From assembly GCF_007995245.1 (NCBI RefSeq), contig NZ_VCBA01000007.1:62001-126000 (forward strand): 64,000 bases of DNA, given 5' to 3'. Below are positions 1 to 64,000 of the stretch, in pieces. The stretch is from Tateyamaria sp. syn59 (lineage in GTDB: Bacteria; Pseudomonadota; Alphaproteobacteria; Rhodobacterales; Rhodobacteraceae). Position numbers and translations under genes: made by a program. The notes beneath the pieces were generated by a model. The model was not told where the DNA came from. It made no database searches and worked only from the letters and a program-made list of their open reading frames with translations. Every line of letters starts with the position of its first letter. Position 1 is the stretch's first letter.

Positions 1-127
1 CAACTACATGTTCCGTGCCCAAAACCTGGGCCAGGGCTTTGCCGCCTCGACGATGATGCTGCTGAGCGTGGTCATCATCCTGATCCCTTGGGCCTACCTC
101 GAATTCGGAGGCAAGAAACGTGGTTGA
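1..127 (+). CDS. Sugar ABC transporter permease, C-terminal fragment
   Basis: The reading frame is open from the window edge (first full codon at base 2) to a TGA at 125-127. The 41 visible residues contain a final hydrophobic segment (MMLLSVVIILIPWAYLEF) and a short basic tail, as at the C-terminus of MalF-type carbohydrate permeases. Its stop overlaps the GTG start of the next permease by eight bases, so the two are probably co-translated as the two membrane subunits of one importer. The binding protein is presumably further upstream, outside the window. Confidence 0.75.
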   Translation, partial: NYMFRAQNLGQGFAASTMMLLSVVIILIPWAYLEFGGKKRG

Positions 128-1010
128 TGCAGTGATCCCGCGCGGGCCCAAGCCCCGCCCCCGTTTTTCCCGCACCAACATCATGCTCTATGGCACGTTG
201 ATTGTCGTGGCCGCCTACTATGCTCTGCCGCTTTACGTGATGATCGTCACGTCGCTGAAGGGGATGCCGGAAATCCGCATCGGCAACATCTTTGCCCCGC
301 CGGTCGAGGTGACCTACGAGCCGTGGGTCAAGGCATGGGCCGAAGCGTGCACAGGCATCAATTGCGAGGGGCTGAGCCGTGGCTTCTGGAACTCGGTCCA
401 GATCCTGATCCCATCCGTGATCCTGTCCATCGCGATTGCCTCGGTGAACGGCTACGCACTTGCGAACTGGAAGTTCAAAGGGTCTGAGGTCTTCTTCACC
501 ATCCTGATCGTCGGGGCCTTCATCCCATACCAGGTGATGATCTACCCCCTCGTGATCATCCTGCGCGAGATGGGCCTTTACGGAAACATCTGGGGGCTCG
601 TGATGGTGCACACCATCTTCGGTATGCCGATCCTGACGCTTCTCTTCCGCAACTACTTCACATCCGTGCCAGAGGAGTTGTTCAAGGCCGCTCGCGTGGA
701 CGGGGCAGGCTTCTGGGGCATCTATTTCCGCATCATGCTGCCCATGTCGCTGCCCATCTTCGTGGTGGCGATCATCCTGCAGGTCACCGGCATCTGGAAC
801 GACTTCCTGTTCGGCGTGATCTACACCAAGCCCGCCGACTACCCGATGACCGTGCAACTCAATAACATCGTCAACTCGGTGCAGGGCGTGAAGGAATACA
901 ACGTCAACATGGCCGCCACGCTGTTAACCGGTCTCGTCCCCCTCATCATCTACTTCGCATCCGGCAAACTGTTTGTCCGGGGCATCGCCGCAGGCGCGGT
1001 GAAAGGCTGA
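120..1010 (+). CDS. Carbohydrate ABC transporter permease, MalG family
   Basis: This 296-residue inner-membrane protein has about six hydrophobic segments, the first near residues 20-42. Its EAA loop (EELFKAARVDGAG) is at about residues 183-206, where the ATPase docks. The GTG start overlaps the previous permease gene and three bases separate it from the ATPase gene at 1014. Family knowledge says it forms half of the translocation pore of a MalFGK-like sugar importer. The substrate is inferred from the downstream beta-mannosidase to be a beta-mannoside or related oligosaccharide. Confidence 0.88.
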   Translation: MVDAVIPRGPKPRPRFSRTNIMLYGTLIVVAAYYALPLYVMIVTSLKGMPEIRIGNIFAPPVEVTYEPWVKAWAEACTGINCEGLSRGFWNSVQILIPSVILSIAIASVNGYALANWKFKGSEVFFTILIVGAFIPYQVMIYPLVIILREMGLYGNIWGLVMVHTIFGMPILTLLFRNYFTSVPEELFKAARVDGAGFWGIYFRIMLPMSLPIFVVAIILQVTGIWNDFLFGVIYTKPADYPMTVQLNNIVNSVQGVKEYNVNMAATLLTGLVPLIIYFASGKLFVRGIAAGAVKG

Positions 1011-1013
1011 TCC

Positions 1014-2087
1014 ATGACCTCTGTTCTCGTCAAAGACCTGACCCTGAATTTCGGCGCGCTCACCGTGCTCGACAACCTCAACATAGACATCCCCGAAGGC
1101 GAGTTTCTGGTCCTTCTGGGTGCGTCGGGCTGCGGAAAATCCACGCTGCTGAACTGCATTGCCGGGCTGCTCGACGTCTCGGACGGGGAAATCCACATAG
1201 GCGACCGCAATGTGACGTGGGAAGAGCCGTCGGGTCGGGGCATCGGGATGGTGTTCCAGTCCTACGCGCTCTACCCACAGATGACGGTCGAGGGAAACCT
1301 GTCCTTTGGCCTGAAAAACGCGCGGATGCCCAAGGACGAGATAAAAAAGCGCGTGGCGCGGGCGGCGGAGATCCTGCAGATCGAACCTCTGTTGCAGCGC
1401 AAGCCAGCGGCCTTGTCCGGCGGACAGCGCCAGCGGGTTGCTATCGGGCGTGCCTTGGTTCGCGATGTCGACGTGTTCCTGTTTGACGAGCCATTGTCGA
1501 ACCTCGACGCCAAACTGCGCGCTGACCTCCGGGTCGAGATCAAGCGCCTGCATCACAGCCTGAAGAACACGATGATCTACGTGACCCATGATCAGGTGGA
1601 GGCGATGACCCTCGCTGACCGGATCGCGATCATGAAAGGCGGGATCATCCAGCAACTCGACACCCCGACCGAGATCTACAACCGCCCGACCAACAAATAC
1701 GTCGCCGGGTTCATCGGCAGCCCGGAGATCAATTTTTTCGAAGGTGCGGTCGAGGGCGGTGGCTTTGTCACTGGCGCAGAGCGGTTTTCGCTTCAGGGCT
1801 ACACCTTTCAGAACGGGGCGCCGGGCGGTCCGGCCTGGCTGGGCATTCGACCTGAACACATCGTGTCGGGCGAGGCCGCCGCATCGTTGCCTGTGACCGC
1901 CGAGGTCACCATAGACCTGGTTGAGCCGATGGGCTCCGACACACTGGCCTGGGCCACTTTTGCCGGCATGCCGCTGCGCATTCGCATGGACGGGCAGGCA
2001 GCCGTCGCAACCGGTGACCGCATCCAGATCGGCTTTGATCCCGCCCGCGCGTCGCTCTTTGACAAGACGACCGAGGAAAGGCTCTGA
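1014..2087 (+). CDS. Sugar ABC transporter ATP-binding protein, MalK/UgpC family
   Basis: The 357-residue protein has Walker A (GASGCGKST, residues 36-44), the signature [15 protein letters not shown] at about 134, Walker B (VFLFDEP) and a switch histidine in [12 protein letters not shown]-terminal TOBE/MalK regulatory domain of about 120 residues includes GIRPEHI. It powers the importer formed by the two preceding permeases. The next gene starts five bases after its stop, so it belongs to the same operon as the beta-mannosidase. Confidence 0.92.
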   Translation: MTSVLVKDLTLNFGALTVLDNLNIDIPEGEFLVLLGASGCGKSTLLNCIAGLLDVSDGEIHIGDRNVTWEEPSGRGIGMVFQSYALYPQMTVEGNLSFGLKNARMPKDEIKKRVARAAEILQIEPLLQRKPAALSGGQRQRVAIGRALVRDVDVFLFDEPLSNLDAKLRADLRVEIKRLHHSLKNTMIYVTHDQVEAMTLADRIAIMKGGIIQQLDTPTEIYNRPTNKYVAGFIGSPEINFFEGAVEGGGFVTGAERFSLQGYTFQNGAPGGPAWLGIRPEHIVSGEAAASLPVTAEVTIDLVEPMGSDTLAWATFAGMPLRIRMDGQAAVATGDRIQIGFDPARASLFDKTTEERL

Positions 2088-2092
2088 CCTCG

Positions 2093-4483
2093 ATGCTGGA
2101 TCTGAGCGGCACCTGGCACCTGTCGGATGAGACAGGGCAATACACCGCGCCGATGGTGCTGCCCGGTGACGGGATAAGCGCATTGCGCGATGCAGGTGTC
2201 ATTCCAGACCCGTATTGGGGGCGCAACGAACATGACTTGCGCTGGATCAGCGATCGGGACTGGTTGCTGACACGCACCTTCCGCGCAACCGGTCGGCGCA
2301 TGACGCTGGTGTTGTCGATGCTGGACACGGTGGTCGATGTCTCACTCAACGGCCAGACGGTGCTGCGTGCTGACAGCATGTTCCGCACATATCGCGTGGA
2401 CGTATCGGACGCCTTGGTTCTGGGCCAAAACGTCATAACCCTGCACTTCCGGTCCGCGCCCCGCATGGCCAAGGCACGGGCCGAGGCGCAGCCGTTTCCC
2501 GTCCCCTTTCAGGCCGAGAATTGCCCGATCCCGCATGGCAATATGCTGCGCAAACCCGAATGCGACTTCGGTTGGGACTGGAACATCGCGCTCGCGCCAT
2601 TTGGGCTCTATGGCGACATCCGGTTGGATCCGCACGGCCCGCGCATCACCGATGTGATCGTGGCGCAGCGCCATGCCGAGGGACGGGTCGTCGTCGATTG
2701 CACCGTCCATGGCGAAGGCTTCGATGAGGCCAGCGATGTATCCATCTCCCTATGTGGTGAAACAACCCTGGGGCAGATGTCTGCTGGGCGGGCCATGCTT
2801 TCCGTCGAACTCAGCGCGCCGGACCTGTGGTGGCCCGTGGGGCTGGGCGCGCAGGTTTTGCATGACCTGGTGGTGTCCGTTGCCGGGGTCGAGACCACGC
2901 GCCGTATCGGCCTGCGTGACATTCAATTGGTGACCGTGCCTGACGACAGCGGCGCATCCTTTGCCTTGCACGTCAACGGCAACCCGGTGTTCATGAAAGG
3001 CGCCAACTGGATCCCGGCCGATGCGCTTGCCGGTGCGATCACACAGGAGCGGTGTCGCGATCTCCTGCAGTCGGCGGTCGATGCCAACATGAACATGATC
3101 CGCATCTGGGGCGGCGGCCGGTACGAGCCCGACTGGTTCTACGACCTGTGCGACGAGATGGGCGTGCTGATCTGGCACGATTTCATGTTTGCCTGCCATC
3201 TCTACCCGTCGACCGACGCGTTTCTCGCCGACATTGATGATGAGGTGCGCGAACAGGTGGCCCGGTTGAACCACCACGCCTGCATTGCGCTGTGGTGCGG
3301 TGACAACGAGTTGCTCGGGGCCCTCAACTGGTACCCGGAGAGCCGGGCGAACCGGGACCGCTACCTTGTCGCCTATGACAGGTTGAACCGCACAGTCGAA
3401 ACCGCCCTGAAAGAGACAGCGCCCACCGCGATCTGGTGGCCCTCCAGCCCGTCACCGGGCCTGATGGATTTCAGTGACAACTGGCACGATGACCGGTCAG
3501 GCGACATGCACTTCTGGTCAGTCTGGCACGAGGGCCGCGACTTTGAACACTACCGCGACGTGCGGCCCCGCTTCTGTTCCGAGTTCGGCTTCCAGTCCTA
3601 CCCGTCGATGGACGTCATCCGCCGCTTTGCCGATCCTGCCGACTTCAACATCGCCTCACCGGTCATGGAAAGCCATCAGAAGAACGCAGGCGGCAACGCC
3701 CGGATCGCCGAGACGATGTTCCGCTACTTCCGATTTCCCCACGGGTTCGAGGATTTCGTCTATCTCAGCCAGGTGCAACAGGCCCTCGCCATCAAGACCG
3801 CCGTCACCCATTGGCGCGGGCTCAAGCCGCACTGCATGGGCACGCTCTACTGGCAGCTCAATGACACTTGGCCGGTCTGTTCCTGGTCGAGCCTTGATCA
3901 CGGCGGGGGCTGGAAGCTCTTGCATCATGCGGCACGCCGGTTCTATGCGGATGTGACTGTGATGGCCGTTCCGGAAGGGGACCAGATCACTCTGCGCGCC
4001 GTGAACGATACACTGGCGCCATGCACTGTCGCTGTCGATGCCTTCGCCGTTGCGCCATCGGGCGCTATGCGCCAGCTTGAGAGCGCTTCATTGACCGCGC
4101 CCACAGATCACGCGGTCCAGATCCTGTCGATCCTCCGGACAGCGCTCAATGACGATGAGGTTTTGTGGTTCGACTGGACGGTCGATGGCAAAGGCACGCA
4201 ATCAGATCACTTTGCGCCACGCCGCTACAAATCCTATCCGCTTGTCGCGCCGGGCATTTCAACAGACAGCGCTCAGGACGGTGCGGCGTGGTGCATCACG
4301 CTGACTGCTGAGCATCTTGCCTTGTTTGTGGCGATAGAGGCCGATCAGCCTGGCCGCTTCAGCGACAATTGCTTTGATCTGATCCCGGGCCGCCCTGTCA
4401 GCATCCGCTTCCAACCGTGCGATGGGACCGTCCGACCGACATTCATCCTGCGCGACCTTCACTCCGCGACATACCATACCTGA
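2093..4483 (+). CDS. Beta-mannosidase, glycoside hydrolase family 2
   Basis: The 796-residue protein has the GH2 layout: an N-terminal jelly-roll sugar-binding domain, an immunoglobulin-like domain and a TIM barrel from about residue 290. The acid/base glutamate is in WCGDNELLGALNW (about residue 405), and the nucleophile glutamate is in RFCSEFGFQSYPS (about residue 497). The motif WCGDNE and the length favour beta-mannosidase over beta-galactosidase or beta-glucuronidase. No signal peptide is visible, so it should cleave imported oligosaccharides in the cytoplasm. It lies inside the importer operon, which suggests uptake before hydrolysis of plant or algal mannosides. Exact linkage specificity cannot be read from sequence. 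Confidence 0.88.
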   Translation: MLDLSGTWHLSDETGQYTAPMVLPGDGISALRDAGVIPDPYWGRNEHDLRWISDRDWLLTRTFRATGRRMTLVLSMLDTVVDVSLNGQTVLRADSMFRTYRVDVSDALVLGQNVITLHFRSAPRMAKARAEAQPFPVPFQAENCPIPHGNMLRKPECDFGWDWNIALAPFGLYGDIRLDPHGPRITDVIVAQRHAEGRVVVDCTVHGEGFDEASDVSISLCGETTLGQMSAGRAMLSVELSAPDLWWPVGLGAQVLHDLVVSVAGVETTRRIGLRDIQLVTVPDDSGASFALHVNGNPVFMKGANWIPADALAGAITQERCRDLLQSAVDANMNMIRIWGGGRYEPDWFYDLCDEMGVLIWHDFMFACHLYPSTDAFLADIDDEVREQVARLNHHACIALWCGDNELLGALNWYPESRANRDRYLVAYDRLNRTVETALKETAPTAIWWPSSPSPGLMDFSDNWHDDRSGDMHFWSVWHEGRDFEHYRDVRPRFCSEFGFQSYPSMDVIRRFADPADFNIASPVMESHQKNAGGNARIAETMFRYFRFPHGFEDFVYLSQVQQALAIKTAVTHWRGLKPHCMGTLYWQLNDTWPVCSWSSLDHGGGWKLLHHAARRFYADVTVMAVPEGDQITLRAVNDTLAPCTVAVDAFAVAPSGAMRQLESASLTAPTDHAVQILSILRTALNDDEVLWFDWTVDGKGTQSDHFAPRRYKSYPLVAPGISTDSAQDGAAWCITLTAEHLALFVAIEADQPGRFSDNCFDLIPGRPVSIRFQPCDGTVRPTFILRDLHSATYHT

Positions 4484-4494
4484 AAGGCCCCGAC

Positions 4495-5250
4495 ATGACC
4501 GCTTTGTCCTACCAGCTCTACAGTTCGCGCCAGTTTCCACCGCTCGAAGACACGCTCCAGATGCTTGCCGAGATTGGCTATGCCCATGTCGAAGGCTATG
4601 GCGCGCTCGTGGCCGATACCGATGCAATGAATGCGCTCGAAAGGGGCCTGCAGGCAACGGGCCTGACGATGCCAAGCTGCCATGTGGGTCTGGCGATGTG
4701 CGAAAGCCATCCCGATGCGGTCCTCGCCATCGCCGCGCGCTTCGGGATCGACACGGTTGTGATCCCGTTCATCATGCCGGATGACCGACCGACAGACGCG
4801 GCAGGATGGCGCGCGTTTGGCGGGCGACTTGCTGTGGTAGCTGACAAGCTGGCCGCGTCCGGACGCAGGCTTGCCTATCACAACCATGATTTCGAATTCA
4901 TGCCGCTTGCCGATGGCAGCTTGCCGATCGACCTGATCCTGGACGCCGCACCTGACGTGCTCTTCGAATATGACGTGGCGTGGGCCGTGCGTGCAGGCGC
5001 TGACCCGATGGCACCCATCGACCACTACGGCGCTCGAATCGCCATTGCGCATCTCAAGGATATTGCGCCCGAAGGCGAGGCGGCGGACGAGGATGGTTGG
5101 GCGGATGTGGGGCACGGCACGATGGCGTGGCCCGCGCTGTTCAATGCACTCAAAGCCGCGGGCACCAAGCACTTCGCCGCCGAACATGACAATCCCAGCG
5201 ATCACCGTCGATTTGCCCAACGCTCATTCGACGCGACCCAGACTTTTTGA
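4495..5250 (+). CDS. Sugar phosphate isomerase/epimerase (AP-endonuclease-2 TIM barrel)
   Basis: The ATG at 4495 was chosen over in-frame codons further upstream, because those overlap the mannosidase gene. The 251-residue product is a xylose-isomerase-like TIM barrel, with YHNHDFEF, FEYDVAWAVRAGADP and IAHLKDI as probable metal-ligand strands. It sits 11 bases after the beta-mannosidase and 11 bases before a Gfo/Idh/MocA dehydrogenase, a pairing typical of keto-sugar catabolic operons. The substrate is unknown; it probably isomerises or epimerises an oxidised monosaccharide from the imported mannoside. Confidence 0.8.
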   Translation: MTALSYQLYSSRQFPPLEDTLQMLAEIGYAHVEGYGALVADTDAMNALERGLQATGLTMPSCHVGLAMCESHPDAVLAIAARFGIDTVVIPFIMPDDRPTDAAGWRAFGGRLAVVADKLAASGRRLAYHNHDFEFMPLADGSLPIDLILDAAPDVLFEYDVAWAVRAGADPMAPIDHYGARIAIAHLKDIAPEGEAADEDGWADVGHGTMAWPALFNALKAAGTKHFAAEHDNPSDHRRFAQRSFDATQTF

Positions 5251-5261
5251 AGGAGACGGCC

Positions 5262-6386
5262 ATGCAAGGCATTGGCATCATCGGCTGCGGCAACATCTCG
5301 ACCGCATATCTCACCCTCGCGCCCCTGTTCAAAGGGCTCGAGGTGCGCGCGGTTGCCGATCTGAACCCCGCCGCCGCACAGGCGCAGGCCGCAGCATTCG
5401 GCGTGCGCGCAAACACGGTCGATGGGCTGCTGGCGGCCGACGACATCGACATCGTGGTGAACCTGACCATCCCGGATGCGCATTTCGATGTGACGCGCGC
5501 AATCCTCGAGGCGGGCAAACACGCCTATTCCGAAAAGCCCATCGTGCTGACGCAAGAACAGGGCGAGGTTCTGCGCCGTCTCGCTGCAGAGAAAAATCTG
5601 CGCATTGGCTCAGCCCCCGACACGTTTCTGGGCGGCGCACATCAGGCGGCGCGGGCGGCCATTGACGCGGGCCGTATCGGCGACGTTGTCGCGGGCACCG
5701 CGCATGTGATGAGCCACGGGATGGAGCATTGGCATCCCAATCCCGACTTCTTCTTCCTGCCGGGGGCCGGGCCGATGCTGGACATCGGGCCCTACTATGT
5801 GACCAATCTTGTGCAGCTTCTGGGCCCGGTGCAGCGGGTCGGCGCGCTTACGTCAACGCCATCCAAAACGCGCACGATACTGTCTGAGCCGCGGCGTGGC
5901 GAGGTGATCCCGGTCAAGACACCCACAAACATCCATGCGCTTCTGGAGTTCGTGAACGGGGCGACAATAACATTGTCCACGTCCTGGGACGTCTGGGTGC
6001 ACCGCCACGGCAATATGGAACTCTACGGGACCGAAGGGACGATGTTCCTGCCGGATCCCAACTGGTTCTCGGGCACGGTCGAAGTGACGGGCAAGGATGG
6101 CGAAACCCATACGCTCGACACGGAAACCCACCCGCTGGGCGTGCCCAATCAAGAGAACAACGGAACCGCCAAGGCGAACTACCGCACAGCTGGCTTGGCC
6201 GAGATGGCGGCGGCGATGAACGAGGGGCGTCCGCACAGGTGTTCGCTGGAACTGGCGCTGCACGCCGTTGATGTGATGACCTCGGTCCTGAAGGCGGGTG
6301 AGACCGGTGAAATGATCACGCTGTCCACGACTTGTACGCGGCCAGAGCCATTAACGGACGACGCCGCGAAAGCACTGTTGAAGTAA
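5262..6386 (+). CDS. Gfo/Idh/MocA family oxidoreductase
   Basis: The start at 5262 follows a strong AAGGAG at 5250-5255. The 374-residue protein has a Rossmann motif (IGIIGCGNIS, near residue 3), the family motif YSEKP at about residue 90, and a C-terminal alpha/beta dehydrogenase domain containing GPMLDIGPYYVTNLVQ. Such enzymes oxidise or reduce sugar hydroxyls with NAD(P). As the last gene of the mannoside operon it probably works with the preceding isomerase. It ends just before a bidirectional hairpin shared with the convergent mtlK gene. Confidence 0.85.
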   Translation: MQGIGIIGCGNISTAYLTLAPLFKGLEVRAVADLNPAAAQAQAAAFGVRANTVDGLLAADDIDIVVNLTIPDAHFDVTRAILEAGKHAYSEKPIVLTQEQGEVLRRLAAEKNLRIGSAPDTFLGGAHQAARAAIDAGRIGDVVAGTAHVMSHGMEHWHPNPDFFFLPGAGPMLDIGPYYVTNLVQLLGPVQRVGALTSTPSKTRTILSEPRRGEVIPVKTPTNIHALLEFVNGATITLSTSWDVWVHRHGNMELYGTEGTMFLPDPNWFSGTVEVTGKDGETHTLDTETHPLGVPNQENNGTAKANYRTAGLAEMAAAMNEGRPHRCSLELALHAVDVMTSVLKAGETGEMITLSTTCTRPEPLTDDAAKALLK

Positions 6387-6390
6387 GGCA

Positions 6391-6413
6391 AAGGGCGCAG
6401 TCTATGCGCCCTT
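6391..6413. terminator. Bidirectional hairpin between convergent operons
   Basis: AAGGGCGCA, a 5-base loop (GTCTA) and TGCGCCCTT form a perfect 9-bp stem between two convergent genes, and the stem includes the mtlK stop codon. It is a probable shared terminator, although neither side has a strong T run. Confidence 0.6.
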
Positions 6414-7904
6414 GTCCAGATACCGGGTCAGCGCAGCATCCACGCCGTCGGCCCAGATCACACGCAACCACTTTTCGAACGATGTGCTGAAGGTCGGCAC
6501 ATCCGCCAGGTCCTGATAATATTGGCTTTGCGCCAACCAGGCCCCTGGATCGATCCTGGCCGCTTCGGCGGCAGGAACAAGCGTGTCCCAATGCGGGTCA
6601 TTGGCTGCGATCCCGCTGCCGTCCTGCCGCGTGCCTTCGCACATGCGCGCCCAGAGCGCTTCGACCAGGCTCAACCCTTCGACGGTGCCACCGGCCGCCA
6701 GCGCGTCGCGCAAAATCGGCAGCACAAAGCCTGTGTGGCGGGATGAGCCATCGAAGGCCACGCGCCGCGTCGTGTCTCGGATCTCCGGGTTGGAAAAACG
6801 GGCTTCGATCAGATCCACATAGGCACTGGGCGTAAAGCCCGGCACGTCCGAGACGTAAGGCGCGATCTCTTCCATCTGCACCTTGCGAAAGAACGCGCGG
6901 ATCAGGCGGTGCGACATGCAGTCGGCAATCGTCGGCAGGCCCAGCAACTCGCCCGCATTGGCAAGGACCTGGTGGCCCGCGTTCAGGATCCGGATCTTCA
7001 TCGCCTCATAATCGTGGACGCGGTCAGTGAAAATCGCACCGGCCTTGTCCCAATCCGGGCGGCCTGCGCAAAATGCATCCTCAATGACCCATTGGCGGAA
7101 GTTTTCGTGGGTGACCGGGGCCGCATCCGCAATTCCGAACTGCGCTGCCAGCGCGATCTCGCTCGGTCCTGTGGCGGGCACGATGCAATCCACCATCGAA
7201 TTGGGAAATGTTGCGTGCGCAGTGAGCCAATCGGCAAGGTCAGGATCCGTTGCCCGCGCCAGCGACACGATCACGTCCCGCAGGATGTCGCCGTTGCCCT
7301 GCAGGTTATCACAGCTTTGGCTGGTGAACGGCGCGTGGCCCGCCGCCATACGCTGCGACAGGGCCCCAACCATGGCGCCGAAGGCCGTGATCGGTGCGCC
7401 GGGATGTGCGATGTCGTGGGCGATGTCCGGGTGTGTCAGGTCCAGCCCGCCAGAGGCCGCATCGATGTAATAGCCGCCTTCGGTCACCGTCAGGGCGACA
7501 ATGCGGATATCGGGCAGTGCCATGGCGCCGATCAGCGCAGCGTTGTCATGTTCAACGGGCAGAAAGTCGATCATGGAGCCGACGACCTCCGCCGAGGTGC
7601 CGCTTGGGTCCAGTTCGATCAGCGTGGTCAGACAATCCTGCGCCAGCAGCTTGTCCCGCATCACCGCATCACCGGGGCGCACGCCCGCGCCGATGATCGC
7701 CCAGTCCTGCGCCAGCCCCTCCTGCATCAATCGATGCAGATACCACGCCTGATGCCCACGGTGAAAATTGCCCACCCCAATATGGACGATGCCGGGGCGC
7801 AAGGCGCGCCGGTCATAGGTGGGACGCAGCACGCTTTCGGGCAGCGCCGCTACAGTCGCCTCCGACAGCGGAAGGGCGGGGCGCTTTTCGGAACCATCTG
7901 CCAT
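6402..7904 (-). CDS. mtlK: Mannitol 2-dehydrogenase (polyol-specific long-chain dehydrogenase)
   Basis: The 500-residue protein has GVGNFHRGHQ near the N-terminus for NAD binding. It also has the polyol-dehydrogenase signature KIRILNAGH, with the K-x4-N-x2-H spacing of catalytic lysine, asparagine and histidine. It oxidises D-mannitol to fructose, and possibly related alditols. The start at 7904 was chosen because the stop of the preceding smoS overlaps it as TGATG, indicating translational coupling. Gene order (smoE-F-G-K-S-mtlK) matches the Rhodobacter sphaeroides sorbitol/mannitol operon, where this gene is last. Confidence 0.9.
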   Translation of the reverse strand: MADGSEKRPALPLSEATVAALPESVLRPTYDRRALRPGIVHIGVGNFHRGHQAWYLHRLMQEGLAQDWAIIGAGVRPGDAVMRDKLLAQDCLTTLIELDPSGTSAEVVGSMIDFLPVEHDNAALIGAMALPDIRIVALTVTEGGYYIDAASGGLDLTHPDIAHDIAHPGAPITAFGAMVGALSQRMAAGHAPFTSQSCDNLQGNGDILRDVIVSLARATDPDLADWLTAHATFPNSMVDCIVPATGPSEIALAAQFGIADAAPVTHENFRQWVIEDAFCAGRPDWDKAGAIFTDRVHDYEAMKIRILNAGHQVLANAGELLGLPTIADCMSHRLIRAFFRKVQMEEIAPYVSDVPGFTPSAYVDLIEARFSNPEIRDTTRRVAFDGSSRHTGFVLPILRDALAAGGTVEGLSLVEALWARMCEGTRQDGSGIAANDPHWDTLVPAAEAARIDPGAWLAQSQYYQDLADVPTFSTSFEKWLRVIWADGVDAALTRYLDKGA

Positions 7905-8679
7905 CAGCTCATCCATTGTCCGCCATCGACGTTGTAACACTGCGCGACGATGTACTCGGCCTCGTCACTCGCCAGAAACACGGCCATCCCGGTCAGATCC
8001 TCGGCCGTGCCCATACGACCATACGGCACCGCCTCGCCCACTTCACGTTTCTTCTGGCCCGGCGCCTTGCCCTCGTATTTGGCAAAGAACGCATCGACCC
8101 CGTCCCAATGCTCGCCATCGACCACACCGGGGGCGATGGCGTTCACGTTGATGCCGTGCCGGATCAGGTTCAGACCGGCCGACTGGGTCAGGCTGATCAC
8201 AGCCGCTTTTGTCGCGCAGTAGACAGCCACCAGTGGCTCGCCCCGACGGCCCGCCTGACTGGCCATGTTGATGATCCGACCCTTGGTACCCGTGTCGATC
8301 ATGTGCTGCGCGACGGCTTGCAGGGTAAAAAGCGTCCCCTTGACGTTGATGTCGAAGCAGCGGGCAAAGTCGTTTTCCGTGATCTCGGTGATGGGCGCTG
8401 CGGTAAAGATCGCGGCGTTGTTGACCAGGATGTCAATCGGGCCAAAGCCTGCCGCTTCCGCCGTGCCAATTGCCTCACGAATACTGCCGGTGTCGGTCAC
8501 ATCCATCCTGACGGGCAGGACGTTATCCTTGTCGATGGATGCGGCCGTCTCGGCGGCTCGGTCCACATCAATATCTGCAATCACAACCCGCGCACCCTCG
8601 CGCACGTAAGCCTCGGCAAAGGCTTGACCGATCCCGCGTGCGGCCCCTGTGATCAGAGCTGTCTTGCCTGCAAGCCGCG

Positions 8680-8683
<4 letters not shown>
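7904..8683 (-). CDS. smoS: Sorbitol (L-iditol 2-)dehydrogenase, short-chain dehydrogenase
   Basis: The 259-residue protein is a classical [11 protein letters not shown] cofactor motif at residues 12-19, NNAA at about 87-90, and catalytic serine plus YCATK at about 155. It should oxidise sorbitol to fructose and galactitol or iditol to ketoses in the cytoplasm. Its ATG overlaps the smoK stop as ATGA and its stop overlaps the mtlK start. The C-terminus ([10 protein letters not shown]) is usual for the family. The assignment rests on sequence plus operon context. Confidence 0.9.
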
Positions 8684-9684
<1,001 letters not shown>

Positions 9685-9733
9685 TGGTTTTCCTTTTATG
9701 CGGTTCCGCGTTGCGTGGTGCGCGCGGGCATTC

Positions 9734-10567
9734 CTATTTGACGGCGCCGAAGGTGAGACCTTGGACCAGTTGTTTTTGGCAGAACCAGCCCAGCACGATG
9801 ATCGGGCCAACGGCGGCGGCAGAGACGGCGGACAGGCGGCCAAAGAACAGCCCCTCGGGCGCCCGGTTGCCTTCGATGAGCTTGGACAGGGTCGCGGCTT
9901 CGGTCGTCGTCAGGCGGACGGTCCAATACGCCTCGTTCCAGCAAAAGATGAAGCACAGCAGCGCGGTCGAGGCGATGCCGCCCCAGGCCAGCGGGATCAG
10001 GATTTCCTTGACCTCACCCCATGTACTGACGCCGTCCATCTGCCCCGCTTCGATGATGTCCTTGGGAATCTCCTTGAAGTAGGTGAATAGCATCCAGATC
10101 ACGATCGGCAGGTTGATCAGCATCAGCACGACGATGATCAGGAAATGCGTGTCAAAGACGCCGAGGCTCTTGGTCAGGAACGTCATCGGATACAGCACGG
10201 CGGCAGCGGGCAGCATCTTGGTCGACAGCATCCACATCAGCACGTCCTTGGTAGAACGCGACGGGTTGAAGGCCATGGCGTAAGCGCATGGAATGCCGAC
10301 AGCGAGGGCGAACACGGTGGCAAAGACAGACGTGATGACCGAGTTCGTAGCAAAGCGCCAGTAGTCGTAGTTCTCGGTCATGTTCAGGTAGTTCTCGAGC
10401 GTCGGCGTGAAGAACAACAGGAACTCGGGCTTCACCGCATCCGCGTCCGTCTTGAAGCTGGTGAGGATCATCCAGAAGATGGGGAAGAAGAACAGCAGAC
10501 CCACGATCCACGCCAGCACAGGGCGGCTCAGTTTTCCGAAGCGGGAGGTTTCAGCAACGATGGCCAT
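9734..10567 (-). CDS. smoG: Sorbitol/mannitol ABC transporter permease (MalG type)
   Basis: The 277-residue start at 10567 ([13 protein letters not shown]) lies five bases after the smoF stop. It has six hydrophobic segments; the EAA loop ([22 protein letters not shown]) is about two thirds along. It is the second membrane subunit of the polyol importer. A longer in-frame extension upstream overlaps smoF and reads as proline-rich nonsense, so it was not used. Confidence 0.9.
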
Positions 10568-10572
10568 GGTGC

Positions 10573-11511
10573 TTACTCCATCAATGTCTTGCCGATCATC
10601 CGCAGCAGGAAGATGGCAACGATGTTGGCGAGGATGACGGCGAAGATGCCTGTGGCGCTGGCGGCGCCGATGTTGTTGTTGGCAAATTCGCCGATCAGAT
10701 AGGGCAGGTTCTTGTTTCCGTTGCCGCGGCTGACGATCTCGATCTCGGCATAAAGCGACAGGTGGAAAATGGCCTGGATCATCACCACGATGGCGATGGG
10801 GCGCGACAGGTGGGGCAGGGTCAGGAAGCGGAATTGCGACCACAGTCCGGCACCGTCCAGCACGGCGGCTTCCTTCTGCTGCTGGTCTTCAGATTGCAGC
10901 GAGGTCATGAAGATCAGGACCGCAAAAGGCGTCCACTGCCACGTCACCATGATGATGACCGCATAGGCCGATGTCTGCGTGGCGCGGAATGAAATCGGCT
11001 CAAGCTGCGGCCATAGGGAGAAGAACCAACCGACGACCGGCGCATTCTGCAGCGAGGCGATCATCCCGTTGATGCCGTTGACGGCAAGACCCTGCAGGCC
11101 CAACACCGGATCGAGGATCATGTTGATCCACAACACCGCGTTCACGGCAGGCATCACGAAAAAGGGCGAAATCAACAGAACCCGTACAATCCCGCGCCCC
11201 GGAAAGGCCTTGTTGATGAGGACCGCAATGAGCACACCCAGGATCACGGTCAGGAACAGAATGCTGCACACAATCAATAGGCTGTTCTGAATGGCGAACA
11301 AAAAGTCCTTGTTGTTCAGAACGAACTGGTAGTTCCCAAACCCGCGCCAGTTGCTGAGCGACGGTGTCGTCCATTCCGGGCGGCGCAGGCTGTTCAGCAC
11401 ATAGCGGATGAAAGAGAAGTAGAGCGTCATCCCCAGCGGGATCAGCATCCAAATCAGCAGCAGCAGAACGGCCGGTGTTTGGAGCAGGCGAGGAAGCTTT
11501 CTATCGGACAT
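10573..11511 (-). CDS. smoF: Sorbitol/mannitol ABC transporter permease (MalF type)
   Basis: The 312-residue start is at 11511 (MSDRKLPRLL); an in-frame ATG 30 bases upstream is possible but adds arginine-rich residues unlike the family. It has six hydrophobic segments and an EAA loop (KEAAVLDGAGLWSQFRFLTLP). It pairs with SmoG. A 167-base gap with a strong hairpin separates it from the binding-protein gene. Confidence 0.9.
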   Translation of the reverse strand: MSDRKLPRLLQTPAVLLLLIWMLIPLGMTLYFSFIRYVLNSLRRPEWTTPSLSNWRGFGNYQFVLNNKDFLFAIQNSLLIVCSILFLTVILGVLIAVLINKAFPGRGIVRVLLISPFFVMPAVNAVLWINMILDPVLGLQGLAVNGINGMIASLQNAPVVGWFFSLWPQLEPISFRATQTSAYAVIIMVTWQWTPFAVLIFMTSLQSEDQQQKEAAVLDGAGLWSQFRFLTLPHLSRPIAIVVMIQAIFHLSLYAEIEIVSRGNGNKNLPYLIGEFANNNIGAASATGIFAVILANIVAIFLLRMIGKTLME

Positions 11512-11635
11512 GACCCTAGACCCCGGCGCCGCGCGTCTCATGCGGTGCCAATTGAAATGAAGATGCGTTATCAGAGTGCCAGCTTAGGCCAATTCAGGTT
11601 TTGCGAAACCCGCTTGAGCACGTCGCTGGGAGGGT

Positions 11636-11661
11636 GGGAGGCCCGAACAGGCGGACCTCCC
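11636..11661 (-). terminator. Stem-loop between smoE and smoF
   Basis: GGGAGG...CCTCCC with an inner CCG...CGG forms a 9-bp stem interrupted by one mismatch and closed by a 6-base loop. It lies 18 bases after the smoE stop on the transcribed (minus) strand. There is no T run, so it more likely stabilises the smoE 3' end, or acts as a partial terminator, than ends all transcription. Confidence 0.6.
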
Positions 11662-11678
11662 GGTAAGTCTGGGAAGAC

Positions 11679-12974
11679 TTAGTAGTAACCCGCTTCGCGC
11701 ATGATGGCGTCGGCTGCGGCTTGCGATGCTTCCAGCGCCTCATCCACTGACTTCGCACCGGACAGGGCGGCCGCCATTTCCTGAGCGACGGCAGAGCCGA
11801 CCTCGGGGAATTCCGGGATCGCTGCGAACTGAACGCCGACATAGGGCTTCAGATCAGTCGCTTCCGGAGCAGCGGACTCGATGGCCGCCAGCTCAGCTGC
11901 AGCAAAGCCTGCTGCCGCCTGGAAGTCCGGGTTCGCATAAGTGGACGCACGCTGACCGGTCGGGACACTGCCCCAGCCAAAATCAGGGTGATCCGCCACG
12001 GCCTGCACGTATTCTTTCGACGTGGCCCACTCGATAAAGGCTTTCGCCTCTTCCGCGTTCTCGGTGCCTGCGGGTACAGCCATGGCCCAAGCCCACAGCC
12101 AGTTCGCGCCAACCGGGTTCCCGGCATTGGGCGACTGCGCATAGGCCACACCGTCCACTTCCAGGAAGGAGGCCGCGATGGTGGCGTCGATCCACATGCC
12201 GCACTTGCCTTCGTTATAGAGGGCGAGGATCTCGTTGAACGAATTGCCTTCCGATCCGGGCGGGCCGTATGTGCCCAGCAGATCAACATAGAAGTTGATG
12301 GCCGCACGCCATTCGTCGCTGTCGATGGTCGGCTTGTAATCCGCATCGAACCATGCGCCACCGAACGAGTTCACCATGGTCGTGATGAACGCCATGTTGT
12401 CGCCCCAGCCCGGCTTGCCGCGCAGGCACGCGCCATAGACACCGTTGTCGGGGTCGTGGATGGCTGCGGCTGCGGCCTTGACGTTGTCCCAGCTGTCATT
12501 GTCGGCGATGGTGACGCCGGCCGCATCAGTCAGGTCCTTGCGGTACATGACCATCGACGATTCACCGTAGAAAGGCGCGGCATACATTGTGCCCTCATGG
12601 GACAGACCTGCGCGCATGGCGGGCAGAATATCGTCCACGTCGTACTCGGCGCCGAACTCAAGCGGTTCGATCCAGCCTGCGGCACCCCAGATGGGCGCTT
12701 CCTGCATGCCGATGTTGATGATGTCGTACTGGCCACCACCGGTGGCCGTGTCGGACGTCACCTGCTCGCGCAGCACACCCTCTTCCAGCGACACCCATTC
12801 CAGCTGCACGCCGGTTTCTTCGGTGTAGGCCTCGGCGACCTTCTGCATATTGATCATGTGACCGTTGTTCACGATCGCAATGGTTAGTGATTTTGCGTGG
12901 CCGTCTGCCAGTGCGCCCGTTGCCGTGACCAGCGACAGCGCTGTCGCCGCACGAAGTGCGTTCTTAAGGTACAT
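11679..12974 (-). CDS. smoE: Sorbitol/mannitol ABC transporter substrate-binding protein
   Basis: The 431-residue protein starts with a lysine-containing signal peptide ending near ALA-DG (about residue 23), so it is periplasmic. The body is a family 1 extracellular solute-binding protein with GGGQYDIINIGMQEAP and a tryptophan-rich ligand region (NWLWAWAMAVP). A GGGAGGAG ribosome-binding site precedes the ATG. It is the first gene of the polyol operon, downstream of its LacI-type regulator. Confidence 0.92.
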   Translation of the reverse strand: MYLKNALRAATALSLVTATGALADGHAKSLTIAIVNNGHMINMQKVAEAYTEETGVQLEWVSLEEGVLREQVTSDTATGGGQYDIINIGMQEAPIWGAAGWIEPLEFGAEYDVDDILPAMRAGLSHEGTMYAAPFYGESSMVMYRKDLTDAAGVTIADNDSWDNVKAAAAAIHDPDNGVYGACLRGKPGWGDNMAFITTMVNSFGGAWFDADYKPTIDSDEWRAAINFYVDLLGTYGPPGSEGNSFNEILALYNEGKCGMWIDATIAASFLEVDGVAYAQSPNAGNPVGANWLWAWAMAVPAGTENAEEAKAFIEWATSKEYVQAVADHPDFGWGSVPTGQRASTYANPDFQAAAGFAAAELAAIESAAPEATDLKPYVGVQFAAIPEFPEVGSAVAQEMAAALSGAKSVDEALEASQAAADAIMREAGYY

Positions 12975-13044
12975 CCGACTCCTCCCTTGATTGGATGTTA
13001 TGCCTTCACGCTACTGTCAGAACTGTCGCCGCGTCAAATTATTT

Positions 13045-13058
13045 TTTACGCGCGTAAA
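13045..13058. promoter_or_regulatory. Perfect 14-bp palindrome upstream of smoE (LacI-type operator)
   Basis: TTTACGCGCGTAAA is a perfect palindrome with the CG centre typical of LacI-family operators. It lies 71 bases upstream of the smoE ATG. A closely similar palindrome lies 68 bases upstream of the adjacent LacI-type regulator gene. Confidence 0.65.
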
Positions 13059-13089
13059 GAATTTGCAGGAAAGGCTGTAAAATCAGAGG

Positions 13090-14121
13090 CTAAGCCGAAT
13101 CCCGCATGATCAAACGGGCCGAAAACAGGGTCTCGTCTCGCGTTGAAAAGCGCCCGCCCGATTCGATCAGGTGAAACAGCGTGTCCACGGCGTGGCCCGA
13201 CACGTTGGCGTAGTCATGCGCGGCCGTCGTCAGCGACGGACAGGTATAGCGCGAAAAGGGGTGATCGTCGTGGGATGCAACGCGCAGATCGTGCCCGGCG
13301 TCGCGGCCAACCTTGTATCCCGCCTCGTAACAGGCCGACAGCAGGCCGATGGCCAGGCGGTCGTTGCTGCACAGGATCGTGTTCGTGCGCATGGCTTTGC
13401 GCGACAGGATGTCGTGGCCGCCCTTGCGCCCGATCTCTTCAAACTCCCATCCCGTGCCCTCGATCTGCAGAACAAGAGGCTCAAGGCCCAGCCGCTCCAT
13501 CATGTCCAGATAGGCCCGCCGCCGTTTGTTGGCGTTCGGGTTGGCCGGATGCTTCATTTCGAAAAAACAGGGCGGCTCGCCGGTTCGGCTCAGGTATTCA
13601 ACGGTTTGCGACACAAAACTGTAGTTGTCCGACCCGACAAAAGCCTCGCCCATGCCTTCAATGTTGCTGTCAAACAGCACGGTAGGCACATCCCGGCAAA
13701 ACGCCTCGATCACCGATTTGTCCGATGTCCGCCCCAACGGGGCAAGCAATACGCCCGCCGGTTTCAGCGACCGCAAGGTATCAAGAATATCGCGTTCCTG
13801 CTCCGCCTCGCCATGCGAACTGAACAGCGACGGCGAAAATCCGGCTTCGATACAGCGCTGTTCGATCACGCGAGCGATCTCGCCAAAAAACGGGTCGGCG
13901 AGGTAGGGTACGACGATCCCGATATTCTTGGTCAGCTGCCGGTTCTGGTTGATCGCATAGATGTTGGGCCGGTAATCGTATTGCTCGATCGCTGCTTCGA
14001 TGCGCGCACGGGTCGAGGCGCGTACGCTGCTGGGATCATTGAAATACTTCGACACGGTCGGGCGGGAAATGCCGCTGACCGATGCGAACTCCTCCATGTT
14101 GCGGATCTTGCGCTCGCCCAT
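13090..14121 (-). CDS. LacI-family transcriptional regulator of the polyol operon
   Basis: The 343-residue protein has an N-terminal helix-turn-helix (EFASVSGISRPTVSKYF) and a periplasmic-binding-protein-like effector domain from about residue 60 (IGIVVPYLADPFFGEIA). The linker (YRPNIYAINQNRQ) lacks the usual hinge-helix leucine pattern. The ATG at 14121 was preferred; ATG at 14133 and 14097 are alternatives. It lies 115 bases upstream of smoE in the same direction and carries a related palindrome in its own promoter, so I infer it controls smoE-mtlK and itself. Confidence 0.85.
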   Translation of the reverse strand: MGERKIRNMEEFASVSGISRPTVSKYFNDPSSVRASTRARIEAAIEQYDYRPNIYAINQNRQLTKNIGIVVPYLADPFFGEIARVIEQRCIEAGFSPSLFSSHGEAEQERDILDTLRSLKPAGVLLAPLGRTSDKSVIEAFCRDVPTVLFDSNIEGMGEAFVGSDNYSFVSQTVEYLSRTGEPPCFFEMKHPANPNANKRRRAYLDMMERLGLEPLVLQIEGTGWEFEEIGRKGGHDILSRKAMRTNTILCSNDRLAIGLLSACYEAGYKVGRDAGHDLRVASHDDHPFSRYTCPSLTTAAHDYANVSGHAVDTLFHLIESGGRFSTRDETLFSARLIMRDSA

Positions 14122-14188
14122 CCTGTGCCTCACTTCAAACCCGTCTCAGATGCAACCGGGCCATTCGCACCGACGGTAGTCAAAAAAT

Positions 14189-14202
14189 TTTGCGCGCGCA
14201 AA
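14189..14202. promoter_or_regulatory. Perfect 14-bp palindrome upstream of the polyol LacI regulator
   Basis: TTTGCGCGCGCAAA is a perfect palindrome. With one mismatch pair the symmetry extends to 14184-14207. It differs from the smoE site only at the symmetric A/G pair, giving consensus TTTrCGCGCGyAAA, which suggests autoregulation. Confidence 0.6.
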
Positions 14203-14331
14203 TTTTTGCTGCCCGTGCTGCATTCGGTGGTCGCGCAGCGTCGCAATAGCGACAGCATAAAGCAGACAGAACAGGCAGGCAGCGCACCAAACACCCTGCG
14301 CTGCGTCGGATCGTCCTGCCAAGATTTTGAA

Positions 14332-14345
14332 TGCAACCGGTTGCA
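14332..14345. promoter_or_regulatory. Inositol-regulon operator, copy 1
   Basis: TGCAACCGGTTGCA is a perfect palindrome. The same core recurs at 22440-22455 between the divergent iol genes. It overlaps a -35-like TTGCAA (14341-14346), consistent with repression by the LacI regulator encoded at 17580. Confidence 0.75.
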
Positions 14346-14368
14346 AAATGCGGCGACTCGCATATCAT
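14341..14368 (+). promoter_or_regulatory. Candidate sigma-70 promoter of the inositol importer operon
   Basis: TTGCAA (14341-14346) and TATCAT (14363-14368) are separated by 16 bases, about 105 bases upstream of the binding-protein ATG. The -35 box overlaps the palindromic operator. The match is to consensus only. Confidence 0.45.
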
Positions 14369-14472
14369 CTGCCCCGTTGCCAGCCAAAGACTCAGTCCGT
14401 GGAGGGAAGGTTTTCGGTCGGCGGTCCGGCAAAAAAACGGCGTGATCCGGACACGCAACTTGGGAGGAAACC

Positions 14473-15411
14473 ATGAAGAAATTTATGACAGTGGGCGCGC
14501 TTGCCATGCTGATGGGTGGCACGGCTATGGCCGAAACCATCGGTGTGTCCGTGGCCCGGTTTGATGACAACGGCCTGACCATCATGCGCAATGGCATGAC
14601 CGAGCATGTTGAAACGCTGGACGGCGTTGAACTGATCATGGAAGACGCGCAAGACGACGTGGCGCGCCAGCTTGACCAGATCAACAACTTCATTGCATCG
14701 GGCGTCGACGCCATTATCGTGAATGCGGTCGACACCAACGCGACCGAAGCGATGAGCCAAGCGGCTGCTTCGGCTGGCGTGCCAATGGTCTACGTGAACC
14801 GCCAGCCCATCAATATGGACACGCTGCCCGAAGGTCAGGCTTTCGTGGCGTCGAACGAGATTGAATCCGGCACCCTCAAAGCGTTCGAGATCTGCAAGAA
14901 CCTGCGCGCTGCGGGCAAGTCTGGCGGCGCAACTGCCTACATGCTGATGGGCCAGCTCTCGAACCAGGCCGCCGTGCAACGCTCCAAGGATGTCGAAGAT
15001 GTCCTCGGCATGGACATGTGCAACTTCATCACCCTGATCGACAGCCAGACCGCCAACTGGTCCCGCGACCAGGCGCAGGACCTGATGACCAACTGGCTGG
15101 CCTCGGGTGAGCCCTTTGACGCGGTCTTCGCCAACAACGACGAAATGGCCATCGGTGCGATTCAGGCGATGAAATCCGCGGGCATCTCAATGGACGAGGT
15201 GCAGGTCGGCGGCGTTGATGCGACCCCCGATGCACTGGTCGCGATGCAGGCCGGTGACATGGACGTCACCGTCTTCCAAGACCTCGCAGGCCAAGGCGCA
15301 GGTTCCATCGACACCGCCATCAAGCTGGCCAATGGCGATGACGTCGACAAGACCGTCTTCATCCCGTTCAAGCTGGTGACCCCCGACAACGTGTCCGAGT
15401 TCATCCAGTAA
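14473..15411 (+). CDS. ibpA: Myo-inositol ABC transporter substrate-binding protein
   Basis: The 312-residue protein has a signal peptide of about 20 residues ending AMA-ETIG, followed by a RbsB-type sugar-binding fold (GVSVARFDDN; VDAIIVNAVDT; FANNDEMAIGA; VGGVDATPDAL). It is periplasmic and captures a cyclitol or sugar. Myo-inositol is inferred because its promoter carries the same operator as the iolD-iolC-iolB cluster and a LacI regulator follows the transporter. The name follows Caulobacter IbpA. A hairpin with a CTTTT tail follows the stop. Confidence 0.8.
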   Translation: MKKFMTVGALAMLMGGTAMAETIGVSVARFDDNGLTIMRNGMTEHVETLDGVELIMEDAQDDVARQLDQINNFIASGVDAIIVNAVDTNATEAMSQAAASAGVPMVYVNRQPINMDTLPEGQAFVASNEIESGTLKAFEICKNLRAAGKSGGATAYMLMGQLSNQAAVQRSKDVEDVLGMDMCNFITLIDSQTANWSRDQAQDLMTNWLASGEPFDAVFANNDEMAIGAIQAMKSAGISMDEVQVGGVDATPDALVAMQAGDMDVTVFQDLAGQGAGSIDTAIKLANGDDVDKTVFIPFKLVTPDNVSEFIQ

Positions 15412-15419
15412 ACCCAACC

Positions 15420-15452
15420 GGTCGGGCGGCACTCACGCGGCCCGACCCTTTT
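15420..15452 (+). terminator. Stem-loop after the inositol-binding-protein gene
   Basis: GGTCGGGC (15420-15427) pairs with GCCCGACC (15440-15447), followed by CTTTTCC. It looks like an intrinsic terminator, but the next genes have no obvious promoter. It is probably a partial terminator or mRNA-stability hairpin that favours the binding protein. Confidence 0.65.
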
Positions 15453-15499
15453 CCTGACAAAAGAAGCGGCCACGGGACCGCTCAACCCAGGGGGCATCC

Positions 15500-16582
15500 A
15501 TGGCTGATGCAACACAAGGCACCGGTGGTCTGACCTTCGACACGAAGAAACGCGCCTGGCCAAACGAGCTGAATATCTTCTTCGCGCTGATCCTGATCAT
15601 CTTCGCCTTCGAGGCGGCAGGCCAGCTTCTGCCCTACATGAACGGGCAAAGCTTCCTTTTCGACACGCGCGACCGCTTTGACACCATTTTCAACGAAGCA
15701 CGCCTGCGCATCATCATCCTGCAGGTCGCCATCATCGGCATCATCGCGCTGGGCGTGACGCAGGTGATCATCTCCGGGGGCATCGATCTCAGCTCCGGCC
15801 CCCTCGTGGGCGCCACAGCGATGATCGTCATGTCCTTTGCCCAGACCGAGCTGGTCAACGGCGGCCCCAACCCCAAAGCGGTGTTTGGCCCCTGGGCCTT
15901 CGATTTGCCCGTGATCATACCGCTCCTCGTCGGGCTCAGTTTCGGAGCCCTGATCGGCGCCATCAACGGCACCCTCATCGCCTATACCAAGATCCCGCCC
16001 TTCATCGCGACGCTCGGCATGTTCCTGATCTGCCGTGGCATCGCACAGGCCTGGACGCGCGGCCAACCCGTGTCCTTCCCCACCGAAAGCTATGCGCTGA
16101 TCGGCAAGGGGATGATGCCCGTCTACCTCTTCTTCGCCCTCGCGATCCTCTTCCACTTCATCCTGAAACACACGGTCTACGGCAAACACACCTACGCCAT
16201 CGGCTCGAACGAGGACGCGGCCCGCATGTCGGGCATCAATGTGCAGCGGCACAAGGTGCTGGTCTACATGATCGCCTCGATGCTCGCCGCCTTCGCCGCC
16301 ATCGTGCTGAGTTCCAAGAACCTCACGGCGCAATCCGGCATGGGCATCTTCTATGAACTCTACGCCATCGCCATGGCCGTCATCGGCGGTGTCAGCCTCA
16401 CCGGGGGACGCGGCTCAATCATCGGCACGGTCCTCGGCGCCATGGTCTTTGGCGTCATCCAGTCCGGGTTCACCTACATCAAGCTCGACGCCTTCTACCA
16501 ATTGATGGCGATGGGCGCGATCATCATCGGCGCGGTGGTGCTGGACAAGGTCCGGCAGGAACGCGCGGCCTTGCGAAGTTGA
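15500..16582 (+). CDS. iatP: Inositol/ribose-type ABC transporter permease
   Basis: This 360-residue RbsC-like permease has a short cytoplasmic N-terminus and about eight to ten hydrophobic segments. It includes the family regions GGIDLSSGPLVGATAMIV, PPFIATLGMFLICRGIA and GGVSLTGGRGSIIGTVLGA. It forms the pore of the inositol importer, and its ATPase gene follows 11 bases after its stop. Specificity is inferred from context. Confidence 0.85.
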   Translation: MADATQGTGGLTFDTKKRAWPNELNIFFALILIIFAFEAAGQLLPYMNGQSFLFDTRDRFDTIFNEARLRIIILQVAIIGIIALGVTQVIISGGIDLSSGPLVGATAMIVMSFAQTELVNGGPNPKAVFGPWAFDLPVIIPLLVGLSFGALIGAINGTLIAYTKIPPFIATLGMFLICRGIAQAWTRGQPVSFPTESYALIGKGMMPVYLFFALAILFHFILKHTVYGKHTYAIGSNEDAARMSGINVQRHKVLVYMIASMLAAFAAIVLSSKNLTAQSGMGIFYELYAIAMAVIGGVSLTGGRGSIIGTVLGAMVFGVIQSGFTYIKLDAFYQLMAMGAIIIGAVVLDKVRQERAALRS

Positions 16583-16593
16583 AGGAGCATACG

Positions 16594-17370
16594 ATGACCG
16601 ACGACATAGTCCTCGAAACACGCGGGCTCACCAAACACTACGGCGGGGTCCACGCCCTCAACGACGCCAACTTCACCCTGAAAAAGGGGGAGCACGTGGC
16701 GATCATGGGCGACAACGGCGCAGGCAAATCCACCTTTGTCCGCCAGATCACCGGGGTCGAACAGCGCACGCGCGGTGACATCATGTTCTACGGCGAACCG
16801 GTGCATTTCAACGGCCCCTTAGACGCACGCGAGGCAGGGATCGAAACGGTGTTCCAAACCCTCGCGCTCGCTGATGATCTCGACGTGCCCGACAACCTGT
16901 TCCTGGGCCGCGAAAAGACGCGGTTCAACTGGCTCGGCCCCTTCCGCCTGCTTGACTACAAGGCGATGCGGCAGGCCACCATGGACGGGCTGGAAAAGAC
17001 GGCTGTGAAAATCCCCAACATCCGCAATACCATCCGCAACATGTCGGGCGGCCAGCGGCAATGCGTGGCGATTGCCCGCACGGCGACGTTCCACTCACGG
17101 CTCACCATCATGGACGAACCCACCGCAGCGCTGGGCGTCCAGGAAACCGCACAGGTCGAAAACATCATCCGCACGCTCAAGGAACAGGGCGAGCCGCTGA
17201 TCCTCGTCAGCCACAACATGCGGCAGGTGTTTGACCTTGTGGACCGGATCGTGGTTTTTCGGCGCGGGCGCATTTGCGCGAACCTGGCCAAGGAAGACAC
17301 CGATGGACAGGACGTGGTCGCCTACATCACAGGCGCCAAAACGCAGGAAGGCTACGAGGACGCGGCCTGA
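16594..17370 (+). CDS. iatA: Inositol ABC transporter ATP-binding protein, single-domain form
   Basis: ATG 16594 follows a GAAGGAG ribosome-binding site, so it is preferred to an in-frame TTG at 16579. The 258-residue protein has Walker A GDNGAGKST, signature MSGGQRQCVAIAR, Walker B LTIMDEPTAALG and switch region LVSHNM. RbsA/IatA-type ATPases are usually two fused cassettes of about 500 residues; this one has a single cassette and must act as a homodimer. It follows its permease in the operon. Confidence 0.85.
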   Translation: MTDDIVLETRGLTKHYGGVHALNDANFTLKKGEHVAIMGDNGAGKSTFVRQITGVEQRTRGDIMFYGEPVHFNGPLDAREAGIETVFQTLALADDLDVPDNLFLGREKTRFNWLGPFRLLDYKAMRQATMDGLEKTAVKIPNIRNTIRNMSGGQRQCVAIARTATFHSRLTIMDEPTAALGVQETAQVENIIRTLKEQGEPLILVSHNMRQVFDLVDRIVVFRRGRICANLAKEDTDGQDVVAYITGAKTQEGYEDAA

Positions 17371-17381
17371 GGCCGCGCGCG

Positions 17382-17576
17382 ATGGGCCTCGACCACGCAT
17401 TCTTTGCCGTAGCATGGCGCAGGTACATGACCGTTGCCGTCTGCGTCCTATGGGGCCTCTTTGAATTGTCCACTGGCGCTGTCGGCTGGGCTGTGTTCAT
17501 CTTCGGCATTGGCGGTTATGCGCAATGGCAGTTTAAACGGGTGGATTGGTCCAAATATGACGATGACGGGGGCTAA
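17382..17576 (+). CDS. Small membrane protein, possibly DUF3329-like
   Basis: The 64-residue frame starts at ATG 17382, 11 bases after the transporter ATPase stop, and ends three bases before the LacI regulator start. It has an aromatic N-terminus, one or two hydrophobic segments (MTVAVCVLWGLFELSTG; AVFIFGIGGYAQW) and an acidic tail. It resembles small Rhodobacteraceae proteins annotated as DUF3329, but I cannot confirm that. The tight spacing supports a real gene in the operon. Function is unknown. Confidence 0.6.
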   Translation: MGLDHAFFAVAWRRYMTVAVCVLWGLFELSTGAVGWAVFIFGIGGYAQWQFKRVDWSKYDDDGG

Positions 17577-17579
17577 GCA

Positions 17580-18581
17580 GTGGCGGTAACCCTCAAGGAT
17601 GTGGCCGAACGGGCAGGGGTCTCGCGCTCCGCCGTGTCGCGCTGTTTCACCCCCGGCGCGTCGATCAGCGGCAAGACCCGCGAAAAGGTCGAAAAGGCTG
17701 CCGCCGAGCTTGGCTACAGCCCCAATGCACTCGCCTCATCGCTCACCACCGGGCGGACCAAGCTGGTGGGCGTGATCTCCAACAACTTCCACAACCCGAT
17801 TTTCCTTGAGGTGTTCGACCTCGTCACGCGCGAGTTGCAAAAACGCGGCCTGCGTCCCTTGCTGGTGAACCTTTCCGACGAAACCGACCCGTCGAACTCG
17901 GTACGCCTCCTGCGCCAGTATTCGGTCGACGCGGTCATCGTTGCCTCATCAACCCTCCCGGTCAGCTTCGCCGAAAGCTTTGATGAGGCGGGCATGCGCG
18001 TCGTCCACTCCTTTGGCCGCCTGACAGACGCCCCCAAGATCAACGTGCTGGGCATCGACAACATCGAGGCGGGCCGCATCGCCGCGCGCGAGTTGATCAA
18101 GCGCGGCTACCGGCGCGTTGGCTTCCTCGCAGGCCCGCTCAGCGCCACCTCCACCCGCGACCGCCACACCGGCTTTGCCGAGGAACTCGGGCGGCACCCC
18201 GACGTCTCCCTGTCGGTCAGCTACGCCGCCGCCTATTCCTTCAACGCAGGCCGGGACGAGATGGCGCGACTGCTCGCCATGGGTCCGGCAGAGGCGTATT
18301 TCTGCGGCGATGACGTGTTGTCCATCGGCGCCCTGTCGGCGATCCGGCAAGCGGGCCTGTCCGTGCCGGACGATGTGGGCATCCTGGGCCTCAACAACAT
18401 GGAAATGGCCGCCTGGGAACTCATTGACCTGACCACCATCCACAATCCCATAGACGAGATCGTGCGCACCTCCGTCGATCTGGTCGAGGCGATGCTCGAC
18501 GGGGAAGAGACCGTCGCACAATCCCTGACATTTGATTGTCATGTCGTTGAACGCGGCACGCTGCGGCCCGTCCAGGGCTGA
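17580..18581 (+). CDS. LacI-family repressor, probable inositol-catabolism regulator
   Basis: The 333-residue protein starts at GTG 17580. It has a textbook LacI helix-turn-helix (LKDVAERAGVSRSAVSRCF, residues 5-23) and a hinge helix with the intercalating-leucine pattern (SPNALASSL). The effector domain is of the sugar-binding type. It follows the inositol importer genes, and two palindromes with a CG centre (14332 and 22440) flank the importer and iolD promoters. I infer that it represses both and is relieved by inositol or a catabolite. Confidence 0.85.
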   Translation: MAVTLKDVAERAGVSRSAVSRCFTPGASISGKTREKVEKAAAELGYSPNALASSLTTGRTKLVGVISNNFHNPIFLEVFDLVTRELQKRGLRPLLVNLSDETDPSNSVRLLRQYSVDAVIVASSTLPVSFAESFDEAGMRVVHSFGRLTDAPKINVLGIDNIEAGRIAARELIKRGYRRVGFLAGPLSATSTRDRHTGFAEELGRHPDVSLSVSYAAAYSFNAGRDEMARLLAMGPAEAYFCGDDVLSIGALSAIRQAGLSVPDDVGILGLNNMEMAAWELIDLTTIHNPIDEIVRTSVDLVEAMLDGEETVAQSLTFDCHVVERGTLRPVQG

Positions 18582-18637
18582 CGGAACCCACATTCCGGCA
18601 GTCGCGCCAAAGCGGTCGTGCATGCTAACATCCGTCC

Positions 18638-19159
18638 ATGTCCGCCTCTGCATCCCGCTACAGTTTCCACAGCGCCACACCCGGCGATCTGGACATGCTG
18701 CGCGGATGGCAGCGCCAGCCGCATGTGAGCCGCTGGTGGGATGCGTTCGATCCGGAAACGCCAGAGGAATTCGATGATCTGCGCGTCGCCCGCTGGATCG
18801 TGTCCCTTGGCGGTACGCCTTTCGCCTATATGCAGGACTACACCGTCCATGGCTGGGACGATCACCATTTTGCCCACCTGCCGCCCGGTGCGCGGGGGAT
18901 CGACCAGTTCATCGGACGGCCCGACATGATCGGACAGGGGCACGGCCCGGCCTTTATCGCAGCGCAGGTGCAAACCCTCTTTGATCAGGGGGCACCGGCG
19001 GTTGCCACGGATCCCCATCCCGACAACGCCCGCGCCATCGCAGCCTACGGCAAAGCGGGTTTTCAGCCCTCCGGCCCACCGCAAGAAACACGCTGGGGCC
19101 GTGTCCTGCCTATGACAGCATGGCGGCCTGTGGGGGCGTCGGGCGCATCGGTAACCTAA
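18638..19159 (+). CDS. GNAT-family N-acetyltransferase
   Basis: The 173-residue protein has the order of the aminoglycoside 6'-acetyltransferase/siderophore-acetylase-like GNAT subgroup: PGDLDMLRGWQRQPHVSRWW, then GIDQFIGRPDMIGQGHG (acetyl-CoA region) and DPHPDNARAIAAYGKAGF. The substrate is not deducible; resistance activity should not be assumed. It lies 56 bases after the LacI gene on the same strand and is probably unrelated to inositol use. Confidence 0.8.
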   Translation: MSASASRYSFHSATPGDLDMLRGWQRQPHVSRWWDAFDPETPEEFDDLRVARWIVSLGGTPFAYMQDYTVHGWDDHHFAHLPPGARGIDQFIGRPDMIGQGHGPAFIAAQVQTLFDQGAPAVATDPHPDNARAIAAYGKAGFQPSGPPQETRWGRVLPMTAWRPVGASGASVT

Positions 19160-19186
19160 AATTAATGTTTAATAACAGTAAGTTAA

Positions 19187-19202
19187 GTTACCCGTGGGTA
19201 AC
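19187..19202. terminator. Inverted repeat between convergent genes
   Basis: GTTACCC-GT-GGGTAAC lies in the 74-base gap between the GNAT gene and a convergent Gfo/Idh/MocA gene, followed closely by the palindrome GGGTACCC. The loop is very small and there is no T run. It is a possible terminator or protein-binding site. Confidence 0.35.
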
Positions 19203-19233
19203 CGCTGGGTACCCATCTTGACGGCGCTCATCG

Positions 19234-20388
19234 CTACCGGAACATCGGCGGCCGCGCATCCAGCCATTTGCCGTCCTGCTTCCCGCTTTCCGCAACCGCG
19301 AACACGGCAGCCATCGACCGCAACCCGTCCTCGGCCCGCGGGTAGAGGTTCGCCGCCGGATCCATCAACCGCCCTTCCTTGCGCGCCCGGATCGCCTCGG
19401 CCAGATCGGTGTAGATATTGGCAAAGGCCAGCGGCATCCCCTCTGCATGCCCGATGGTCACGCGGGTGGTTCGATCCGCCTCGGGCGACAAGTTGGCCTC
19501 GCCCCGCTCGATCACCTGCAGCCGCTCGTTCAGGGGCATGTAGTATAGCTGGTTCGGCTGTTCCTGCGACCACCGCAGGCCCCCCGTTTCGCCAAAGACC
19601 TGAAGGCCCAACCCATGCTGCCGCCCAATCGCCACGGACGATGTCCAAAGCCGCCCCACAGCCCCGCCATCCATCCGGAAGTTGACCATCGCGTCATCTT
19701 CAAGCGTCCGTACATCAATGCACGACACCGTGTCGGCGCTCAGCTTTTCGACCTCTTGCCCGGTGACGAAAGAGGCCATGTGCAGGGCGTGGATGCCGCA
19801 ATCGGCAAATTGCGCCGAGACGCCCGCCTGTGCTGGGTCATAGCGCCACCGGACGCGGGGGTTGTCGGCGTCTGTGGCATCCGCGTGGTGGCCGTGGGCG
19901 AATTCGGCGACCACCAGCCGCACCTTGCCAATGTCGCCGCGCGCCACCATCGCGCGCATGTGCCGCACCAGTGAATAGCCGGTGTAGCCGTAGTTGACCG
20001 CGCAGATGTTGCCCGTCTTGCGGGCGATTTCGACGATTTCCTGCCCTTCCTCGACCGTCATGGTCATTGGCTTTTCGCAGAGCACGTGAAAGCCGCCTTC
20101 AAGGAATGCTTTGGTGATTTCAAAGTGGGTCGCATTCGGCGTGGCAACAGTGACCAGATCCACCTTGTCGTCGCGCTTCCGCTCGCCTTCCAGCATTTCT
20201 TGCCACGACCCATAGGCCCGATCACCCAAGCCCAGCCGCTGACCATAGTCACGCCCTTCTTCGGGCCGGTGGTCTAGCGCGCCAGCAGTGAAATCAAACA
20301 GCCCGTCCAAGCGTGCGCCCAAACGGTGCGCCGGTCCGATCTGGCTGCCTTCGCCGCCGCCGATCATGCCCCATTGCAGTTTCGCCAT
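19234..20388 (-). CDS. Gfo/Idh/MocA family oxidoreductase (inositol cluster)
   Basis: The 384-residue protein has the dinucleotide motif WGMIGGGEGSQIG at the N-terminus and the family motif HVLCEKPMTM at about residue 100. It belongs to the longer subgroup with FADCGIHALHMASFVTG in the catalytic domain. It starts two bases after the iolE-like stop, in one operon with it and another Gfo/Idh/MocA protein. It probably oxidises or epimerises an inositol isomer or keto-inositol, such as scyllo-inositol. The exact reaction is unknown. Confidence 0.82.
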   Translation of the reverse strand: MAKLQWGMIGGGEGSQIGPAHRLGARLDGLFDFTAGALDHRPEEGRDYGQRLGLGDRAYGSWQEMLEGERKRDDKVDLVTVATPNATHFEITKAFLEGGFHVLCEKPMTMTVEEGQEIVEIARKTGNICAVNYGYTGYSLVRHMRAMVARGDIGKVRLVVAEFAHGHHADATDADNPRVRWRYDPAQAGVSAQFADCGIHALHMASFVTGQEVEKLSADTVSCIDVRTLEDDAMVNFRMDGGAVGRLWTSSVAIGRQHGLGLQVFGETGGLRWSQEQPNQLYYMPLNERLQVIERGEANLSPEADRTTRVTIGHAEGMPLAFANIYTDLAEAIRARKEGRLMDPAANLYPRAEDGLRSMAAVFAVAESGKQDGKWLDARPPMFR

Positions 20389-20390
20389 GC

Positions 20391-21287
20391 TCAGGCTCCT
20401 TCAAATCCGATGGATTGCAAATAGGCGCGGTTCAGCTTCGCGTCGTCGATGGGCGAGGTGTCGCCCGCCGGGTCGCAATCCTGCTCCACCGTACACCAGC
20501 CGTCGAAGCCTGCGTCGAGTAGCACCTGACGGACGGAAGGGAAGTCCACGTCGCCGTCGCCGAGGTTGCAGAAAATGCCCTGGCCGCACGCGTCGTAGAA
20601 CCCGGTCCGCTTGGCGATGACGTCGGCCTTCACCTTGGGATCGATGTCCTTGAAATGCATGTAGCTGATGCGCCCGATATGCTTTTGCATAAAGGCCACG
20701 GGATCGAACCCCGCATAGGAATGGTGGCCGGTGTCAAAGCAGATTTTCAGGATGCTTTCGTCGACCTCGTCTAGCAGCCGCTCCAACTCCGGTTCGAAGT
20801 CGATGAACCCAGCGGCATGGGCGTGCATCCCGACGGTAAGCCCGTATTCTTCGGCCCCCATCTTGGCGACAGTTGCGATGCGGTCGCGGAAGGCGGTCCA
20901 TTCGCCTTTGTCCATCTGTTCGGCTTCATCTGCGCGGCCTGCGGTGGGTGCGCGGCGTGGTGAGATGCTGTCGATCAGGACGAGGTGCTGCGCGCCGTGG
21001 GCCTTGAGTGCCTTACAGGTTCGTACGGAGCCGTCTAGTACATCATCCCACGCGTCTGGGTCGTGGAAGGGGCGAAAGACCACGCCGCCCACCAGTTCTT
21101 GTCCGAACTCTTCGAGCGCGTCGCCCAGTTTGCTGGGGTCTTCGGGCATGAAACCGACAGGGCCCAATTCGATCCCGGTATAGCCTGCATCCGCGTTTTC
21201 CTGCAGCACTTTGCGCCAGGATGGGTTGCGCGGGTCGTCCGCGAATTCCACGCCCCAGGAACAGGGGGCATTGCCGATCTTGATCAT
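20391..21287 (-). CDS. iolE: Inosose dehydratase-like sugar phosphate isomerase/epimerase
   Basis: The 298-residue TIM-barrel protein opens with IGNAPCSWGVEF. It carries the metal-site strands HAHAAGFIDFEPE, ICFDTGHHSYAG, YMHFKDID and CTVEQDCD. IolE dehydrates 2-keto-myo-inositol to 3D-(3,5/4)-trihydroxycyclohexane-1,2-dione. It is the only IolE candidate in this inositol cluster, which supports that role. The N-terminus differs from classical IolE (IGIAPIGW), so a related inosose isomerase role is possible. Confidence 0.72.
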   Translation of the reverse strand: MIKIGNAPCSWGVEFADDPRNPSWRKVLQENADAGYTGIELGPVGFMPEDPSKLGDALEEFGQELVGGVVFRPFHDPDAWDDVLDGSVRTCKALKAHGAQHLVLIDSISPRRAPTAGRADEAEQMDKGEWTAFRDRIATVAKMGAEEYGLTVGMHAHAAGFIDFEPELERLLDEVDESILKICFDTGHHSYAGFDPVAFMQKHIGRISYMHFKDIDPKVKADVIAKRTGFYDACGQGIFCNLGDGDVDFPSVRQVLLDAGFDGWCTVEQDCDPAGDTSPIDDAKLNRAYLQSIGFEGA

Positions 21288-21299
21288 GTCTTGAACCTT

Positions 21300-22415
21300 T
21301 CAGAAATCCGCCACGTTGACCCATGTCTCTGCCCGAGACGAAGCGAGGGCCGCAGCCACAACTTGATTGACGCGCAAGCCTTCCTCGAATGTGGGCCACA
21401 CCGGGTCGCCGGTGTGGATCGCAGTCAGGAAGTCCTTGGCTTCTATGATGATCTGGTCCTGATAGCCGGTGCCGTGGCCTGGGCCCTGACAGAAGGGCAG
21501 GTAGTCGGGATGGGCCGGACCGGTCAGGATTTTGCGGAACCCGCGCTCGGCCTCGGGCCCTTCGGCGGTATAGAGCCAGAGGGCGTTCTGGTCCTCGCCG
21601 TCGAAGCGGATTGCGCCTTTTGTTCCATAAATGTCATAGGCATAGCCCATCTTGCGCCCCGTCGCGACGCGGCTGATGAAGAGGCTGCCATTGATGCCCG
21701 AAGCGAAGCGCAGGGTGAGGTACGCCTGGTCGTCATTGGTCACCTCAACGCCGCCGCGCGTGGGATGCACGGTTTCGACACGGGCAAAGAGCGCCTCGAT
21801 CGGGCCCATGAGGGCCTGCGCGCAGTTGATCGGGTGGGGGGCGAGATCGCCCATGCAGCCGTTGGCGTCGCCTTGAGCGCGCCACGTGCCGGGATCGTTG
21901 GGGTCGGCAAAGAAATCCTCGGTCATCTCGCCCCGGAACGAGGTGACCTGGCCGATGCGCCCCTCGGCCACCAGCTTGCGGGCATATTGCGTCGCGGGGG
22001 TCTTGGCGTAGTTGAAGCCGACCATATTGGCGACGTCTGCGGCCTGCGCTGCGGCGACCATTTTACGGGCGTGATCCGGGGTTTCGGCCAGCGGCTTTTC
22101 GCAAAGCACGGGCTTGCCTGCGGCAAAGGCAGCGAGTGCGATGTCGCGGTGCGTGTCCTGAGGGGAGGCGATGACGATGGCCTCGACCTTTGGGTCACTC
22201 ACCAGCACGCGCCAATCGTCGGTTGCGCGCGCAAAGCCGTAAGTGGCGCGATAGTGTTCGGCGGAGGCCTGAGAGGTCGCACAGACCATTTCCAGCCGGG
22301 GGCGCAGGGCCGTGTCGAACACGGCTGCGACGGCGCCAAACGCGACCGCATGGGCCTTGCCCATATAGCCGCCGCCGACGATTCCGATGCCTATCTCTGA
22401 CCCGATTTCGGACAT
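21300..22415 (-). CDS. Gfo/Idh/MocA family oxidoreductase, first gene of the minus-strand inositol operon
   Basis: The start at 22415 follows a strong GGGAGGAG site. The 371-residue protein has GIGIVGGGYMGKAHA near residue 8, PVLCEKPLAET at about 100, and a catalytic domain with MGDLAPHPINCAQALMG. The operator palindrome lies 25 bases upstream of the ATG, so the gene should be controlled by the inositol LacI regulator. It is one of three such dehydrogenases in the cluster and probably acts on an inositol isomer. Specificity is unknown. Confidence 0.83.
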   Translation of the reverse strand: MSEIGSEIGIGIVGGGYMGKAHAVAFGAVAAVFDTALRPRLEMVCATSQASAEHYRATYGFARATDDWRVLVSDPKVEAIVIASPQDTHRDIALAAFAAGKPVLCEKPLAETPDHARKMVAAAQAADVANMVGFNYAKTPATQYARKLVAEGRIGQVTSFRGEMTEDFFADPNDPGTWRAQGDANGCMGDLAPHPINCAQALMGPIEALFARVETVHPTRGGVEVTNDDQAYLTLRFASGINGSLFISRVATGRKMGYAYDIYGTKGAIRFDGEDQNALWLYTAEGPEAERGFRKILTGPAHPDYLPFCQGPGHGTGYQDQIIIEAKDFLTAIHTGDPVWPTFEEGLRVNQVVAAALASSRAETWVNVADF

Positions 22416-22439
22416 CCAGGCTCCTCCCTGAAAAAGTGT

Positions 22440-22455
22440 TTGCAACCGGTTGCAA
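22440..22455. promoter_or_regulatory. Inositol-regulon operator, copy 2
   Basis: TTGCAACCGGTTGCAA is a perfect 16-bp palindrome in the divergent gap between the minus-strand dehydrogenase and iolD. An adjacent 10-bp palindrome (ATACCGGTAT, 22455-22464) abuts it. The inner 14 bases are identical to the site at 14332-14345. Confidence 0.8.
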
Positions 22456-22534
22456 TACCGGTATCGTCAATCCATCGGACGGGTCAATACAGAATCGTCA
22501 CACCAGCATATCGCGCAAGCCAAGGGAGGATTGA

Positions 22535-24403
22535 ATGGCGGGCAGCGACACCGTGCGTCTGACGACGGCTCAGGCGATCATCCGCTATCTGGCGGCGCAG
22601 TTTATCGAGATTGATGGCCAGGAATGGCGCCTGTGCGGCGGCGGTTTTGGCATCTTTGGCCATGGCAATGTGACTTGTCTGGGCGAGGCGCTGTACGATC
22701 ATCGCGCCGCGTTGCCGCTGTATCGCGGACAGAACGAGCAGAGCATGGGGTTTGCGGCCGCCGCCTATGCCAAGACGTGGCTGCGGCAGCGTTTCATGTT
22801 CTGTACGGCGAGTGCGGGGCCGGGGACGGCGAACCTGCTGACGGCGTCGGCGCTTGCCCATGCCAACCGGTTGCCGATGCTTATGCTGTGTGGCGATACG
22901 TTTATCACGCGCCTTCCGGATCCGGTGCTGCAGCAATTGGAGCATTTTAGCGACCCAACCTTCGGCGTGAATGACGCGTTCAAGGCGGTGACCCGCTATT
23001 GGGACCGCATTACGCATCCCGCGCAGATCACTCAGTCGCTGCCGAATGCGATTGCGACGATGTTGGATCCGGCTGATTGCGGGCCTGCTTTTCTTGGCTT
23101 GCCGCAGGACGTGCAGGGCTGGGCCTATGACTACCCGGTGGAGATGTTTGCGAAAAAGGTGCATCGCATCCGCCGTCAGTTCCCGGACGCGGCAGAGGTG
23201 GCTGATGCTGCTGCGGCGTTGAAAGCTGCCAAGCGGCCCATGATCATCGCAGGTGGTGGGGTGCAGTATTCCCGCGCGGTCGAGGAGTTGACCGCCTTTG
23301 CCGAGGCGACGGGCATTCCGGTGGTCGAAACCATCGCGGGCCGGGCCAATATGTTGGACACCCATCCGCTGAATTGCGGCCCCATCGGCGTGACCGGATC
23401 GGACAGCGCCAATGCGATTGCGGAAAAGGCGGATGTGATCCTGTCGGTCGGCTGCCGGTTGCAGGATTTTACAACCGGGTCTTGGACGGCCTTTGCCCAT
23501 GATGCGCAGATCATTGGCCTGAATGCCGGGCGGCACGATGCGGGCAAGCACCGGTCGTTGCCAGTGGTGGGCGATGCAAAGCTGGGGCTGGAGGCGCTGG
23601 GGGCTGCCATCACCGGGTATACGGCGCCGTCCGGCTGGGCGGAGTTTGCCAAGAGTGAGCGTGCCGCTTGGACCGCCTATGTGGCGGAGAATGTGGCCCA
23701 CGGGAACCGCCCCAATTCCTACGCGCAGGCCATTGGCGTCGTGAATGCCGCTTGCGATCCGCGTGACCGGGTGGTGGCGGCTGCCGGTGGTTTGCCTGCC
23801 GAGGTGACGGCCAATTGGCGCACGCTGGATATCGGGACGGTTGATGTCGAGTTCGGCTTTTCCTGCATGGGATACGAGATTGCGGGCGCCTGGGGCGCGC
23901 GCATTGCGCAGGCTGAGCGGGAGCCGGAGCAGGACGTCATCACCTTTTGCGGTGATGGGTCGTATCTGCTGATGAATTCGGACATCTATTCGTCTGTTTT
24001 GTCTTGGAAAAAGATGATCGTGCTGGTGCTCGACAATGGTGGCTTTGCCGTCATCAACAAGCTGCAGAACAACACCGGCAACGAGAGCTTCAACAACCTG
24101 TTGAGCGATGCGCCGACCATTCCGCAGGCCTTTGCGGTCGATTTTGAGGCGCATGCCGCGAGCATGGGGGCGGCGGCTGAGACGGTGAAGAACCCGGCTG
24201 AACTGGGTGAAGCGTTCAAACGCGCCAAGGCCAGCGACAAGACTTATGTCATCTGCATGAAGGTGGAAGCCTATGAGGGCTGGACCGAGGGCGGTCATGC
24301 CTGGTGGGAGGTCGGCACGCCGCATGTGACTGACAATGACAAGGTTGCCGCCGCCCATGCGGATTGGGAAGCGTCCCGACCCAAGCAGCGGAAGGGTGTG
24401 TGA
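22535..24403 (+). CDS. iolD: 3D-(3,5/4)-trihydroxycyclohexane-1,2-dione hydrolase
   Basis: The 622-residue thiamine-diphosphate enzyme has the N-terminal cofactor-activating glutamate in YRGQNEQSMGFAAAAYAK. The central domain holds IIAGGGVQYSRAV. The C-terminal Mg-ThDP motif starts at GDGSYLLMNSD and continues to DNGGFAVINKLQ. It opens the cyclitol ring to give 5-deoxy-glucuronate. It starts 80 bases from the operator and is followed four bases later by iolC. Confidence 0.92.
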   Translation: MAGSDTVRLTTAQAIIRYLAAQFIEIDGQEWRLCGGGFGIFGHGNVTCLGEALYDHRAALPLYRGQNEQSMGFAAAAYAKTWLRQRFMFCTASAGPGTANLLTASALAHANRLPMLMLCGDTFITRLPDPVLQQLEHFSDPTFGVNDAFKAVTRYWDRITHPAQITQSLPNAIATMLDPADCGPAFLGLPQDVQGWAYDYPVEMFAKKVHRIRRQFPDAAEVADAAAALKAAKRPMIIAGGGVQYSRAVEELTAFAEATGIPVVETIAGRANMLDTHPLNCGPIGVTGSDSANAIAEKADVILSVGCRLQDFTTGSWTAFAHDAQIIGLNAGRHDAGKHRSLPVVGDAKLGLEALGAAITGYTAPSGWAEFAKSERAAWTAYVAENVAHGNRPNSYAQAIGVVNAACDPRDRVVAAAGGLPAEVTANWRTLDIGTVDVEFGFSCMGYEIAGAWGARIAQAEREPEQDVITFCGDGSYLLMNSDIYSSVLSWKKMIVLVLDNGGFAVINKLQNNTGNESFNNLLSDAPTIPQAFAVDFEAHAASMGAAAETVKNPAELGEAFKRAKASDKTYVICMKVEAYEGWTEGGHAWWEVGTPHVTDNDKVAAAHADWEASRPKQRKGV

Positions 24404-24407
24404 TGCC

Positions 24408-25388
24408 ATGAGCGCGCTGTTGCAGGGCATCCGCGCCAATGACTTTGTCATCGTGGGCCGGGCGGGGATTGATTTCTTTACCGACGTCGGCGTGCGGGCC
24501 GAGGATGCGGAGCGGTTGACCGTGGATCTGGGTGGCTCTGCTGCCAATATTGGCGCGGGGATTTGCAAGCTGGGCGGTCGGGCGGCGTTGGTGACCTCTG
24601 TCAGTGATGACTCGGTGGGCAGTTATTGCGTGAACCGGTTGCAGCATTACGGCGTGAACACGGATCATGTCGCCCGCGTCGGCGGCGAGTATCGCAACTC
24701 GCTGGCATTCTATGAAAGTGTGCTGGAGGGGCATCGGAACGTTATCTACCGCAACGGGGCGGCGGATTTTCAGATGAGTGTAGAAGATGTTGAGGCGGTG
24801 GATTACGCCAAGTACGGCGCGTTGATCACGGCGGGTACTGTCTTCGCCGCCGAGCCGTCGCGCAGTGCCACGTTCCGTGCGTTTGAACTGGCCAAGGCGG
24901 CCGGTTTGCCCATCATCTTTGACGTGGATTATCGCCCTTACTCGTGGCCCTCAGCCGAGGTCGCCGCCGATGTGCTGAGCCGCGCGGCGGAGGCATCCGA
25001 CATGATTGTCGGCAATGACGAAGAGTTTGGCTTCATGGCGGGCGGCATGGACAAGGGGCAGGACAAGGCGCGGGCGCTGTCCGAGAGCAGTGCTGAGATT
25101 GTCATCTACAAGATGGGCGAACGAGGTGCTGTGACCTATGCGGGCGGAGAGGAGATTGCGACCGGCATCTACCCGGTCACTGCCGTCAAACCGAACGGCG
25201 CGGGGGATGCGTTCATGGCGGGTTTGATGACAGGGCTCGCGGATGGGCACGACCTGAAAACCGCCATCCTGCATGGCTCGGCCTGTGCGTCCATCACCGT
25301 TTCGCAACCGGGCTGCGCGCCCGCCATGCCAACACCTGACCTGCTGGATGATTTCCTGACCAATCATCCCGGTCCGACCAAAGCTTAA
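24408..25388 (+). CDS. iolC: 5-dehydro-2-deoxygluconokinase
   Basis: The ATG at 24408 gives a 326-residue PfkB-family sugar kinase. The N-terminal region contains VDLGGSAANIGAGICKLGG, and the anion-hole/catalytic motif is KPNGAGDAFMAGLM near residue 265. It phosphorylates 2-deoxy-5-keto-gluconate in the inositol pathway. It lacks the C-terminal DUF2090 extension found in some homologues. iolB follows after 13 bases with a good AAAGGAGG site. Confidence 0.92.
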   Translation: MSALLQGIRANDFVIVGRAGIDFFTDVGVRAEDAERLTVDLGGSAANIGAGICKLGGRAALVTSVSDDSVGSYCVNRLQHYGVNTDHVARVGGEYRNSLAFYESVLEGHRNVIYRNGAADFQMSVEDVEAVDYAKYGALITAGTVFAAEPSRSATFRAFELAKAAGLPIIFDVDYRPYSWPSAEVAADVLSRAAEASDMIVGNDEEFGFMAGGMDKGQDKARALSESSAEIVIYKMGERGAVTYAGGEEIATGIYPVTAVKPNGAGDAFMAGLMTGLADGHDLKTAILHGSACASITVSQPGCAPAMPTPDLLDDFLTNHPGPTKA

Positions 25389-25401
25389 AGGAGGCCAGAC
25401 G

Positions 25402-26256
25402 ATGCATATCGCGCCTTACGACAACCAGAACAAACCGATTGTGGACGCGGACGACCCGACTGTCCCGCTGAACTATTTCAACATCGTGAAGCTGAAGAAG
25501 GGTGAGGCGTTTGAATACGCCGTGCCCGGATACGAGACCTGCATCGTGCCCGCGACGGGCACCGTTAATGTGAATGTCGAGGGATTCAAGGCGGATGCTT
25601 TGGGCGGACGCGGCGTGGATGTGTGGGACGGCGAGCCGGAGGGCGTTTATGTCCCGACGGCGGCTAAAGCCGAGATGGTGTGTACCTCGGACGAAGCCGA
25701 AATCTTCGTGGCAGGGGCGAAGTATGACAAGGTGCTCGACGCCTTTGCCGTGCGCAATGACGAGTTAGATCTGGTGCAATACGGGTCGGACGACACGAAA
25801 ACCCACCGCAAGATCAAGCACATCCTCGGCACCAAATATCACGACAAGGTGGGGCGCCTGCTGGTGTCGGAGCTTTTCACCGTGGGGCAGGGTGGCTGGT
25901 CGGGCTTTCCCAGCCACAAGCATGACACCGACCGGTCCGAGGGCGGTGAGGTCATCGAGACGCGGCACGACGAGACCTACAACTTCCGCTTCCGGCCCAA
26001 TCACGGCTCGGGCGTGCAGATGCTGCAGCGTGAGGACGGGAAGGCGGGCGATGCCTATCACATCGTGGATGGGTCCACGATCTGCCTCGACAATGGCTAC
26101 CACCCCTGCGCGGTGCTGCCGGGGTATGAGATGTATTACTTCACCATCCTTGGCGGACTGAGCCAGCGCAGTCTTGTGCAGTACTTCCAGCCCACCCATG
26201 CCTACCAGATCGAGACCATTCCGGGCATCAAGGACATGATCGCGAAGTTCAAGTGA
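25402..26256 (+). CDS. iolB: 5-deoxy-glucuronate isomerase
   Basis: The 284-residue protein is a bicupin. Metal-ligand candidates are in FPSHKHDTDR, and further conserved family regions are DETYNFRFRP and GYHPCAVLPGYEMYYFTILGG. It isomerises 5-deoxy-glucuronate to 2-deoxy-5-keto-gluconate. It lies between iolC and the aldolase, and a GC-rich structured spacer follows. Confidence 0.93.
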   Translation: MHIAPYDNQNKPIVDADDPTVPLNYFNIVKLKKGEAFEYAVPGYETCIVPATGTVNVNVEGFKADALGGRGVDVWDGEPEGVYVPTAAKAEMVCTSDEAEIFVAGAKYDKVLDAFAVRNDELDLVQYGSDDTKTHRKIKHILGTKYHDKVGRLLVSELFTVGQGGWSGFPSHKHDTDRSEGGEVIETRHDETYNFRFRPNHGSGVQMLQREDGKAGDAYHIVDGSTICLDNGYHPCAVLPGYEMYYFTILGGLSQRSLVQYFQPTHAYQIETIPGIKDMIAKFK

Positions 26257-26262
26257 TGCATC

Positions 26263-26359
26263 GCCCGGCGGCACCGCCGGGCAGCCCCCGACCGCCCATT
26301 CCCCAATGGCGAACCGCAGGTTCGACGGGCGGGGGCTACACTCCCACCCGCGGTCGGGG
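26263..26359 (+). repeat. Nested GC-rich inverted repeats between iolB and the aldolase gene
   Basis: GCCCGGCGG (26263-26271) pairs perfectly with CCGCCGGGC (26274-26282). Downstream, CCCCGACCGC (26286-26295) pairs with GCGGTCGGGG (26350-26359). A competing pair is AGCCCCC (26283-26289) with GGGGGCT (26331-26337). This looks like an mRNA-processing or attenuating structure rather than a gene; the aldolase start at 26381 lies just beyond it. Confidence 0.6.
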
Positions 26360-26380
26360 CCCGCCCTCAGTTCAAATGAT

Positions 26381-27208
26381 ATGCCACTCGCAACTCTCTC
26401 TGACGTTCTCCACCCCGCCAAAGCCCAAGGCTACGCTGTGGCCGGTCTCGTGACGCTGGGCTGGGAGGACATGCGCGCCTATGTGGCGGCGGCCGAGGCT
26501 GAAGGGTGCCCGGTCATCCTGCAAGCCGGGCCGTCTTGTCGGGCACATACGCCTCTGCCGATCCTCGGCAAAATGTTCCGCCATCTGGCCGAAGGCGCAT
26601 CGGTGCCGGTCGTGGCGCATCTGGACCACGGCTATACGTTTGACGAGTGCAAGGAAGCGCTCGACAGCGGCTTTACCTCGCTCATGTTCGACGGGTCGCG
26701 CAAACCCTTGGCCGAGAATATCGCCGAGACGAAGGCCATCGTGGACATGGCGCATAAGGCAGGCATCTCCTGCGAGGGTGAGATTGGGTTTGTGGGCTAC
26801 GACAACGGCGAGGCATCTGCCGGGACCGACCCTGCGGAGGCCGCGCAATTCGCAGCGGAGACGGGCGTGGACGCGATGGCCGTTTCGGTGGGTAATGTGC
26901 ATTTGCAGACCGATCAGTCGGGCGGGCTGGATGAGGATCGGATCGCCGCCATTCAGGCTGTCACTGACGTGCCGCTGGTCATCCATGGTGGCTCCGGTGT
27001 GCCTGCAGCGCAGCGCCGCAAGCTGGCGACGGGGACCAACATCTGCAAGTTCAACATCGGGACCGAGCTGCGGCAGGCCTTTGGCCACGCATTGCGGGAC
27101 GCTGTGAACCGCGACCCGGATCGCTTTGACCGAGTTCAAATCCTCAAGGACACGCACGATCCGGTTGTCGCAGCGACGCGCACTGTCTTGCGCACAATGA
27201 AAGGTTAA
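26381..27208 (+). CDS. iolJ: Class II fructose-bisphosphate aldolase-family protein, probable 2-deoxy-5-keto-gluconate-6-phosphate aldolase
   Basis: ATG 26381 (MPLATLSDVL) was chosen because the in-frame sequence upstream belongs to the hairpin spacer. The 275-residue protein shows class II aldolase landmarks: VVAHLDHGYTFDEC (zinc histidine), GEIGFVG, IHGGSGVP and CKFNIGTELRQA. It would split the phosphorylated deoxy-keto-gluconate into DHAP and malonate semialdehyde. It follows iolB and precedes iolG by four bases. Confidence 0.8.
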   Translation: MPLATLSDVLHPAKAQGYAVAGLVTLGWEDMRAYVAAAEAEGCPVILQAGPSCRAHTPLPILGKMFRHLAEGASVPVVAHLDHGYTFDECKEALDSGFTSLMFDGSRKPLAENIAETKAIVDMAHKAGISCEGEIGFVGYDNGEASAGTDPAEAAQFAAETGVDAMAVSVGNVHLQTDQSGGLDEDRIAAIQAVTDVPLVIHGGSGVPAAQRRKLATGTNICKFNIGTELRQAFGHALRDAVNRDPDRFDRVQILKDTHDPVVAATRTVLRTMKG

Positions 27209-27212
27209 GCCC

Positions 27213-28208
27213 ATGATCAACGTCGCACTTCTGGGCTGCGGCCGCATCGGACAGGTCCATGCGCGCAGCCTGATGGGGCTGGAGGATGCACAGGTCGCTG
27301 CTGTGGCCGACGCCATGCCGGAGGCAGCGGAGGCATTGGCCGCCCGCACCGGGGCAAGGGTGATGGAGGTGGAGGACATCCTCGCCGCATCGGACATCGA
27401 CGCGGTGGTGATCGGGACGCCGACGACCACGCATTACGACCTAATCCATGGGGCCGCGCGGGCGGGCAAGGCGATTTTCTGTGAAAAGCCCATTGATCTG
27501 AACGCAGGCCGCATCCGTGATTGTCTGGCCGTTGTAGCGCAGCACGATGTGCCCTTCTTCATCGCTTTCAACCGTCGCTTCGATCCGAATTTCCGGGCCT
27601 TGAAGGGCCAGATCGACGCGGGCCGCATCGGCAAAGTCGAGATGGTGACGATCCTGTCCCGCGACCCGTCGCCGCCGCCTATCGGGTACATCAAGACGTC
27701 TGGCGGGCTGTTTCGCGACATGATGATCCACGATCTGGACATGGCGCGGTTTCTGCTGGGCGAGGATCCGGTGGAGGTCTTTGCCCACGGCTCTTGCCTT
27801 GTGGATCCCGAGATCGGGCAGGCGGGGGATGTGGACACGGCGATGGTGTCCTTGCGCACGGCGTCGGGCAAGCTGTGCCAGATTTCGAACTCGCGCCGCG
27901 CCACCTATGGCTATGATCAGCGGATCGAAGTGCATGGGGAACAGGGGATGTTGCGCGCAGACAATGTGCTGACCTCTACCGTCGAGGTTTCGGACGCCAG
28001 CGGCTTCACCCGCGCGCCGACCGAGCCGTTTTTCCTGGAGCGCTATGCTGCGGCCTACACCGCCGAAATGCAGCACTTTGTCGAGGTACTGACCGCAGGC
28101 ACGCCGCCGAACCCAAGCGGGATCGACGGCTACAAAGCCCAGGTGATGGCGGATGCGGCGCAAGCCTCGTTTGAGGCGGGCGCGCCGCGCGCGTTGGACT
28201 TTACCTAG
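27213..28208 (+). CDS. iolG: Inositol 2-dehydrogenase
   Basis: The 331-residue Gfo/Idh/MocA enzyme has GCGRIGQVHARSL at the N-terminus, FCEKPIDLN at about residue 92 and the active-site stretch GLFRDMMIHDLDMARFL with the conserved D-x3-H. It oxidises myo-inositol to 2-keto-myo-inositol with NAD. Its length and motif are those of true IolG, unlike the two longer relatives at 19234 and 21300. Its stop overlaps the convergent hemN stop by four bases. Confidence 0.9.
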   Translation: MINVALLGCGRIGQVHARSLMGLEDAQVAAVADAMPEAAEALAARTGARVMEVEDILAASDIDAVVIGTPTTTHYDLIHGAARAGKAIFCEKPIDLNAGRIRDCLAVVAQHDVPFFIAFNRRFDPNFRALKGQIDAGRIGKVEMVTILSRDPSPPPIGYIKTSGGLFRDMMIHDLDMARFLLGEDPVEVFAHGSCLVDPEIGQAGDVDTAMVSLRTASGKLCQISNSRRATYGYDQRIEVHGEQGMLRADNVLTSTVEVSDASGFTRAPTEPFFLERYAAAYTAEMQHFVEVLTAGTPPNPSGIDGYKAQVMADAAQASFEAGAPRALDFT

Positions 28209-29557
28209 ATCGCCGCACTGTAGGTGCGCTTGTCGGTTTGTTCGTTCTGATCGCTGGTCAGCGTACCTGCGATCATCCGCACCAAGGGGTGCGCCCAGCG
28301 GGCGATGGTGAGCGTGCGCCCGTCCCAGGTGACCGCGTCGCCGAACCGTTCGACGATGTGCAGGATGCTGGCGAGCATGCTCTCTTCACTCAGTTGCGCC
28401 TCGGACAGCGTGGCGCTGTGGTAGCACATGAGTTGCTCGACCAGATCAGCCCGCAGGTGGTCGAGATCTGTCAGCACGTATCCGCGCCACATGGCCGGTT
28501 GGCCTGCTTCGACCTGCGCGGCGTATTTGCCGGTGACGGGGATGTTCTGGGCAAAGCCCTGAGGATAGGTCGAGATGGCCGAGGCGCCGAGCCCGACGAG
28601 GTAGGGGGCCGTGTCGTCGGTGTAGCCCTGGAACGAACGGGTGAGGCGTTTGTCGAAGAACGCCTGCGCCAATGCGTCGTCGGGCCTAGCGAAGTGGTCG
28701 ATGCCGATCTGCACGTAGCCGCGGCCCAGAAGCGTGCGCCTGGCAAGGTCGAAGAGGGCGAGCCGTTTTTCGGGCGCGGGCAGCGCCTCGCTCGGGATCA
28801 GGGACTGGCGTTTCGACATCCATGGCACGTGTGCATAGCCGAAAAGCGCAATGCGCCCCGGCTCCATCTCGAGCGCCGCATCGAGCGTCGTCGCGAGCGT
28901 CTGCTCGGTCTGGTAGGGCAGGCCATAGAGCAGGTCGAAGTTCAGCGCGTCCACGTCCAGGGCGCGCAGCTGGTCCACGACACTGGCGGTGAGATCACGG
29001 GACTGTTCGCGCCCGATGGCTTTCTGCACCTGCGGGTCGAAATCCTGGATGCCAAGGCTGGCGCGCGACAGGCCGTGCTGTTTGAGCATAGCGAGCCGTT
29101 TGGGGCCGACATCGGTGGGGTCAACCTCGACCGAAAACTCTTCGAGTGCGCTGAGGTCCCAGATGTCGTGTAGGCGGGTCAGCAGGTGATCCAGCACGGG
29201 GGCGGGCAGGATCGTCGGCGTTCCTCCGCCCAAATGCAGGCGCTTGGTCTGCACCCCGTTGGAAAAGCCGTTGCGCATGGCCCGCGCTTCGGTCAGCACG
29301 CGTTCCACATAGGGTGCGAGTGGCGCTTCGTTGCGCGTTCCCTGGGTACGGCAGGCGCAGAACCAGCATAATCTGCGGCAAAAGGGAATGTGGACATAGA
29401 GCGAAATCTCTGCATCCTTTGGTGCCGTAGACTGCCACCTGTGCACGCTGCCCGCATCGACGGTTTCGCTGAACCAGTTGGCCGGTGGATAGCTCGTGAA
29501 GCGTGGCACACGTGCGTCGAAAAGCCCATGTTGGCGGAGTTTGGAAACGTGTTTCAT
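28205..29557 (-). CDS. hemN: Oxygen-independent coproporphyrinogen III oxidase
   Basis: The start at 29557 (MKHVSKLRQHGLF) gives 450 residues, the usual HemN length. The radical-SAM cluster motif is CRRLCWFC (C-x3-C-x2-C) after HIPF, followed by LHLGGGTPTIL. RFTSYPPA near the N-terminus marks HemN rather than HemW. It makes protoporphyrinogen for heme without oxygen. It is divergent from fnrL, with one FNR box in the 59-base gap, so it is likely FnrL-controlled. Confidence 0.93.
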   Translation of the reverse strand: MKHVSKLRQHGLFDARVPRFTSYPPANWFSETVDAGSVHRWQSTAPKDAEISLYVHIPFCRRLCWFCACRTQGTRNEAPLAPYVERVLTEARAMRNGFSNGVQTKRLHLGGGTPTILPAPVLDHLLTRLHDIWDLSALEEFSVEVDPTDVGPKRLAMLKQHGLSRASLGIQDFDPQVQKAIGREQSRDLTASVVDQLRALDVDALNFDLLYGLPYQTEQTLATTLDAALEMEPGRIALFGYAHVPWMSKRQSLIPSEALPAPEKRLALFDLARRTLLGRGYVQIGIDHFARPDDALAQAFFDKRLTRSFQGYTDDTAPYLVGLGASAISTYPQGFAQNIPVTGKYAAQVEAGQPAMWRGYVLTDLDHLRADLVEQLMCYHSATLSEAQLSEESMLASILHIVERFGDAVTWDGRTLTIARWAHPLVRMIAGTLTSDQNEQTDKRTYSAAI

Positions 29558-29591
29558 GCCACCAAGTTGAGTGAGGCGCAGGTTTCGCGCA

Positions 29592-29605
29592 TTGACACAG
29601 ATCAA
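29592..29605. promoter_or_regulatory. FNR box between hemN and fnrL
   Basis: TTGACACAGATCAA matches the FNR consensus TTGAT-N4-ATCAA at nine of ten defined positions. It is the only such site in the 59-base divergent gap, so it could serve both hemN and fnrL autoregulation. Confidence 0.75.
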
Positions 29606-29616
29606 CGGAGGGCGGG

Positions 29617-30357
29617 ATGAACAAGCCGCTGACAGCCATCGACAACTGCTCAAGCTGCCCGATCCGCCACCGTGCGGTCTGTGCGCGCTGCGATGATGAT
29701 GAGCTGGTCGAGCTGAACGCGATCAAGTTCTACAAGTCCTATTCCGCCGGTCAGACCATCGCGATGCGGGGCGATGCTCTGGATGTGGTTGCGTCCGTGG
29801 TCAGTGGCACCGCAACGCTGGAGCGCGCCATTGAAGATGGACGCACGCAGCTGGTGGGCTTGCTGCTGCCATCGGACTTTATTGGTCGTCCCGGCCGGAC
29901 GACCCTGCAATATGATGTGACGGCCGTAACCGACGTCACGTTGTGCTGCTTTTACCGCAAACCGTTTGAGGATCTGCTGGTGCGCATCCCGCATGTGCAG
30001 GAACGGATGTTGGAGATGGCCCTGGACGAGTTGGACGCCGCGCGCGACTGGATGTTGCTGCTGGGCCGCAAGACAGCGCGGGAAAAGATCGCGAGTTTCC
30101 TGATGCTGATTGCCAAGCGCACCGTGCATCCGGATGGTCATGTGCTGGGCAACATCTCACGGATCGAACTGCCGATCAGTCGCGAGGCGATGGCGAATTT
30201 CCTGGGCCTGACCATCGAGACGGTCAGCCGTCAGTTCACCGGTCTGCGTAAGGACGGTGTGATCGAGCTGGACGGCAATCGCAGTGTGATCGTGCCGGAC
30301 CTCGAAACGCTTCTGCTGGAAAGCGGTGACGATTCCGATGGCGGCCCGCTGATCTGA
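29617..30357 (+). CDS. fnrL: Anaerobic/micro-oxic regulator FnrL
   Basis: The 246-residue CRP/FNR-family protein has an N-terminal cysteine cluster (C11-x2-C14-x7-C22-x2-C25) and further cysteines at TLCCFYRK (about residue 110), enough to bind an oxygen-labile 4Fe-4S cluster. A cyclic-nucleotide-like beta roll is followed by a dimer helix and a C-terminal winged helix with recognition helix ETVSRQF. It is adjacent to hemN and ccoN, as in Rhodobacter, and FNR boxes precede its neighbours. Confidence 0.93.
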   Translation: MNKPLTAIDNCSSCPIRHRAVCARCDDDELVELNAIKFYKSYSAGQTIAMRGDALDVVASVVSGTATLERAIEDGRTQLVGLLLPSDFIGRPGRTTLQYDVTAVTDVTLCCFYRKPFEDLLVRIPHVQERMLEMALDELDAARDWMLLLGRKTAREKIASFLMLIAKRTVHPDGHVLGNISRIELPISREAMANFLGLTIETVSRQFTGLRKDGVIELDGNRSVIVPDLETLLLESGDDSDGGPLI

Positions 30358-30364
30358 TCACGGC

Positions 30365-30378
30365 TTGATCCACATCAA
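30365..30378. promoter_or_regulatory. FNR box upstream of the universal stress gene
   Basis: TTGATCCACATCAA is an exact match to TTGAT-N4-ATCAA. It lies 61 bases upstream of the usp ATG. Confidence 0.85.
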
Positions 30379-30438
30379 CGCATCTGCGCAGGACGCGTCG
30401 TATCCCTTCTGACCGAAAGGTCAAAGGAGGGCGTTTTC

Positions 30439-30846
30439 ATGTACAACAATATTCTGATCCCCGTCGCGTTCGGAGAGGATCGCGACCATGAACGGGCCGA
30501 GCTGGTGGCCAAGCATTTGGCATCCGACGGCGCGCTGATCACGCTTTTGCATGTGCTGGAACAGATCCCCGTTTATGCAGCCGAATTCGTGCCCTCTGAT
30601 CTGGTGATCGGCAATCGGGAGCGTCTGGCGACACGCCTGCAGGTCATGGCAGCCGAATTGCCCAATGGCCAAAGTGCAATGATCGAAGGCGCCACGGGCC
30701 GTAGTATCACCGACTATGCGCAACAGCACGGCATCGACCTGATCGTGATGCCGTCGCATCAACCGGCCTTGTCGGACATCCTGCTTGGGTCGACGGCGGC
30801 CTGGGTCACCCGGCACGCCCCCTGCGCGGTGCATGTCATCCGGTAA
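30439..30846 (+). CDS. Universal stress protein, UspA family
   Basis: The 135-residue single-domain protein begins MYNNILIPVAF and ends with the Usp region LGSTAAWVTRHAPCAVHVIR, containing part of the G-S/T nucleotide motif. An AAAGGAGGG ribosome-binding site precedes it, and an exact FNR box lies 61 bases upstream. Usp genes between fnrL and ccoN are common in this family, and it probably acts under low-oxygen conditions. Confidence 0.9.
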   Translation: MYNNILIPVAFGEDRDHERAELVAKHLASDGALITLLHVLEQIPVYAAEFVPSDLVIGNRERLATRLQVMAAELPNGQSAMIEGATGRSITDYAQQHGIDLIVMPSHQPALSDILLGSTAAWVTRHAPCAVHVIR

Positions 30847-30857
30847 ATTGTCGCATC

Positions 30858-30871
30858 TTGATCCAGATCAA
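30858..30871. promoter_or_regulatory. FNR box upstream of ccoN
   Basis: TTGATCCAGATCAA is an exact FNR consensus match. It lies 130 bases upstream of the ccoN ATG, so the transcript would have a long leader. Confidence 0.88.
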
Positions 30872-30921
30872 CGCGCGGCATCAGCCGCGTCCCTAATCCC
30901 GAAACATACGAACAGGTCTGT

Positions 30922-30937
30922 TGTCCCCGCGGGGACA
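30922..30937. repeat. Perfect 16-bp palindrome in the ccoN leader
   Basis: TGTCCCCGCGGGGACA is perfectly self-complementary and lies between the FNR box and the ccoN start. It could be a second regulator's site, or a GC-rich hairpin in the 5' leader. No known consensus is recognised. Confidence 0.6.
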
Positions 30938-31001
30938 GTGCGCAGACGCGCGCAGGTCCCCATAGCCACGGCGATCAGTGCGAAGATGCAAAGGAAAGAG
31001 A

Positions 31002-32627
31002 ATGTGGGACTACTTTAAACTCATTTTACTTGGCCTTGTCGCCCTGTGCGCTGCCATCGCAGCGGATTGGGGTCACGATTTGGCCTATAAGGTACACGCC
31101 GCGCTGATCTTTGTGATCGCGTTGGGCATGTTCATCTGGCAGGTCCGCCAGATCGACACCGAAAAGCCGCTGGTCGACACCAGCGGATACATGGACGGTG
31201 TGATCAGGGCAGGCGTGATCGCCACGGGATTTTGGGGCGTCGTTGGCTTTCTGGCGGGGGTGTTCATCGCCTTTCAGTTGGCCTTTCCGGGGCTGAACTT
31301 TGAATGGGGCCAACCCTATACCAACTTTGGACGCCTGCGCCCGCTGCACACCAGCGCGGTGATCTTCGCGTTCGGGGGCAACGCGCTGATCATGTCGTCG
31401 TTCTACATCGTGCAGCGCACCTGTGGCGCGCGGCTGTGGGGCGGCAACACGGCTTGGTTCGTGTTCTGGGGCTATCAGCTGTTCATCGTGATGGCGGCGA
31501 CCGGCTATTTGCTGGGTGCGACGCAGTCCAAGGAATATGCAGAACCTGAGTGGTACGTGGACATTTGGCTGACCATCGTCTGGGTCGCGTTCCTGGCCGT
31601 TTACATGGGCACGATCTTCCGCCGGCAGGAAAAGCACATCTATGTCGCGAACTGGTTCCTGCTCGCCTTCATCATCACCGTGGCGATGCTGCATATCGTC
31701 AACAACCTGAGCATTCCGGTGTCGATCTTCGGCTCGAAGTCGGTGCAGGTGTTCTCGGGCGTGCAGGATGCGATGACGCAGTGGTGGTATGGCCACAATG
31801 CTGTGGGCTTCTTCCTGACCGCGGGCTTCCTGGGAATGATGTACTACTTCGTGCCGAAGCAGGCGGGCCGTCCCGTATACTCCTACAAGCTGTCGATCAT
31901 CCACTTCTGGGCGCTGATCTTCCTGTATATCTGGGCGGGTCCGCACCACTTGCACTACACCGCGCTGCCGGACTGGGCCTCGACCCTTGGCATGGTGTTC
32001 TCGATCATCCTGTGGATGCCGTCCTGGGGTGGCATGATCAACGGTCTGATGACGCTGCAAGGCGCTTGGGACAAGCTGCGCACCGATCCGATCATTCGGA
32101 TGATGGTGATCAGCCTCGCCTTCTACGGCATGTCCACCTTTGAGGGGCCGATGATGTCCATCAAGGCCGTCAACAGCCTCAGCCACTACACCGACTGGAC
32201 TATTGGCCACGTGCACTCCGGCGCACTTGGTTGGAACGGCATGATCACCTTTGGCGCGCTGTACTTCCTGACGCCGCGCCTGTGGGGTCGTCAGCAGATG
32301 TACTCGATGAAGGCCATCGACTGGCACTTCTGGCTCGCGACCATCGGCATCGTGCTTTACGCGGCATCCATGTGGGTGACCGGCATCATGGAAGGCCTGA
32401 TGTGGCGTGAAGTCGATGCCCAAGGGTTCCTGGTGAACTCGTTCGCCGACACCGTGAGCGCGAAGTTCCCGATGTATGTGGTGCGTGGGCTGGGCGGTGT
32501 TCTGTACCTCGCCGGGGCCTGCATCATGGTCTGGAATATGTGGATGACCATCCGGGGCGGTTCGCCCGTCCGGGTGGCCCCACCAGCAGCGCCTGTTGCT
32601 GCGGCACAAACCGCACAAGCTGCGTAA
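31002..32627 (+). CDS. ccoN: cbb3-type cytochrome c oxidase subunit I
   Basis: ATG 31002 (MWDYFKLI) follows AAGGAAAGAG. The 541-residue catalytic heme-copper subunit has many transmembrane segments. Histidine-bearing regions include [11 protein letters not shown] (low-spin heme), [10 protein letters not shown] (copper site), [11 protein letters not shown], and [14 protein letters not shown] (heme ligands). It reduces oxygen with high affinity in the inner membrane. It is first in ccoNOQP; the upstream FNR box indicates FnrL activation. Confidence 0.97.
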
Positions 32628-32639
32628 GGAGAAAGAGCC

Positions 32640-33371
32640 ATGAAACAAGGATTTCTTCAACGCCACCAGATCCTGGAACGCAGCCCGACGCTTTTGTTCG
32701 TCTTCTCGCTGCTGACCGTGTCCGTCGGCGGGATCGTGGAGATCGCACCGCTCTTCTACATCGAGAACACGATTGAAGAGGTGGAAGGCGTGCGTCCCTA
32801 CAGCCCGCTCGAGTTGACGGGGCGCGACGTCTACATCCGCGAGGGGTGCTATGTCTGCCACAGCCAGATGATCCGCCCCCTGCGGGACGAGGTGGAGCGC
32901 TACGGCCACTACTCACTGGCGGCGGAGTCGAAATACGACCACCCGCACCAGTGGGGGTCGAAGCGCACGGGGCCTGACCTGGCCCGCGTCGGTGGCCGGT
33001 ACTCGGATGCCTGGCATGTCGATCACTTCATGGACCCGCAATCGGTGGTGCCTGAAAGTGTGATGCCGCAATACGCCTTCCTGGCCGATGCGGTCATCGA
33101 CGGTGACCGGATCGAGGATCTGCTGCGCACCCACCGGTTTGTGGGCGTGCCCTATACCGACGAGATGATCGCGCAGGCCTCTGCCGATTTCCGGGTGCAG
33201 GCCGATCCTGACGGGGATTGGGACGGGTTGGTCGAACGCTATCCCGGGGCCGTTGTGTCCAACTTTGATGGCCAGCCCGAGCTGACCGAGATGGATGCGC
33301 TGATCGCGTATCTGCAGATGCTGGGCACGTTGGTCGACTTCTCGACCTTCACCCCGGATCCGACCCGATAG
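32640..33371 (+). CDS. ccoO: cbb3-type oxidase monoheme cytochrome c subunit II
   Basis: The 243-residue protein has one N-terminal membrane anchor (about residues 18-40). A heme c motif CYVCH is at about 70-74, with periplasmic methionine-rich segments (SVMPQYAFL) for the axial ligand. It passes electrons from CcoP to CcoN. It follows ccoN by 12 bases with a GGAGAAAGAG site. Confidence 0.96.
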
Positions 33372-33380
33372 GAGGCTGAC

Positions 33381-33584
33381 ATGGAAACGACCTATGCCAT
33401 TCTGCGTGAGTTTGCAGGCAGCTGGGCGCTGATTGCGATGATGCTGTTCTACATTTCGGCTTGCCTTTATGCGGTGCGCCCCTCGGCGCGCAAGGCGAAC
33501 GAGGACGCGGCCCACATTCCCTTCAGAAACGACATTGATGCGCCGGTGATGGCGCAAGAACCGGAGGCCAAACAAGATGGCTGA
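33381..33584 (+). CDS. ccoQ: cbb3-type oxidase subunit IV
   Basis: The 67-residue single-span protein has a hydrophobic stretch WALIAMMLFYISACLYAV followed by a charged cytoplasmic tail, as in CcoQ. It stabilises the interaction of CcoP with the NO core. Its 3' end overlaps ccoP by eight bases. Confidence 0.9.
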   Translation: METTYAILREFAGSWALIAMMLFYISACLYAVRPSARKANEDAAHIPFRNDIDAPVMAQEPEAKQDG

Positions 33585-34449
33585 CAAGAAAGACATTGAT
33601 GAGGTCACCGGCACCGACACCACCGGGCACGAGTGGGACGGCATCAAGGAGCTGAACAATCCGCTGCCGCGCTGGTGGTTGTGGACCTTCTACGGCACCG
33701 TGGCCTGGGGTCTTGCCTACACCATCGCCTATCCGGCCTGGCCGCTGATCAACTCGGCCACGCAAGGGGTGCTGGGCTATTCGACACGCGCCGAGGTGGC
33801 GCAGGAGATTGCGGCGGTGAATGCGCGCAATGCCGAGGTGTCAGAGCGTCTGGCGTCCGCTGATCTGTCGACGCTCGCGCCCGATGATCCGGCCCACCGG
33901 TTCGGTGTTGCCGGGGGTGCCTCGGTCTTCCTGGCGCATTGTTCGCAATGCCACGGACAGGGGGCTGCGGGTGTGCAGGCGGCGGGCTATCCCAACCTGC
34001 TGGATGACGCATGGCTGTGGGGCGGTACGCTCGAGGATATCGAGTTCACGGTCCGCCACGGCATTCGCAACGACACCGACCCCGATGCCCGCTGGTCCGA
34101 GATGCCTGCCTTTGGCGACATCCTGTCGGACGAGGAGATCGAACAGACGGTCGAATACGTGCTGGCCATCTCGGGTCAGGAGCATGATGCGGCCATGGCC
34201 GAGCAAGGTATGGTGTGGTTCCAGGAACAGTGTACAGCCTGCCATGGCGACAGCGGCGAGGGCATCCGCGAATTGGGCGCGCCCACGCTGAACGACGCCA
34301 TCTGGCTTTACGGCGGCGACCGCGACACCTTGAACGAGACGATCACCTATTCCCGGTTTGGCGTCATGCCTGCCTGGGGCCAGCGTCTGGACGAGTACGA
34401 GATCAAGGCGGTCACGCTCTACCTGCACCAGTTGGGAGGTGGCGAGTAA
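33577..34449 (+). CDS. ccoP: cbb3-type oxidase diheme cytochrome c subunit III
   Basis: The 290-residue protein has an N-terminal membrane span (WWLWTFYGTVAWGLAYTIAY) and two periplasmic cytochrome c domains with CSQCH (about 122-126) and CTACH (about 219-223). It accepts electrons from soluble or membrane cytochrome c. It is the last structural oxidase gene, and a terminator hairpin follows. Confidence 0.96.
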   Translation: MADKKDIDEVTGTDTTGHEWDGIKELNNPLPRWWLWTFYGTVAWGLAYTIAYPAWPLINSATQGVLGYSTRAEVAQEIAAVNARNAEVSERLASADLSTLAPDDPAHRFGVAGGASVFLAHCSQCHGQGAAGVQAAGYPNLLDDAWLWGGTLEDIEFTVRHGIRNDTDPDARWSEMPAFGDILSDEEIEQTVEYVLAISGQEHDAAMAEQGMVWFQEQCTACHGDSGEGIRELGAPTLNDAIWLYGGDRDTLNETITYSRFGVMPAWGQRLDEYEIKAVTLYLHQLGGGE

Positions 34450-34516
34450 CGCTCGCCCTCTCATACCAAGCCGCGCGTCGGGTGCCTGGGTGCCCCGAAG
34501 GAGGCATGCGCGGCGG

Positions 34517-34562
34517 TCCCGGTCTCTGTCCTGTTCGTACCATGCAGGGACCGGGATTTTCT
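34517..34562 (+). terminator. Intrinsic terminator after ccoNOQP
   Basis: TCCCGGTCTCTG pairs with CAGGGACCGGGA, with one G-T pair and a 16-base loop, followed by TTTTCT. It separates the oxidase structural operon from the assembly operon. Confidence 0.8.
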
Positions 34563-34571
34563 ATTTGATGC

Positions 34572-34585
34572 TTGATTCAGATCAA
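34572..34585. promoter_or_regulatory. FNR box upstream of ccoG
   Basis: TTGATTCAGATCAA is an exact FNR consensus match. It lies 54 bases upstream of the ccoG ATG and directly after the ccoP terminator, giving the assembly genes their own oxygen-responsive promoter. Confidence 0.88.
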
Positions 34586-34638
34586 GGCTGTGGACCCTGC
34601 AAATTTGCACGGTACGCTCACGAACAGGACAACCGAAT

Positions 34639-36072
34639 ATGACACAGACTCCGGCCTCTCCGCCGCCGCTTTATGCGCCGCGCGAACCGATCTTCCCAAG
34701 GCGGGTCAAGGGCACGTACCGCACCCTGAAATGGTGGATCATGGGCGTGACCCTGGCCATCTATTACCTGACCCCGTGGATCCGCTGGGATCGCGGCCCG
34801 AACCTGCCGGATCAGGCGGTTCTGGTCGATCTGGCGGGCCGCCGCTTTTACTTCCTGTGGATCGAGATCTGGCCGCACGAGTTTTACTTCGTGGCCGGGC
34901 TCTTGATCATGGCGGGCCTTGGCCTGTTTCTTTTCACCTCCGCCCTGGGCCGCGTCTGGTGCGGTTACACCTGCCCGCAGACCGTGTGGACCGACCTATT
35001 CATCCTCGTCGAACGCTGGATCGAGGGCGACCGCAACGCGCGGGTCCGCCTTTGGAATGCAGAGTGGTCGTTCAAGAAGTTTCGCCTGCGGATGACCAAG
35101 TGGGTCGTTTGGTTCTTTATCGCGCTCGCCACGGGCGGGGCCTGGGTATTCTATTTCGCTGATGCGCCGACGCTGGCGCGCGATCTCGTGACCTTTGACG
35201 CGCCGCTGGTGGCCTATTCCACCATGTTGATCCTAACGGCGACGACCATGGTCTTTGGCGGGTTCATGCGCGAGCAGGTCTGCAACTACATGTGCCCCTG
35301 GCCGCGTATCCAGGCCGCTATGATGGATGAAAGCACGCTGACCGTCGCCTATCGCCACTGGCGGGGCGAGCCGCGCGGCAAGCATATGAAGGCCGAGGAC
35401 GCGGATCAGCGCGGCGACTGCATCGACTGCATGGCCTGCGTGAACGTGTGTCCGGCGGGCATCGACATCCGCGATGGGCAGCAGATGGAGTGCATCACCT
35501 GCGCGCTGTGCATCGACGCCTGTGATGAGGTGATGGAGCGGATCGGCAAGCCGCGCGGCCTGATCGACTATCTGGCCCTGTCGGATGAAGAGGCCGAGAC
35601 CAAGGGCGCCAAGCCGCGCCCGATCTGGCAGCATGTGCTGAGGCCGCGCACGATCCTCTATACCGCGATGTGGTCGCTGATTGGTGTTGCGCTGGTCTAT
35701 GCTCTCTTTGTCCGGTCAGACATCGACCTGACCGTCGAGCCGGTTCGCAATCCGCAATTCGTGACCCTGTCGGATGGGTCGGTGCGCAATGCCTACACCC
35801 TGCGCATCCGCAACCTGACCGCAGAGCCGCGCGAGTTCCGGGTCATGCTGACCTCGGAGGAGATCTTGCGGATTGATGTCGAAAGCGATGGCTCGGTGGC
35901 CAACCACGTCACCGTGCCCGCAAACGAGACCATGCAGGCGCGCGTCTATGTGCTGGCGCGGCCACAGGATCCGGCGGCGGATGCAGAAACAACCGACCTG
36001 CGCCTGTGGGTCGAAGACGTCGAAACCGATGACCGGGCCGGCGTCGCTACAATCTTCAACGGAAAGGGCTGA
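34639..36072 (+). CDS. ccoG: Cytochrome oxidase assembly ferredoxin-like protein
   Basis: The 477-residue membrane protein has several transmembrane segments and two 4Fe-4S motifs: CIDCMACVNVCP, then CITCALCIDAC at about residues 258-300. A C-terminal immunoglobulin-like periplasmic domain follows. CcoG (FixG/RdxA) is a copper reductase in cbb3 assembly. It starts the ccoGHIS operon, downstream of an FNR box. Confidence 0.95.
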   Translation: MTQTPASPPPLYAPREPIFPRRVKGTYRTLKWWIMGVTLAIYYLTPWIRWDRGPNLPDQAVLVDLAGRRFYFLWIEIWPHEFYFVAGLLIMAGLGLFLFTSALGRVWCGYTCPQTVWTDLFILVERWIEGDRNARVRLWNAEWSFKKFRLRMTKWVVWFFIALATGGAWVFYFADAPTLARDLVTFDAPLVAYSTMLILTATTMVFGGFMREQVCNYMCPWPRIQAAMMDESTLTVAYRHWRGEPRGKHMKAEDADQRGDCIDCMACVNVCPAGIDIRDGQQMECITCALCIDACDEVMERIGKPRGLIDYLALSDEEAETKGAKPRPIWQHVLRPRTILYTAMWSLIGVALVYALFVRSDIDLTVEPVRNPQFVTLSDGSVRNAYTLRIRNLTAEPREFRVMLTSEEILRIDVESDGSVANHVTVPANETMQARVYVLARPQDPAADAETTDLRLWVEDVETDDRAGVATIFNGKG

Positions 36073-36075
36073 GAC

Positions 36076-36531
36076 ATGATCAAGGAACTCAAAGGCTGGC
36101 ACGTGCTTGCAATGTTTTGTGTCGGTTTTGGCATCATCATCAGTGTGAACCTGACGATGGCATTCCAGGCACTGAGCACCTTTCCGGGACTGGAGACTCG
36201 GAACTCCTACATGGTCAGCCAGGTGTTTGACGAAGAGCGCGAGGCGCAGGAGGCGCTGGGCTGGAACGTGCGGCTGGAGACGCGCGGCGACATGCTGGCC
36301 CTCTACATTGACGACGACATTGGCCCAGTCGTGCCCCACATTCAGGCCGCGACCCTGGGCCGGGCGACCCATGTGAGCCAGGATATGGTCCCGGACTTCC
36401 GCCATGACGGAACCCGGTTTGTCGCGACTATTCCCGAACTTGCCCCGGGCAACTGGAACCTGCGTCTGGCGGCGGTGGCCCCTGATGGCACCGATTTCCG
36501 TCAACGCATCGTGCTGAGGGTGCGCCCATGA
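36076..36531 (+). CDS. ccoH: cbb3 oxidase assembly protein FixH family
   Basis: The 151-residue protein has one N-terminal membrane segment (VLAMFCVGFGIIISVNLTMAF) and a periplasmic FixH domain with NSYMVSQVF near the membrane. It is required for cbb3 oxidase maturation. It starts three bases after ccoG and overlaps ccoI by four bases (ATGA). Confidence 0.93.
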   Translation: MIKELKGWHVLAMFCVGFGIIISVNLTMAFQALSTFPGLETRNSYMVSQVFDEEREAQEALGWNVRLETRGDMLALYIDDDIGPVVPHIQAATLGRATHVSQDMVPDFRHDGTRFVATIPELAPGNWNLRLAAVAPDGTDFRQRIVLRVRP

Positions 36532-38660
36532 CAGCAGCATCCTGTCCGGGCTGCGTTGCGGGCGGCCCCATTGCCGAGCAGGCTGGTCGCGATGCGGGCC
36601 TGCCCACCCATGAGTTGATCCTGCCCGGCATTCATTGTGCCGCTTGCATTCGATCGGTGGAGGGGCTGCTGAACGCCCGCACCGACCTTGCCGCTGCCCG
36701 CGTGAACCTGAGCCGGAAGCGTGTGTCCATCACCGCCGAACCCGGAATGGACCCGGCCCCGTGGATCGCCGCGTTGGCCGAGATCGGGTTCGAGGCGCAC
36801 GAGGCGCGCGATGCGGGCCGTCATGCGCAGGATGACGGCCTGACACTGCGTCTGGGCATCGCGGGCTTTGCGATGATGAACGTGATGCTGCTGTCGGTGG
36901 CTGTGTGGTCGGGTGCCACGGATGCGACGCGCGACTTTTTCCACTGGATTGCGGCCGCGATCTCGCTGCCTGCGGCTGTCTACTGTGCGCAGCCCTTCTT
37001 CTGGTCGGCTTGGTCGGTGCTGCGCGTGCGGCGTCTGAACATGGATGTGCCGATTTCGCTGGCCATCATTTTGGCCTGTGGTCTGTCGCTTTACGAGACG
37101 ACGCAAAGTGGAGAGCATGCGTATTTCGATGCGGCTCTGTCGCTGACATTCTTCCTATTGGGCGGTCGCGTGCTTGAGAAACGCATGCGGCAGGCGGCGC
37201 GATCCGCCGCGGCTGATCTGGCCGCATTGGAGCCGCTCCGCGTCACGCGGTTGGAGGGCGACACCCGCGTCACTGTTCCTGTCGATGAGGTGGCGCAAGG
37301 CGATACACTGTGGCTTGCCGCCGGGTCGCGGGTGCCGGTTGACGGTATCCTCGACAGCGCAGGTGCGCAGGTGGACCGCAGTGCGCTGACCGGCGAAAGC
37401 GATGAGATTGCAGTGGCACAGGGCGAGGTGCTGACCGCGGGTGAGGTCGTTTTGACCGGTCCGGTCACGATGCATACCACCGTTGCGGCCAAGGGATCCA
37501 CGCTGCGCCGCTTGATCCAGATCGCCTCGCAGGCCGAGGGCGCGCGTAGCCGCTACACCAGCCTTGCCGACCGGGCCGGGGCCATCTATGCGCCGCTGGT
37601 GCATGGGCTGTCCTTTGCCGCCTTCGTCGTTTGGTCCCTGGCGACGGGCGACTGGTACAACGCGCTTAAGATTGCCATCGCAACGCTGATCATCACTTGC
37701 CCTTGTGCGCTGGGCCTTGCCGTACCTGCGGTTGCTACGGTTGCGACGGGGCGCTTGTTCCGCATGGGACTGCTTGTGAAATCCGAGACGGCGCTGGAGC
37801 GTCTGGCCGAGGTGGACACCGTTGTGCTCGACAAGACGGGCACGCTGTCTGCTGCTGCGTTGGTGCCGCCCGCCGCGATGCCTGCAGAAGCGCGCGGTGT
37901 TCTGAAGGCGCTGGCGCAGGCCTCTGCCCACCCGCTCAGCCGGTCGGTTTTACCGCTTCTGAAGGATGTGGCTGCTGCGGATTTGAAGCAGGTGGCAGAG
38001 CATCGCGGGAACGGCGTTTCGGGCCTCTGGCAAGGCACCGAGGTGCGTTTTGGCAACGCTGCGTGGGCTGGAGTGGGGCAGGGGACTGTCCTGCGCATTG
38101 GCGAGATGCATTATGCGCTTGAGCGCCGCGAGCAGATCTTTGACGACGCGGATGAAACGCTGGAGCGGTTGCGGGCCATGGGCATGGAGGTTCACATGCT
38201 GACCGGGGACAGCGCGCAGAATGCCGCGCGGGTGGCTGCCGAACTCGGCGTGGATCACGTGCATTCCGAGGTGGACCCCGAGGCCAAGCAGGATCTGATC
38301 GAGGCCTTGCAGGCCGATGGCCGCAAGGTTGTGATGGTGGGCGACGGGTTGAACGACACGCTGGCCCTGACCCGCGCCTGGGCGTCGATGGCACCCGGCA
38401 ATGCGCTGGAGGCGAGCCAGAATGCCGCGGATGTGGTTCTGCTGGGTCAGCATCTGTCGGGCATTCCCGATGCCATTGGTATCGCGCGCAGCGCGCGGCG
38501 CCGGATTCTTGAGAACTTCGGACTTGCGGCGTGCTATAATGCGGTGGCGATTCCGCTGGCCCTGTCCGGCTTTGCCTCGCCCCTGATGGCGGCTCTGGCG
38601 ATGTCCACCAGCTCGATCACTGTGACTGTCAACGCCCTACGCACAAAGGCCAAATCATGA
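36528..38660 (+). CDS. ccoI: Copper-exporting P1B-type ATPase for cbb3 assembly
   Basis: The 710-residue protein has an N-terminal heavy-metal-associated domain with HCAAC (about residues 37-41) and an additional CPGC pair at the extreme N-terminus. The membrane metal motif is CPC in ITCPCALGLAVP, the phosphorylation loop is DKTGTLS, the HP motif is in SAHPLSRS, and the hinge is GDGLNDTLAL. It moves copper across the inner membrane for CcoN loading. It overlaps both neighbours by four bases. Confidence 0.95.
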   Translation: MTAASCPGCVAGGPIAEQAGRDAGLPTHELILPGIHCAACIRSVEGLLNARTDLAAARVNLSRKRVSITAEPGMDPAPWIAALAEIGFEAHEARDAGRHAQDDGLTLRLGIAGFAMMNVMLLSVAVWSGATDATRDFFHWIAAAISLPAAVYCAQPFFWSAWSVLRVRRLNMDVPISLAIILACGLSLYETTQSGEHAYFDAALSLTFFLLGGRVLEKRMRQAARSAAADLAALEPLRVTRLEGDTRVTVPVDEVAQGDTLWLAAGSRVPVDGILDSAGAQVDRSALTGESDEIAVAQGEVLTAGEVVLTGPVTMHTTVAAKGSTLRRLIQIASQAEGARSRYTSLADRAGAIYAPLVHGLSFAAFVVWSLATGDWYNALKIAIATLIITCPCALGLAVPAVATVATGRLFRMGLLVKSETALERLAEVDTVVLDKTGTLSAAALVPPAAMPAEARGVLKALAQASAHPLSRSVLPLLKDVAAADLKQVAEHRGNGVSGLWQGTEVRFGNAAWAGVGQGTVLRIGEMHYALERREQIFDDADETLERLRAMGMEVHMLTGDSAQNAARVAAELGVDHVHSEVDPEAKQDLIEALQADGRKVVMVGDGLNDTLALTRAWASMAPGNALEASQNAADVVLLGQHLSGIPDAIGIARSARRRILENFGLAACYNAVAIPLALSGFASPLMAALAMSTSSITVTVNALRTKAKS

Positions 38661-38797
38661 ACGTACTTGTCATACTTGTACCCTGTTCGCTGATCCTCGG
38701 GCTGGGGGCGCTGGTCGCCTTTGTCTGGACGCTGAAAAGCGATCAGTACGCCGATCCTGATGGCGACGCGCAGCGCATCCTGCTGGACGACGACTAG
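38657..38797 (+). CDS. ccoS: cbb3 oxidase assembly protein CcoS
   Basis: This short gene encodes 46 residues: an N-terminal hydrophobic span (VLVILVPCSLILGLGALVAF) followed by W-x6-QY-x-DPDGDAQRILLDDD, the acidic CcoS signature. It starts in the ccoI stop as ATGA and is the normal last gene of ccoGHIS, needed for cofactor insertion. Its TAG overlaps the stop of the convergent gene by four bases. It is easily missed because of its size. Confidence 0.93.
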   Translation: MNVLVILVPCSLILGLGALVAFVWTLKSDQYADPDGDAQRILLDDD

Positions 38798-39723
38798 AAT
38801 GCAACCTGATCGCTGCCCTTGAGGTCGAGGATCTCTCGTGCCTCTTCCGGGGTGGCGATTTCGCAGCCGAGGTCTTCGATGATGCGCCGGATCTTGGTGA
38901 CCTGCTGCGCGTTTGTCTCGGCCAGTTGACCGCGCGCGATGAACAGGCTGTCTTCAGGCCCCACGCGCACGTTGCCGCCCATCTGGCTGGCCGCCGTGGC
39001 CAGCGGCATCTGTGCCGCGCCCGCGCCCAGCACGGACCAGCGGTAGTCGTCGCCAAAGAGGCGGTCGGCGGTCCGTTTCATGAAGACGAGGTTGTCGATC
39101 TCGGCCCCGATCCCGCCCAGAACGCCAAATACGAATTGCAGGAACACGGGCGCCTTGAACAACCCGATCTCCATGCAGTGTTTGAGGTTGTAGAGGTGGC
39201 CGACATCGTAGCATTCGTGCTCAAACTTGACATTGTGCGGCGCCAGCGCGGTCGCCGCCTGCTTGATATCGGCAAAGGTGTTGCGGAAGATGTTGGCCTC
39301 GGACCCGACGATGTAGTCCTTTTCCCAGTCGTGTTTCCACGTGTCGTAGCGATCGGCCAGCGGGTGAAAGGCAAAGTTCATCGACCCCATGTTGAGCGAG
39401 CACATCTCGGGGCTGAAGCGGATGGCGGCCTGTATCCGCTCCTCGATCCGCATGGTGGGCGCGCCGCCGGTGGTGATGTTCAGTACGGCGTCAGTGGATT
39501 GCTTCACGCGGGCCAGAATGCCGCTGTAGTCATCAGGGTCGACCGACGGCCGCCCGTCGTCGGGGTCGCGCGTGTGCAGGTGCAGGATGGACGCGCCAGC
39601 CTCTGCCGCGGCGATGGCCTGCTCAGCGATGTCGTTATGCGTCACGGGCAAGTGGTCGGACATTGTGGGTGTGTGGATGGCACCGGTGACAGCGCATGTG
39701 ATGATGGTCTTGGGTCGTGCCAT
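38794..39723 (-). CDS. BKACE-family (DUF849) 3-keto-5-aminohexanoate cleavage enzyme-like protein
   Basis: The 309-residue TIM-barrel protein has the family markers TCAVTGAIHTP, the zinc-binding HLHTRDPDDGRPS, SLNMGSMNF and EHECYDVGH. BKACE enzymes condense a beta-keto acid with acetyl-CoA to give acetoacetate and a CoA ester. The usual partner genes (CoA transferase, dehydrogenase) are not adjacent, so the beta-keto acid cannot be named. It is convergent with ccoS, sharing a CTAG stop overlap. Confidence 0.85.
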   Translation of the reverse strand: MARPKTIITCAVTGAIHTPTMSDHLPVTHNDIAEQAIAAAEAGASILHLHTRDPDDGRPSVDPDDYSGILARVKQSTDAVLNITTGGAPTMRIEERIQAAIRFSPEMCSLNMGSMNFAFHPLADRYDTWKHDWEKDYIVGSEANIFRNTFADIKQAATALAPHNVKFEHECYDVGHLYNLKHCMEIGLFKAPVFLQFVFGVLGGIGAEIDNLVFMKRTADRLFGDDYRWSVLGAGAAQMPLATAASQMGGNVRVGPEDSLFIARGQLAETNAQQVTKIRRIIEDLGCEIATPEEAREILDLKGSDQVAF

Positions 39724-39984
39724 TGTCTCGCGTCCGGTAAAGGGCTGTCATCACGAAAAGATCGTGGTGAGCACGAGCACGATGACAAACGATTCCGGCG
39801 CTATCAAGGGAATGCGTCTGGTTCGGGCGGTGCTGCGGTGCGACCTGCGCTATTGGCGTGGTGGTCGGCTATGCGTGCGCGCGCCAGCGGATCGCGTGCG
39901 CTTTTCGGCGGCATTGGATGGCACGCACCGATGGAAGGGGAGCAACTTTGAAAAGGCCATGAAGCGACTGGCTCATAACCAGTG

Positions 39985-40060
39985 TGGTGCCGCTGAAGGG
40001 ACTCGAACCCCCGACCCCATCATTACGAATGACGTGCTCTACCATCTGAGCTACAGCGGC
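39985..40060 (-). tRNA. tRNA-Thr (anticodon CGT)
   Basis: Read on the minus strand, the 76-base cloverleaf begins GCCGCTGTAGCTCAG and ends with CAGCGGCACCA. The 7-bp acceptor is GCCGCTG/CAGCGGC, the anticodon loop TTCGTAA is closed by CGTCA/TGATG, and the T arm contains GGTTCGAGTCC. CCA is encoded. It decodes ACG, a common threonine codon in GC-rich genomes. Confidence 0.97.
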
Positions 40061-40170
40061 TTGGGCGCGCGTTATAACCGATGCTGGGGGCAGGGCAAGG
40101 CTTGTGGGACTGGAAAATGGCACGGGCGGCTTAAGGCACCCTTAAACCTTTGTCGCTTACTCCTATCGTC

Positions 40171-40983
40171 ATGGCGGTTATGGAGCGCTCGGTGAGAGAT
40201 CTGGCATGTCTGATATGGGCGGCGACGTTGATGACGGCGGTGTTCGGGTCTGCGGTGCGTGCCGATACGATCACCCTTCGGGACTGGGCGGACCAATCTG
40301 TGCTGGTGCACCGGGTGACAAAATCCGTTTGTCTGCTGTTTGTCGGGTCAAGCACGTCCGTTCATCTGGATGACGTGGCTGAGTCCTCCGCGCGGTTGAT
40401 GGCACGGACAGGGACGCTTGGCATCATGGCCGCTGCCGATCTGGAGTTGGCTGCAGATGTCGCAACGCTCACACGTTCAGCGCGCCAGATCGCGGCGGGG
40501 GATCGGCACAGCGTAGCGGTGTCCCTATTGCTCAGGACCAATCCGCGTCTGTCGTCGCGATATGCAGATAAGCGGATAGACGCGCCGACAACTGTTTCGG
40601 CGCAGCTTCGTCCGTCTTACGCCCTTGTTCAGGATTTGCGGGTGATGTCGCAAAAATTTCAGCGCGACCTGTGCCTTTTTCTGACCGACCTGGCCCCTGA
40701 GGATGCGGCGTCTGTGTTCTCCGACGATATCGACCACTTCGAACACGCCCTTGCACAGCTTATCGAAGGCGATCGGGCTGCTGGTATGGCCGCGGCCCCC
40801 AATATCCACATTAAAGTGACGCTGGGAAAGGTCTTCGCCAAGTGGAAAACACTAAAACCCATTCTGCAAACGGCAGCAAGCGGCGACGTTCTGGATCCAC
40901 GCGATGCTCAGTTGGCGTCAGTGCTGGGTGACGCGATGCTCGCCAATTTGGACGAGGTCTCCGCCCGGTTTGAGGCGCTGTGA
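40171..40983 (+). CDS. Secreted protein with PilJ-type (type IV pili MCP N-terminal) domain
   Basis: Start at ATG 40171 (an ATG at 40180 is also possible) gives 270 residues with a signal-peptide-like segment (LACLIWAATLMTAVFGSAVRA) ending near residue 31. The region LRVMSQKFQRDLCLFL, then about 55 residues to VFAKWKTLKPILQTAASGD, follows the helical pattern of PilJ N-terminal sensor domains. An earlier, weaker copy starts at VHRVTKSVCLLFVGS. There is no membrane-anchored signalling module. This is a conserved-looking protein of unknown function; the domain call is by pattern only. Confidence 0.6.
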   Translation: MAVMERSVRDLACLIWAATLMTAVFGSAVRADTITLRDWADQSVLVHRVTKSVCLLFVGSSTSVHLDDVAESSARLMARTGTLGIMAAADLELAADVATLTRSARQIAAGDRHSVAVSLLLRTNPRLSSRYADKRIDAPTTVSAQLRPSYALVQDLRVMSQKFQRDLCLFLTDLAPEDAASVFSDDIDHFEHALAQLIEGDRAAGMAAAPNIHIKVTLGKVFAKWKTLKPILQTAASGDVLDPRDAQLASVLGDAMLANLDEVSARFEAL

Positions 40984-40986
40984 CAG

Positions 40987-43900
40987 TCAGCCCTGCAGTG
41001 CTTTGACACCCACGTCGCCCATGGCCTGTTCACGGATGGCCAGTGCGGCCGCGTAAGCGCCTGCCGCCGTGGTGAAGTATGGGATCTTGTCATAAAGCGC
41101 GATGGCGCGGATGGATTTGCTGTCCTCGACCGCCTGCGCGCCTTCGGTGGTGTTGAAGACAAGCTGGATGCCATCGTCCTTCATCATGTCGGTGACATCT
41201 GGACGCCCCTCGTACACCTTGTTCACGATACCGCAGGGTACACCGTTTTGTTCCAGCCAGGCGGCCGTTCCGCGCGTTGCGACAGCCGTAAAGCCAAGCC
41301 CGTGCAGGATATGCGCGGCGTCCAGCATTTGCGGTGTCTTATCCATATCCTTGATCGAGATGAAGGTGCAGCCCGCGTTCGGCAACACCATCCCGGCGCC
41401 CATCTGCGCCTTTAGGAAGGCGCGGCCAAAGGTGCGGTCCCAGCCCATAACCTCACCTGTTGACCGCATTTCGGGGCCAAGGATCGTATCGACGCCGGGG
41501 AACCGGGCGAAGGGCAGCACCGCCTCTTTGACCGAGAACCACGGCATGTTCGGATCGGCTAGCGTCATGGGATCGGCCAGGGGCAACACGCTGTCATAGC
41601 TTGCGTCCGCGTCATAGGGCGGTCGTTGCGGAAAGTTAGACAGCGGCTCACCCGCCATCACGCGGGCGGCGATGGATGCAATGGCACTGTCGGTGGATTT
41701 CGCCACGAACGGCACGGTGCGCGACGCGCGCGGGTTCACTTCGATCAGGTAGATGTCGTCGCCCTGGATCGCAAATTGCACGTTCATCAGGCCGACCACG
41801 TTCAGCGCCTTGGCCAAAGCATGGGTCTGGGTCTCGATCTCTGCAATCACGTCAGATGGCAGCGAATACGGGGGCAGGGAACAGGCGCTGTCGCCCGAGT
41901 GTACGCCTGCCTCTTCGATGTGCTGCATGATGCCCGCGACATGCACGTCGCTGCCATCGCACAGGGCGTCGACGTCAAGTTCGACCGCACCGGCCAGATA
42001 GCAGTCCAGCAACACCGGGCTGTCGCCCGACACGACCACGGCCTCCGAGATGTACCGCTCAAGGCTTGCTTGATCCCGCACGATCTCCATGGCGCGACCG
42101 CCAAGGACATAGGACGGGCGGATCACCAGGGGGAAGCCAATATCGCCGGCGATTTCAAGCGCTTCAGCGTCCGAGTGTGCAATCCCGTTTTTGGGCTGCT
42201 TGAGGCCCAGATCGTTCACGAGCGCTTGGAAGCGCTCACGATCTTCGGCAAGGTCAATGGCATCCGGCGTGGTGCCGAGGATCGGGATACCTGCATCCTC
42301 AAGCGCGTTGGCCAGCTTGAGGGGCGTCTGACCACCGAATTGAACGATGACGCCGTGCAGCGTGCCGTTGTCCTGCTCGACCCGCAGGATCTCCATCACG
42401 TGTTCGAATGTCAGCGGCTCAAAGTACAGCCGATCTGAGGTGTCATAATCGGTGCTGACCGTTTCCGGGTTGCAGTTGATCATGATCGTCTCGTAGCCCG
42501 CGTCGGTCAGGGCAAAGCAGGCGTGACAGCAGCAATAGTCGAATTCGATCCCCTGGCCGATCCGGTTGGGGCCGCCGCCGAGGATCACGACCTTCTTGCG
42601 GTCAGACGGGCGTGCTTCGCATTCGACGTCGCCGAACACGGGCGTTTCATATGTTGAGTACATGTAGGGCGTCTGCGCCTCGAACTCGGCCGCACACGTG
42701 TCGATGCGTTTGAAGACCGCACGTACGCCCAGGTTCTCACGCGCGCGGCGGATCTGGTCCTCGTCCCGCCGGGTCAACTGGCCCAGCCGGGCATCGGTAA
42801 AGCCCATCATTTTGAGCGCGCGCAGACCTTCCTCTGTCACTGGCAATCCGGCATCGCGCACCCGCGCTTCGGCGTCGATGATTTCGCGGATGCGGGCCAG
42901 GAACCACGGGTCGAACTTGGTCGCTCCGAAAATCTCATCGTCGCTCAACCCGTGCCGCATGGCCTGCGCGATCAGGCGCAGCCGGTCCGGTGTCTGGGCC
43001 GAGATCGCTTTGACCACTGCGGCCTTGTCCGGCGCGCCGGGAATGTCGATGTCATCGAGGCCCACAAGGCCCGATTCCATCGACGCCATCGCCTTTTGCA
43101 GCGACTCGTGGAACGTCCGCCCAATCGCCATGACCTCGCCCACCGACTTCATGGCCGTTGTCAGCGATGCTTCGGAGCCGGGGAACTTTTCGAACGCGAA
43201 TTTGGGGATCTTGGTGACGACATAGTCAATCGTCGGCTCAAACGAGGCGGGCGTGACCTTGGTGATGTCGTTGTCCAACTCATCAAGTGTGTATCCCACC
43301 GCCAGTTTCGCCGCGATCTTGGCGATGGGGAAGCCTGTGGCCTTTGATGCAAGCGCCGAGGACCGTGACACGCGCGGGTTCATTTCGATCACCACCATGC
43401 GCCCGTCTTCGGGGTTGATGGCCCATTGCACGTTCGACCCGCCGGTCTCCACCCCGATCTCGCGCAGCACGGCGATGCTGTGGTTGCGCATGATCTGGTA
43501 TTCTTTGTCGGTCAGCGTCAGGGCAGGGGCCACGGTGATCGAGTCGCCCGTGTGCACGCCCATCGGGTCTACGTTTTCGATGGAACAGACGATGATGGCA
43601 TTGTCGGCGGTGTCGCGCACCACCTCCATCTCGTATTCCTTCCAGCCCAGCAGGGACTCGTCCACCAGGATCTGGCCCACGGGTGAGGCATCCATGCCCG
43701 ACCGGCAGATCGCCTCGTAGTCCTCTCGGTTGTAGGCGACGCCGCCGCCTGTCCCACCCAATGTGAATGCGGGCCGGATGATGGCTGGCAGGCCGATCTC
43801 TTCCAAGGTTTCCATCGCCAGCGCAACACCGGCGGCCAGGTCCTTGTTGCCCTTGTCATCCTTGGGGGCGGTGACGATTGTTGCGCGCGGGTTTTCGATG

Positions 43901-44319
43901 CCCAGCCGGTCCATCGCTTCGCGGAACAGCTTGCGGTCCTCGGCCATCTCGATGGCGTCCCGCTTGGCGCCGATCATCTCGACCCCGAATTTTTCCAGCA
44001 CACCCATTTCTTCGAGACTGAGGGATGTGTTCAACCCGGTCTGCCCGCCCATGGTGGGCAGCAGCGCGTCGGGGCGCTCTTTCTCGATGATCTTGGCGAC
44101 AACCTCGGGCGTGATCGGCTCGATATAGGTCGCATCGGCTAGCCCGGGGTCGGTCATGATCGTGGCGGGGTTCGAGTTGACCAGGATAACCCGGTATCCT
44201 TCTTCGCGCAGGGCCTTGCAGGCTTGTGCACCGGAATAGTCGAACTCGCAGGCTTGCCCGATCACAATGGGGCCCGCGCCGATGATCATGATCGACTTGA
44301 TGTCGGTACGCTTTGGCAT
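40987..44319 (-). CDS. carB: Carbamoyl-phosphate synthase large subunit
   Basis: The start at 44319 ([22 protein letters not shown]) gives 1110 residues, the normal length. The two homologous halves carry [17 protein letters not shown] and [19 protein letters not shown], each followed by an ATP-grasp domain. The C-terminal allosteric MGS-like domain contains [11 protein letters not shown]. It makes carbamoyl phosphate for arginine and pyrimidine synthesis with CarA, which is not in this window. Confidence 0.97.
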
Positions 44320-44492
44320 CTTGGCCCCCCAAATGTGCAAATTGTCCTGCCTTATAGGGATGGCGCAAGAAGGTGCAAGAGGGCGTGCGGGCCTTGCTGC
44401 CGTAAATCTGCGGTGTGGGGTGGAACTCTTTGTCCATCGCCACAGTTTCCCGAACGTGCGCCACCACAACCAGTCACAGGGGAAGATCGAAC

Positions 44493-45164
44493 ATGGCCTA
44501 TTCTGCACTGCTTTTGGGATCTATTGGCGTTCTGGCCGAAACATCCGACATCCAACGTCGCGCCTTCAATACCGCATTCGAGTTGAACGAGATTGATTGG
44601 CATTGGGACGACGAGACGTATCGCGCGCTGCTCGAAGTGCCGGGCGGCAAGGCGCGCCTGAATTATTACGCCAAGGCACAGGCGGTCGAGGTGGATATCG
44701 ACGCAATTTACGAGGCTAAGTTGGACGCTTTCGAGACTGTGCTTGTGGACGGCGTGGATCTGCGACGCGGCATTGCGGATCTGATTTCAGAGGCGCGGCT
44801 TCAGCAGATGAAGATCGGTTTTGTCACCGCAACCGATCCGCGCCAGGTCGCTGCCCTGCTCAAGGGGCTCGAATCTGTGATTGATCCGTCGGTGTTCGAC
44901 TTCATCGGTGACCGCACAATCGCAGCTCGGACGAAGCCCGCGCCTGACATCTACAACGAGGCGCTGCGCCAATTGGACGTCACCGCCAACGCCGCCCTCG
45001 CCATCGAGGATACGCCGGAAAGCGCGCAGGCCGCCGTTGCTGCAGGGATCCGCACGCTGGGGTATCCGGGCGAACAAGCGCGCGGTCGGTCGTTCGGTGA
45101 CGGTGTGGAAATGATCGAGACCCCGCACGTATCGATTCTGCGCGCGGCAGCGGTCGCCGCCTAA
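44493..45164 (+). CDS. HAD-like protein lacking the catalytic DxD motif
   Basis: The ATG at 44493 follows a GGGGAAG site and gives 223 residues. Overall order is that of CbbY/beta-phosphoglucomutase-like HAD proteins: motif II FVTATD (about 110), lysine in RTKPAPDIY, and motif [13 protein letters not shown]. At the N-terminus, where FDxDGVLxDS is expected, it reads [13 protein letters not shown], so both motif I aspartates are replaced (G and I). The frame is otherwise intact, so it is not an obvious pseudogene. It may be a non-catalytic binding or scaffold protein. Confidence 0.78.
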
Positions 45165-46405
45165 GCGTCTTCGGTCTGGCGCATGGTCGCAGTCGCGACC
45201 GTTGGGCGTGCGGCGTAAAGGTAGTCGCGCGTCAGAGGCACCGCATCGCGCCGATGCGCCAATTGCAGGTGATATACGGCCTGCATCTGCTGTTCGAACG
45301 CGATGATGCAGACCGTCAGGTAGTAGCGGAACATGCGGACAAATCGGTCGTCATATGTCTGCCTGATGTCGTCCACATGAGCCTCGAACCGATCGCGCCA
45401 GTGACGGATAGTTTTGGCGTAGTGCAGGCGCCACACCTCGATATCAGACTGCCACAGGCCCGACCGCTCCATCGCGGGCGCCAGTTCGGACAAAGACGGT
45501 ACATAGCCGCCCGGAAAGATGTACTTGTTGATCCAGGACGAATGCGCCATCGGCGGAGCCGACCGGCCGATGGTGTGGATCAGCACCACGCCATCCGGAT
45601 CCAACAGGTCGGCGACACGGCCGAAATAGGTGTCGAAATTCGGCACGCCCACATGCTCCAGCATGCCCACCGACACGATCCGGTCAAAGGTGCCTGTCGT
45701 ATGCCGGTAGTCTTGCAGGCGAAATTCGATCTGCCCTGACAGTCCTGCGTCCTCGGCCCGCTTGCGTGCCGTTGCCAACTGGTTCTCGCTCAGCGTGATA
45801 CCGGTGACCTGACAGCCATAATCGCGCGCCAGCGTCAGCGCCATCCCACCCCAGCCGCAGCCGATGTCCAGCACGCGCATCCCCGGTTCCAGACACAGCT
45901 TGCCCGCGATATGCGCCTTTTTTGCCGTCTGCGCCTCTTCCAGCGTCATGGCGTCATCGCGGAAATAGGCGCAGGAGTACTGCATGTCCGCATCCAGAAA
46001 GAGGCGATAGAGATCGTCCGAAATGTCGTAGTGATGGGCCACGTTCTTGCGCGACGCGCTGGGCGCATTCTTCTGGATAAAGCGGCGCATTTGAAAACGG
46101 GCGCGGTTGGCAAGCACGACCCAGGGTGGGATGTGTCCCTTGAATCGGTTGCGCACGATCACGGTCAGGGCGTCGTCCAAGGTGCAATTGCGCGGCACGA
46201 TGGTGCCATGCATGTACCCTTCGCCCAGGCCCAGATCGGGGTTCAGGATCAGCGCGCGCAACGTGGCGGTGTCGGAAATCTGCAAATGCGCCGCGGCGCC
46301 CGTATCGGGGCCGTAGTCCCGCGTTGTTCCGCCCGGATATGTCAGGCTCAGACGGTCCTCGACCATCATACCGGTCAGAAATCGGTCAAGCAGCGTCTCC
46401 CACAT
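45161..46405 (-). CDS. cfa: Cyclopropane-fatty-acyl-phospholipid synthase family methyltransferase
   Basis: The start at 46405 (MWETLLDRFL) gives 414 residues. The SAM motif VLDIGCGWGGMA lies at about residue 180, preceded by HHYDISDDLYRLFLD and QYSCAYF and followed by GMLEHVG and INKYIFPGGYVPS, all characteristic of CFA synthases. It methylenates unsaturated phospholipid acyl chains at the membrane. It is convergent with the HAD-like gene, overlapping by four bases. Confidence 0.92.
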   Translation of the reverse strand: MWETLLDRFLTGMMVEDRLSLTYPGGTTRDYGPDTGAAAHLQISDTATLRALILNPDLGLGEGYMHGTIVPRNCTLDDALTVIVRNRFKGHIPPWVVLANRARFQMRRFIQKNAPSASRKNVAHHYDISDDLYRLFLDADMQYSCAYFRDDAMTLEEAQTAKKAHIAGKLCLEPGMRVLDIGCGWGGMALTLARDYGCQVTGITLSENQLATARKRAEDAGLSGQIEFRLQDYRHTTGTFDRIVSVGMLEHVGVPNFDTYFGRVADLLDPDGVVLIHTIGRSAPPMAHSSWINKYIFPGGYVPSLSELAPAMERSGLWQSDIEVWRLHYAKTIRHWRDRFEAHVDDIRQTYDDRFVRMFRYYLTVCIIAFEQQMQAVYHLQLAHRRDAVPLTRDYLYAARPTVATATMRQTEDA

Positions 46406-46470
46406 GATCGCACCCTTGCAGTCTTTCCCACCATAAAATTTTGGGGCGGGCGCTGGGGTTACGTCAAGGG

Positions 46471-47235
46471 TCAGGCGGCCGTGGCGTCCAGATAGGCGCG
46501 CACGGTGCCCTCGAATGCCCGCGGATCGTCCGCATGCAGCCAATGCCCGGCCTTTGGAATTTTGACAAAACGGGCAGCGGGAAACAGGGCGCGTATGGTG
46601 GGGCGGTGGTCTGGTCTCACGTAATCACTCTGACCGCCCGACAGGAAAAGGGTCGGGCCTTCGAACTGGCCGGTCACCTCGGGAAAGCCAAGGATCGCAG
46701 GCATGTTGGCCGCCAAAGCATCCAGGTTCAGGCGCCACCGCCGCTCTGCCACGTCGAGCGACTGGGTCAGAAAACTGCACAATGCCGGGTCGATGCCCTG
46801 GGCTGCAAGCTGTGCCTGTGCATCCGACCGCCGGGTTATGGTGCTCAGATCCACGGCCCGCATCGCGTCGATAAATTCCATCTGGCTGTGGCTGTATCCG
46901 ACCGGCGCAATATCGCCGACGACCAGCCGCTGCACCGCATCCGGGCGCGACAGTGCCAGCATCATGGAGGCCTTGCCGCCCATCGAATGGCCCACGACGT
47001 CCATCGGCCCGCCCAGTGTGTCGATGACTTCCGCCAGATCGCCCGCCAGATCGGCGTAGCCATGATCGTCTGACCAGAAGCTGTGCCCATGGTTGCGCAT
47101 ATCGACCGTGATCACACGGCGCGTGTCGGCCAGACGCTTGGCGATCACACCCCAGTTCCGTCCCGACCCGTAAAGGCCGTGCACGATCAGAAGGGGGGTG
47201 CCGTTGGCCTCCCCATGTTCGGAATAGCTCAGCAT
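46471..47235 (-). CDS. Alpha/beta hydrolase (YbfF-like esterase)
   Basis: The ATG at 47235 gives 254 residues. The oxyanion HGLYGSGRNWG is near residue 19, the nucleophile elbow GHSMGGK at about 84, and the catalytic histidine in AGHWLHADDP near the C-terminus. It is a soluble esterase or thioesterase of the YbfF type; the natural substrate is unknown. A divergent small membrane-protein gene begins 76 bases upstream. Confidence 0.88.
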   Translation of the reverse strand: MLSYSEHGEANGTPLLIVHGLYGSGRNWGVIAKRLADTRRVITVDMRNHGHSFWSDDHGYADLAGDLAEVIDTLGGPMDVVGHSMGGKASMMLALSRPDAVQRLVVGDIAPVGYSHSQMEFIDAMRAVDLSTITRRSDAQAQLAAQGIDPALCSFLTQSLDVAERRWRLNLDALAANMPAILGFPEVTGQFEGPTLFLSGGQSDYVRPDHRPTIRALFPAARFVKIPKAGHWLHADDPRAFEGTVRAYLDATAA

Positions 47236-47311
47236 GCCCGCACGCTTATCCGCATCGCACGGCCTCTTCCAGAGGCATTGAGAAGCACACGGCACCACGG
47301 TAGAAAACGGC

Positions 47312-47686
47312 ATGGAAACCCAGGACAGTCTCCAAGGTCGCGCAGACCGCGTGCAAGCCGCCCTGAATGCGGCATTTGGCGTGGGCGGCAAGACGCTTGA
47401 TGCGTCTCTGCGCAAGACGGGCCGCCGGTTGCCGCGGCGTTTGCATGCCGAGGCGCGCAGGATCGTCGACGCGCAAGGCCTTGGCGGCCACCCCAAGCTG
47501 ATGCGGCAGGTCGACGGTGCCGCGCTGGCCGCGGCCGAGGACCGCGTGGTGACATACCTCAAGGGCATAGACCGGGCAGACCAGCGCAAGGGCTTCTGGC
47601 TGGGCATCGCAGGTGCCGTGGCGTTCAACATCCTCCTGATCATAGCGGGCGTTGTCGTTTGGATGTGGTGGACCGGGCATGTCTGA
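47312..47686 (+). CDS. Conserved hypothetical protein with C-terminal membrane anchor
   Basis: The 124-residue protein has a basic, helical, probably cytoplasmic N-terminal two thirds (including LRKTGRRLPRRLHAEARRI). It ends with one hydrophobic segment (GIAGAVAFNILLIIAGVVVWMWW). I do not recognise a family. It lies directly upstream of bciA on the same strand and may be co-transcribed. Confidence 0.65.
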   Translation: METQDSLQGRADRVQAALNAAFGVGGKTLDASLRKTGRRLPRRLHAEARRIVDAQGLGGHPKLMRQVDGAALAAAEDRVVTYLKGIDRADQRKGFWLGIAGAVAFNILLIIAGVVVWMWWTGHV

Positions 47687-47737
47687 ACACAGGATCAAGC
47701 TGTTTTGAGCGCAGACGCGGCGCCTGCACGGAAGTCG

Positions 47738-48694
47738 ATGCGCATTCTCGTCTTTGGCGCGACAGGCACGATTGGCCGTGCCACCACCGCCGCGCTGATC
47801 GCGCGCGGCCATGACGTCACCTGCTTTGTGCGCAAACGTGCCGGGACGCCGTCGAATATATCCGGCGCCTTGCTGCGCTATGGCGATGTGACTGACCCGG
47901 TATCCGTCCAAAACGACGCATTTGGCGACATCCCGTTTGACGCGGTCGTCTCCTGTCTGGCCTCGCGCACGGGCGCGCCGCAGGACGCCTGGGCCATTGA
48001 TCATCGTGCAACGGTCAACATCATCGAAGCGGCAAGGGCGGCAGGAACGCCCCGGATGGTGCTCTTGTCTGCCATTTGCGTCCAAAAACCGTGGCTCGCC
48101 TTCCAGCACGCCAAGCTCAAGGCCGAGGCGGCGCTGATGGCCTCCGGTCTGACCTATTCGATTGTGCGCCCGACGGCCTACTTCAAGTCGCTCGCGGGCC
48201 AGATCGCGCGCGTGCAGCAAGGCAAGCCCTACCTGCTTTTCGGAAACGGAGAGCTGACCGCGTGCACGCCCCTCAGCGACCGCGACCTCGGGGTGTATCT
48301 GGCCGAGTGTTTGAACACACCCGACCGCTGTAATCGGATCCTGCCTATTGGCGGACCGGGGCCTGCCCTGACGCCGCGGGCGATGGGGCAAAAGCTGTTT
48401 GATCTGTCGGGTCAAACGCCCAGGTTCAAACACGTCCCAATTGGCATGATGGGCCTGATCGCGGGCAGCCTCGGGGCCGTTAGTCGGATCGTACCGCCGC
48501 TGGCGGGCAAGGCGGAATTCGCGCGCATCGGTCATTATTATGCGACCGAGTCGATGTTGGCACTGAACCCGGATACTGGCGCCTATGACCGCGATGCGAC
48601 ACCGATCACCGGGACGGACACGTTGTTTGATTACTACGCCGCCGTCCTGCGGGGCGAAGCGGTCGTGGAACGCGGGGATCACAGCGTGTTCTGA
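47738..48694 (+). CDS. bciA: Divinyl (proto)chlorophyllide 8-vinyl reductase
   Basis: ATG 47738 (MRILVFGATGTIG) gives 318 residues; a TTG at 47705 would add 11. The NAD(P) motif GATGTIG is followed by VLLSAICVQKPWLAFQHAKLK. Then come RPTAYFKSLAGQ, LPIGGPGPALTPR and GHYYATESMLALNP, a run I recognise from BciA of phototrophic alphaproteobacteria. It reduces the C8 vinyl group during bacteriochlorophyll synthesis. No other photosynthesis gene is in the window. A general atypical SDR is the alternative. Confidence 0.8.
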   Translation: MRILVFGATGTIGRATTAALIARGHDVTCFVRKRAGTPSNISGALLRYGDVTDPVSVQNDAFGDIPFDAVVSCLASRTGAPQDAWAIDHRATVNIIEAARAAGTPRMVLLSAICVQKPWLAFQHAKLKAEAALMASGLTYSIVRPTAYFKSLAGQIARVQQGKPYLLFGNGELTACTPLSDRDLGVYLAECLNTPDRCNRILPIGGPGPALTPRAMGQKLFDLSGQTPRFKHVPIGMMGLIAGSLGAVSRIVPPLAGKAEFARIGHYYATESMLALNPDTGAYDRDATPITGTDTLFDYYAAVLRGEAVVERGDHSVF

Positions 48695-48712
48695 GACCCC
48701 CGACGCTGGTCT

Positions 48713-50008
48713 TTACAAGTTTGGGTACATCGGGAAGCGGGCGCAGAGCGCGGACACTTCTGCCTTCACCTTCGCCTCGACCGCGCCGTTGTTGTCCTCG
48801 CCGTTTGCGGCCAGCCCATCAACCACTTCGATGATCCAGTCTCCGATTTGGCGGAATTCCTGCTCACCAAACCCACGCGTGGTTCCGGCGGGTGATCCAA
48901 GACGGATGCCCGACGTGATCATCGGCTTTTCATCATCAAACGGCACGCCGTTCTTGTTGCAGGTGATGTGCGCGCGGCCCAGGGCCTTCTCGGTTGCGTT
49001 GCCCTTCACGCCCTTGGGCCGCAGGTCCACCAGCATCACATGGGTGTCGGTGCCGTGGGTCACGGTGTCGAGCCCGCCTTTGTGCAGTTGATCTGCCAGC
49101 GCCTGTGCGTTCTTGATCACTTGTTGTTGGTACAGTTTGAAGGACGGGTCGAGCGCTTCGCCAAAGGCCACGGCTTTGGCGGCAATCACATGCATGAGCG
49201 GACCGCCCTGGATGCCGGGGAAGATGGCCGAGTTGAATTTCTTGGCGAGCGCTTCGTCATTCGTCAGGATCATGCCGCCGCGCGGGCCGCGCAGGGTTTT
49301 GTGTGTGGTGGTCGTTGCCACATGCACATGCGGGAACGGGTTGGGGTACTCACCGGCTGCAATAAGTCCGGCAAAGTGAGCGACGTCGGCCAGCACCCAT
49401 GCGCTGACCTTGTCGGCGATCTCGCGAATGCGGGCAAAGTCGATGACGCGCGGGATGGCGGAACCACCGGCAATGATCATCTGTGGCTTGTGCTCCAACG
49501 CCAGCGCTTCGATCTGGTCATAGTCGATGTCCAACGTGTCGCGGCGCACGCCGTACTGGACCGCATTGAACCACTTGCCCGACTGGTTGGGCTTGGCCCC
49601 GTGGGTCAGGTGGCCACCGGCATCCAGCGACATGCCGAGGATCGTGTCGCCCGGTTGTAGCAGCGCCTGGAACACACCCTGGTTCGCTTGGCTCCCGGAG
49701 TTCGGCTGCACATTGGCAAAGCCGCAGTTGAAGAGTTGCTTGGCGCGCTCGATGGCCAGGTTCTCGGCCACGTCAACAAAGTGGCAACCGCCGTAGTAGC
49801 GGCGACCCGGATAGCCCTCGGCGTATTTGTTGGTCATCACCGAGCCCTGCGCCTCCAGCACGGCGGCAGAGACGATGTTTTCGGAGGCGATCAGTTCGAT
49901 CTCGTCCCGCTGGCGGCCCAGCTCATCCCGGATCGAGCCGAACAGCTCGGGATCACGGTCGGCGAGGGATTGGGTGAAAAAGCCGTCGGTGCGATGGGGC
50001 GCATTCAT
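48713..50008 (-). CDS. glyA: Serine hydroxymethyltransferase
   Basis: The 431-residue PLP enzyme has [33 protein letters not shown]-type sequence and the PLP lysine in [13 protein letters not shown] (about residue 235). It interconverts serine and glycine with tetrahydrofolate. The start at 50008 follows AGGAG. It is divergent from nadK across 182 bases. Confidence 0.97.
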
Positions 50009-50047
50009 ATGAACTCTCCTGCATGGACTGAGTCGATTTGGGTTGCC

Positions 50048-50063
50048 GTTTCCTATCGGAAAC
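50048..50063. repeat. Short inverted repeat in the glyA-nadK divergent region
   Basis: GTTTCC-TATC-GGAAAC lies 40 bases upstream of the glyA start. It could be a small hairpin in the glyA leader or a protein site. The rest of the 182-base gap shows nothing I recognise, and it does not resemble a glycine riboswitch. Confidence 0.35.
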
Positions 50064-50190
50064 CGGCTCTTTGATCAAAGGATGTATCCCGACCAAACGC
50101 GCGCCGCCAGCGACAAAGCGTCCTGCGCGCTGGTAAGGGGCGAAAAGATATGGTTCTTTCGGCGCAGAACGCACGCCATAGGAAACTGAA

Positions 50191-50952
50191 ATGTCCCTCA
50201 AGATCGCCTTTGCCGCCAGCCGCGCGCCGGTGGCACAGACCGCGCGGGCCGCGCTGATCGGGCGCTATGGCGATGCGGACCCGGCCCAGGCCGACGTAAT
50301 CGTGGCGCTGGGCGGGGACGGGTTCATGTTGCAGACCCTGCACAGCAGCCAGCACCTCAATGCCCCAGTCTATGGCATGAACCGCGGCACGATCGGCTTT
50401 CTGATGAACGAATACGGCGAGTCGGACCTGGTCACCCGACTGGAAGCTGCGGAAGAGGCGGAGTTGAACCCACTCTCAATGACGGCCAGCACACCCGAAG
50501 GACAAAGCCACAAGGCGCTTGCGATCAATGAGGTCTCCCTCCTGCGCGCGGGTCCGCAAGCGGCCAAGTTGCGGATCACCGTCGACGGACGGCTGCGCAT
50601 GGATGAATTGGTATGTGACGGTGCGCTGGTCTCAACGCCTGCGGGCTCAACCGCCTACAACTATTCGGCCCACGGGCCGGTCCTGCCCATCGGATCGGAC
50701 GTGCTGGCCCTCACGGCCGTGGCCGCCTTCCGCCCCCGGCGCTGGCGTGGCGCATTGCTGCCCAAGATGGCCAAGGTTCGCTTCGACGTGCTCGAAGGCG
50801 ACAAGCGCCCGGTGATGGCCGAGGCGGACTCGCGCTCCTTCGCGAACGTGTCGTCGGTCGAGATCGAATCCGACCCCTCCATCGTGCACCGCATCCTTTT
50901 CGACCCCGGTCACGGGCTGGAAGAGCGGCTGATCTCGGAACAATTCAACTGA
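50191..50952 (+). CDS. nadK: NAD kinase
   Basis: The 253-residue protein has the NAD-kinase GGDG motif (residues 41-44, ALGGDGFML), [11 protein letters not shown] and NEVSLLR. The [21 protein letters not shown] region contains the second conserved motif. It phosphorylates NAD to NADP in the cytoplasm. Its stop lies three bases from the convergent Sco-like gene. Confidence 0.95.
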
Positions 50953-50955
50953 GCC

Positions 50956-51519
50956 TTAGTCCTGCGGGCTTATGTATGTTTTTGCAATCTTGGTGACCTG
51001 ACCGACGTCCAGCACGGGCGGCAACAGCGTCAGCAGCGCGCCATCCGCGTTCAGCAGATGCACAAAGCTGCCATGCGAATAGATCCACCCGTATTCCGGA
51101 TCCTCAAAAAGCGGCTCAACCTCGACCTTGAAGGCGTCATAGGCAGCCTGCAAAGCGTCTGCATCGCCGGTCAGGCCGATGAAATCCGGATGTATTTCGC
51201 CCAGCGGCGCACCCATCGTCTCCACCCGGTCCTGATCAGGGGCCACCGTGATCATCACCGGGGTGACAGCGATCCCGTCCTGCCCCAGATCATCGACCAC
51301 CTGTGCCATCAGGGGCATCGCTGCCGAACAGATGTTCAGGCAGTTGGCGTATCCAAAGAACACAAGCTGGTACTTACCGTCGGGGTCGGCTTCCGTCCTC
51401 ACCTCACCAAACTGGTCCAGCAGTTCATAGGGCCCGCCGATATCTACAGGGAACGGGCTTTGGCCTGCGGCAGGCATCCCAACCACCACCGAGAACGCGG
51501 TCACAAGAGCGCGCCACAT
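50956..51519 (-). CDS. SCO1/SenC-family protein
   Basis: The 187-residue start at 51519 has an N-terminal hydrophobic signal (ALVTAFSVVVGMPAAGQS), so it is periplasmic or membrane-anchored. The thioredoxin-like core carries FFGYANCLNICSAAMP (C-x3-C metal/redox site) and a candidate ligand histidine in YSHGSFVHLL. Sco proteins deliver copper to, or reduce, the CuA site of cytochrome oxidases. It starts one base after the upstream secreted-protein gene, as the third gene of the operon. Confidence 0.88.
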   Translation of the reverse strand: MWRALVTAFSVVVGMPAAGQSPFPVDIGGPYELLDQFGEVRTEADPDGKYQLVFFGYANCLNICSAAMPLMAQVVDDLGQDGIAVTPVMITVAPDQDRVETMGAPLGEIHPDFIGLTGDADALQAAYDAFKVEVEPLFEDPEYGWIYSHGSFVHLLNADGALLTLLPPVLDVGQVTKIAKTYISPQD

Positions 51520-51520
51520 C

Positions 51521-52087
51521 TCAGAAATTCTCCGCAATCCAGGCTTTGTCCAGCTCCTGGCCCAATCCCAGATAGCCTTCCTCTTCGATGATCGCGGTGA
51601 CACTCGGGTCGCGGCGGAACCACGGGCCTTTTCCCTCGGCCTCCGGATGTTCTTTGGCCCAGGTCTTGGTCCACTGGTTTGCCTTGATCTTTTCGCCACC
51701 GCCCGGCGGCACGATGGTCTGCACCAGATAGACGTTGTTGGCGCCCAGTTCCGGATCCTCCAGCATCAGTCCGTCAACGGTGATCGTCTGGTTGCAAAAC
51801 GGCTGCAACTCGACTGCGGCACCGGTAAAGGCGGGCTGGCTGTTTTTCATCGGCAAGATCAATACGTCATCAGCGGTGCGGATCAGACCAAGCTGCCGTT
51901 TGCCAGCACCGCAATCGTCGGGGCAATCGCCTGTGAACTCACAGATCAGGTCGACGACCGTCGCTTCGAATGTGGCGGGCACCTCGGCATAAAGGTTCCA
52001 GCTGCGCGCCTCCGACCCTTCTGAAAAGTCCTGCGCCATCAAAGGTGTGGCAACCAATGCGCAGATCGCTGTCAAATGCTTCAGCAT
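51521..52087 (-). CDS. Secreted cysteine-motif protein, family unknown (copy B)
   Basis: The 188-residue protein has a signal peptide (cleavage near LMA-QD, about residue 18). The segment VVDLICEFTGDCPDDCGAG followed by KRQLGLI parallels the upstream gene product: DxxCxF[ST]G, then CxxxCxAGxxx[VL]GL[LI]. A further cysteine lies in LQPFCNQT. The pattern suggests an OB-like beta barrel binding a metal or heme through cysteines. It lies two bases after copy A and one base before the Sco-like gene. I know no named function. Confidence 0.7.
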   Translation of the reverse strand: MLKHLTAICALVATPLMAQDFSEGSEARSWNLYAEVPATFEATVVDLICEFTGDCPDDCGAGKRQLGLIRTADDVLILPMKNSQPAFTGAAVELQPFCNQTITVDGLMLEDPELGANNVYLVQTIVPPGGGEKIKANQWTKTWAKEHPEAEGKGPWFRRDPSVTAIIEEEGYLGLGQELDKAWIAENF

Positions 52088-52089
52088 GC

Positions 52090-52557
52090 TCAGTCTCCTT
52101 GCGGCTTCGCGGAAGCGGGGATCGAGAATGGGGGTACATTGCCATAGTCGTCGTGGTTCTGATTGGTGATATCCAGATCAGAAACGACCGCGTTCACAAC
52201 GATGTAGTTCAACCCGTCACGTTCATAAAGCGTGCCGTCGGCTTCAACCGTATGGGCCGCCAGCTTCAGAATGCCGTCGCCGCCTGCGGTCTGATCGTCC
52301 TCGCCAACCTTCAGCACCATGTAGACCGTGCCGTCCTCGGCCAGCAGGCCCACGGGAATACCCCCTGCGCTGCACCACAGCGCGCAGGTGTGATGCGCTG
52401 ATCCCACAACGGCATCCGGGCTGCCCATGACGCCTGAGAAATAGCACCACGTGTCAATGATTTCGCCGGTTACCTGAATGCGCGTGCCCTCTGCCGCCTG
52501 ACCTGCCACGGGCAGGGCGAGCGCAGCCAGCGCGCCAAAAATGAATGATCGCATCAT
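52090..52557 (-). CDS. Secreted cysteine-motif protein, family unknown (copy A)
   Basis: The 155-residue protein has a signal peptide ending near GQA-AEG (about residue 22). Mature features are EIIDTWCYFSG, then AHHTCALWCSAGGIPVGLL, which has two histidines next to C-x3-C. A beta-rich remainder follows (TVYMVLKVG; LYERDGLNYIVVNAVV). The motif order matches the next gene in the operon. The cysteine/histidine set is a plausible metal or heme site. It is the first gene of a three-gene operon ending in a Sco-like gene. Confidence 0.7.
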   Translation of the reverse strand: MMRSFIFGALAALALPVAGQAAEGTRIQVTGEIIDTWCYFSGVMGSPDAVVGSAHHTCALWCSAGGIPVGLLAEDGTVYMVLKVGEDDQTAGGDGILKLAAHTVEADGTLYERDGLNYIVVNAVVSDLDITNQNHDDYGNVPPFSIPASAKPQGD

Positions 52558-52723
52558 GCAGCCTTTCCAAAACGCCTTTCACCTGACGCTGACACGCAGC
52601 ATGCGCTTGGGTCAAATCACGCTTTTCCCGTAAGCACTTTTGTGATCGCTTGGCGCGGGCGTGCGGGTCTGATACCGTTCTGCCCACGAAAGAGGCACAA
52701 CCAAAGCCCGCAGACCCACAGGT

Positions 52724-53740
52724 ATGACCGCACTCAGCAAATATGACCGGCTCGAAGCGACGGGCCTCTGGCGCGCATCAAGCGATGCGCAGCGACGTGA
52801 GGTGATCGTGTCTGTCGGTGATGCAACCCTCGTGATTTCCGACCTGAACGATCGCGCGATCACTCATTGGTCGCTGGCAGCCGTCGAAAAGGGCGAGGCT
52901 CCGGACAAGGGCGGCGCGGCGTATCATCCTGATGGTGATCCCGATGAGGTCCTGGAGTTTGGCCCGGACGAGGCGGCGATGATCGACGCCATCGACACGC
53001 TGCGGCGGGCTGTTGCGCGGTCCCGCCCGAAACCCGGCCGCCTGCGATGGCTGGGGGCCGCTATTTCTATCTCCGCCGTCGCGGCCCTGGCCATCTTCTG
53101 GCTGCCGGGGGCGTTGGTGGATCACGCCATCCGCGTTGTGCCCGCGGTCAAGGAGGCCGAGATCGGGACAGCGCTTCTTGCCCATATCGAACGGGTGTCG
53201 GGCCAACCCTGCAGCAGCATCGAAGCGCGGCCGGGCCTTGTCGCGCTGGCCGGGCGGACCGGGGCGGCCCGCGTCGTCATCCTGCCCGGAGGCGTGCGCG
53301 AGGCGCTGTCGCTGCCGGGCGGCACCGTGTTGCTGAACCGCGCGCTGGTCGAGGATTACGAAGAGCCGGATGTCGCTGCCGGATACATCCTTGTCGAGCA
53401 AGCGCGCAGCATGGACACGAGGCCCCTGCGAAAAGTGCTCGAACATGCAGGTCCGCGCGCCACGGGCACGCTGCTCACCACGGGATCATTGCCCACCCAC
53501 GCGCTTGAGGACTATGCCGAGGACCAGCTTTCGCGTCTCGCGACCGAGGTGCCCGTCGATACGCTTCTTCCTCTCTTCGAGGCGGCAGGCATTCGCAGCA
53601 CGCCTTACGCGCGCGCGCGCGATATTTCTGGCGAGGCAACGCTGGCCCTGATCGAAGCCGATCCGATGGCCGGTCAAACGCCAGCCCCGATCATGCCAGA
53701 CCGGGATTGGCTACAGCTTCAGGCCGTCTGCGAAAGCTAG
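52724..53740 (+). CDS. Conserved hypothetical single-span membrane protein
   Basis: The 338-residue protein has a cytoplasmic N-terminal domain of about 100 residues with a PH-like beta start (REVIVSVGDATLVISDLNDRAITHWSL). One transmembrane segment follows at about 106-130 (WLGAAISISAVAALAIFWLP), then a large extracytoplasmic domain with PGGTVLLNRALVED, as in some peptidase-like folds but without an obvious HExxH. I do not recognise a function. It is convergent with the SPOR-domain gene. Confidence 0.7.
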   Translation: MTALSKYDRLEATGLWRASSDAQRREVIVSVGDATLVISDLNDRAITHWSLAAVEKGEAPDKGGAAYHPDGDPDEVLEFGPDEAAMIDAIDTLRRAVARSRPKPGRLRWLGAAISISAVAALAIFWLPGALVDHAIRVVPAVKEAEIGTALLAHIERVSGQPCSSIEARPGLVALAGRTGAARVVILPGGVREALSLPGGTVLLNRALVEDYEEPDVAAGYILVEQARSMDTRPLRKVLEHAGPRATGTLLTTGSLPTHALEDYAEDQLSRLATEVPVDTLLPLFEAAGIRSTPYARARDISGEATLALIEADPMAGQTPAPIMPDRDWLQLQAVCES

Positions 53741-53743
53741 CTG

Positions 53744-55099
53744 CTATTTGCGCACAAACGCGTCCGAAAAGCCCATAGCACGGCTGCGCTGCAGCCCGCG
53801 CGACAGATCCGCGGACGAGGCGAACGGCCCCGCCAGCACAACCTGATAGGACTTGCCACCGCGCGTCACCCGCCCGATCCGGGCCGGCAGACCGGCATTG
53901 GCAATCCGTTGCGCCGCCGCTTGGGCGTTCGCGCGCACGCCAAATGTCCCGACCTGAACATAGCTGCCTTGCGCCGCGGTGCTTGGTGCTTGGACCGCGG
54001 TCTGTGGCGCTGCCCGTGTCGGTGCTTGGACCACTGGGGCCGGTGCCGACCGGGTCGAAACGACGGGTGTCCGGGCCGCTGCTGATGGCTTGCGCTGCAC
54101 GCGCTTCATCACCTGCCCGTTGCGGCGAACCAAGGTGACGGTGCCCAGATTGCGCTCTTGCGTCGCGACATCGGTATAGGGGTAGACCAACGGCACCGTG
54201 GCCGTCACATCGCGCCCTGTGCTCCGCTCGATCAGACGGCGAGGAACCGTTTGGGTCCAGACCAGGCGCGTCTGCGCAATCCCGTTCAGCGACTGTTCGG
54301 CCCGGCGCGGGTTCAGGCGGTCATCCTTCCACACGGGCACATATCCTTCGGGCACGCGCGCCGCACGCTGCAAAGTGCGCTGTTCGTAAACATGTCGTGG
54401 CACAACCCGTGTTTCTGGCCCAATCGCCGCAGATCCTTGCCGCGCAACCTGCTGAGGACCGCAGCGCACAGGCCCGTGCTGACCGGAATTGATATAGCGC
54501 GAGCTGACGGGCGACGCCCCCTCGCAGGAGGGTGCCGCACGCTGCGCGATCACCGTACGAGGTGCGCTTTGCGAAGCCGCTGGCCGCGCGGGCGCAGGCG
54601 GCGTCGTGACGCGGCGCACAACTGGCGCAGGTGCCGCAGTCGCGGGACGGCGCACAACCACGCGCGGTGCGGGCTGCGGCGCCGGCGCTGCGGTTGCCGC
54701 CGGTCGGGTCGTCCGAACGGTGGGTTGCGGGTCAGGTGCGGCATCAGCCGTTTGTGTCGCGTTGGCCGGCGGCGTGACCGTGATCAGCTCTGGCGTGCCT
54801 TGCGTCGTCTGGGTCGGGGTCGCGCGGGCCGCAGCGGCGGCGTTGGCAGACAGGCTTGGCGTCTGGCCGCAAATCAACTGGCGCTGCCGGTTAACGCGCG
54901 GCACCCAGGTGACATTGCCGTCAATGCCTGCTCGGATGAATACACAGCCCCGGCTGTCGACATATTGGGTTCCGTTGAACGAGGCGGGCGGAAACTCCGC
55001 CGGGGCCTGCGCATTCCGCAAGGATTGTGCCTCACCCATGCCAACGGAAAGGGACGCAACACACGCAGCCACAGCTGCAATTCTGGTAAAACTCATCAT
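53744..55099 (-). CDS. Exported SPOR-domain protein
   Basis: The start at 55099 (MMSFTRIAAVAAC) gives 451 residues with a signal peptide ending near GEAQS. An N-terminal region contains two cysteines (SRGCVFIRAG; RQLICGQTP). A long Ala/Pro/Thr/Arg-rich linker follows, and a C-terminal SPOR domain starts at about 375 (YVQVGTFGVRANAQAAAQRI). SPOR domains bind denuded septal peptidoglycan, so a role in cell-envelope or division-site biology is inferred. Confidence 0.85.
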   Translation of the reverse strand: MMSFTRIAAVAACVASLSVGMGEAQSLRNAQAPAEFPPASFNGTQYVDSRGCVFIRAGIDGNVTWVPRVNRQRQLICGQTPSLSANAAAAARATPTQTTQGTPELITVTPPANATQTADAAPDPQPTVRTTRPAATAAPAPQPAPRVVVRRPATAAPAPVVRRVTTPPAPARPAASQSAPRTVIAQRAAPSCEGASPVSSRYINSGQHGPVRCGPQQVARQGSAAIGPETRVVPRHVYEQRTLQRAARVPEGYVPVWKDDRLNPRRAEQSLNGIAQTRLVWTQTVPRRLIERSTGRDVTATVPLVYPYTDVATQERNLGTVTLVRRNGQVMKRVQRKPSAAARTPVVSTRSAPAPVVQAPTRAAPQTAVQAPSTAAQGSYVQVGTFGVRANAQAAAQRIANAGLPARIGRVTRGGKSYQVVLAGPFASSADLSRGLQRSRAMGFSDAFVRK

Positions 55100-55164
55100 A
55101 TCCCCCACAAGATATGGGAGGCACGATGCCTCAACCCCGACCCTGAGTAAAGCGGCGATCCCCG

Positions 55165-55797
55165 CTATTTGGTGCCAAACATCCGATCCCCGGCATCCCC
55201 GAGGCCCGGAACGATGTAGCCGATATCGTTCAGCTTGTCGTCCACCGCAGCTGTGACGATGGGCACGTCCGGATGCGCCTCCTTCATCCGCGCGATTCCC
55301 TCGGGCGCCGCCAAAAGGCACAGGAACCGAATATTGGTGGCCCCCGCCTGCTTCAACTTGTCGATGGCCGCGGCGGAGGAGTTGCCAGTGGCCAGCATCG
55401 GATCAACGGCGATCACCAACCGATCCTCAAGCGCTTCAGGCACCTTGAAGTAATACTCGACCGGCTGGAGCGTCTTTTCATCCCGGTACAGCCCGACAAA
55501 CCCGACCCGTGCCGAGGGGATCAGCTCCAGGACCCCGTCCAGCAGCCCGTTGCCTGCCCGCAGGATTGAAATCAGCGCCAGCTTCTTGCCATCCAGCGTC
55601 GGCGCATCCATCGCCTGCATGGGGGTGTCAATCCGCTTGGTCGTCATAGGCAAACCGCGCGTCACCTCATAGGCCAGCAGTTGCGAAATTTCGCGCAAGA
55701 GCTGCCGGAACACCGCAGTCGGCGTATCCTTGTCACGCATGATGGTCAGCTTGTGCTGGACAAGCGGGTGGTCAACGACGGTCAGATGATCGGACAT
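55165..55797 (-). CDS. upp: Uracil phosphoribosyltransferase
   Basis: The start at 55797 ([18 protein letters not shown]) gives 210 residues. The PRPP-binding loop [18 protein letters not shown] and the uracil-binding [17 protein letters not shown] at the C-terminus are diagnostic. It salvages uracil to UMP. It lies 147 bases downstream of deoB on the same strand, probably as part of a pyrimidine salvage group. Confidence 0.96.
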
Positions 55798-55944
55798 GGC
55801 AGAGGCTCCTTCAAACGCCCCCCACTTCTGCAATGCGGCGCGCCTGGGAACAATCCCCGTTTCTTCTGGCTGAAAACACTTCGGGGTTTGGGGCAGCGCC
55901 CAAACGCGCGGTAGCGCAAAAAAGTCGCGTGCGCCGTCAGGCGC

Positions 55945-57114
55945 TCATTCTGGTGACACGCCCAAATGCCGCGCCACCAGATGGGCCACATCCTGAAACC
56001 CGATCAACCCCAGCGGCGCGCCATCTCCGCCATGGACGAGCACCGGCACCCTTTCGCGGGTGTGGTCGGTGCCGACCCAGATCGGGTCATTGCCATGATC
56101 TGCGGTCAAAACCAGCAGGTCGCCCTCCCGCAGCCGCGGTATCAAACGACCGATCTGAGCATCGAACCATTCCAGATGGCGGGCATAGCCCGACACATCC
56201 CGACGATGGCCGTACAGACTGTCGAATTCCACGAAATTCGCAAAGGTCAGGCTGCCATCCTCCGCCTCATCCACCAGATCCGACAGATGCGCCATCAGGT
56301 CGGCATCCGGCCCTTTGCGCACCTCGTCAAAGCCTTGCATGGAAAAGATGTCGCCCACCTTGCCCACGCCGTAGACGCGGTGTCCCCCATCCTGCACCCA
56401 ATTCGTCAGGATGGGTGCGGGGGGCGTGATGGCAAAGTCACGGCGGTTCCCGGTCCGCTCGAACGCGCAGTCTTCGCCGACAAAAGGCCGCGCGATCACC
56501 CGACCCACGCGCATCTCGTGCAGTATTGGCGCCACGGCTTGGCACAGGTCCAAAAGCCGCTGCAGCCCGAAATGCACCTCATGTGCCGCGATCTGAAACA
56601 CACTGTCGGCGGATGTATAGCAGATGGGCTGCCCGCTCCGGACATGTTCGGCCCCCAACGCGCTGATGATCGTCGTGCCTGAAGCATGGCAATTGCCGAG
56701 GATTCCATCGCTGCCCGCCGCCGCGCACACCGCCTCGACCACGTGGTCGGGGAATGCGGGTGTCTCATCCGGGAAATAGTGCCAGTCCCACGGCACCGGC
56801 ACACCGGCCAATTCCCAGTGCCCGGACGGCGTATCCTTGCCCCGAGACACTTCTGTTGCTGCACCCCAAGGACCCGGCGTCACATGCTCACTGTTGGCAA
56901 GAGCCATCGCATCGAACAGCCCCAGCGCCTCAAGATGCGGCACGGCCAGCGGCCCGCTGCGCCCATCCTCCGCCTGACCAGCGGCACAGGCCTCCGCGAT
57001 GTGACCCAGCGTATTGGCGCCGGTATCCGGCACATCGCCATTGAAGTACTCCCCCGCATCCGGCGCGCCGCCGATTCCGACGGAATCCATGACGACAAAG
57101 AACGCGCGCGCCAT
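55945..57114 (-). CDS. deoB: Phosphopentomutase
   Basis: The 389-residue alkaline-phosphatase-superfamily enzyme has the metal/phosphorylation region [13 protein letters not shown] near the N-terminus. [11 protein letters not shown] and the C-terminal TADHGNDP with HTRERVP complete the two-metal site. It interconverts ribose or deoxyribose 1- and 5-phosphates. Its ATG overlaps the deoA stop as TGATG, indicating coupled translation. Confidence 0.96.
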
Positions 57115-58421
57115 CAGCCGATCCGTTCCGCAATCAGGTCCGGCACCGCGGGCGGCTTTGCGTCAATGGTGATGGCAGCGCGCACAGCCGCTTCCGCCCG
57201 GTCTGCATCGACGGGTCGCGCGGCATGCACAACGCAGAGCGGTTCTCCTTTCGACAATTTGGTCCCCAGTCGCTGAACATCTGACAGGCCGACAGAGGGA
57301 TTGATCACATCACTTTCGACCTTCCGACCGCCGCCAAGGTCCACGACGGCCAGACCCAGCGCCTCACCATCAATCGCGCTGACATAGCCCGGCTCCCGCG
57401 CCGTGATCTCGCGAATGACAGTGGCTTCGGGCAAAAAGCGTGACCAGTTCTGGGTAAACTGCATTGGCCCGCCCATGGCCGTGATCATTGTTGCAAACCG
57501 CTCTGCCGCACGTCCGTCGGCGATGGCCGCAACGATCGCGTCGGCGCCGCTCTGCACATCCTTGGCCAGCCCGCCGTTCGCCAAAAGCACACCGCCCAAA
57601 GCGGCAGAGATGTCGACCAGCGGCCCTTTCACCGCGCCGGTCAGCACCTGCATCACCTCCGCCACCTCCAACGCGTTGCCCAAGGCAGGGGCCAGCGGTT
57701 GCGACATGTCGGTGATCAGGGCCGTGGTCTTGCACCCTGCGGCGTTGGCGGTCTTGACCAGCGCATCGGCCAGCGCGCGCGCATCGCCCGCGTCCTTCAT
57801 AAACGCGCCCGAGCCCACCTTCACATCCAGCACCAGCCCGTCGAGCCCGGCGGCGAGCTTCTTGGACAGGATGGACGCCGTGATCAGGTCCATGCTCTCG
57901 ACCGTCGCCGTGACATCGCGGATCGCGTAGAGCCGCTTGTCGGCCGGGGCCACGGTCGCCGTGGCACCGACAATGGCGCAGCCCGCCCGTGCCATCACGT
58001 CCCTCAGCCGCCGCTCGCTCAATTGCGTGGACACGCCCGGAATAGCGTCCAGCTTGTCCAGCGTGCCGCCCGTATGGCCCAGCCCGCGCCCTGAAATCAT
58101 CGGCACATAGGCACCGCAGGCCGCGAGGGCAGGGGCCAGGATCAGGCTCACGCAATCCCCCACACCGCCCGTCGAATGCTTGTCCAGAACAGGCCCATCA
58201 ACATCCCATTCCAGCACCTGACCACTGTCGCGCATGGCAATGGTCAGGGCCACCCGGCCCACGTCGCCCAATCCGTTCAGGCACACTGCCATGGCAAAGG
58301 CACCGGCCTGTGCGTCCGTCACAGACCCATCCGCCAGGCCTTGGGCAAACCACGCCAAGGCATCACGCGGCGGCGTCTGCCGCTGGCGCAGCTTGGCGAT
58401 AATCGACCGTGCGTCGTTCAT
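57114..58421 (-). CDS. deoA: Thymidine phosphorylase
   Basis: The 435-residue protein has the phosphate-binding [11 protein letters not shown] (about residues 78-88), [15 protein letters not shown], and KVGSGAF. These are signatures of pyrimidine nucleoside phosphorylase. It cleaves thymidine and deoxyuridine to base and deoxyribose 1-phosphate. It overlaps cdd and deoB by four bases and one base respectively. Confidence 0.96.
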
Positions 58422-58816
58422 GTATCGCCGTCCATATGGGCCGCACCAAACGCACCGGGCAGCAGTTCGGCCAGGGTCATCACCTGCTCCACGCCCCCGG
58501 TTGTCGCCATGGTGACACGCACATCGCCCGCGCCGAATTCGGCCAGCTTCTGACGGCAGCCACCGCAGGGCGTCACGGGCATCGGACTGCCCGCCACCAC
58601 ATAGGCCTCAAGAATTCGGTCCTGTCCCGCCGCCACCATGGCCGCAATCGCCCCGGCTTCCGCACAGGTGCCTTCTGGGTAGGCCACGTTTTCGACGTTG
58701 CAACCGACAAACACAGTGCCGTCGCCCGCGCGCAGCGCAGCCCCCACCTTGAAATTCGAATAGGGCGCGTGCGCGTTGTCCCGCACCTTCAGCGCCGCTG
58801 CTTTGAGCTCGTCCAT
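58418..58816 (-). CDS. cdd: Cytidine deaminase
   Basis: The 132-residue zinc enzyme has the substrate region APYSNFKVGAAL. The catalytic GTCAEAGAI (C-A-E) and zinc cysteines in TPCGGCRQ (about 86-90) follow. It deaminates cytidine and deoxycytidine. It is first in cdd-deoA-deoB; its stop overlaps the deoA start as ATGA. Confidence 0.95.
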   Translation of the reverse strand: MDELKAAALKVRDNAHAPYSNFKVGAALRAGDGTVFVGCNVENVAYPEGTCAEAGAIAAMVAAGQDRILEAYVVAGSPMPVTPCGGCRQKLAEFGAGDVRVTMATTGGVEQVMTLAELLPGAFGAAHMDGDT

Positions 58817-58886
58817 AACCACCCTCGATTCCGGACCTCGACCCTAGCCAAAGGGGTACAGCTTGACCACTGCATAAACAGCCTGG

Positions 58887-59972
58887 CTACCGCATCTCGG
58901 TGGCAAAAACACCGGGCAAGGACACCTCCAGCAGCTCAATGTCATCCGACAGATCGGCATAGCGCGTCGCCATCCCCGGCGGCACCACGAACGCATCGCC
59001 CGCGACCAGAGCAAAGGGCGCGCGGCCCTCACCCTCAAGGGTCATCGACCCCTCCATGACAAAAGTGAACAGAATGTCACTGTCATGCACGGACCAGACC
59101 GGCTCACCTGCGGCCCGACGCGCGACGGTCACGCCAGCAACACCCTGCGTTCCTTCAGAAACTCCGGTGTCCCGCGCCGCAAACCCCGGCACACGAAACG
59201 GCCCCCAAACGGCCTCATCCACCTTGTGATGGACAAAGCGCTGCCCCTGAAACCGCCGCTCGGGACGCGCAGGGCCATTGGGCAGCTCCATCTCATGATC
59301 AATGGTGGTTACATGCTCTGCAGGCACCCCAATCTCGATCACCTCGATATTGTCGCTGGCATAAAGAACCCGGTGCCGGATCTCGGGCGGCTGGATCACG
59401 CAGCACCCGGCCTCCAGCCGAAAGGGCTCCCCCTGATCCTCGTAGACCAGATCGACCCAGCCCCGATAACAGAAGATCAGCTGAAACCCGACCGTATGAT
59501 AATGCACCATGTCGGGCACGGGCCCGCCATCGGGAATACGAATGTGGCTGGCAATAATGGACCCGCCCAGGCGGTCAGGGATCAGGTCACGGTAGTGCAT
59601 TCCCGCCCGGCCAATGATCCAGGGCGCCTGATCGGCCAAGCGCCGCATTACAAAGCTGTGTACCGTTTCCGGCATGACCATCGGCGGATTGAGCATGTCA
59701 ATCTCAACCCGCGTCCCATTGGGCGCAACCAACTCCCGCGCCCCGTCCGCAAACTCATCCGGATCGTCCGTCAATATGCGCAACGTCCCCGGCGGCTCAC
59801 TGGCGCCGGCCTCGATCCGCACCCGTACTCCATGGCCTGAGAAAACCGCAACAGACGGATCATCCGCCGGATAGATCATATCCATTCGCATCCCCAACAC
59901 ATTGGTGAAAAACGGAATGTCGTCGCGCAGATCCTGCGTTGGCAACCGTATTTCAGCCTGAATGTCAGCCAT
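58887..59972 (-). CDS. VOC-cupin-cupin fusion protein
   Basis: The start at 59972 follows GAAGGGG and gives 361 residues. The first 110 residues look like a vicinal-oxygen-chelate (glyoxalase-like) domain (RDDIPFFTNVLGMRMDMIYP; AVFSGHGVRVRIEAG). Two cupin domains follow, with MVHYHTVGFQLIFCYRGWVDLVYED (about 200) and LFTFVMEGSMTLEGEG (about 310). The second cupin lacks an obvious HxH. The fold set suggests a metal-dependent dioxygenase- or isomerase-like enzyme, or a sensor. The substrate is unknown. Confidence 0.72.
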   Translation of the reverse strand: MADIQAEIRLPTQDLRDDIPFFTNVLGMRMDMIYPADDPSVAVFSGHGVRVRIEAGASEPPGTLRILTDDPDEFADGARELVAPNGTRVEIDMLNPPMVMPETVHSFVMRRLADQAPWIIGRAGMHYRDLIPDRLGGSIIASHIRIPDGGPVPDMVHYHTVGFQLIFCYRGWVDLVYEDQGEPFRLEAGCCVIQPPEIRHRVLYASDNIEVIEIGVPAEHVTTIDHEMELPNGPARPERRFQGQRFVHHKVDEAVWGPFRVPGFAARDTGVSEGTQGVAGVTVARRAAGEPVWSVHDSDILFTFVMEGSMTLEGEGRAPFALVAGDAFVVPPGMATRYADLSDDIELLEVSLPGVFATEMR

Positions 59973-60121
59973 GCCGATCCCCTTCACTTTGCCAAATAAA
60001 CTCCAGGGGCGTTGCGAATGCAACGGGGGCAGAGCCCCCTGATAAATGTCGTGCGCCGCGCGCGCCTTTGGATCAAGGTTGTCCATGTGACCAAACGTCA
60101 ATTGGCGGACGCGCAGAAATA

Positions 60122-60135
60122 GTTTAACGCTAAAC
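60122..60135. promoter_or_regulatory. Inverted repeat upstream of maeB
   Basis: GTTTA-ACGC-TAAAC lies 29 bases before the maeB ATG. Its core TAACGCTA fits the TAnCGnTA centre recalled for the CceR carbon regulator of Rhodobacter, but the outer bases do not. Treat it as a tentative operator. Confidence 0.35.
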
Positions 60136-60163
60136 CAAATTCCGAACACCTTTGGGGGGAACC

Positions 60164-62437
60164 ATGTCCGACACACCGAACCTGCGGGACGCAGCACTCG
60201 CTTACCACGAATTCCCCAAGCCTGGAAAACTCGAAATCCGCGCAACGAAACCCATGGCCAACGGCCGCGACCTCGCGCGCGCCTACTCCCCCGGCGTGGC
60301 CGAAGCCTGCCTCGAGATCAAGGACGACCCCGCCAACGCTGCTCGTTACACCGCGCGCGGCAACCTTGTGGCGGTGGTCTCCAACGGCTCAGCCGTCCTT
60401 GGCCTCGGCAACATCGGTGCGCTGGCGTCAAAGCCGGTGATGGAAGGCAAGGCGGTGCTCTTCAAGAAATTCGCCTCCATCGACTGTTTCGACATCGAAG
60501 TGAACGAAAGCGATCCCGAACGACTGGCCGACATCGTCTGCGCGCTCGAACCCACCTTCGGCGCCATCAACCTCGAAGACATCAAGGCCCCCGATTGCTT
60601 TGTCGTCGAAAAATTGTGCCGCGAGCGTATGAACATCCCCGTTTTCCACGACGACCAGCACGGCACTGCCATCGTCGTAGGGGCGGCGGCCAAGAACGCG
60701 CTGCACGTGGCGGGCAAGAGCTTCGAAGATATCAAGATCGTCAGCACAGGCGGCGGCGCGGCGGGCATCGCCTGCCTGAATATGCTGCTGAAACTGGGGG
60801 TCAAACGCGAAAACATCTGGCTTTGCGACATCCACGGCCTCGTCTACGAGGGTCGGGCCGAAGACATGAACCCGGCCAAGGCCGCCTTCGCCCAAACCAC
60901 GGACAAACGCACGCTCGACGATGTGATTGACGGCGCGGATCTGTTCCTCGGCCTCTCCGGACCCGGCGTCCTGACACCCGATCACGTGGCCAAGATGTCC
61001 GAACAGCCCATAATCTTTGCCCTCGCCAACCCCACGCCCGAAATCCTGCCCGACGATGCACGCAGCGTGGCCCCGGACGCGATCATCGCCACGGGTCGCA
61101 GCGACTTTCCCAACCAGGTCAACAACGTCCTGTGCTTCCCCTTCATCTTCCGCGGCGCGCTCGACGTGGGCGCCACGACCATCAACGACGCGATGCAACT
61201 GGCCTGTATCGACGGGATCGCAGCACTTGCCCGTGCCACGACGAGCGCCGAAGCGGCCGCCGCCTACCAAGGCGAGCAGCTGAATTTCGGTCCCGAATAC
61301 CTGATCCCCAAACCCTTCGATCCGCGCCTTGTGGGTGTGGTCAGTTCTGCGGTGGCCAAGGCTGCGATGGAGACGGGCGTCGCACAGCGCCCCATCGCTG
61401 ACCTCGACGCCTACAAAACCTCGCTCGATGGCTCGGTCTTCAAGTCCGCGCTCCTGATGCGCCCCGTCTTCGAAGCTGCACGCGCCAAAGCCCGGCGCAT
61501 CGTCTTTGCCGAGGGCGAGGACGAACGCGTGCTGCGCGCCGCCCAGGCCATGGTCGAGGAAACCACCGAACGCCCCATCCTGATCGGACGGCCCGAGGTG
61601 ATCGAGGCGCGTATCGCCCGCGCCGGGTTGACCATCCGGATCGGCGATACGGTCGATCTGGTGAACCCGGAAAACGACCCGCGCTATCGCGACTACTGGG
61701 GCACCTATCACGAATTGATGTGCCGTCGCGGTGTTTCGCCCGACATCGCGCGCGCGATCATGCGCACCAATTCCACCGCCATCGGTGCCGTAATGGTCCA
61801 CCGCGAGGAAGCGGACAGCCTGATTTGCGGCACGTTTGGAGAGTTCAGGTGGCACCTGAACTACGTCACTCAAGTCCTTGGTCGCGATAGCTATAATCCG
61901 GTCGGCGCGCTCAGCATGATGATCCTCGAAGACGGACCGCTCTTTGTGGCTGACACCCAGGTGCACCTGCACCCGGAGCCCGACCAGATCGCCGAGATCG
62001 CAGTGGGTGCTGCCCGCCACGTGCGCCGTTTCGGGATCGAACCGCAGATCGCATTCTGCTCGCAAAGCCAGTTCGGCAACCAGGGCGACGGCTCCGGCTG
62101 GCGCCTGCGCGAAGCGATCCGCATGCTCGACGCGCAAGGCCACGACTTCTGCTACGAGGGCGAGATGAACATCGACACCGCACTTGATCCCGAGCTGCGC
62201 AACCGCCTCTTTCCAGGCAACCGGATGGAGGGGGCAGCGAACGTTCTGGTCTTCGCCCATGCCGACGCAGCCTCGGGCGTACGCAACATTCTCAAGATGA
62301 AGGGCGGTGGGCTGGAAGTGGGCCCGATCCTCATGGGCATGGGCAACCGCGCCCATATCGTATCCCCCTCCATCACGGCGCGCGGCCTTCTGAACATGTC
62401 GGCTGTGGCGGGCACGCCGGTGGCGCACTACGGATAA
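60164..62437 (+). CDS. maeB: NADP-dependent malic enzyme with phosphotransacetylase-like domain
   Basis: ATG 60164 follows GGGGGGAACC. The 757-residue protein has an N-terminal malic-enzyme half (SPGVAEACLEI; FHDDQHGTAIVV; ISTGGGAAGIAC-like Rossmann segment; FALANPTPEI). From about residue 435 it has a phosphotransacetylase-like half (RIVFAEGEDERVLRAAQ). This MaeB architecture is standard in alphaproteobacteria, where the C-terminal half is regulatory. It decarboxylates malate to pyruvate and makes NADPH. Confidence 0.95.
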   Translation: MSDTPNLRDAALAYHEFPKPGKLEIRATKPMANGRDLARAYSPGVAEACLEIKDDPANAARYTARGNLVAVVSNGSAVLGLGNIGALASKPVMEGKAVLFKKFASIDCFDIEVNESDPERLADIVCALEPTFGAINLEDIKAPDCFVVEKLCRERMNIPVFHDDQHGTAIVVGAAAKNALHVAGKSFEDIKIVSTGGGAAGIACLNMLLKLGVKRENIWLCDIHGLVYEGRAEDMNPAKAAFAQTTDKRTLDDVIDGADLFLGLSGPGVLTPDHVAKMSEQPIIFALANPTPEILPDDARSVAPDAIIATGRSDFPNQVNNVLCFPFIFRGALDVGATTINDAMQLACIDGIAALARATTSAEAAAAYQGEQLNFGPEYLIPKPFDPRLVGVVSSAVAKAAMETGVAQRPIADLDAYKTSLDGSVFKSALLMRPVFEAARAKARRIVFAEGEDERVLRAAQAMVEETTERPILIGRPEVIEARIARAGLTIRIGDTVDLVNPENDPRYRDYWGTYHELMCRRGVSPDIARAIMRTNSTAIGAVMVHREEADSLICGTFGEFRWHLNYVTQVLGRDSYNPVGALSMMILEDGPLFVADTQVHLHPEPDQIAEIAVGAARHVRRFGIEPQIAFCSQSQFGNQGDGSGWRLREAIRMLDAQGHDFCYEGEMNIDTALDPELRNRLFPGNRMEGAANVLVFAHADAASGVRNILKMKGGGLEVGPILMGMGNRAHIVSPSITARGLLNMSAVAGTPVAHYG

Positions 62438-62451
62438 TGTGATCGACCTGT

Positions 62452-62515
62452 GAGTTGGAGGAGCGGCGGCGCAGTCCTATTTTTGGCCTGCGGTTCACGC
62501 ACACCCCTCCAACTC
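62452..62515 (+). repeat. Long-arm inverted repeat in the maeB-lipoprotein gap
   Basis: GAGTTGGAGG (62452-62461) pairs perfectly with CCTCCAACTC (62506-62515). An inner CGCAG (62470-62474) pairs with CTGCG (62488-62492) around a T-rich loop. It could terminate maeB or fold the leader of the small lipoprotein gene at 62531. Confidence 0.6.
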
Positions 62516-62530
62516 AAAGGAAGCGCTCAC

Positions 62531-62791
62531 ATGAAAATCCTCCTTCTGTCGTCGGCCGCACTCATGGCACTTTCCGCATGCGCGCAGGTCGTGTCCGAAG
62601 AACGCGGCACGTTCAACTTCGACAACCGGACGTTCCCCGCGACCACCCGTGTCCTGCAAACCGGCGACAACACCTTCTCGCGGCGCACGATCGTCGTGGG
62701 GGCGACACGCGTCACATGCTCCGCCACCGATGACCGCGATTGCGTTCAGGCCATCCGCGAACGCCGCAACCGGACCGACAGCGGGGTCTGA
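62531..62791 (+). CDS. Small lipoprotein, function unknown
   Basis: ATG 62531 gives 86 residues with a lipoprotein signal: MKILLLSSAALMALSAC, where the cysteine at residue 17 follows LSA. The mature part contains FNFDNRTFPATTRVLQTGDN and two cysteines (VTCSATDDRDCVQ) that may form a disulfide. It is probably a periplasmic lipoprotein. It lies between maeB and prpE with its own structured leader. Confidence 0.75.
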   Translation: MKILLLSSAALMALSACAQVVSEERGTFNFDNRTFPATTRVLQTGDNTFSRRTIVVGATRVTCSATDDRDCVQAIRERRNRTDSGV

Positions 62792-62876
62792 TGGCGCTAT
62801 CGGGTCGCAAGGGACTTGCCCCTTGCCCCGATCCCCGCGTAACCCTTTGTCCCAAGACGCAAAGGGAGTATGGGCC

Positions 62877-64000
62877 ATGGGCTATCGCGCGGAATATGAC
62901 AGCTGGAAAGCGGACCCCGAAGGATGGTGGATGCAGGCAGCGCAGGCCATCGACTGGTCCAAGGCACCGTCCGAGGCGCTCAGCCAGCGGGGCGAGAACC
63001 TCTATGAATGGTTTGCCGATGCCGAGGTGAACACGTGCTGGAACGCCGTCGACCGTCATGTCAAGGCGGGCCGGGGCGACCAGACCGCCATCATCTACGA
63101 CAGCCCGATCACCGGCGCAAAATCCAAAACCTCCTATGCGGAGCTGCAGACCCAGGTCGCGTCCCTCGCGGGGGCGCTCGTCGCCCAGGGCGTCACTATG
63201 GGTGACCGGGTCATCATCTATATGCCCATGGTGCCCGAAGCGCTCGTCGCCATGCTCGCCTGCGCCCGCATCGGGGCGATCCATTCGGTCGTGTTTGGTG
63301 GCTTTGCGGCAAATGAACTGGCTGTGCGCATCGACGATTGCACGCCCAAGGCGATCATCGCCGCGTCCTGCGGTCTCGAACCGGGGCGCACGGTCGAATA
63401 CAAGCCGCTCCTCGACGGCGCCATCGACCTGGCCTCCCACACACCCGATGTTTGCGTGATCCTTCAGCGCGACCAATGCCCCTGCGACCTCGGCCCCCGC
63501 GACGTGGACTGGAACGCCGCTCAAGAGGGCGTCACCCCTGCCGACTGCGTCCCCGTTCCGGGCAACCACCCAGCCTACATCCTCTACACCTCCGGCACCA
63601 CCGGCGCGCCAAAGGGCGTCGTGCGGGCCACCGCAGGCCACCTTGTGGCGCTGAACTGGACGATGAAAAACATCTACCAGATGAACCCGGGCGAGGTGTT
63701 CTGGGCCGCCTCCGACGTCGGCTGGGTCGTCGGCCACTCCTACATTTGCTACGCGCCGCTCATTCACGGCAACACAACCATCGTGTTCGAAGGCAAACCG
63801 GTCGGCACCCCCGACGCGGGCACCTTCTGGCGCGTGATCGAAGAGCACGACGTCAAATCCTTCTTCACCGCGCCCACCGCGATCCGTGCCGTAAAGCGCG
63901 AAGACCCCAAAGGCGAATACCGCGCCAAATACGACCTGTCGGGCCTGCGCGCGCTCTACCTCGCGGGCGAACGCGCCGACCCCGACACCATCGAATGGGC
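62877..64000 (+). CDS. prpE: Propionate-CoA ligase (acyl-CoA synthetase), N-terminal part
   Basis: The frame opens at ATG 62877 after AAAGGGAG and runs open to the window edge, giving 374 residues. It has the acetyl-CoA synthetase N-terminal region (DPEGWWMQAAQAIDW), HSVVFGGFAANEL, the AMP-binding P-loop YTSGTTGAPKGVVR (about 235) and the substrate region WAASDVGWVVGHSYICYAPL. The start and GHSYI region resemble PrpE more than Acs. It activates propionate. The C-terminal domain is outside the window. Confidence 0.85.
   Translation, partial: MGYRAEYDSWKADPEGWWMQAAQAIDWSKAPSEALSQRGENLYEWFADAEVNTCWNAVDRHVKAGRGDQTAIIYDSPITGAKSKTSYAELQTQVASLAGALVAQGVTMGDRVIIYMPMVPEALVAMLACARIGAIHSVVFGGFAANELAVRIDDCTPKAIIAASCGLEPGRTVEYKPLLDGAIDLASHTPDVCVILQRDQCPCDLGPRDVDWNAAQEGVTPADCVPVPGNHPAYILYTSGTTGAPKGVVRATAGHLVALNWTMKNIYQMNPGEVFWAASDVGWVVGHSYICYAPLIHGNTTIVFEGKPVGTPDAGTFWRVIEEHDVKSFFTAPTAIRAVKREDPKGEYRAKYDLSGLRALYLAGERADPDTIEW

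Follow-up and report, generated by a model that had tools for sequence, protein, structure and literature searches.

The locus lies in a window of 64,000 nucleotides (the whole stretch of DNA that was analysed) from Tateyamaria sp. syn59 and consists of three closely packed genes on the minus strand (cf. Table 1), with 2 nt between gene 1 and gene 2 and 1 nt between gene 2 and the sco gene, exactly as placed by an earlier note made from the sequence alone. The start of the sco gene was assigned to the ATG at 51519, which fits its relatives; a longer Sco open reading frame, with a GTG start at 51699, runs into gene 2. In comparison with four close relatives, the operon genes showed pN/pS values of 0.10–0.28, which indicates that they are under strong purifying selection. 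Signal-peptide-like N-termini, scored with a simple home-made rule and counting the window copies, were present in 87 of 87 gene 1 proteins, 87 of 87 gene 2 proteins and 68 of 83 Sco proteins, in agreement with the signal peptides that the note had assigned to both cysteine proteins. The gene 2 product additionally possesses a C-terminal helical extension with a G-x-WFRR motif.

Table 1 Genes, conserved motifs and upstream element of the three-gene locus (window coordinates)
Feature	Position	Strand	Remarks
Gene 1: predicted exported OB-like protein, 155 aa	52090..52557	-	Invariant C38, C58, C62 plus H55, H56
Gene 2: predicted exported OB-like protein, 188 aa	51521..52087	-	Four invariant Cys: C49, C55, C59, C98
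Gene 3: Sco (SCO1/SenC) protein, 187 aa	50956..51519	-	Cu ligands C60, C64, H149
Gene 1 D35-x-x-C38 motif	52444..52455	-	Invariant; common to gene 2 and the MsrQ/Rieske-linked relative
Gene 1 H55-H-T-C58-A-L-W-C62 motif (H-x2-C-x3-C)	52372..52395	-	Invariant; predicted helix 54-64
Gene 2 D46-x-x-C49 motif	51941..51952	-	Invariant
Gene 2 C55-x3-C59 motif	51911..51925	-	Invariant
Sco C60-x3-C64 copper/redox motif	51328..51342	-	83/83; aligns with SCO1/SCO2
Upstream element	52610..52647	-	GATCAC 52642-52647; GTGATT 52615-52620; TTGACC -35-like hexamer 52610-52615

Residue conservation was assessed in 87 gene 1 and 87 gene 2 sequences, which include the window copy and two loci fetched twice and correspond to 85 distinct loci, and in 83 Sco sequences from 82 distinct loci; four loci that are relatives without the operon or decayed (L161, L162, L163 and L165) were left out of the counts. 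The residues C38, H55, H56, C58 and C62 of gene 1 were found in all 87 sequences and H135 in 84 of them, while C49, C55, C59 and C98 of gene 2 were likewise present in 87 of 87, so that the cysteines emphasized in the note are indeed kept in homologues. C60, C64 and H149 of Sco were found in 83 of 83 sequences. The mature gene 1 protein contained exactly three cysteines in each of the 87 sequences, an odd count that would be unusual for plain disulfide-stabilised periplasmic proteins. Exceptions occurred among the eight divergent loci, with phenylalanine in place of H56 of gene 1 in L226 and in place of C98 of gene 2 in L224.

The third gene had been described as encoding a Sco protein with a C-x3-C motif, and this assignment held: its product matched the SCO1-SenC family (PF02630) with an E value of 5.4e-37 and 127 bits against a cut-off of 22.8, and human SCO2 with an E value of 3.1e-20. 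It shares with the Sco/SenC proteins (human SCO1 and SCO2, Blr1131) both the PF02630 match and the C-x3-C motif plus histidine, which align with those of SCO1/SCO2. At least two Sco matches were detected in 44 of the 45 operon-carrying genomes of the order (one in G284). Judged by E values, the operon-type Sco stands apart from the other Sco proteins of the order, with the matches adjoining the gene pair ending at 1.1e-37 and the next one following at 1.1e-26.

The earlier note had also considered genes 1 and 2 to be related, on the grounds of two motifs that occur in the same order, and both were present with the spacing reported there: IIDTWCYFSG in gene 1 and VVDLICEFTG in gene 2, followed by CALWCSAGGIPVGLL and CPDDCGAGKRQLGLI, respectively. 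Pairwise BLASTP gave a weak match of the two proteins (E = 0.035, 23% over 97 columns), and alignment of their family profiles with hhalign yielded a probability of 89.5 and an E value of 2e-6 over 76 columns. When only the mature sequences of all fetched relatives were aligned, the hhalign probability was only 27 (E = 1.2e-4), and the score was 24.4, with the best of 60 column-shuffled controls reaching 11.2; when eight divergent members per side were added to the alignments, the probability was 87 (E = 4.1e-6), and the score of 40.4 again lay above all 60 shuffles (maximum 23.7). The control comparisons, with Sco and with a reversed profile, were negative. Furthermore, the gene 1 query directly matched the gene at the gene 2 position in one genome, G108 (E = 4.9e-4), and the gene 1 profile matched the gene 2 product of two among the eight divergent loci (E = 1.1e-4 and 1.3e-5, or 1.2e-3 and 3.2e-4 against a larger set of open reading frames). 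In the profile alignment, C38-C58-C62 of gene 1 fall on C49-C55-C59 of gene 2. As judged from these sequence comparisons, genes 1 and 2 are homologous beyond chance, and D-x2-C together with C-x3-C is their common core.

AlphaFold2 produced a moderately confident model of the gene 1 protein (pLDDT 74.5, pTM 0.65) and a model of the gene 2 protein with a pLDDT of 87.8 and a pTM of 0.76. Both predicted models have the strand and helix order E-H-E-E-H-E-E and appear OB-like, which is consistent with the structural similarity expected for the two proteins. Structure searches retrieved generic OB folds only (best Foldseek E value 0.022; VIA Z at most 6.9), and the fold is therefore uninformative on function; by the same token, the absence of a family from the lists of structure matches is no evidence against that family. 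Neither protein had a Pfam match at E ≤ 1, the profiles of PCuAC, CcmE and CusF/SilF included, and nothing in NCBIfam scored above its cut-off for either of them. Three NCBIfam matches of gene 1 (E = 0.025–0.054), far below the cut-offs, were taken as chance, as were the designed beta-trefoils (best E = 0.0011) and fusion proteins matched by the gene 2 profile among PDB sequences; the PDB sequence searches with genes 1 and 2 returned no informative relative. DUF5818 (PF19135) was considered for both genes on account of a presumed motif resemblance and was rejected, as neither gene matched it in their own genome at E ≤ 1 and Pfam gave none. A gene-1-like match on contig C53 of genome G192 (E = 6e-4) was located within a TRAP-transporter-like region and was judged to be due to chance. 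The operon is thus made up of two small proteins without a Pfam match and a Sco partner of an already known kind.

Gene 1 was found in 14 of 20 Tateyamaria genomes, including the one under study, and in 45 of the 292 genomes of the order, representing 16 of 112 genera; gene 2 was present in the same 45 genomes and as a remnant in G007. The two genes were side by side at all 80 named loci and followed by sco at 77, the three misses being two contig ends (L110 and L120) and one locus without Sco (L144, identical to L166, from Palleronia rufa). Comparison of coordinates indicated that the operon-type Sco adjoins the pair in 44 of the 45 operon genomes, the exception being G184. The gaps between reading frames were mostly -4, -1 or a few nucleotides, with many frames overlapping by 4 or 1 nt. 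All three genes, with sco beside the pair, were also present in G354, a genome of another family. In a class-wide sample of 289 genomes, a gene-1-type protein was detected in eight genomes from six other alphaproteobacterial families, and gene 2 lay beside it in eight of the eight, sco in five. Since Sco is absent at three of these eight divergent loci and in Palleronia rufa, the pair can persist without an adjacent Sco: the core is the gene 1–gene 2 pair, and Sco is a common but dispensable neighbour. The tight linkage to a sco gene was supported, the three-gene arrangement being conserved at most named loci, and the relay of three exported proteins postulated in the note was supported in part; to regard all three parts as obligatory would go too far, because of the same absences of Sco. 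No gene 1 was detected in the congener G007, in which gene 2 was reduced to a fragment and the sco gene was interrupted and had lost one of the two motif cysteines; this state is decay as a unit, as expected for one functional unit. A search of viral contigs with gene 1 revealed no relative, tblastn of gene 1 against plasmids gave no match, and literature searches showed no such operon.

The surroundings of the operon were scanned against Pfam with a set limited to 150 proteins encoded near it at 54 of the 80 named loci, 15 near-duplicate neighbourhoods and proteins longer than 700 aa having been left out, and the 25 most frequent of the 95 families found were considered. The most frequent ones were NAD kinase (12), Abhydrolase_2 esterase-like proteins (11), rhodanese (10 of the 150 proteins) and FrhB/FdhB (9), followed by serine hydroxymethyltransferase (7) and acetyl-CoA synthetase-type AMP-binding proteins (6). 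No oxidase or other cuproenzyme family and no recognisable client gene was among these 25 families, and in this respect gene 3 differs from Sco/SenC genes that accompany oxidases. Many Sco genes have no known client. A rhodanese-domain gene in the same orientation followed the operon at a distance of no more than 3.5 kb at 22 of the 80 named loci (PF00581 was assigned in one member), and an esterase-like gene followed it at 20 of the 80, which indicates that a longer version of the operon exists.

Upstream of gene 1, k-mer statistics were calculated for 76 of 85 regions, near-identical ones having been removed, and motifs were picked after inspection of the results. The hexamer GTGATC occurred in 25 of the 76 regions (1.9 expected) and TAGGCT in 16 (0.7 expected), with spacings between them of mostly 28 or 49 nt, a difference of 21 nt. 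The pattern GTGAT[CT] preceded gene 1 at 47 of the 80 named loci, versus 32 of 281 open reading frames belonging to other neighbour clusters, some of which frames are perhaps spurious. The upstream region in the window contains GTGATT but no TAGGCT-like -10 match. These upstream motifs suggest a shared regulator. Among known boxes, those of FNR (two patterns, 0/85 each), CRP (0/85) and NnrR (2/85 against a shuffled mean of 0.66) were rejected; the loosest pattern, TTG-N8-CAA, was found in 9 of 85 regions versus 2.5 in shuffles.

The gene 1 query matched a second class of proteins, namely the C-terminal domain of a protein of about 250 aa that adjoins a protein with Ferric_reduct (PF01794) and Rieske (PF00355) domains (G000:C2, L186 5779-7984); in the genome under study, the latter protein is weakly MsrQ-like (NF003831, E = 4e-8, below cut-off). 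The gene 1 profile matched that of the MsrQ/Rieske-linked domain with an E value of 1.2e-8 (1.6e-11 with widened alignments), whereas the match of gene 2 was weak at best (E = 0.9, or 0.001 with widened alignments). Eight aligned sequences share G-E-x2-D-x2-C ... A-H-x2-C-A-x2-C-x2-G-x2-P, so that both profile similarity and the conserved D-x2-C ... H-x2-C-A-x2-C-x2-G-x2-P place gene 1 with this domain family. Unlike gene 1, the linked domain is part of a protein of about 250 aa with an N-terminal hydrophobic segment and occurs in a heme/2Fe-2S context rather than with Sco, and it has a fourth cysteine in Rhodobacteraceae.

These findings led us to propose, tentatively, that the two OB-like proteins form a periplasmic pair of Cu(I)/thiol carriers, which would be serviced by Sco in most of the genomes that carry the operon. 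The reduced C-x3-C motif and the third cysteine, together with H55 in gene 1, may bind Cu(I) or another soft metal, and Sco might either keep the thiols of the gene 1 and gene 2 proteins reduced or exchange copper with them. Genes 1 and 2 would then hand the metal (or electrons) to an extracytoplasmic client, with the gene 2 protein, which has four cysteines and an extra C-terminal region, possibly acting as the client-binding or acceptor partner. The Sco step is modelled by analogy on the Thermus system; according to PMC6696091, Sco of T. thermophilus reduces the CuA cysteines, and the copper is inserted by a separate chaperone, PCuAC. The carrier reading was supported by the following considerations: (i) a copper role, as far as it can be read from sequence, is plausible because all 83 Sco proteins keep the C, C, H ligand set and (ii) the ligand-complete Sco, the C-x3-C motif with the third cysteine and H55, and the odd number of cysteines point to metal or redox-active thiols and not to structural disulfides.

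A strong rival to the metal reading is a purely thiol-disulfide or sulfur relay, free of metal, in which Sco would reduce C-x3-C disulfides and the OB-like proteins would act as carriers of reducing equivalents or shield a thiol substrate in the periplasm. The C-x3-C motif is present in all three proteins and in the MsrQ-linked relative, and a Sco protein of Rhodobacter, PrrC, is cited as a thiol-disulfide oxidoreductase in a reference title in PMC6696091; this precedent and the rhodanese neighbours are just as compatible with a role in thiol or sulfur chemistry alone. However, neither H149 of Sco (83/83) nor H55 and H56 of gene 1 (87/87) would have an obvious place in such a relay, and the downstream rhodanese gene is missing at 58 of the 80 named loci, some of which are cut by contig ends. 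On balance, we regard a metal-free relay as unlikely.

The existence of the related domain raises the alternative that the operon assists the MsrQ-like/Rieske membrane complex, either as an accessory or in its assembly. Counting the relative at E values below 1e-20, we found it in 31 of the 292 genomes of the order, and it coincided with the operon in 23, that is, in 23 of the 45 operon genomes versus 8 of the 247 others (Fisher 2e-15). Ten of the 13 genera with the relative also have the operon (p = 3e-8), 19 of the 20 genomes of the genus carry the relative, and G354, from another family, contains both. On the other hand, permutation within genera yielded a p value of only 0.019, the complex is missing from 22 of the 45 operon genomes, and outside Rhodobacteraceae, in the class sample, G638 was the only genome with both among eight with gene 1 and 11 with the relative. 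Moreover, neither an MsrQ-like/Rieske open reading frame (phmmer, E ≤ 1e-10) nor one for the related domain (E ≤ 1e-12) was found in the flanks of the 80 named operon loci, which extended for at most 6 kb in each direction (19 loci were shorter than 12 kb). Since the association is weak outside the family and the clusters are not neighbours, a common niche is a serious alternative to direct cooperation between the operon and the MsrQ-like cluster, and we consider the accessory role improbable.

We are equally doubtful that the operon is a module by which CuA or NosZ is assembled for a respiratory enzyme, although Sco proteins are known CuA assembly factors according to PMC6696091. All 247 operon-less genomes had at least one Sco match, and a general Sco is therefore available without the operon; the lack of oxidases among the 25 most frequent neighbour families argues in the same direction. 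The nitrous-oxide-reductase connection raised in the note was not confirmed: nosZ (PF18764) was detected in 8 of the 45 operon genomes versus 5 of 35 hand-picked operon-less genomes of the same genera and was absent from the genome under study, and NosZ was rejected as a specific client since it does not track the operon. The SBP56 methanethiol oxidase was likewise rejected as a client, since all 20 genomes of the genus have it, whether or not they carry the operon. Finally, heme handling by the pair in the manner of CcmE, a heme chaperone with an OB fold, is very improbable, although the note had allowed for a role in heme handling: the predicted OB-like topology is all that speaks for it, and the proteins have no Pfam match, are rich in cysteine among their conserved residues and have in Sco a partner that suggests copper or thiols.

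Returning to the preferred Cu(I)/thiol carrier pair, it is possible, if somewhat doubtful, that gene 1, gene 2 and the MsrQ/Rieske-linked domain belong to an undescribed superfamily of periplasmic OB-like three-cysteine carriers (C + C-x3-C) that would operate in two settings: as a Sco-serviced soluble pair for copper/thiol delivery and in a heme/2Fe-2S membrane complex. In Rhodobacteraceae and in several further families of alphaproteobacteria, the operon ties Sco to two proteins that are not recognised by Pfam or NCBIfam and whose invariant residues may serve as thiols or metal ligands. With just three genes that are amenable to genetics, it lends itself to the question of whether Sco acts as a reductant, as a metal donor or in both ways. 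The domain beside the MsrQ-like/Rieske membrane protein suggests that the family is wider and still without a name.

Among known systems, the Cu(I)/Ag(I) chaperones CusF/SilF and the OB domain of NlpE may resemble the predicted models in being OB-like periplasmic domains, and SilF (Z 4.8) and NlpE (Z 5.5) were among the structural matches of gene 2, with Z values no different from those of unrelated OB folds. CusF binds its metal through Met, His and Trp ligands, whereas genes 1 and 2 have cysteines. As a precedent, Sco genes in operons with non-oxidase copper proteins are described for mtoX-sco-mauG (PMC5739008) and for iox (ioxA-F; PMC9415286), where sco lies beside the copper protein gene; in contrast to both, the 25 most frequent of the 95 neighbour families of the present operon included neither SBP56 nor MauG nor a multicopper oxidase. 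PCuAC, as characterised in PMC6696091, is cupredoxin-like with Met/His ligands, whereas the gene 1 and gene 2 proteins are predicted to be OB-like, have conserved cysteines and match no Pfam family. The PCuAC/Sco module for CuA from the same paper, a soluble periplasmic carrier paired with a Sco protein, is the working analogy for the operon.

Among the 80 named operon loci compared for their neighbours, 22 carry a rhodanese-domain gene downstream of sco on the same strand, and 20 carry an esterase-like alpha/beta-hydrolase gene there in the same orientation; L123, L149 and L152 are among the loci with such downstream genes. The divergent neighbour of the operon recurs next to it in Tateyamaria loci, and a Pfam search gave no match for its product.

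Upstream of gene 1, in loci having a TAGGCT-like -10, the GTGAT[CT] element mostly lies 28 or 49 nt before that -10, and these two positions are 21 nt, or about two helical turns, apart. Tateyamaria loci also bear an inverted copy, GATCAC, farther upstream.

In the congener G007 the operon is decaying: gene 1 was not found, gene 2 is a fragment, and Sco is interrupted, another residue standing in for one of the two cysteines of its motif. At L224, an in-frame TGA splits gene 1 at the conserved tryptophan directly before the first conserved cysteine, which reflects either a sequencing error or decay.

Features and their coordinates
Feature	Location	Strand	Remark
Divergent neighbour of operon	window 52724-53740	(+)	338 aa
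GTGAT[CT] element	window 52610-52647	(-)	found again ahead of gene 1 at other loci
Operon remnant	L165 5226-5915 = G007:C28		congener of the window's genome
In-frame TGA in gene 1	L224 7433-7435 = G713:C75		
MsrQ-like cluster	L186 5779-7984 = G000:C2 about 454278-456483		same genome as operon, unlinked to it

In the MsrQ-like cluster of the window's own genome, an MsrQ-like Ferric_reduct-Rieske fusion is encoded together with a small membrane protein and with a protein of 251 aa that is related to gene 1 in its C-terminal domain. NCBIfam returned no match for the small membrane protein or the 251-aa protein, nor did Pfam among three relatives of the latter. At L228, an esterase similar to that downstream of sco was read by eye near such a cluster. 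The clusters of L161 (G186), L188 (G354) and L189 (G022) encode two further Rieske fusions, one with a glutamate-synthase domain and the other with a thiamine-pyrophosphate enzyme, assigned by Pfam for L188 and by eye for L161 and L189; three Rieske-bearing proteins together are an unusual set.
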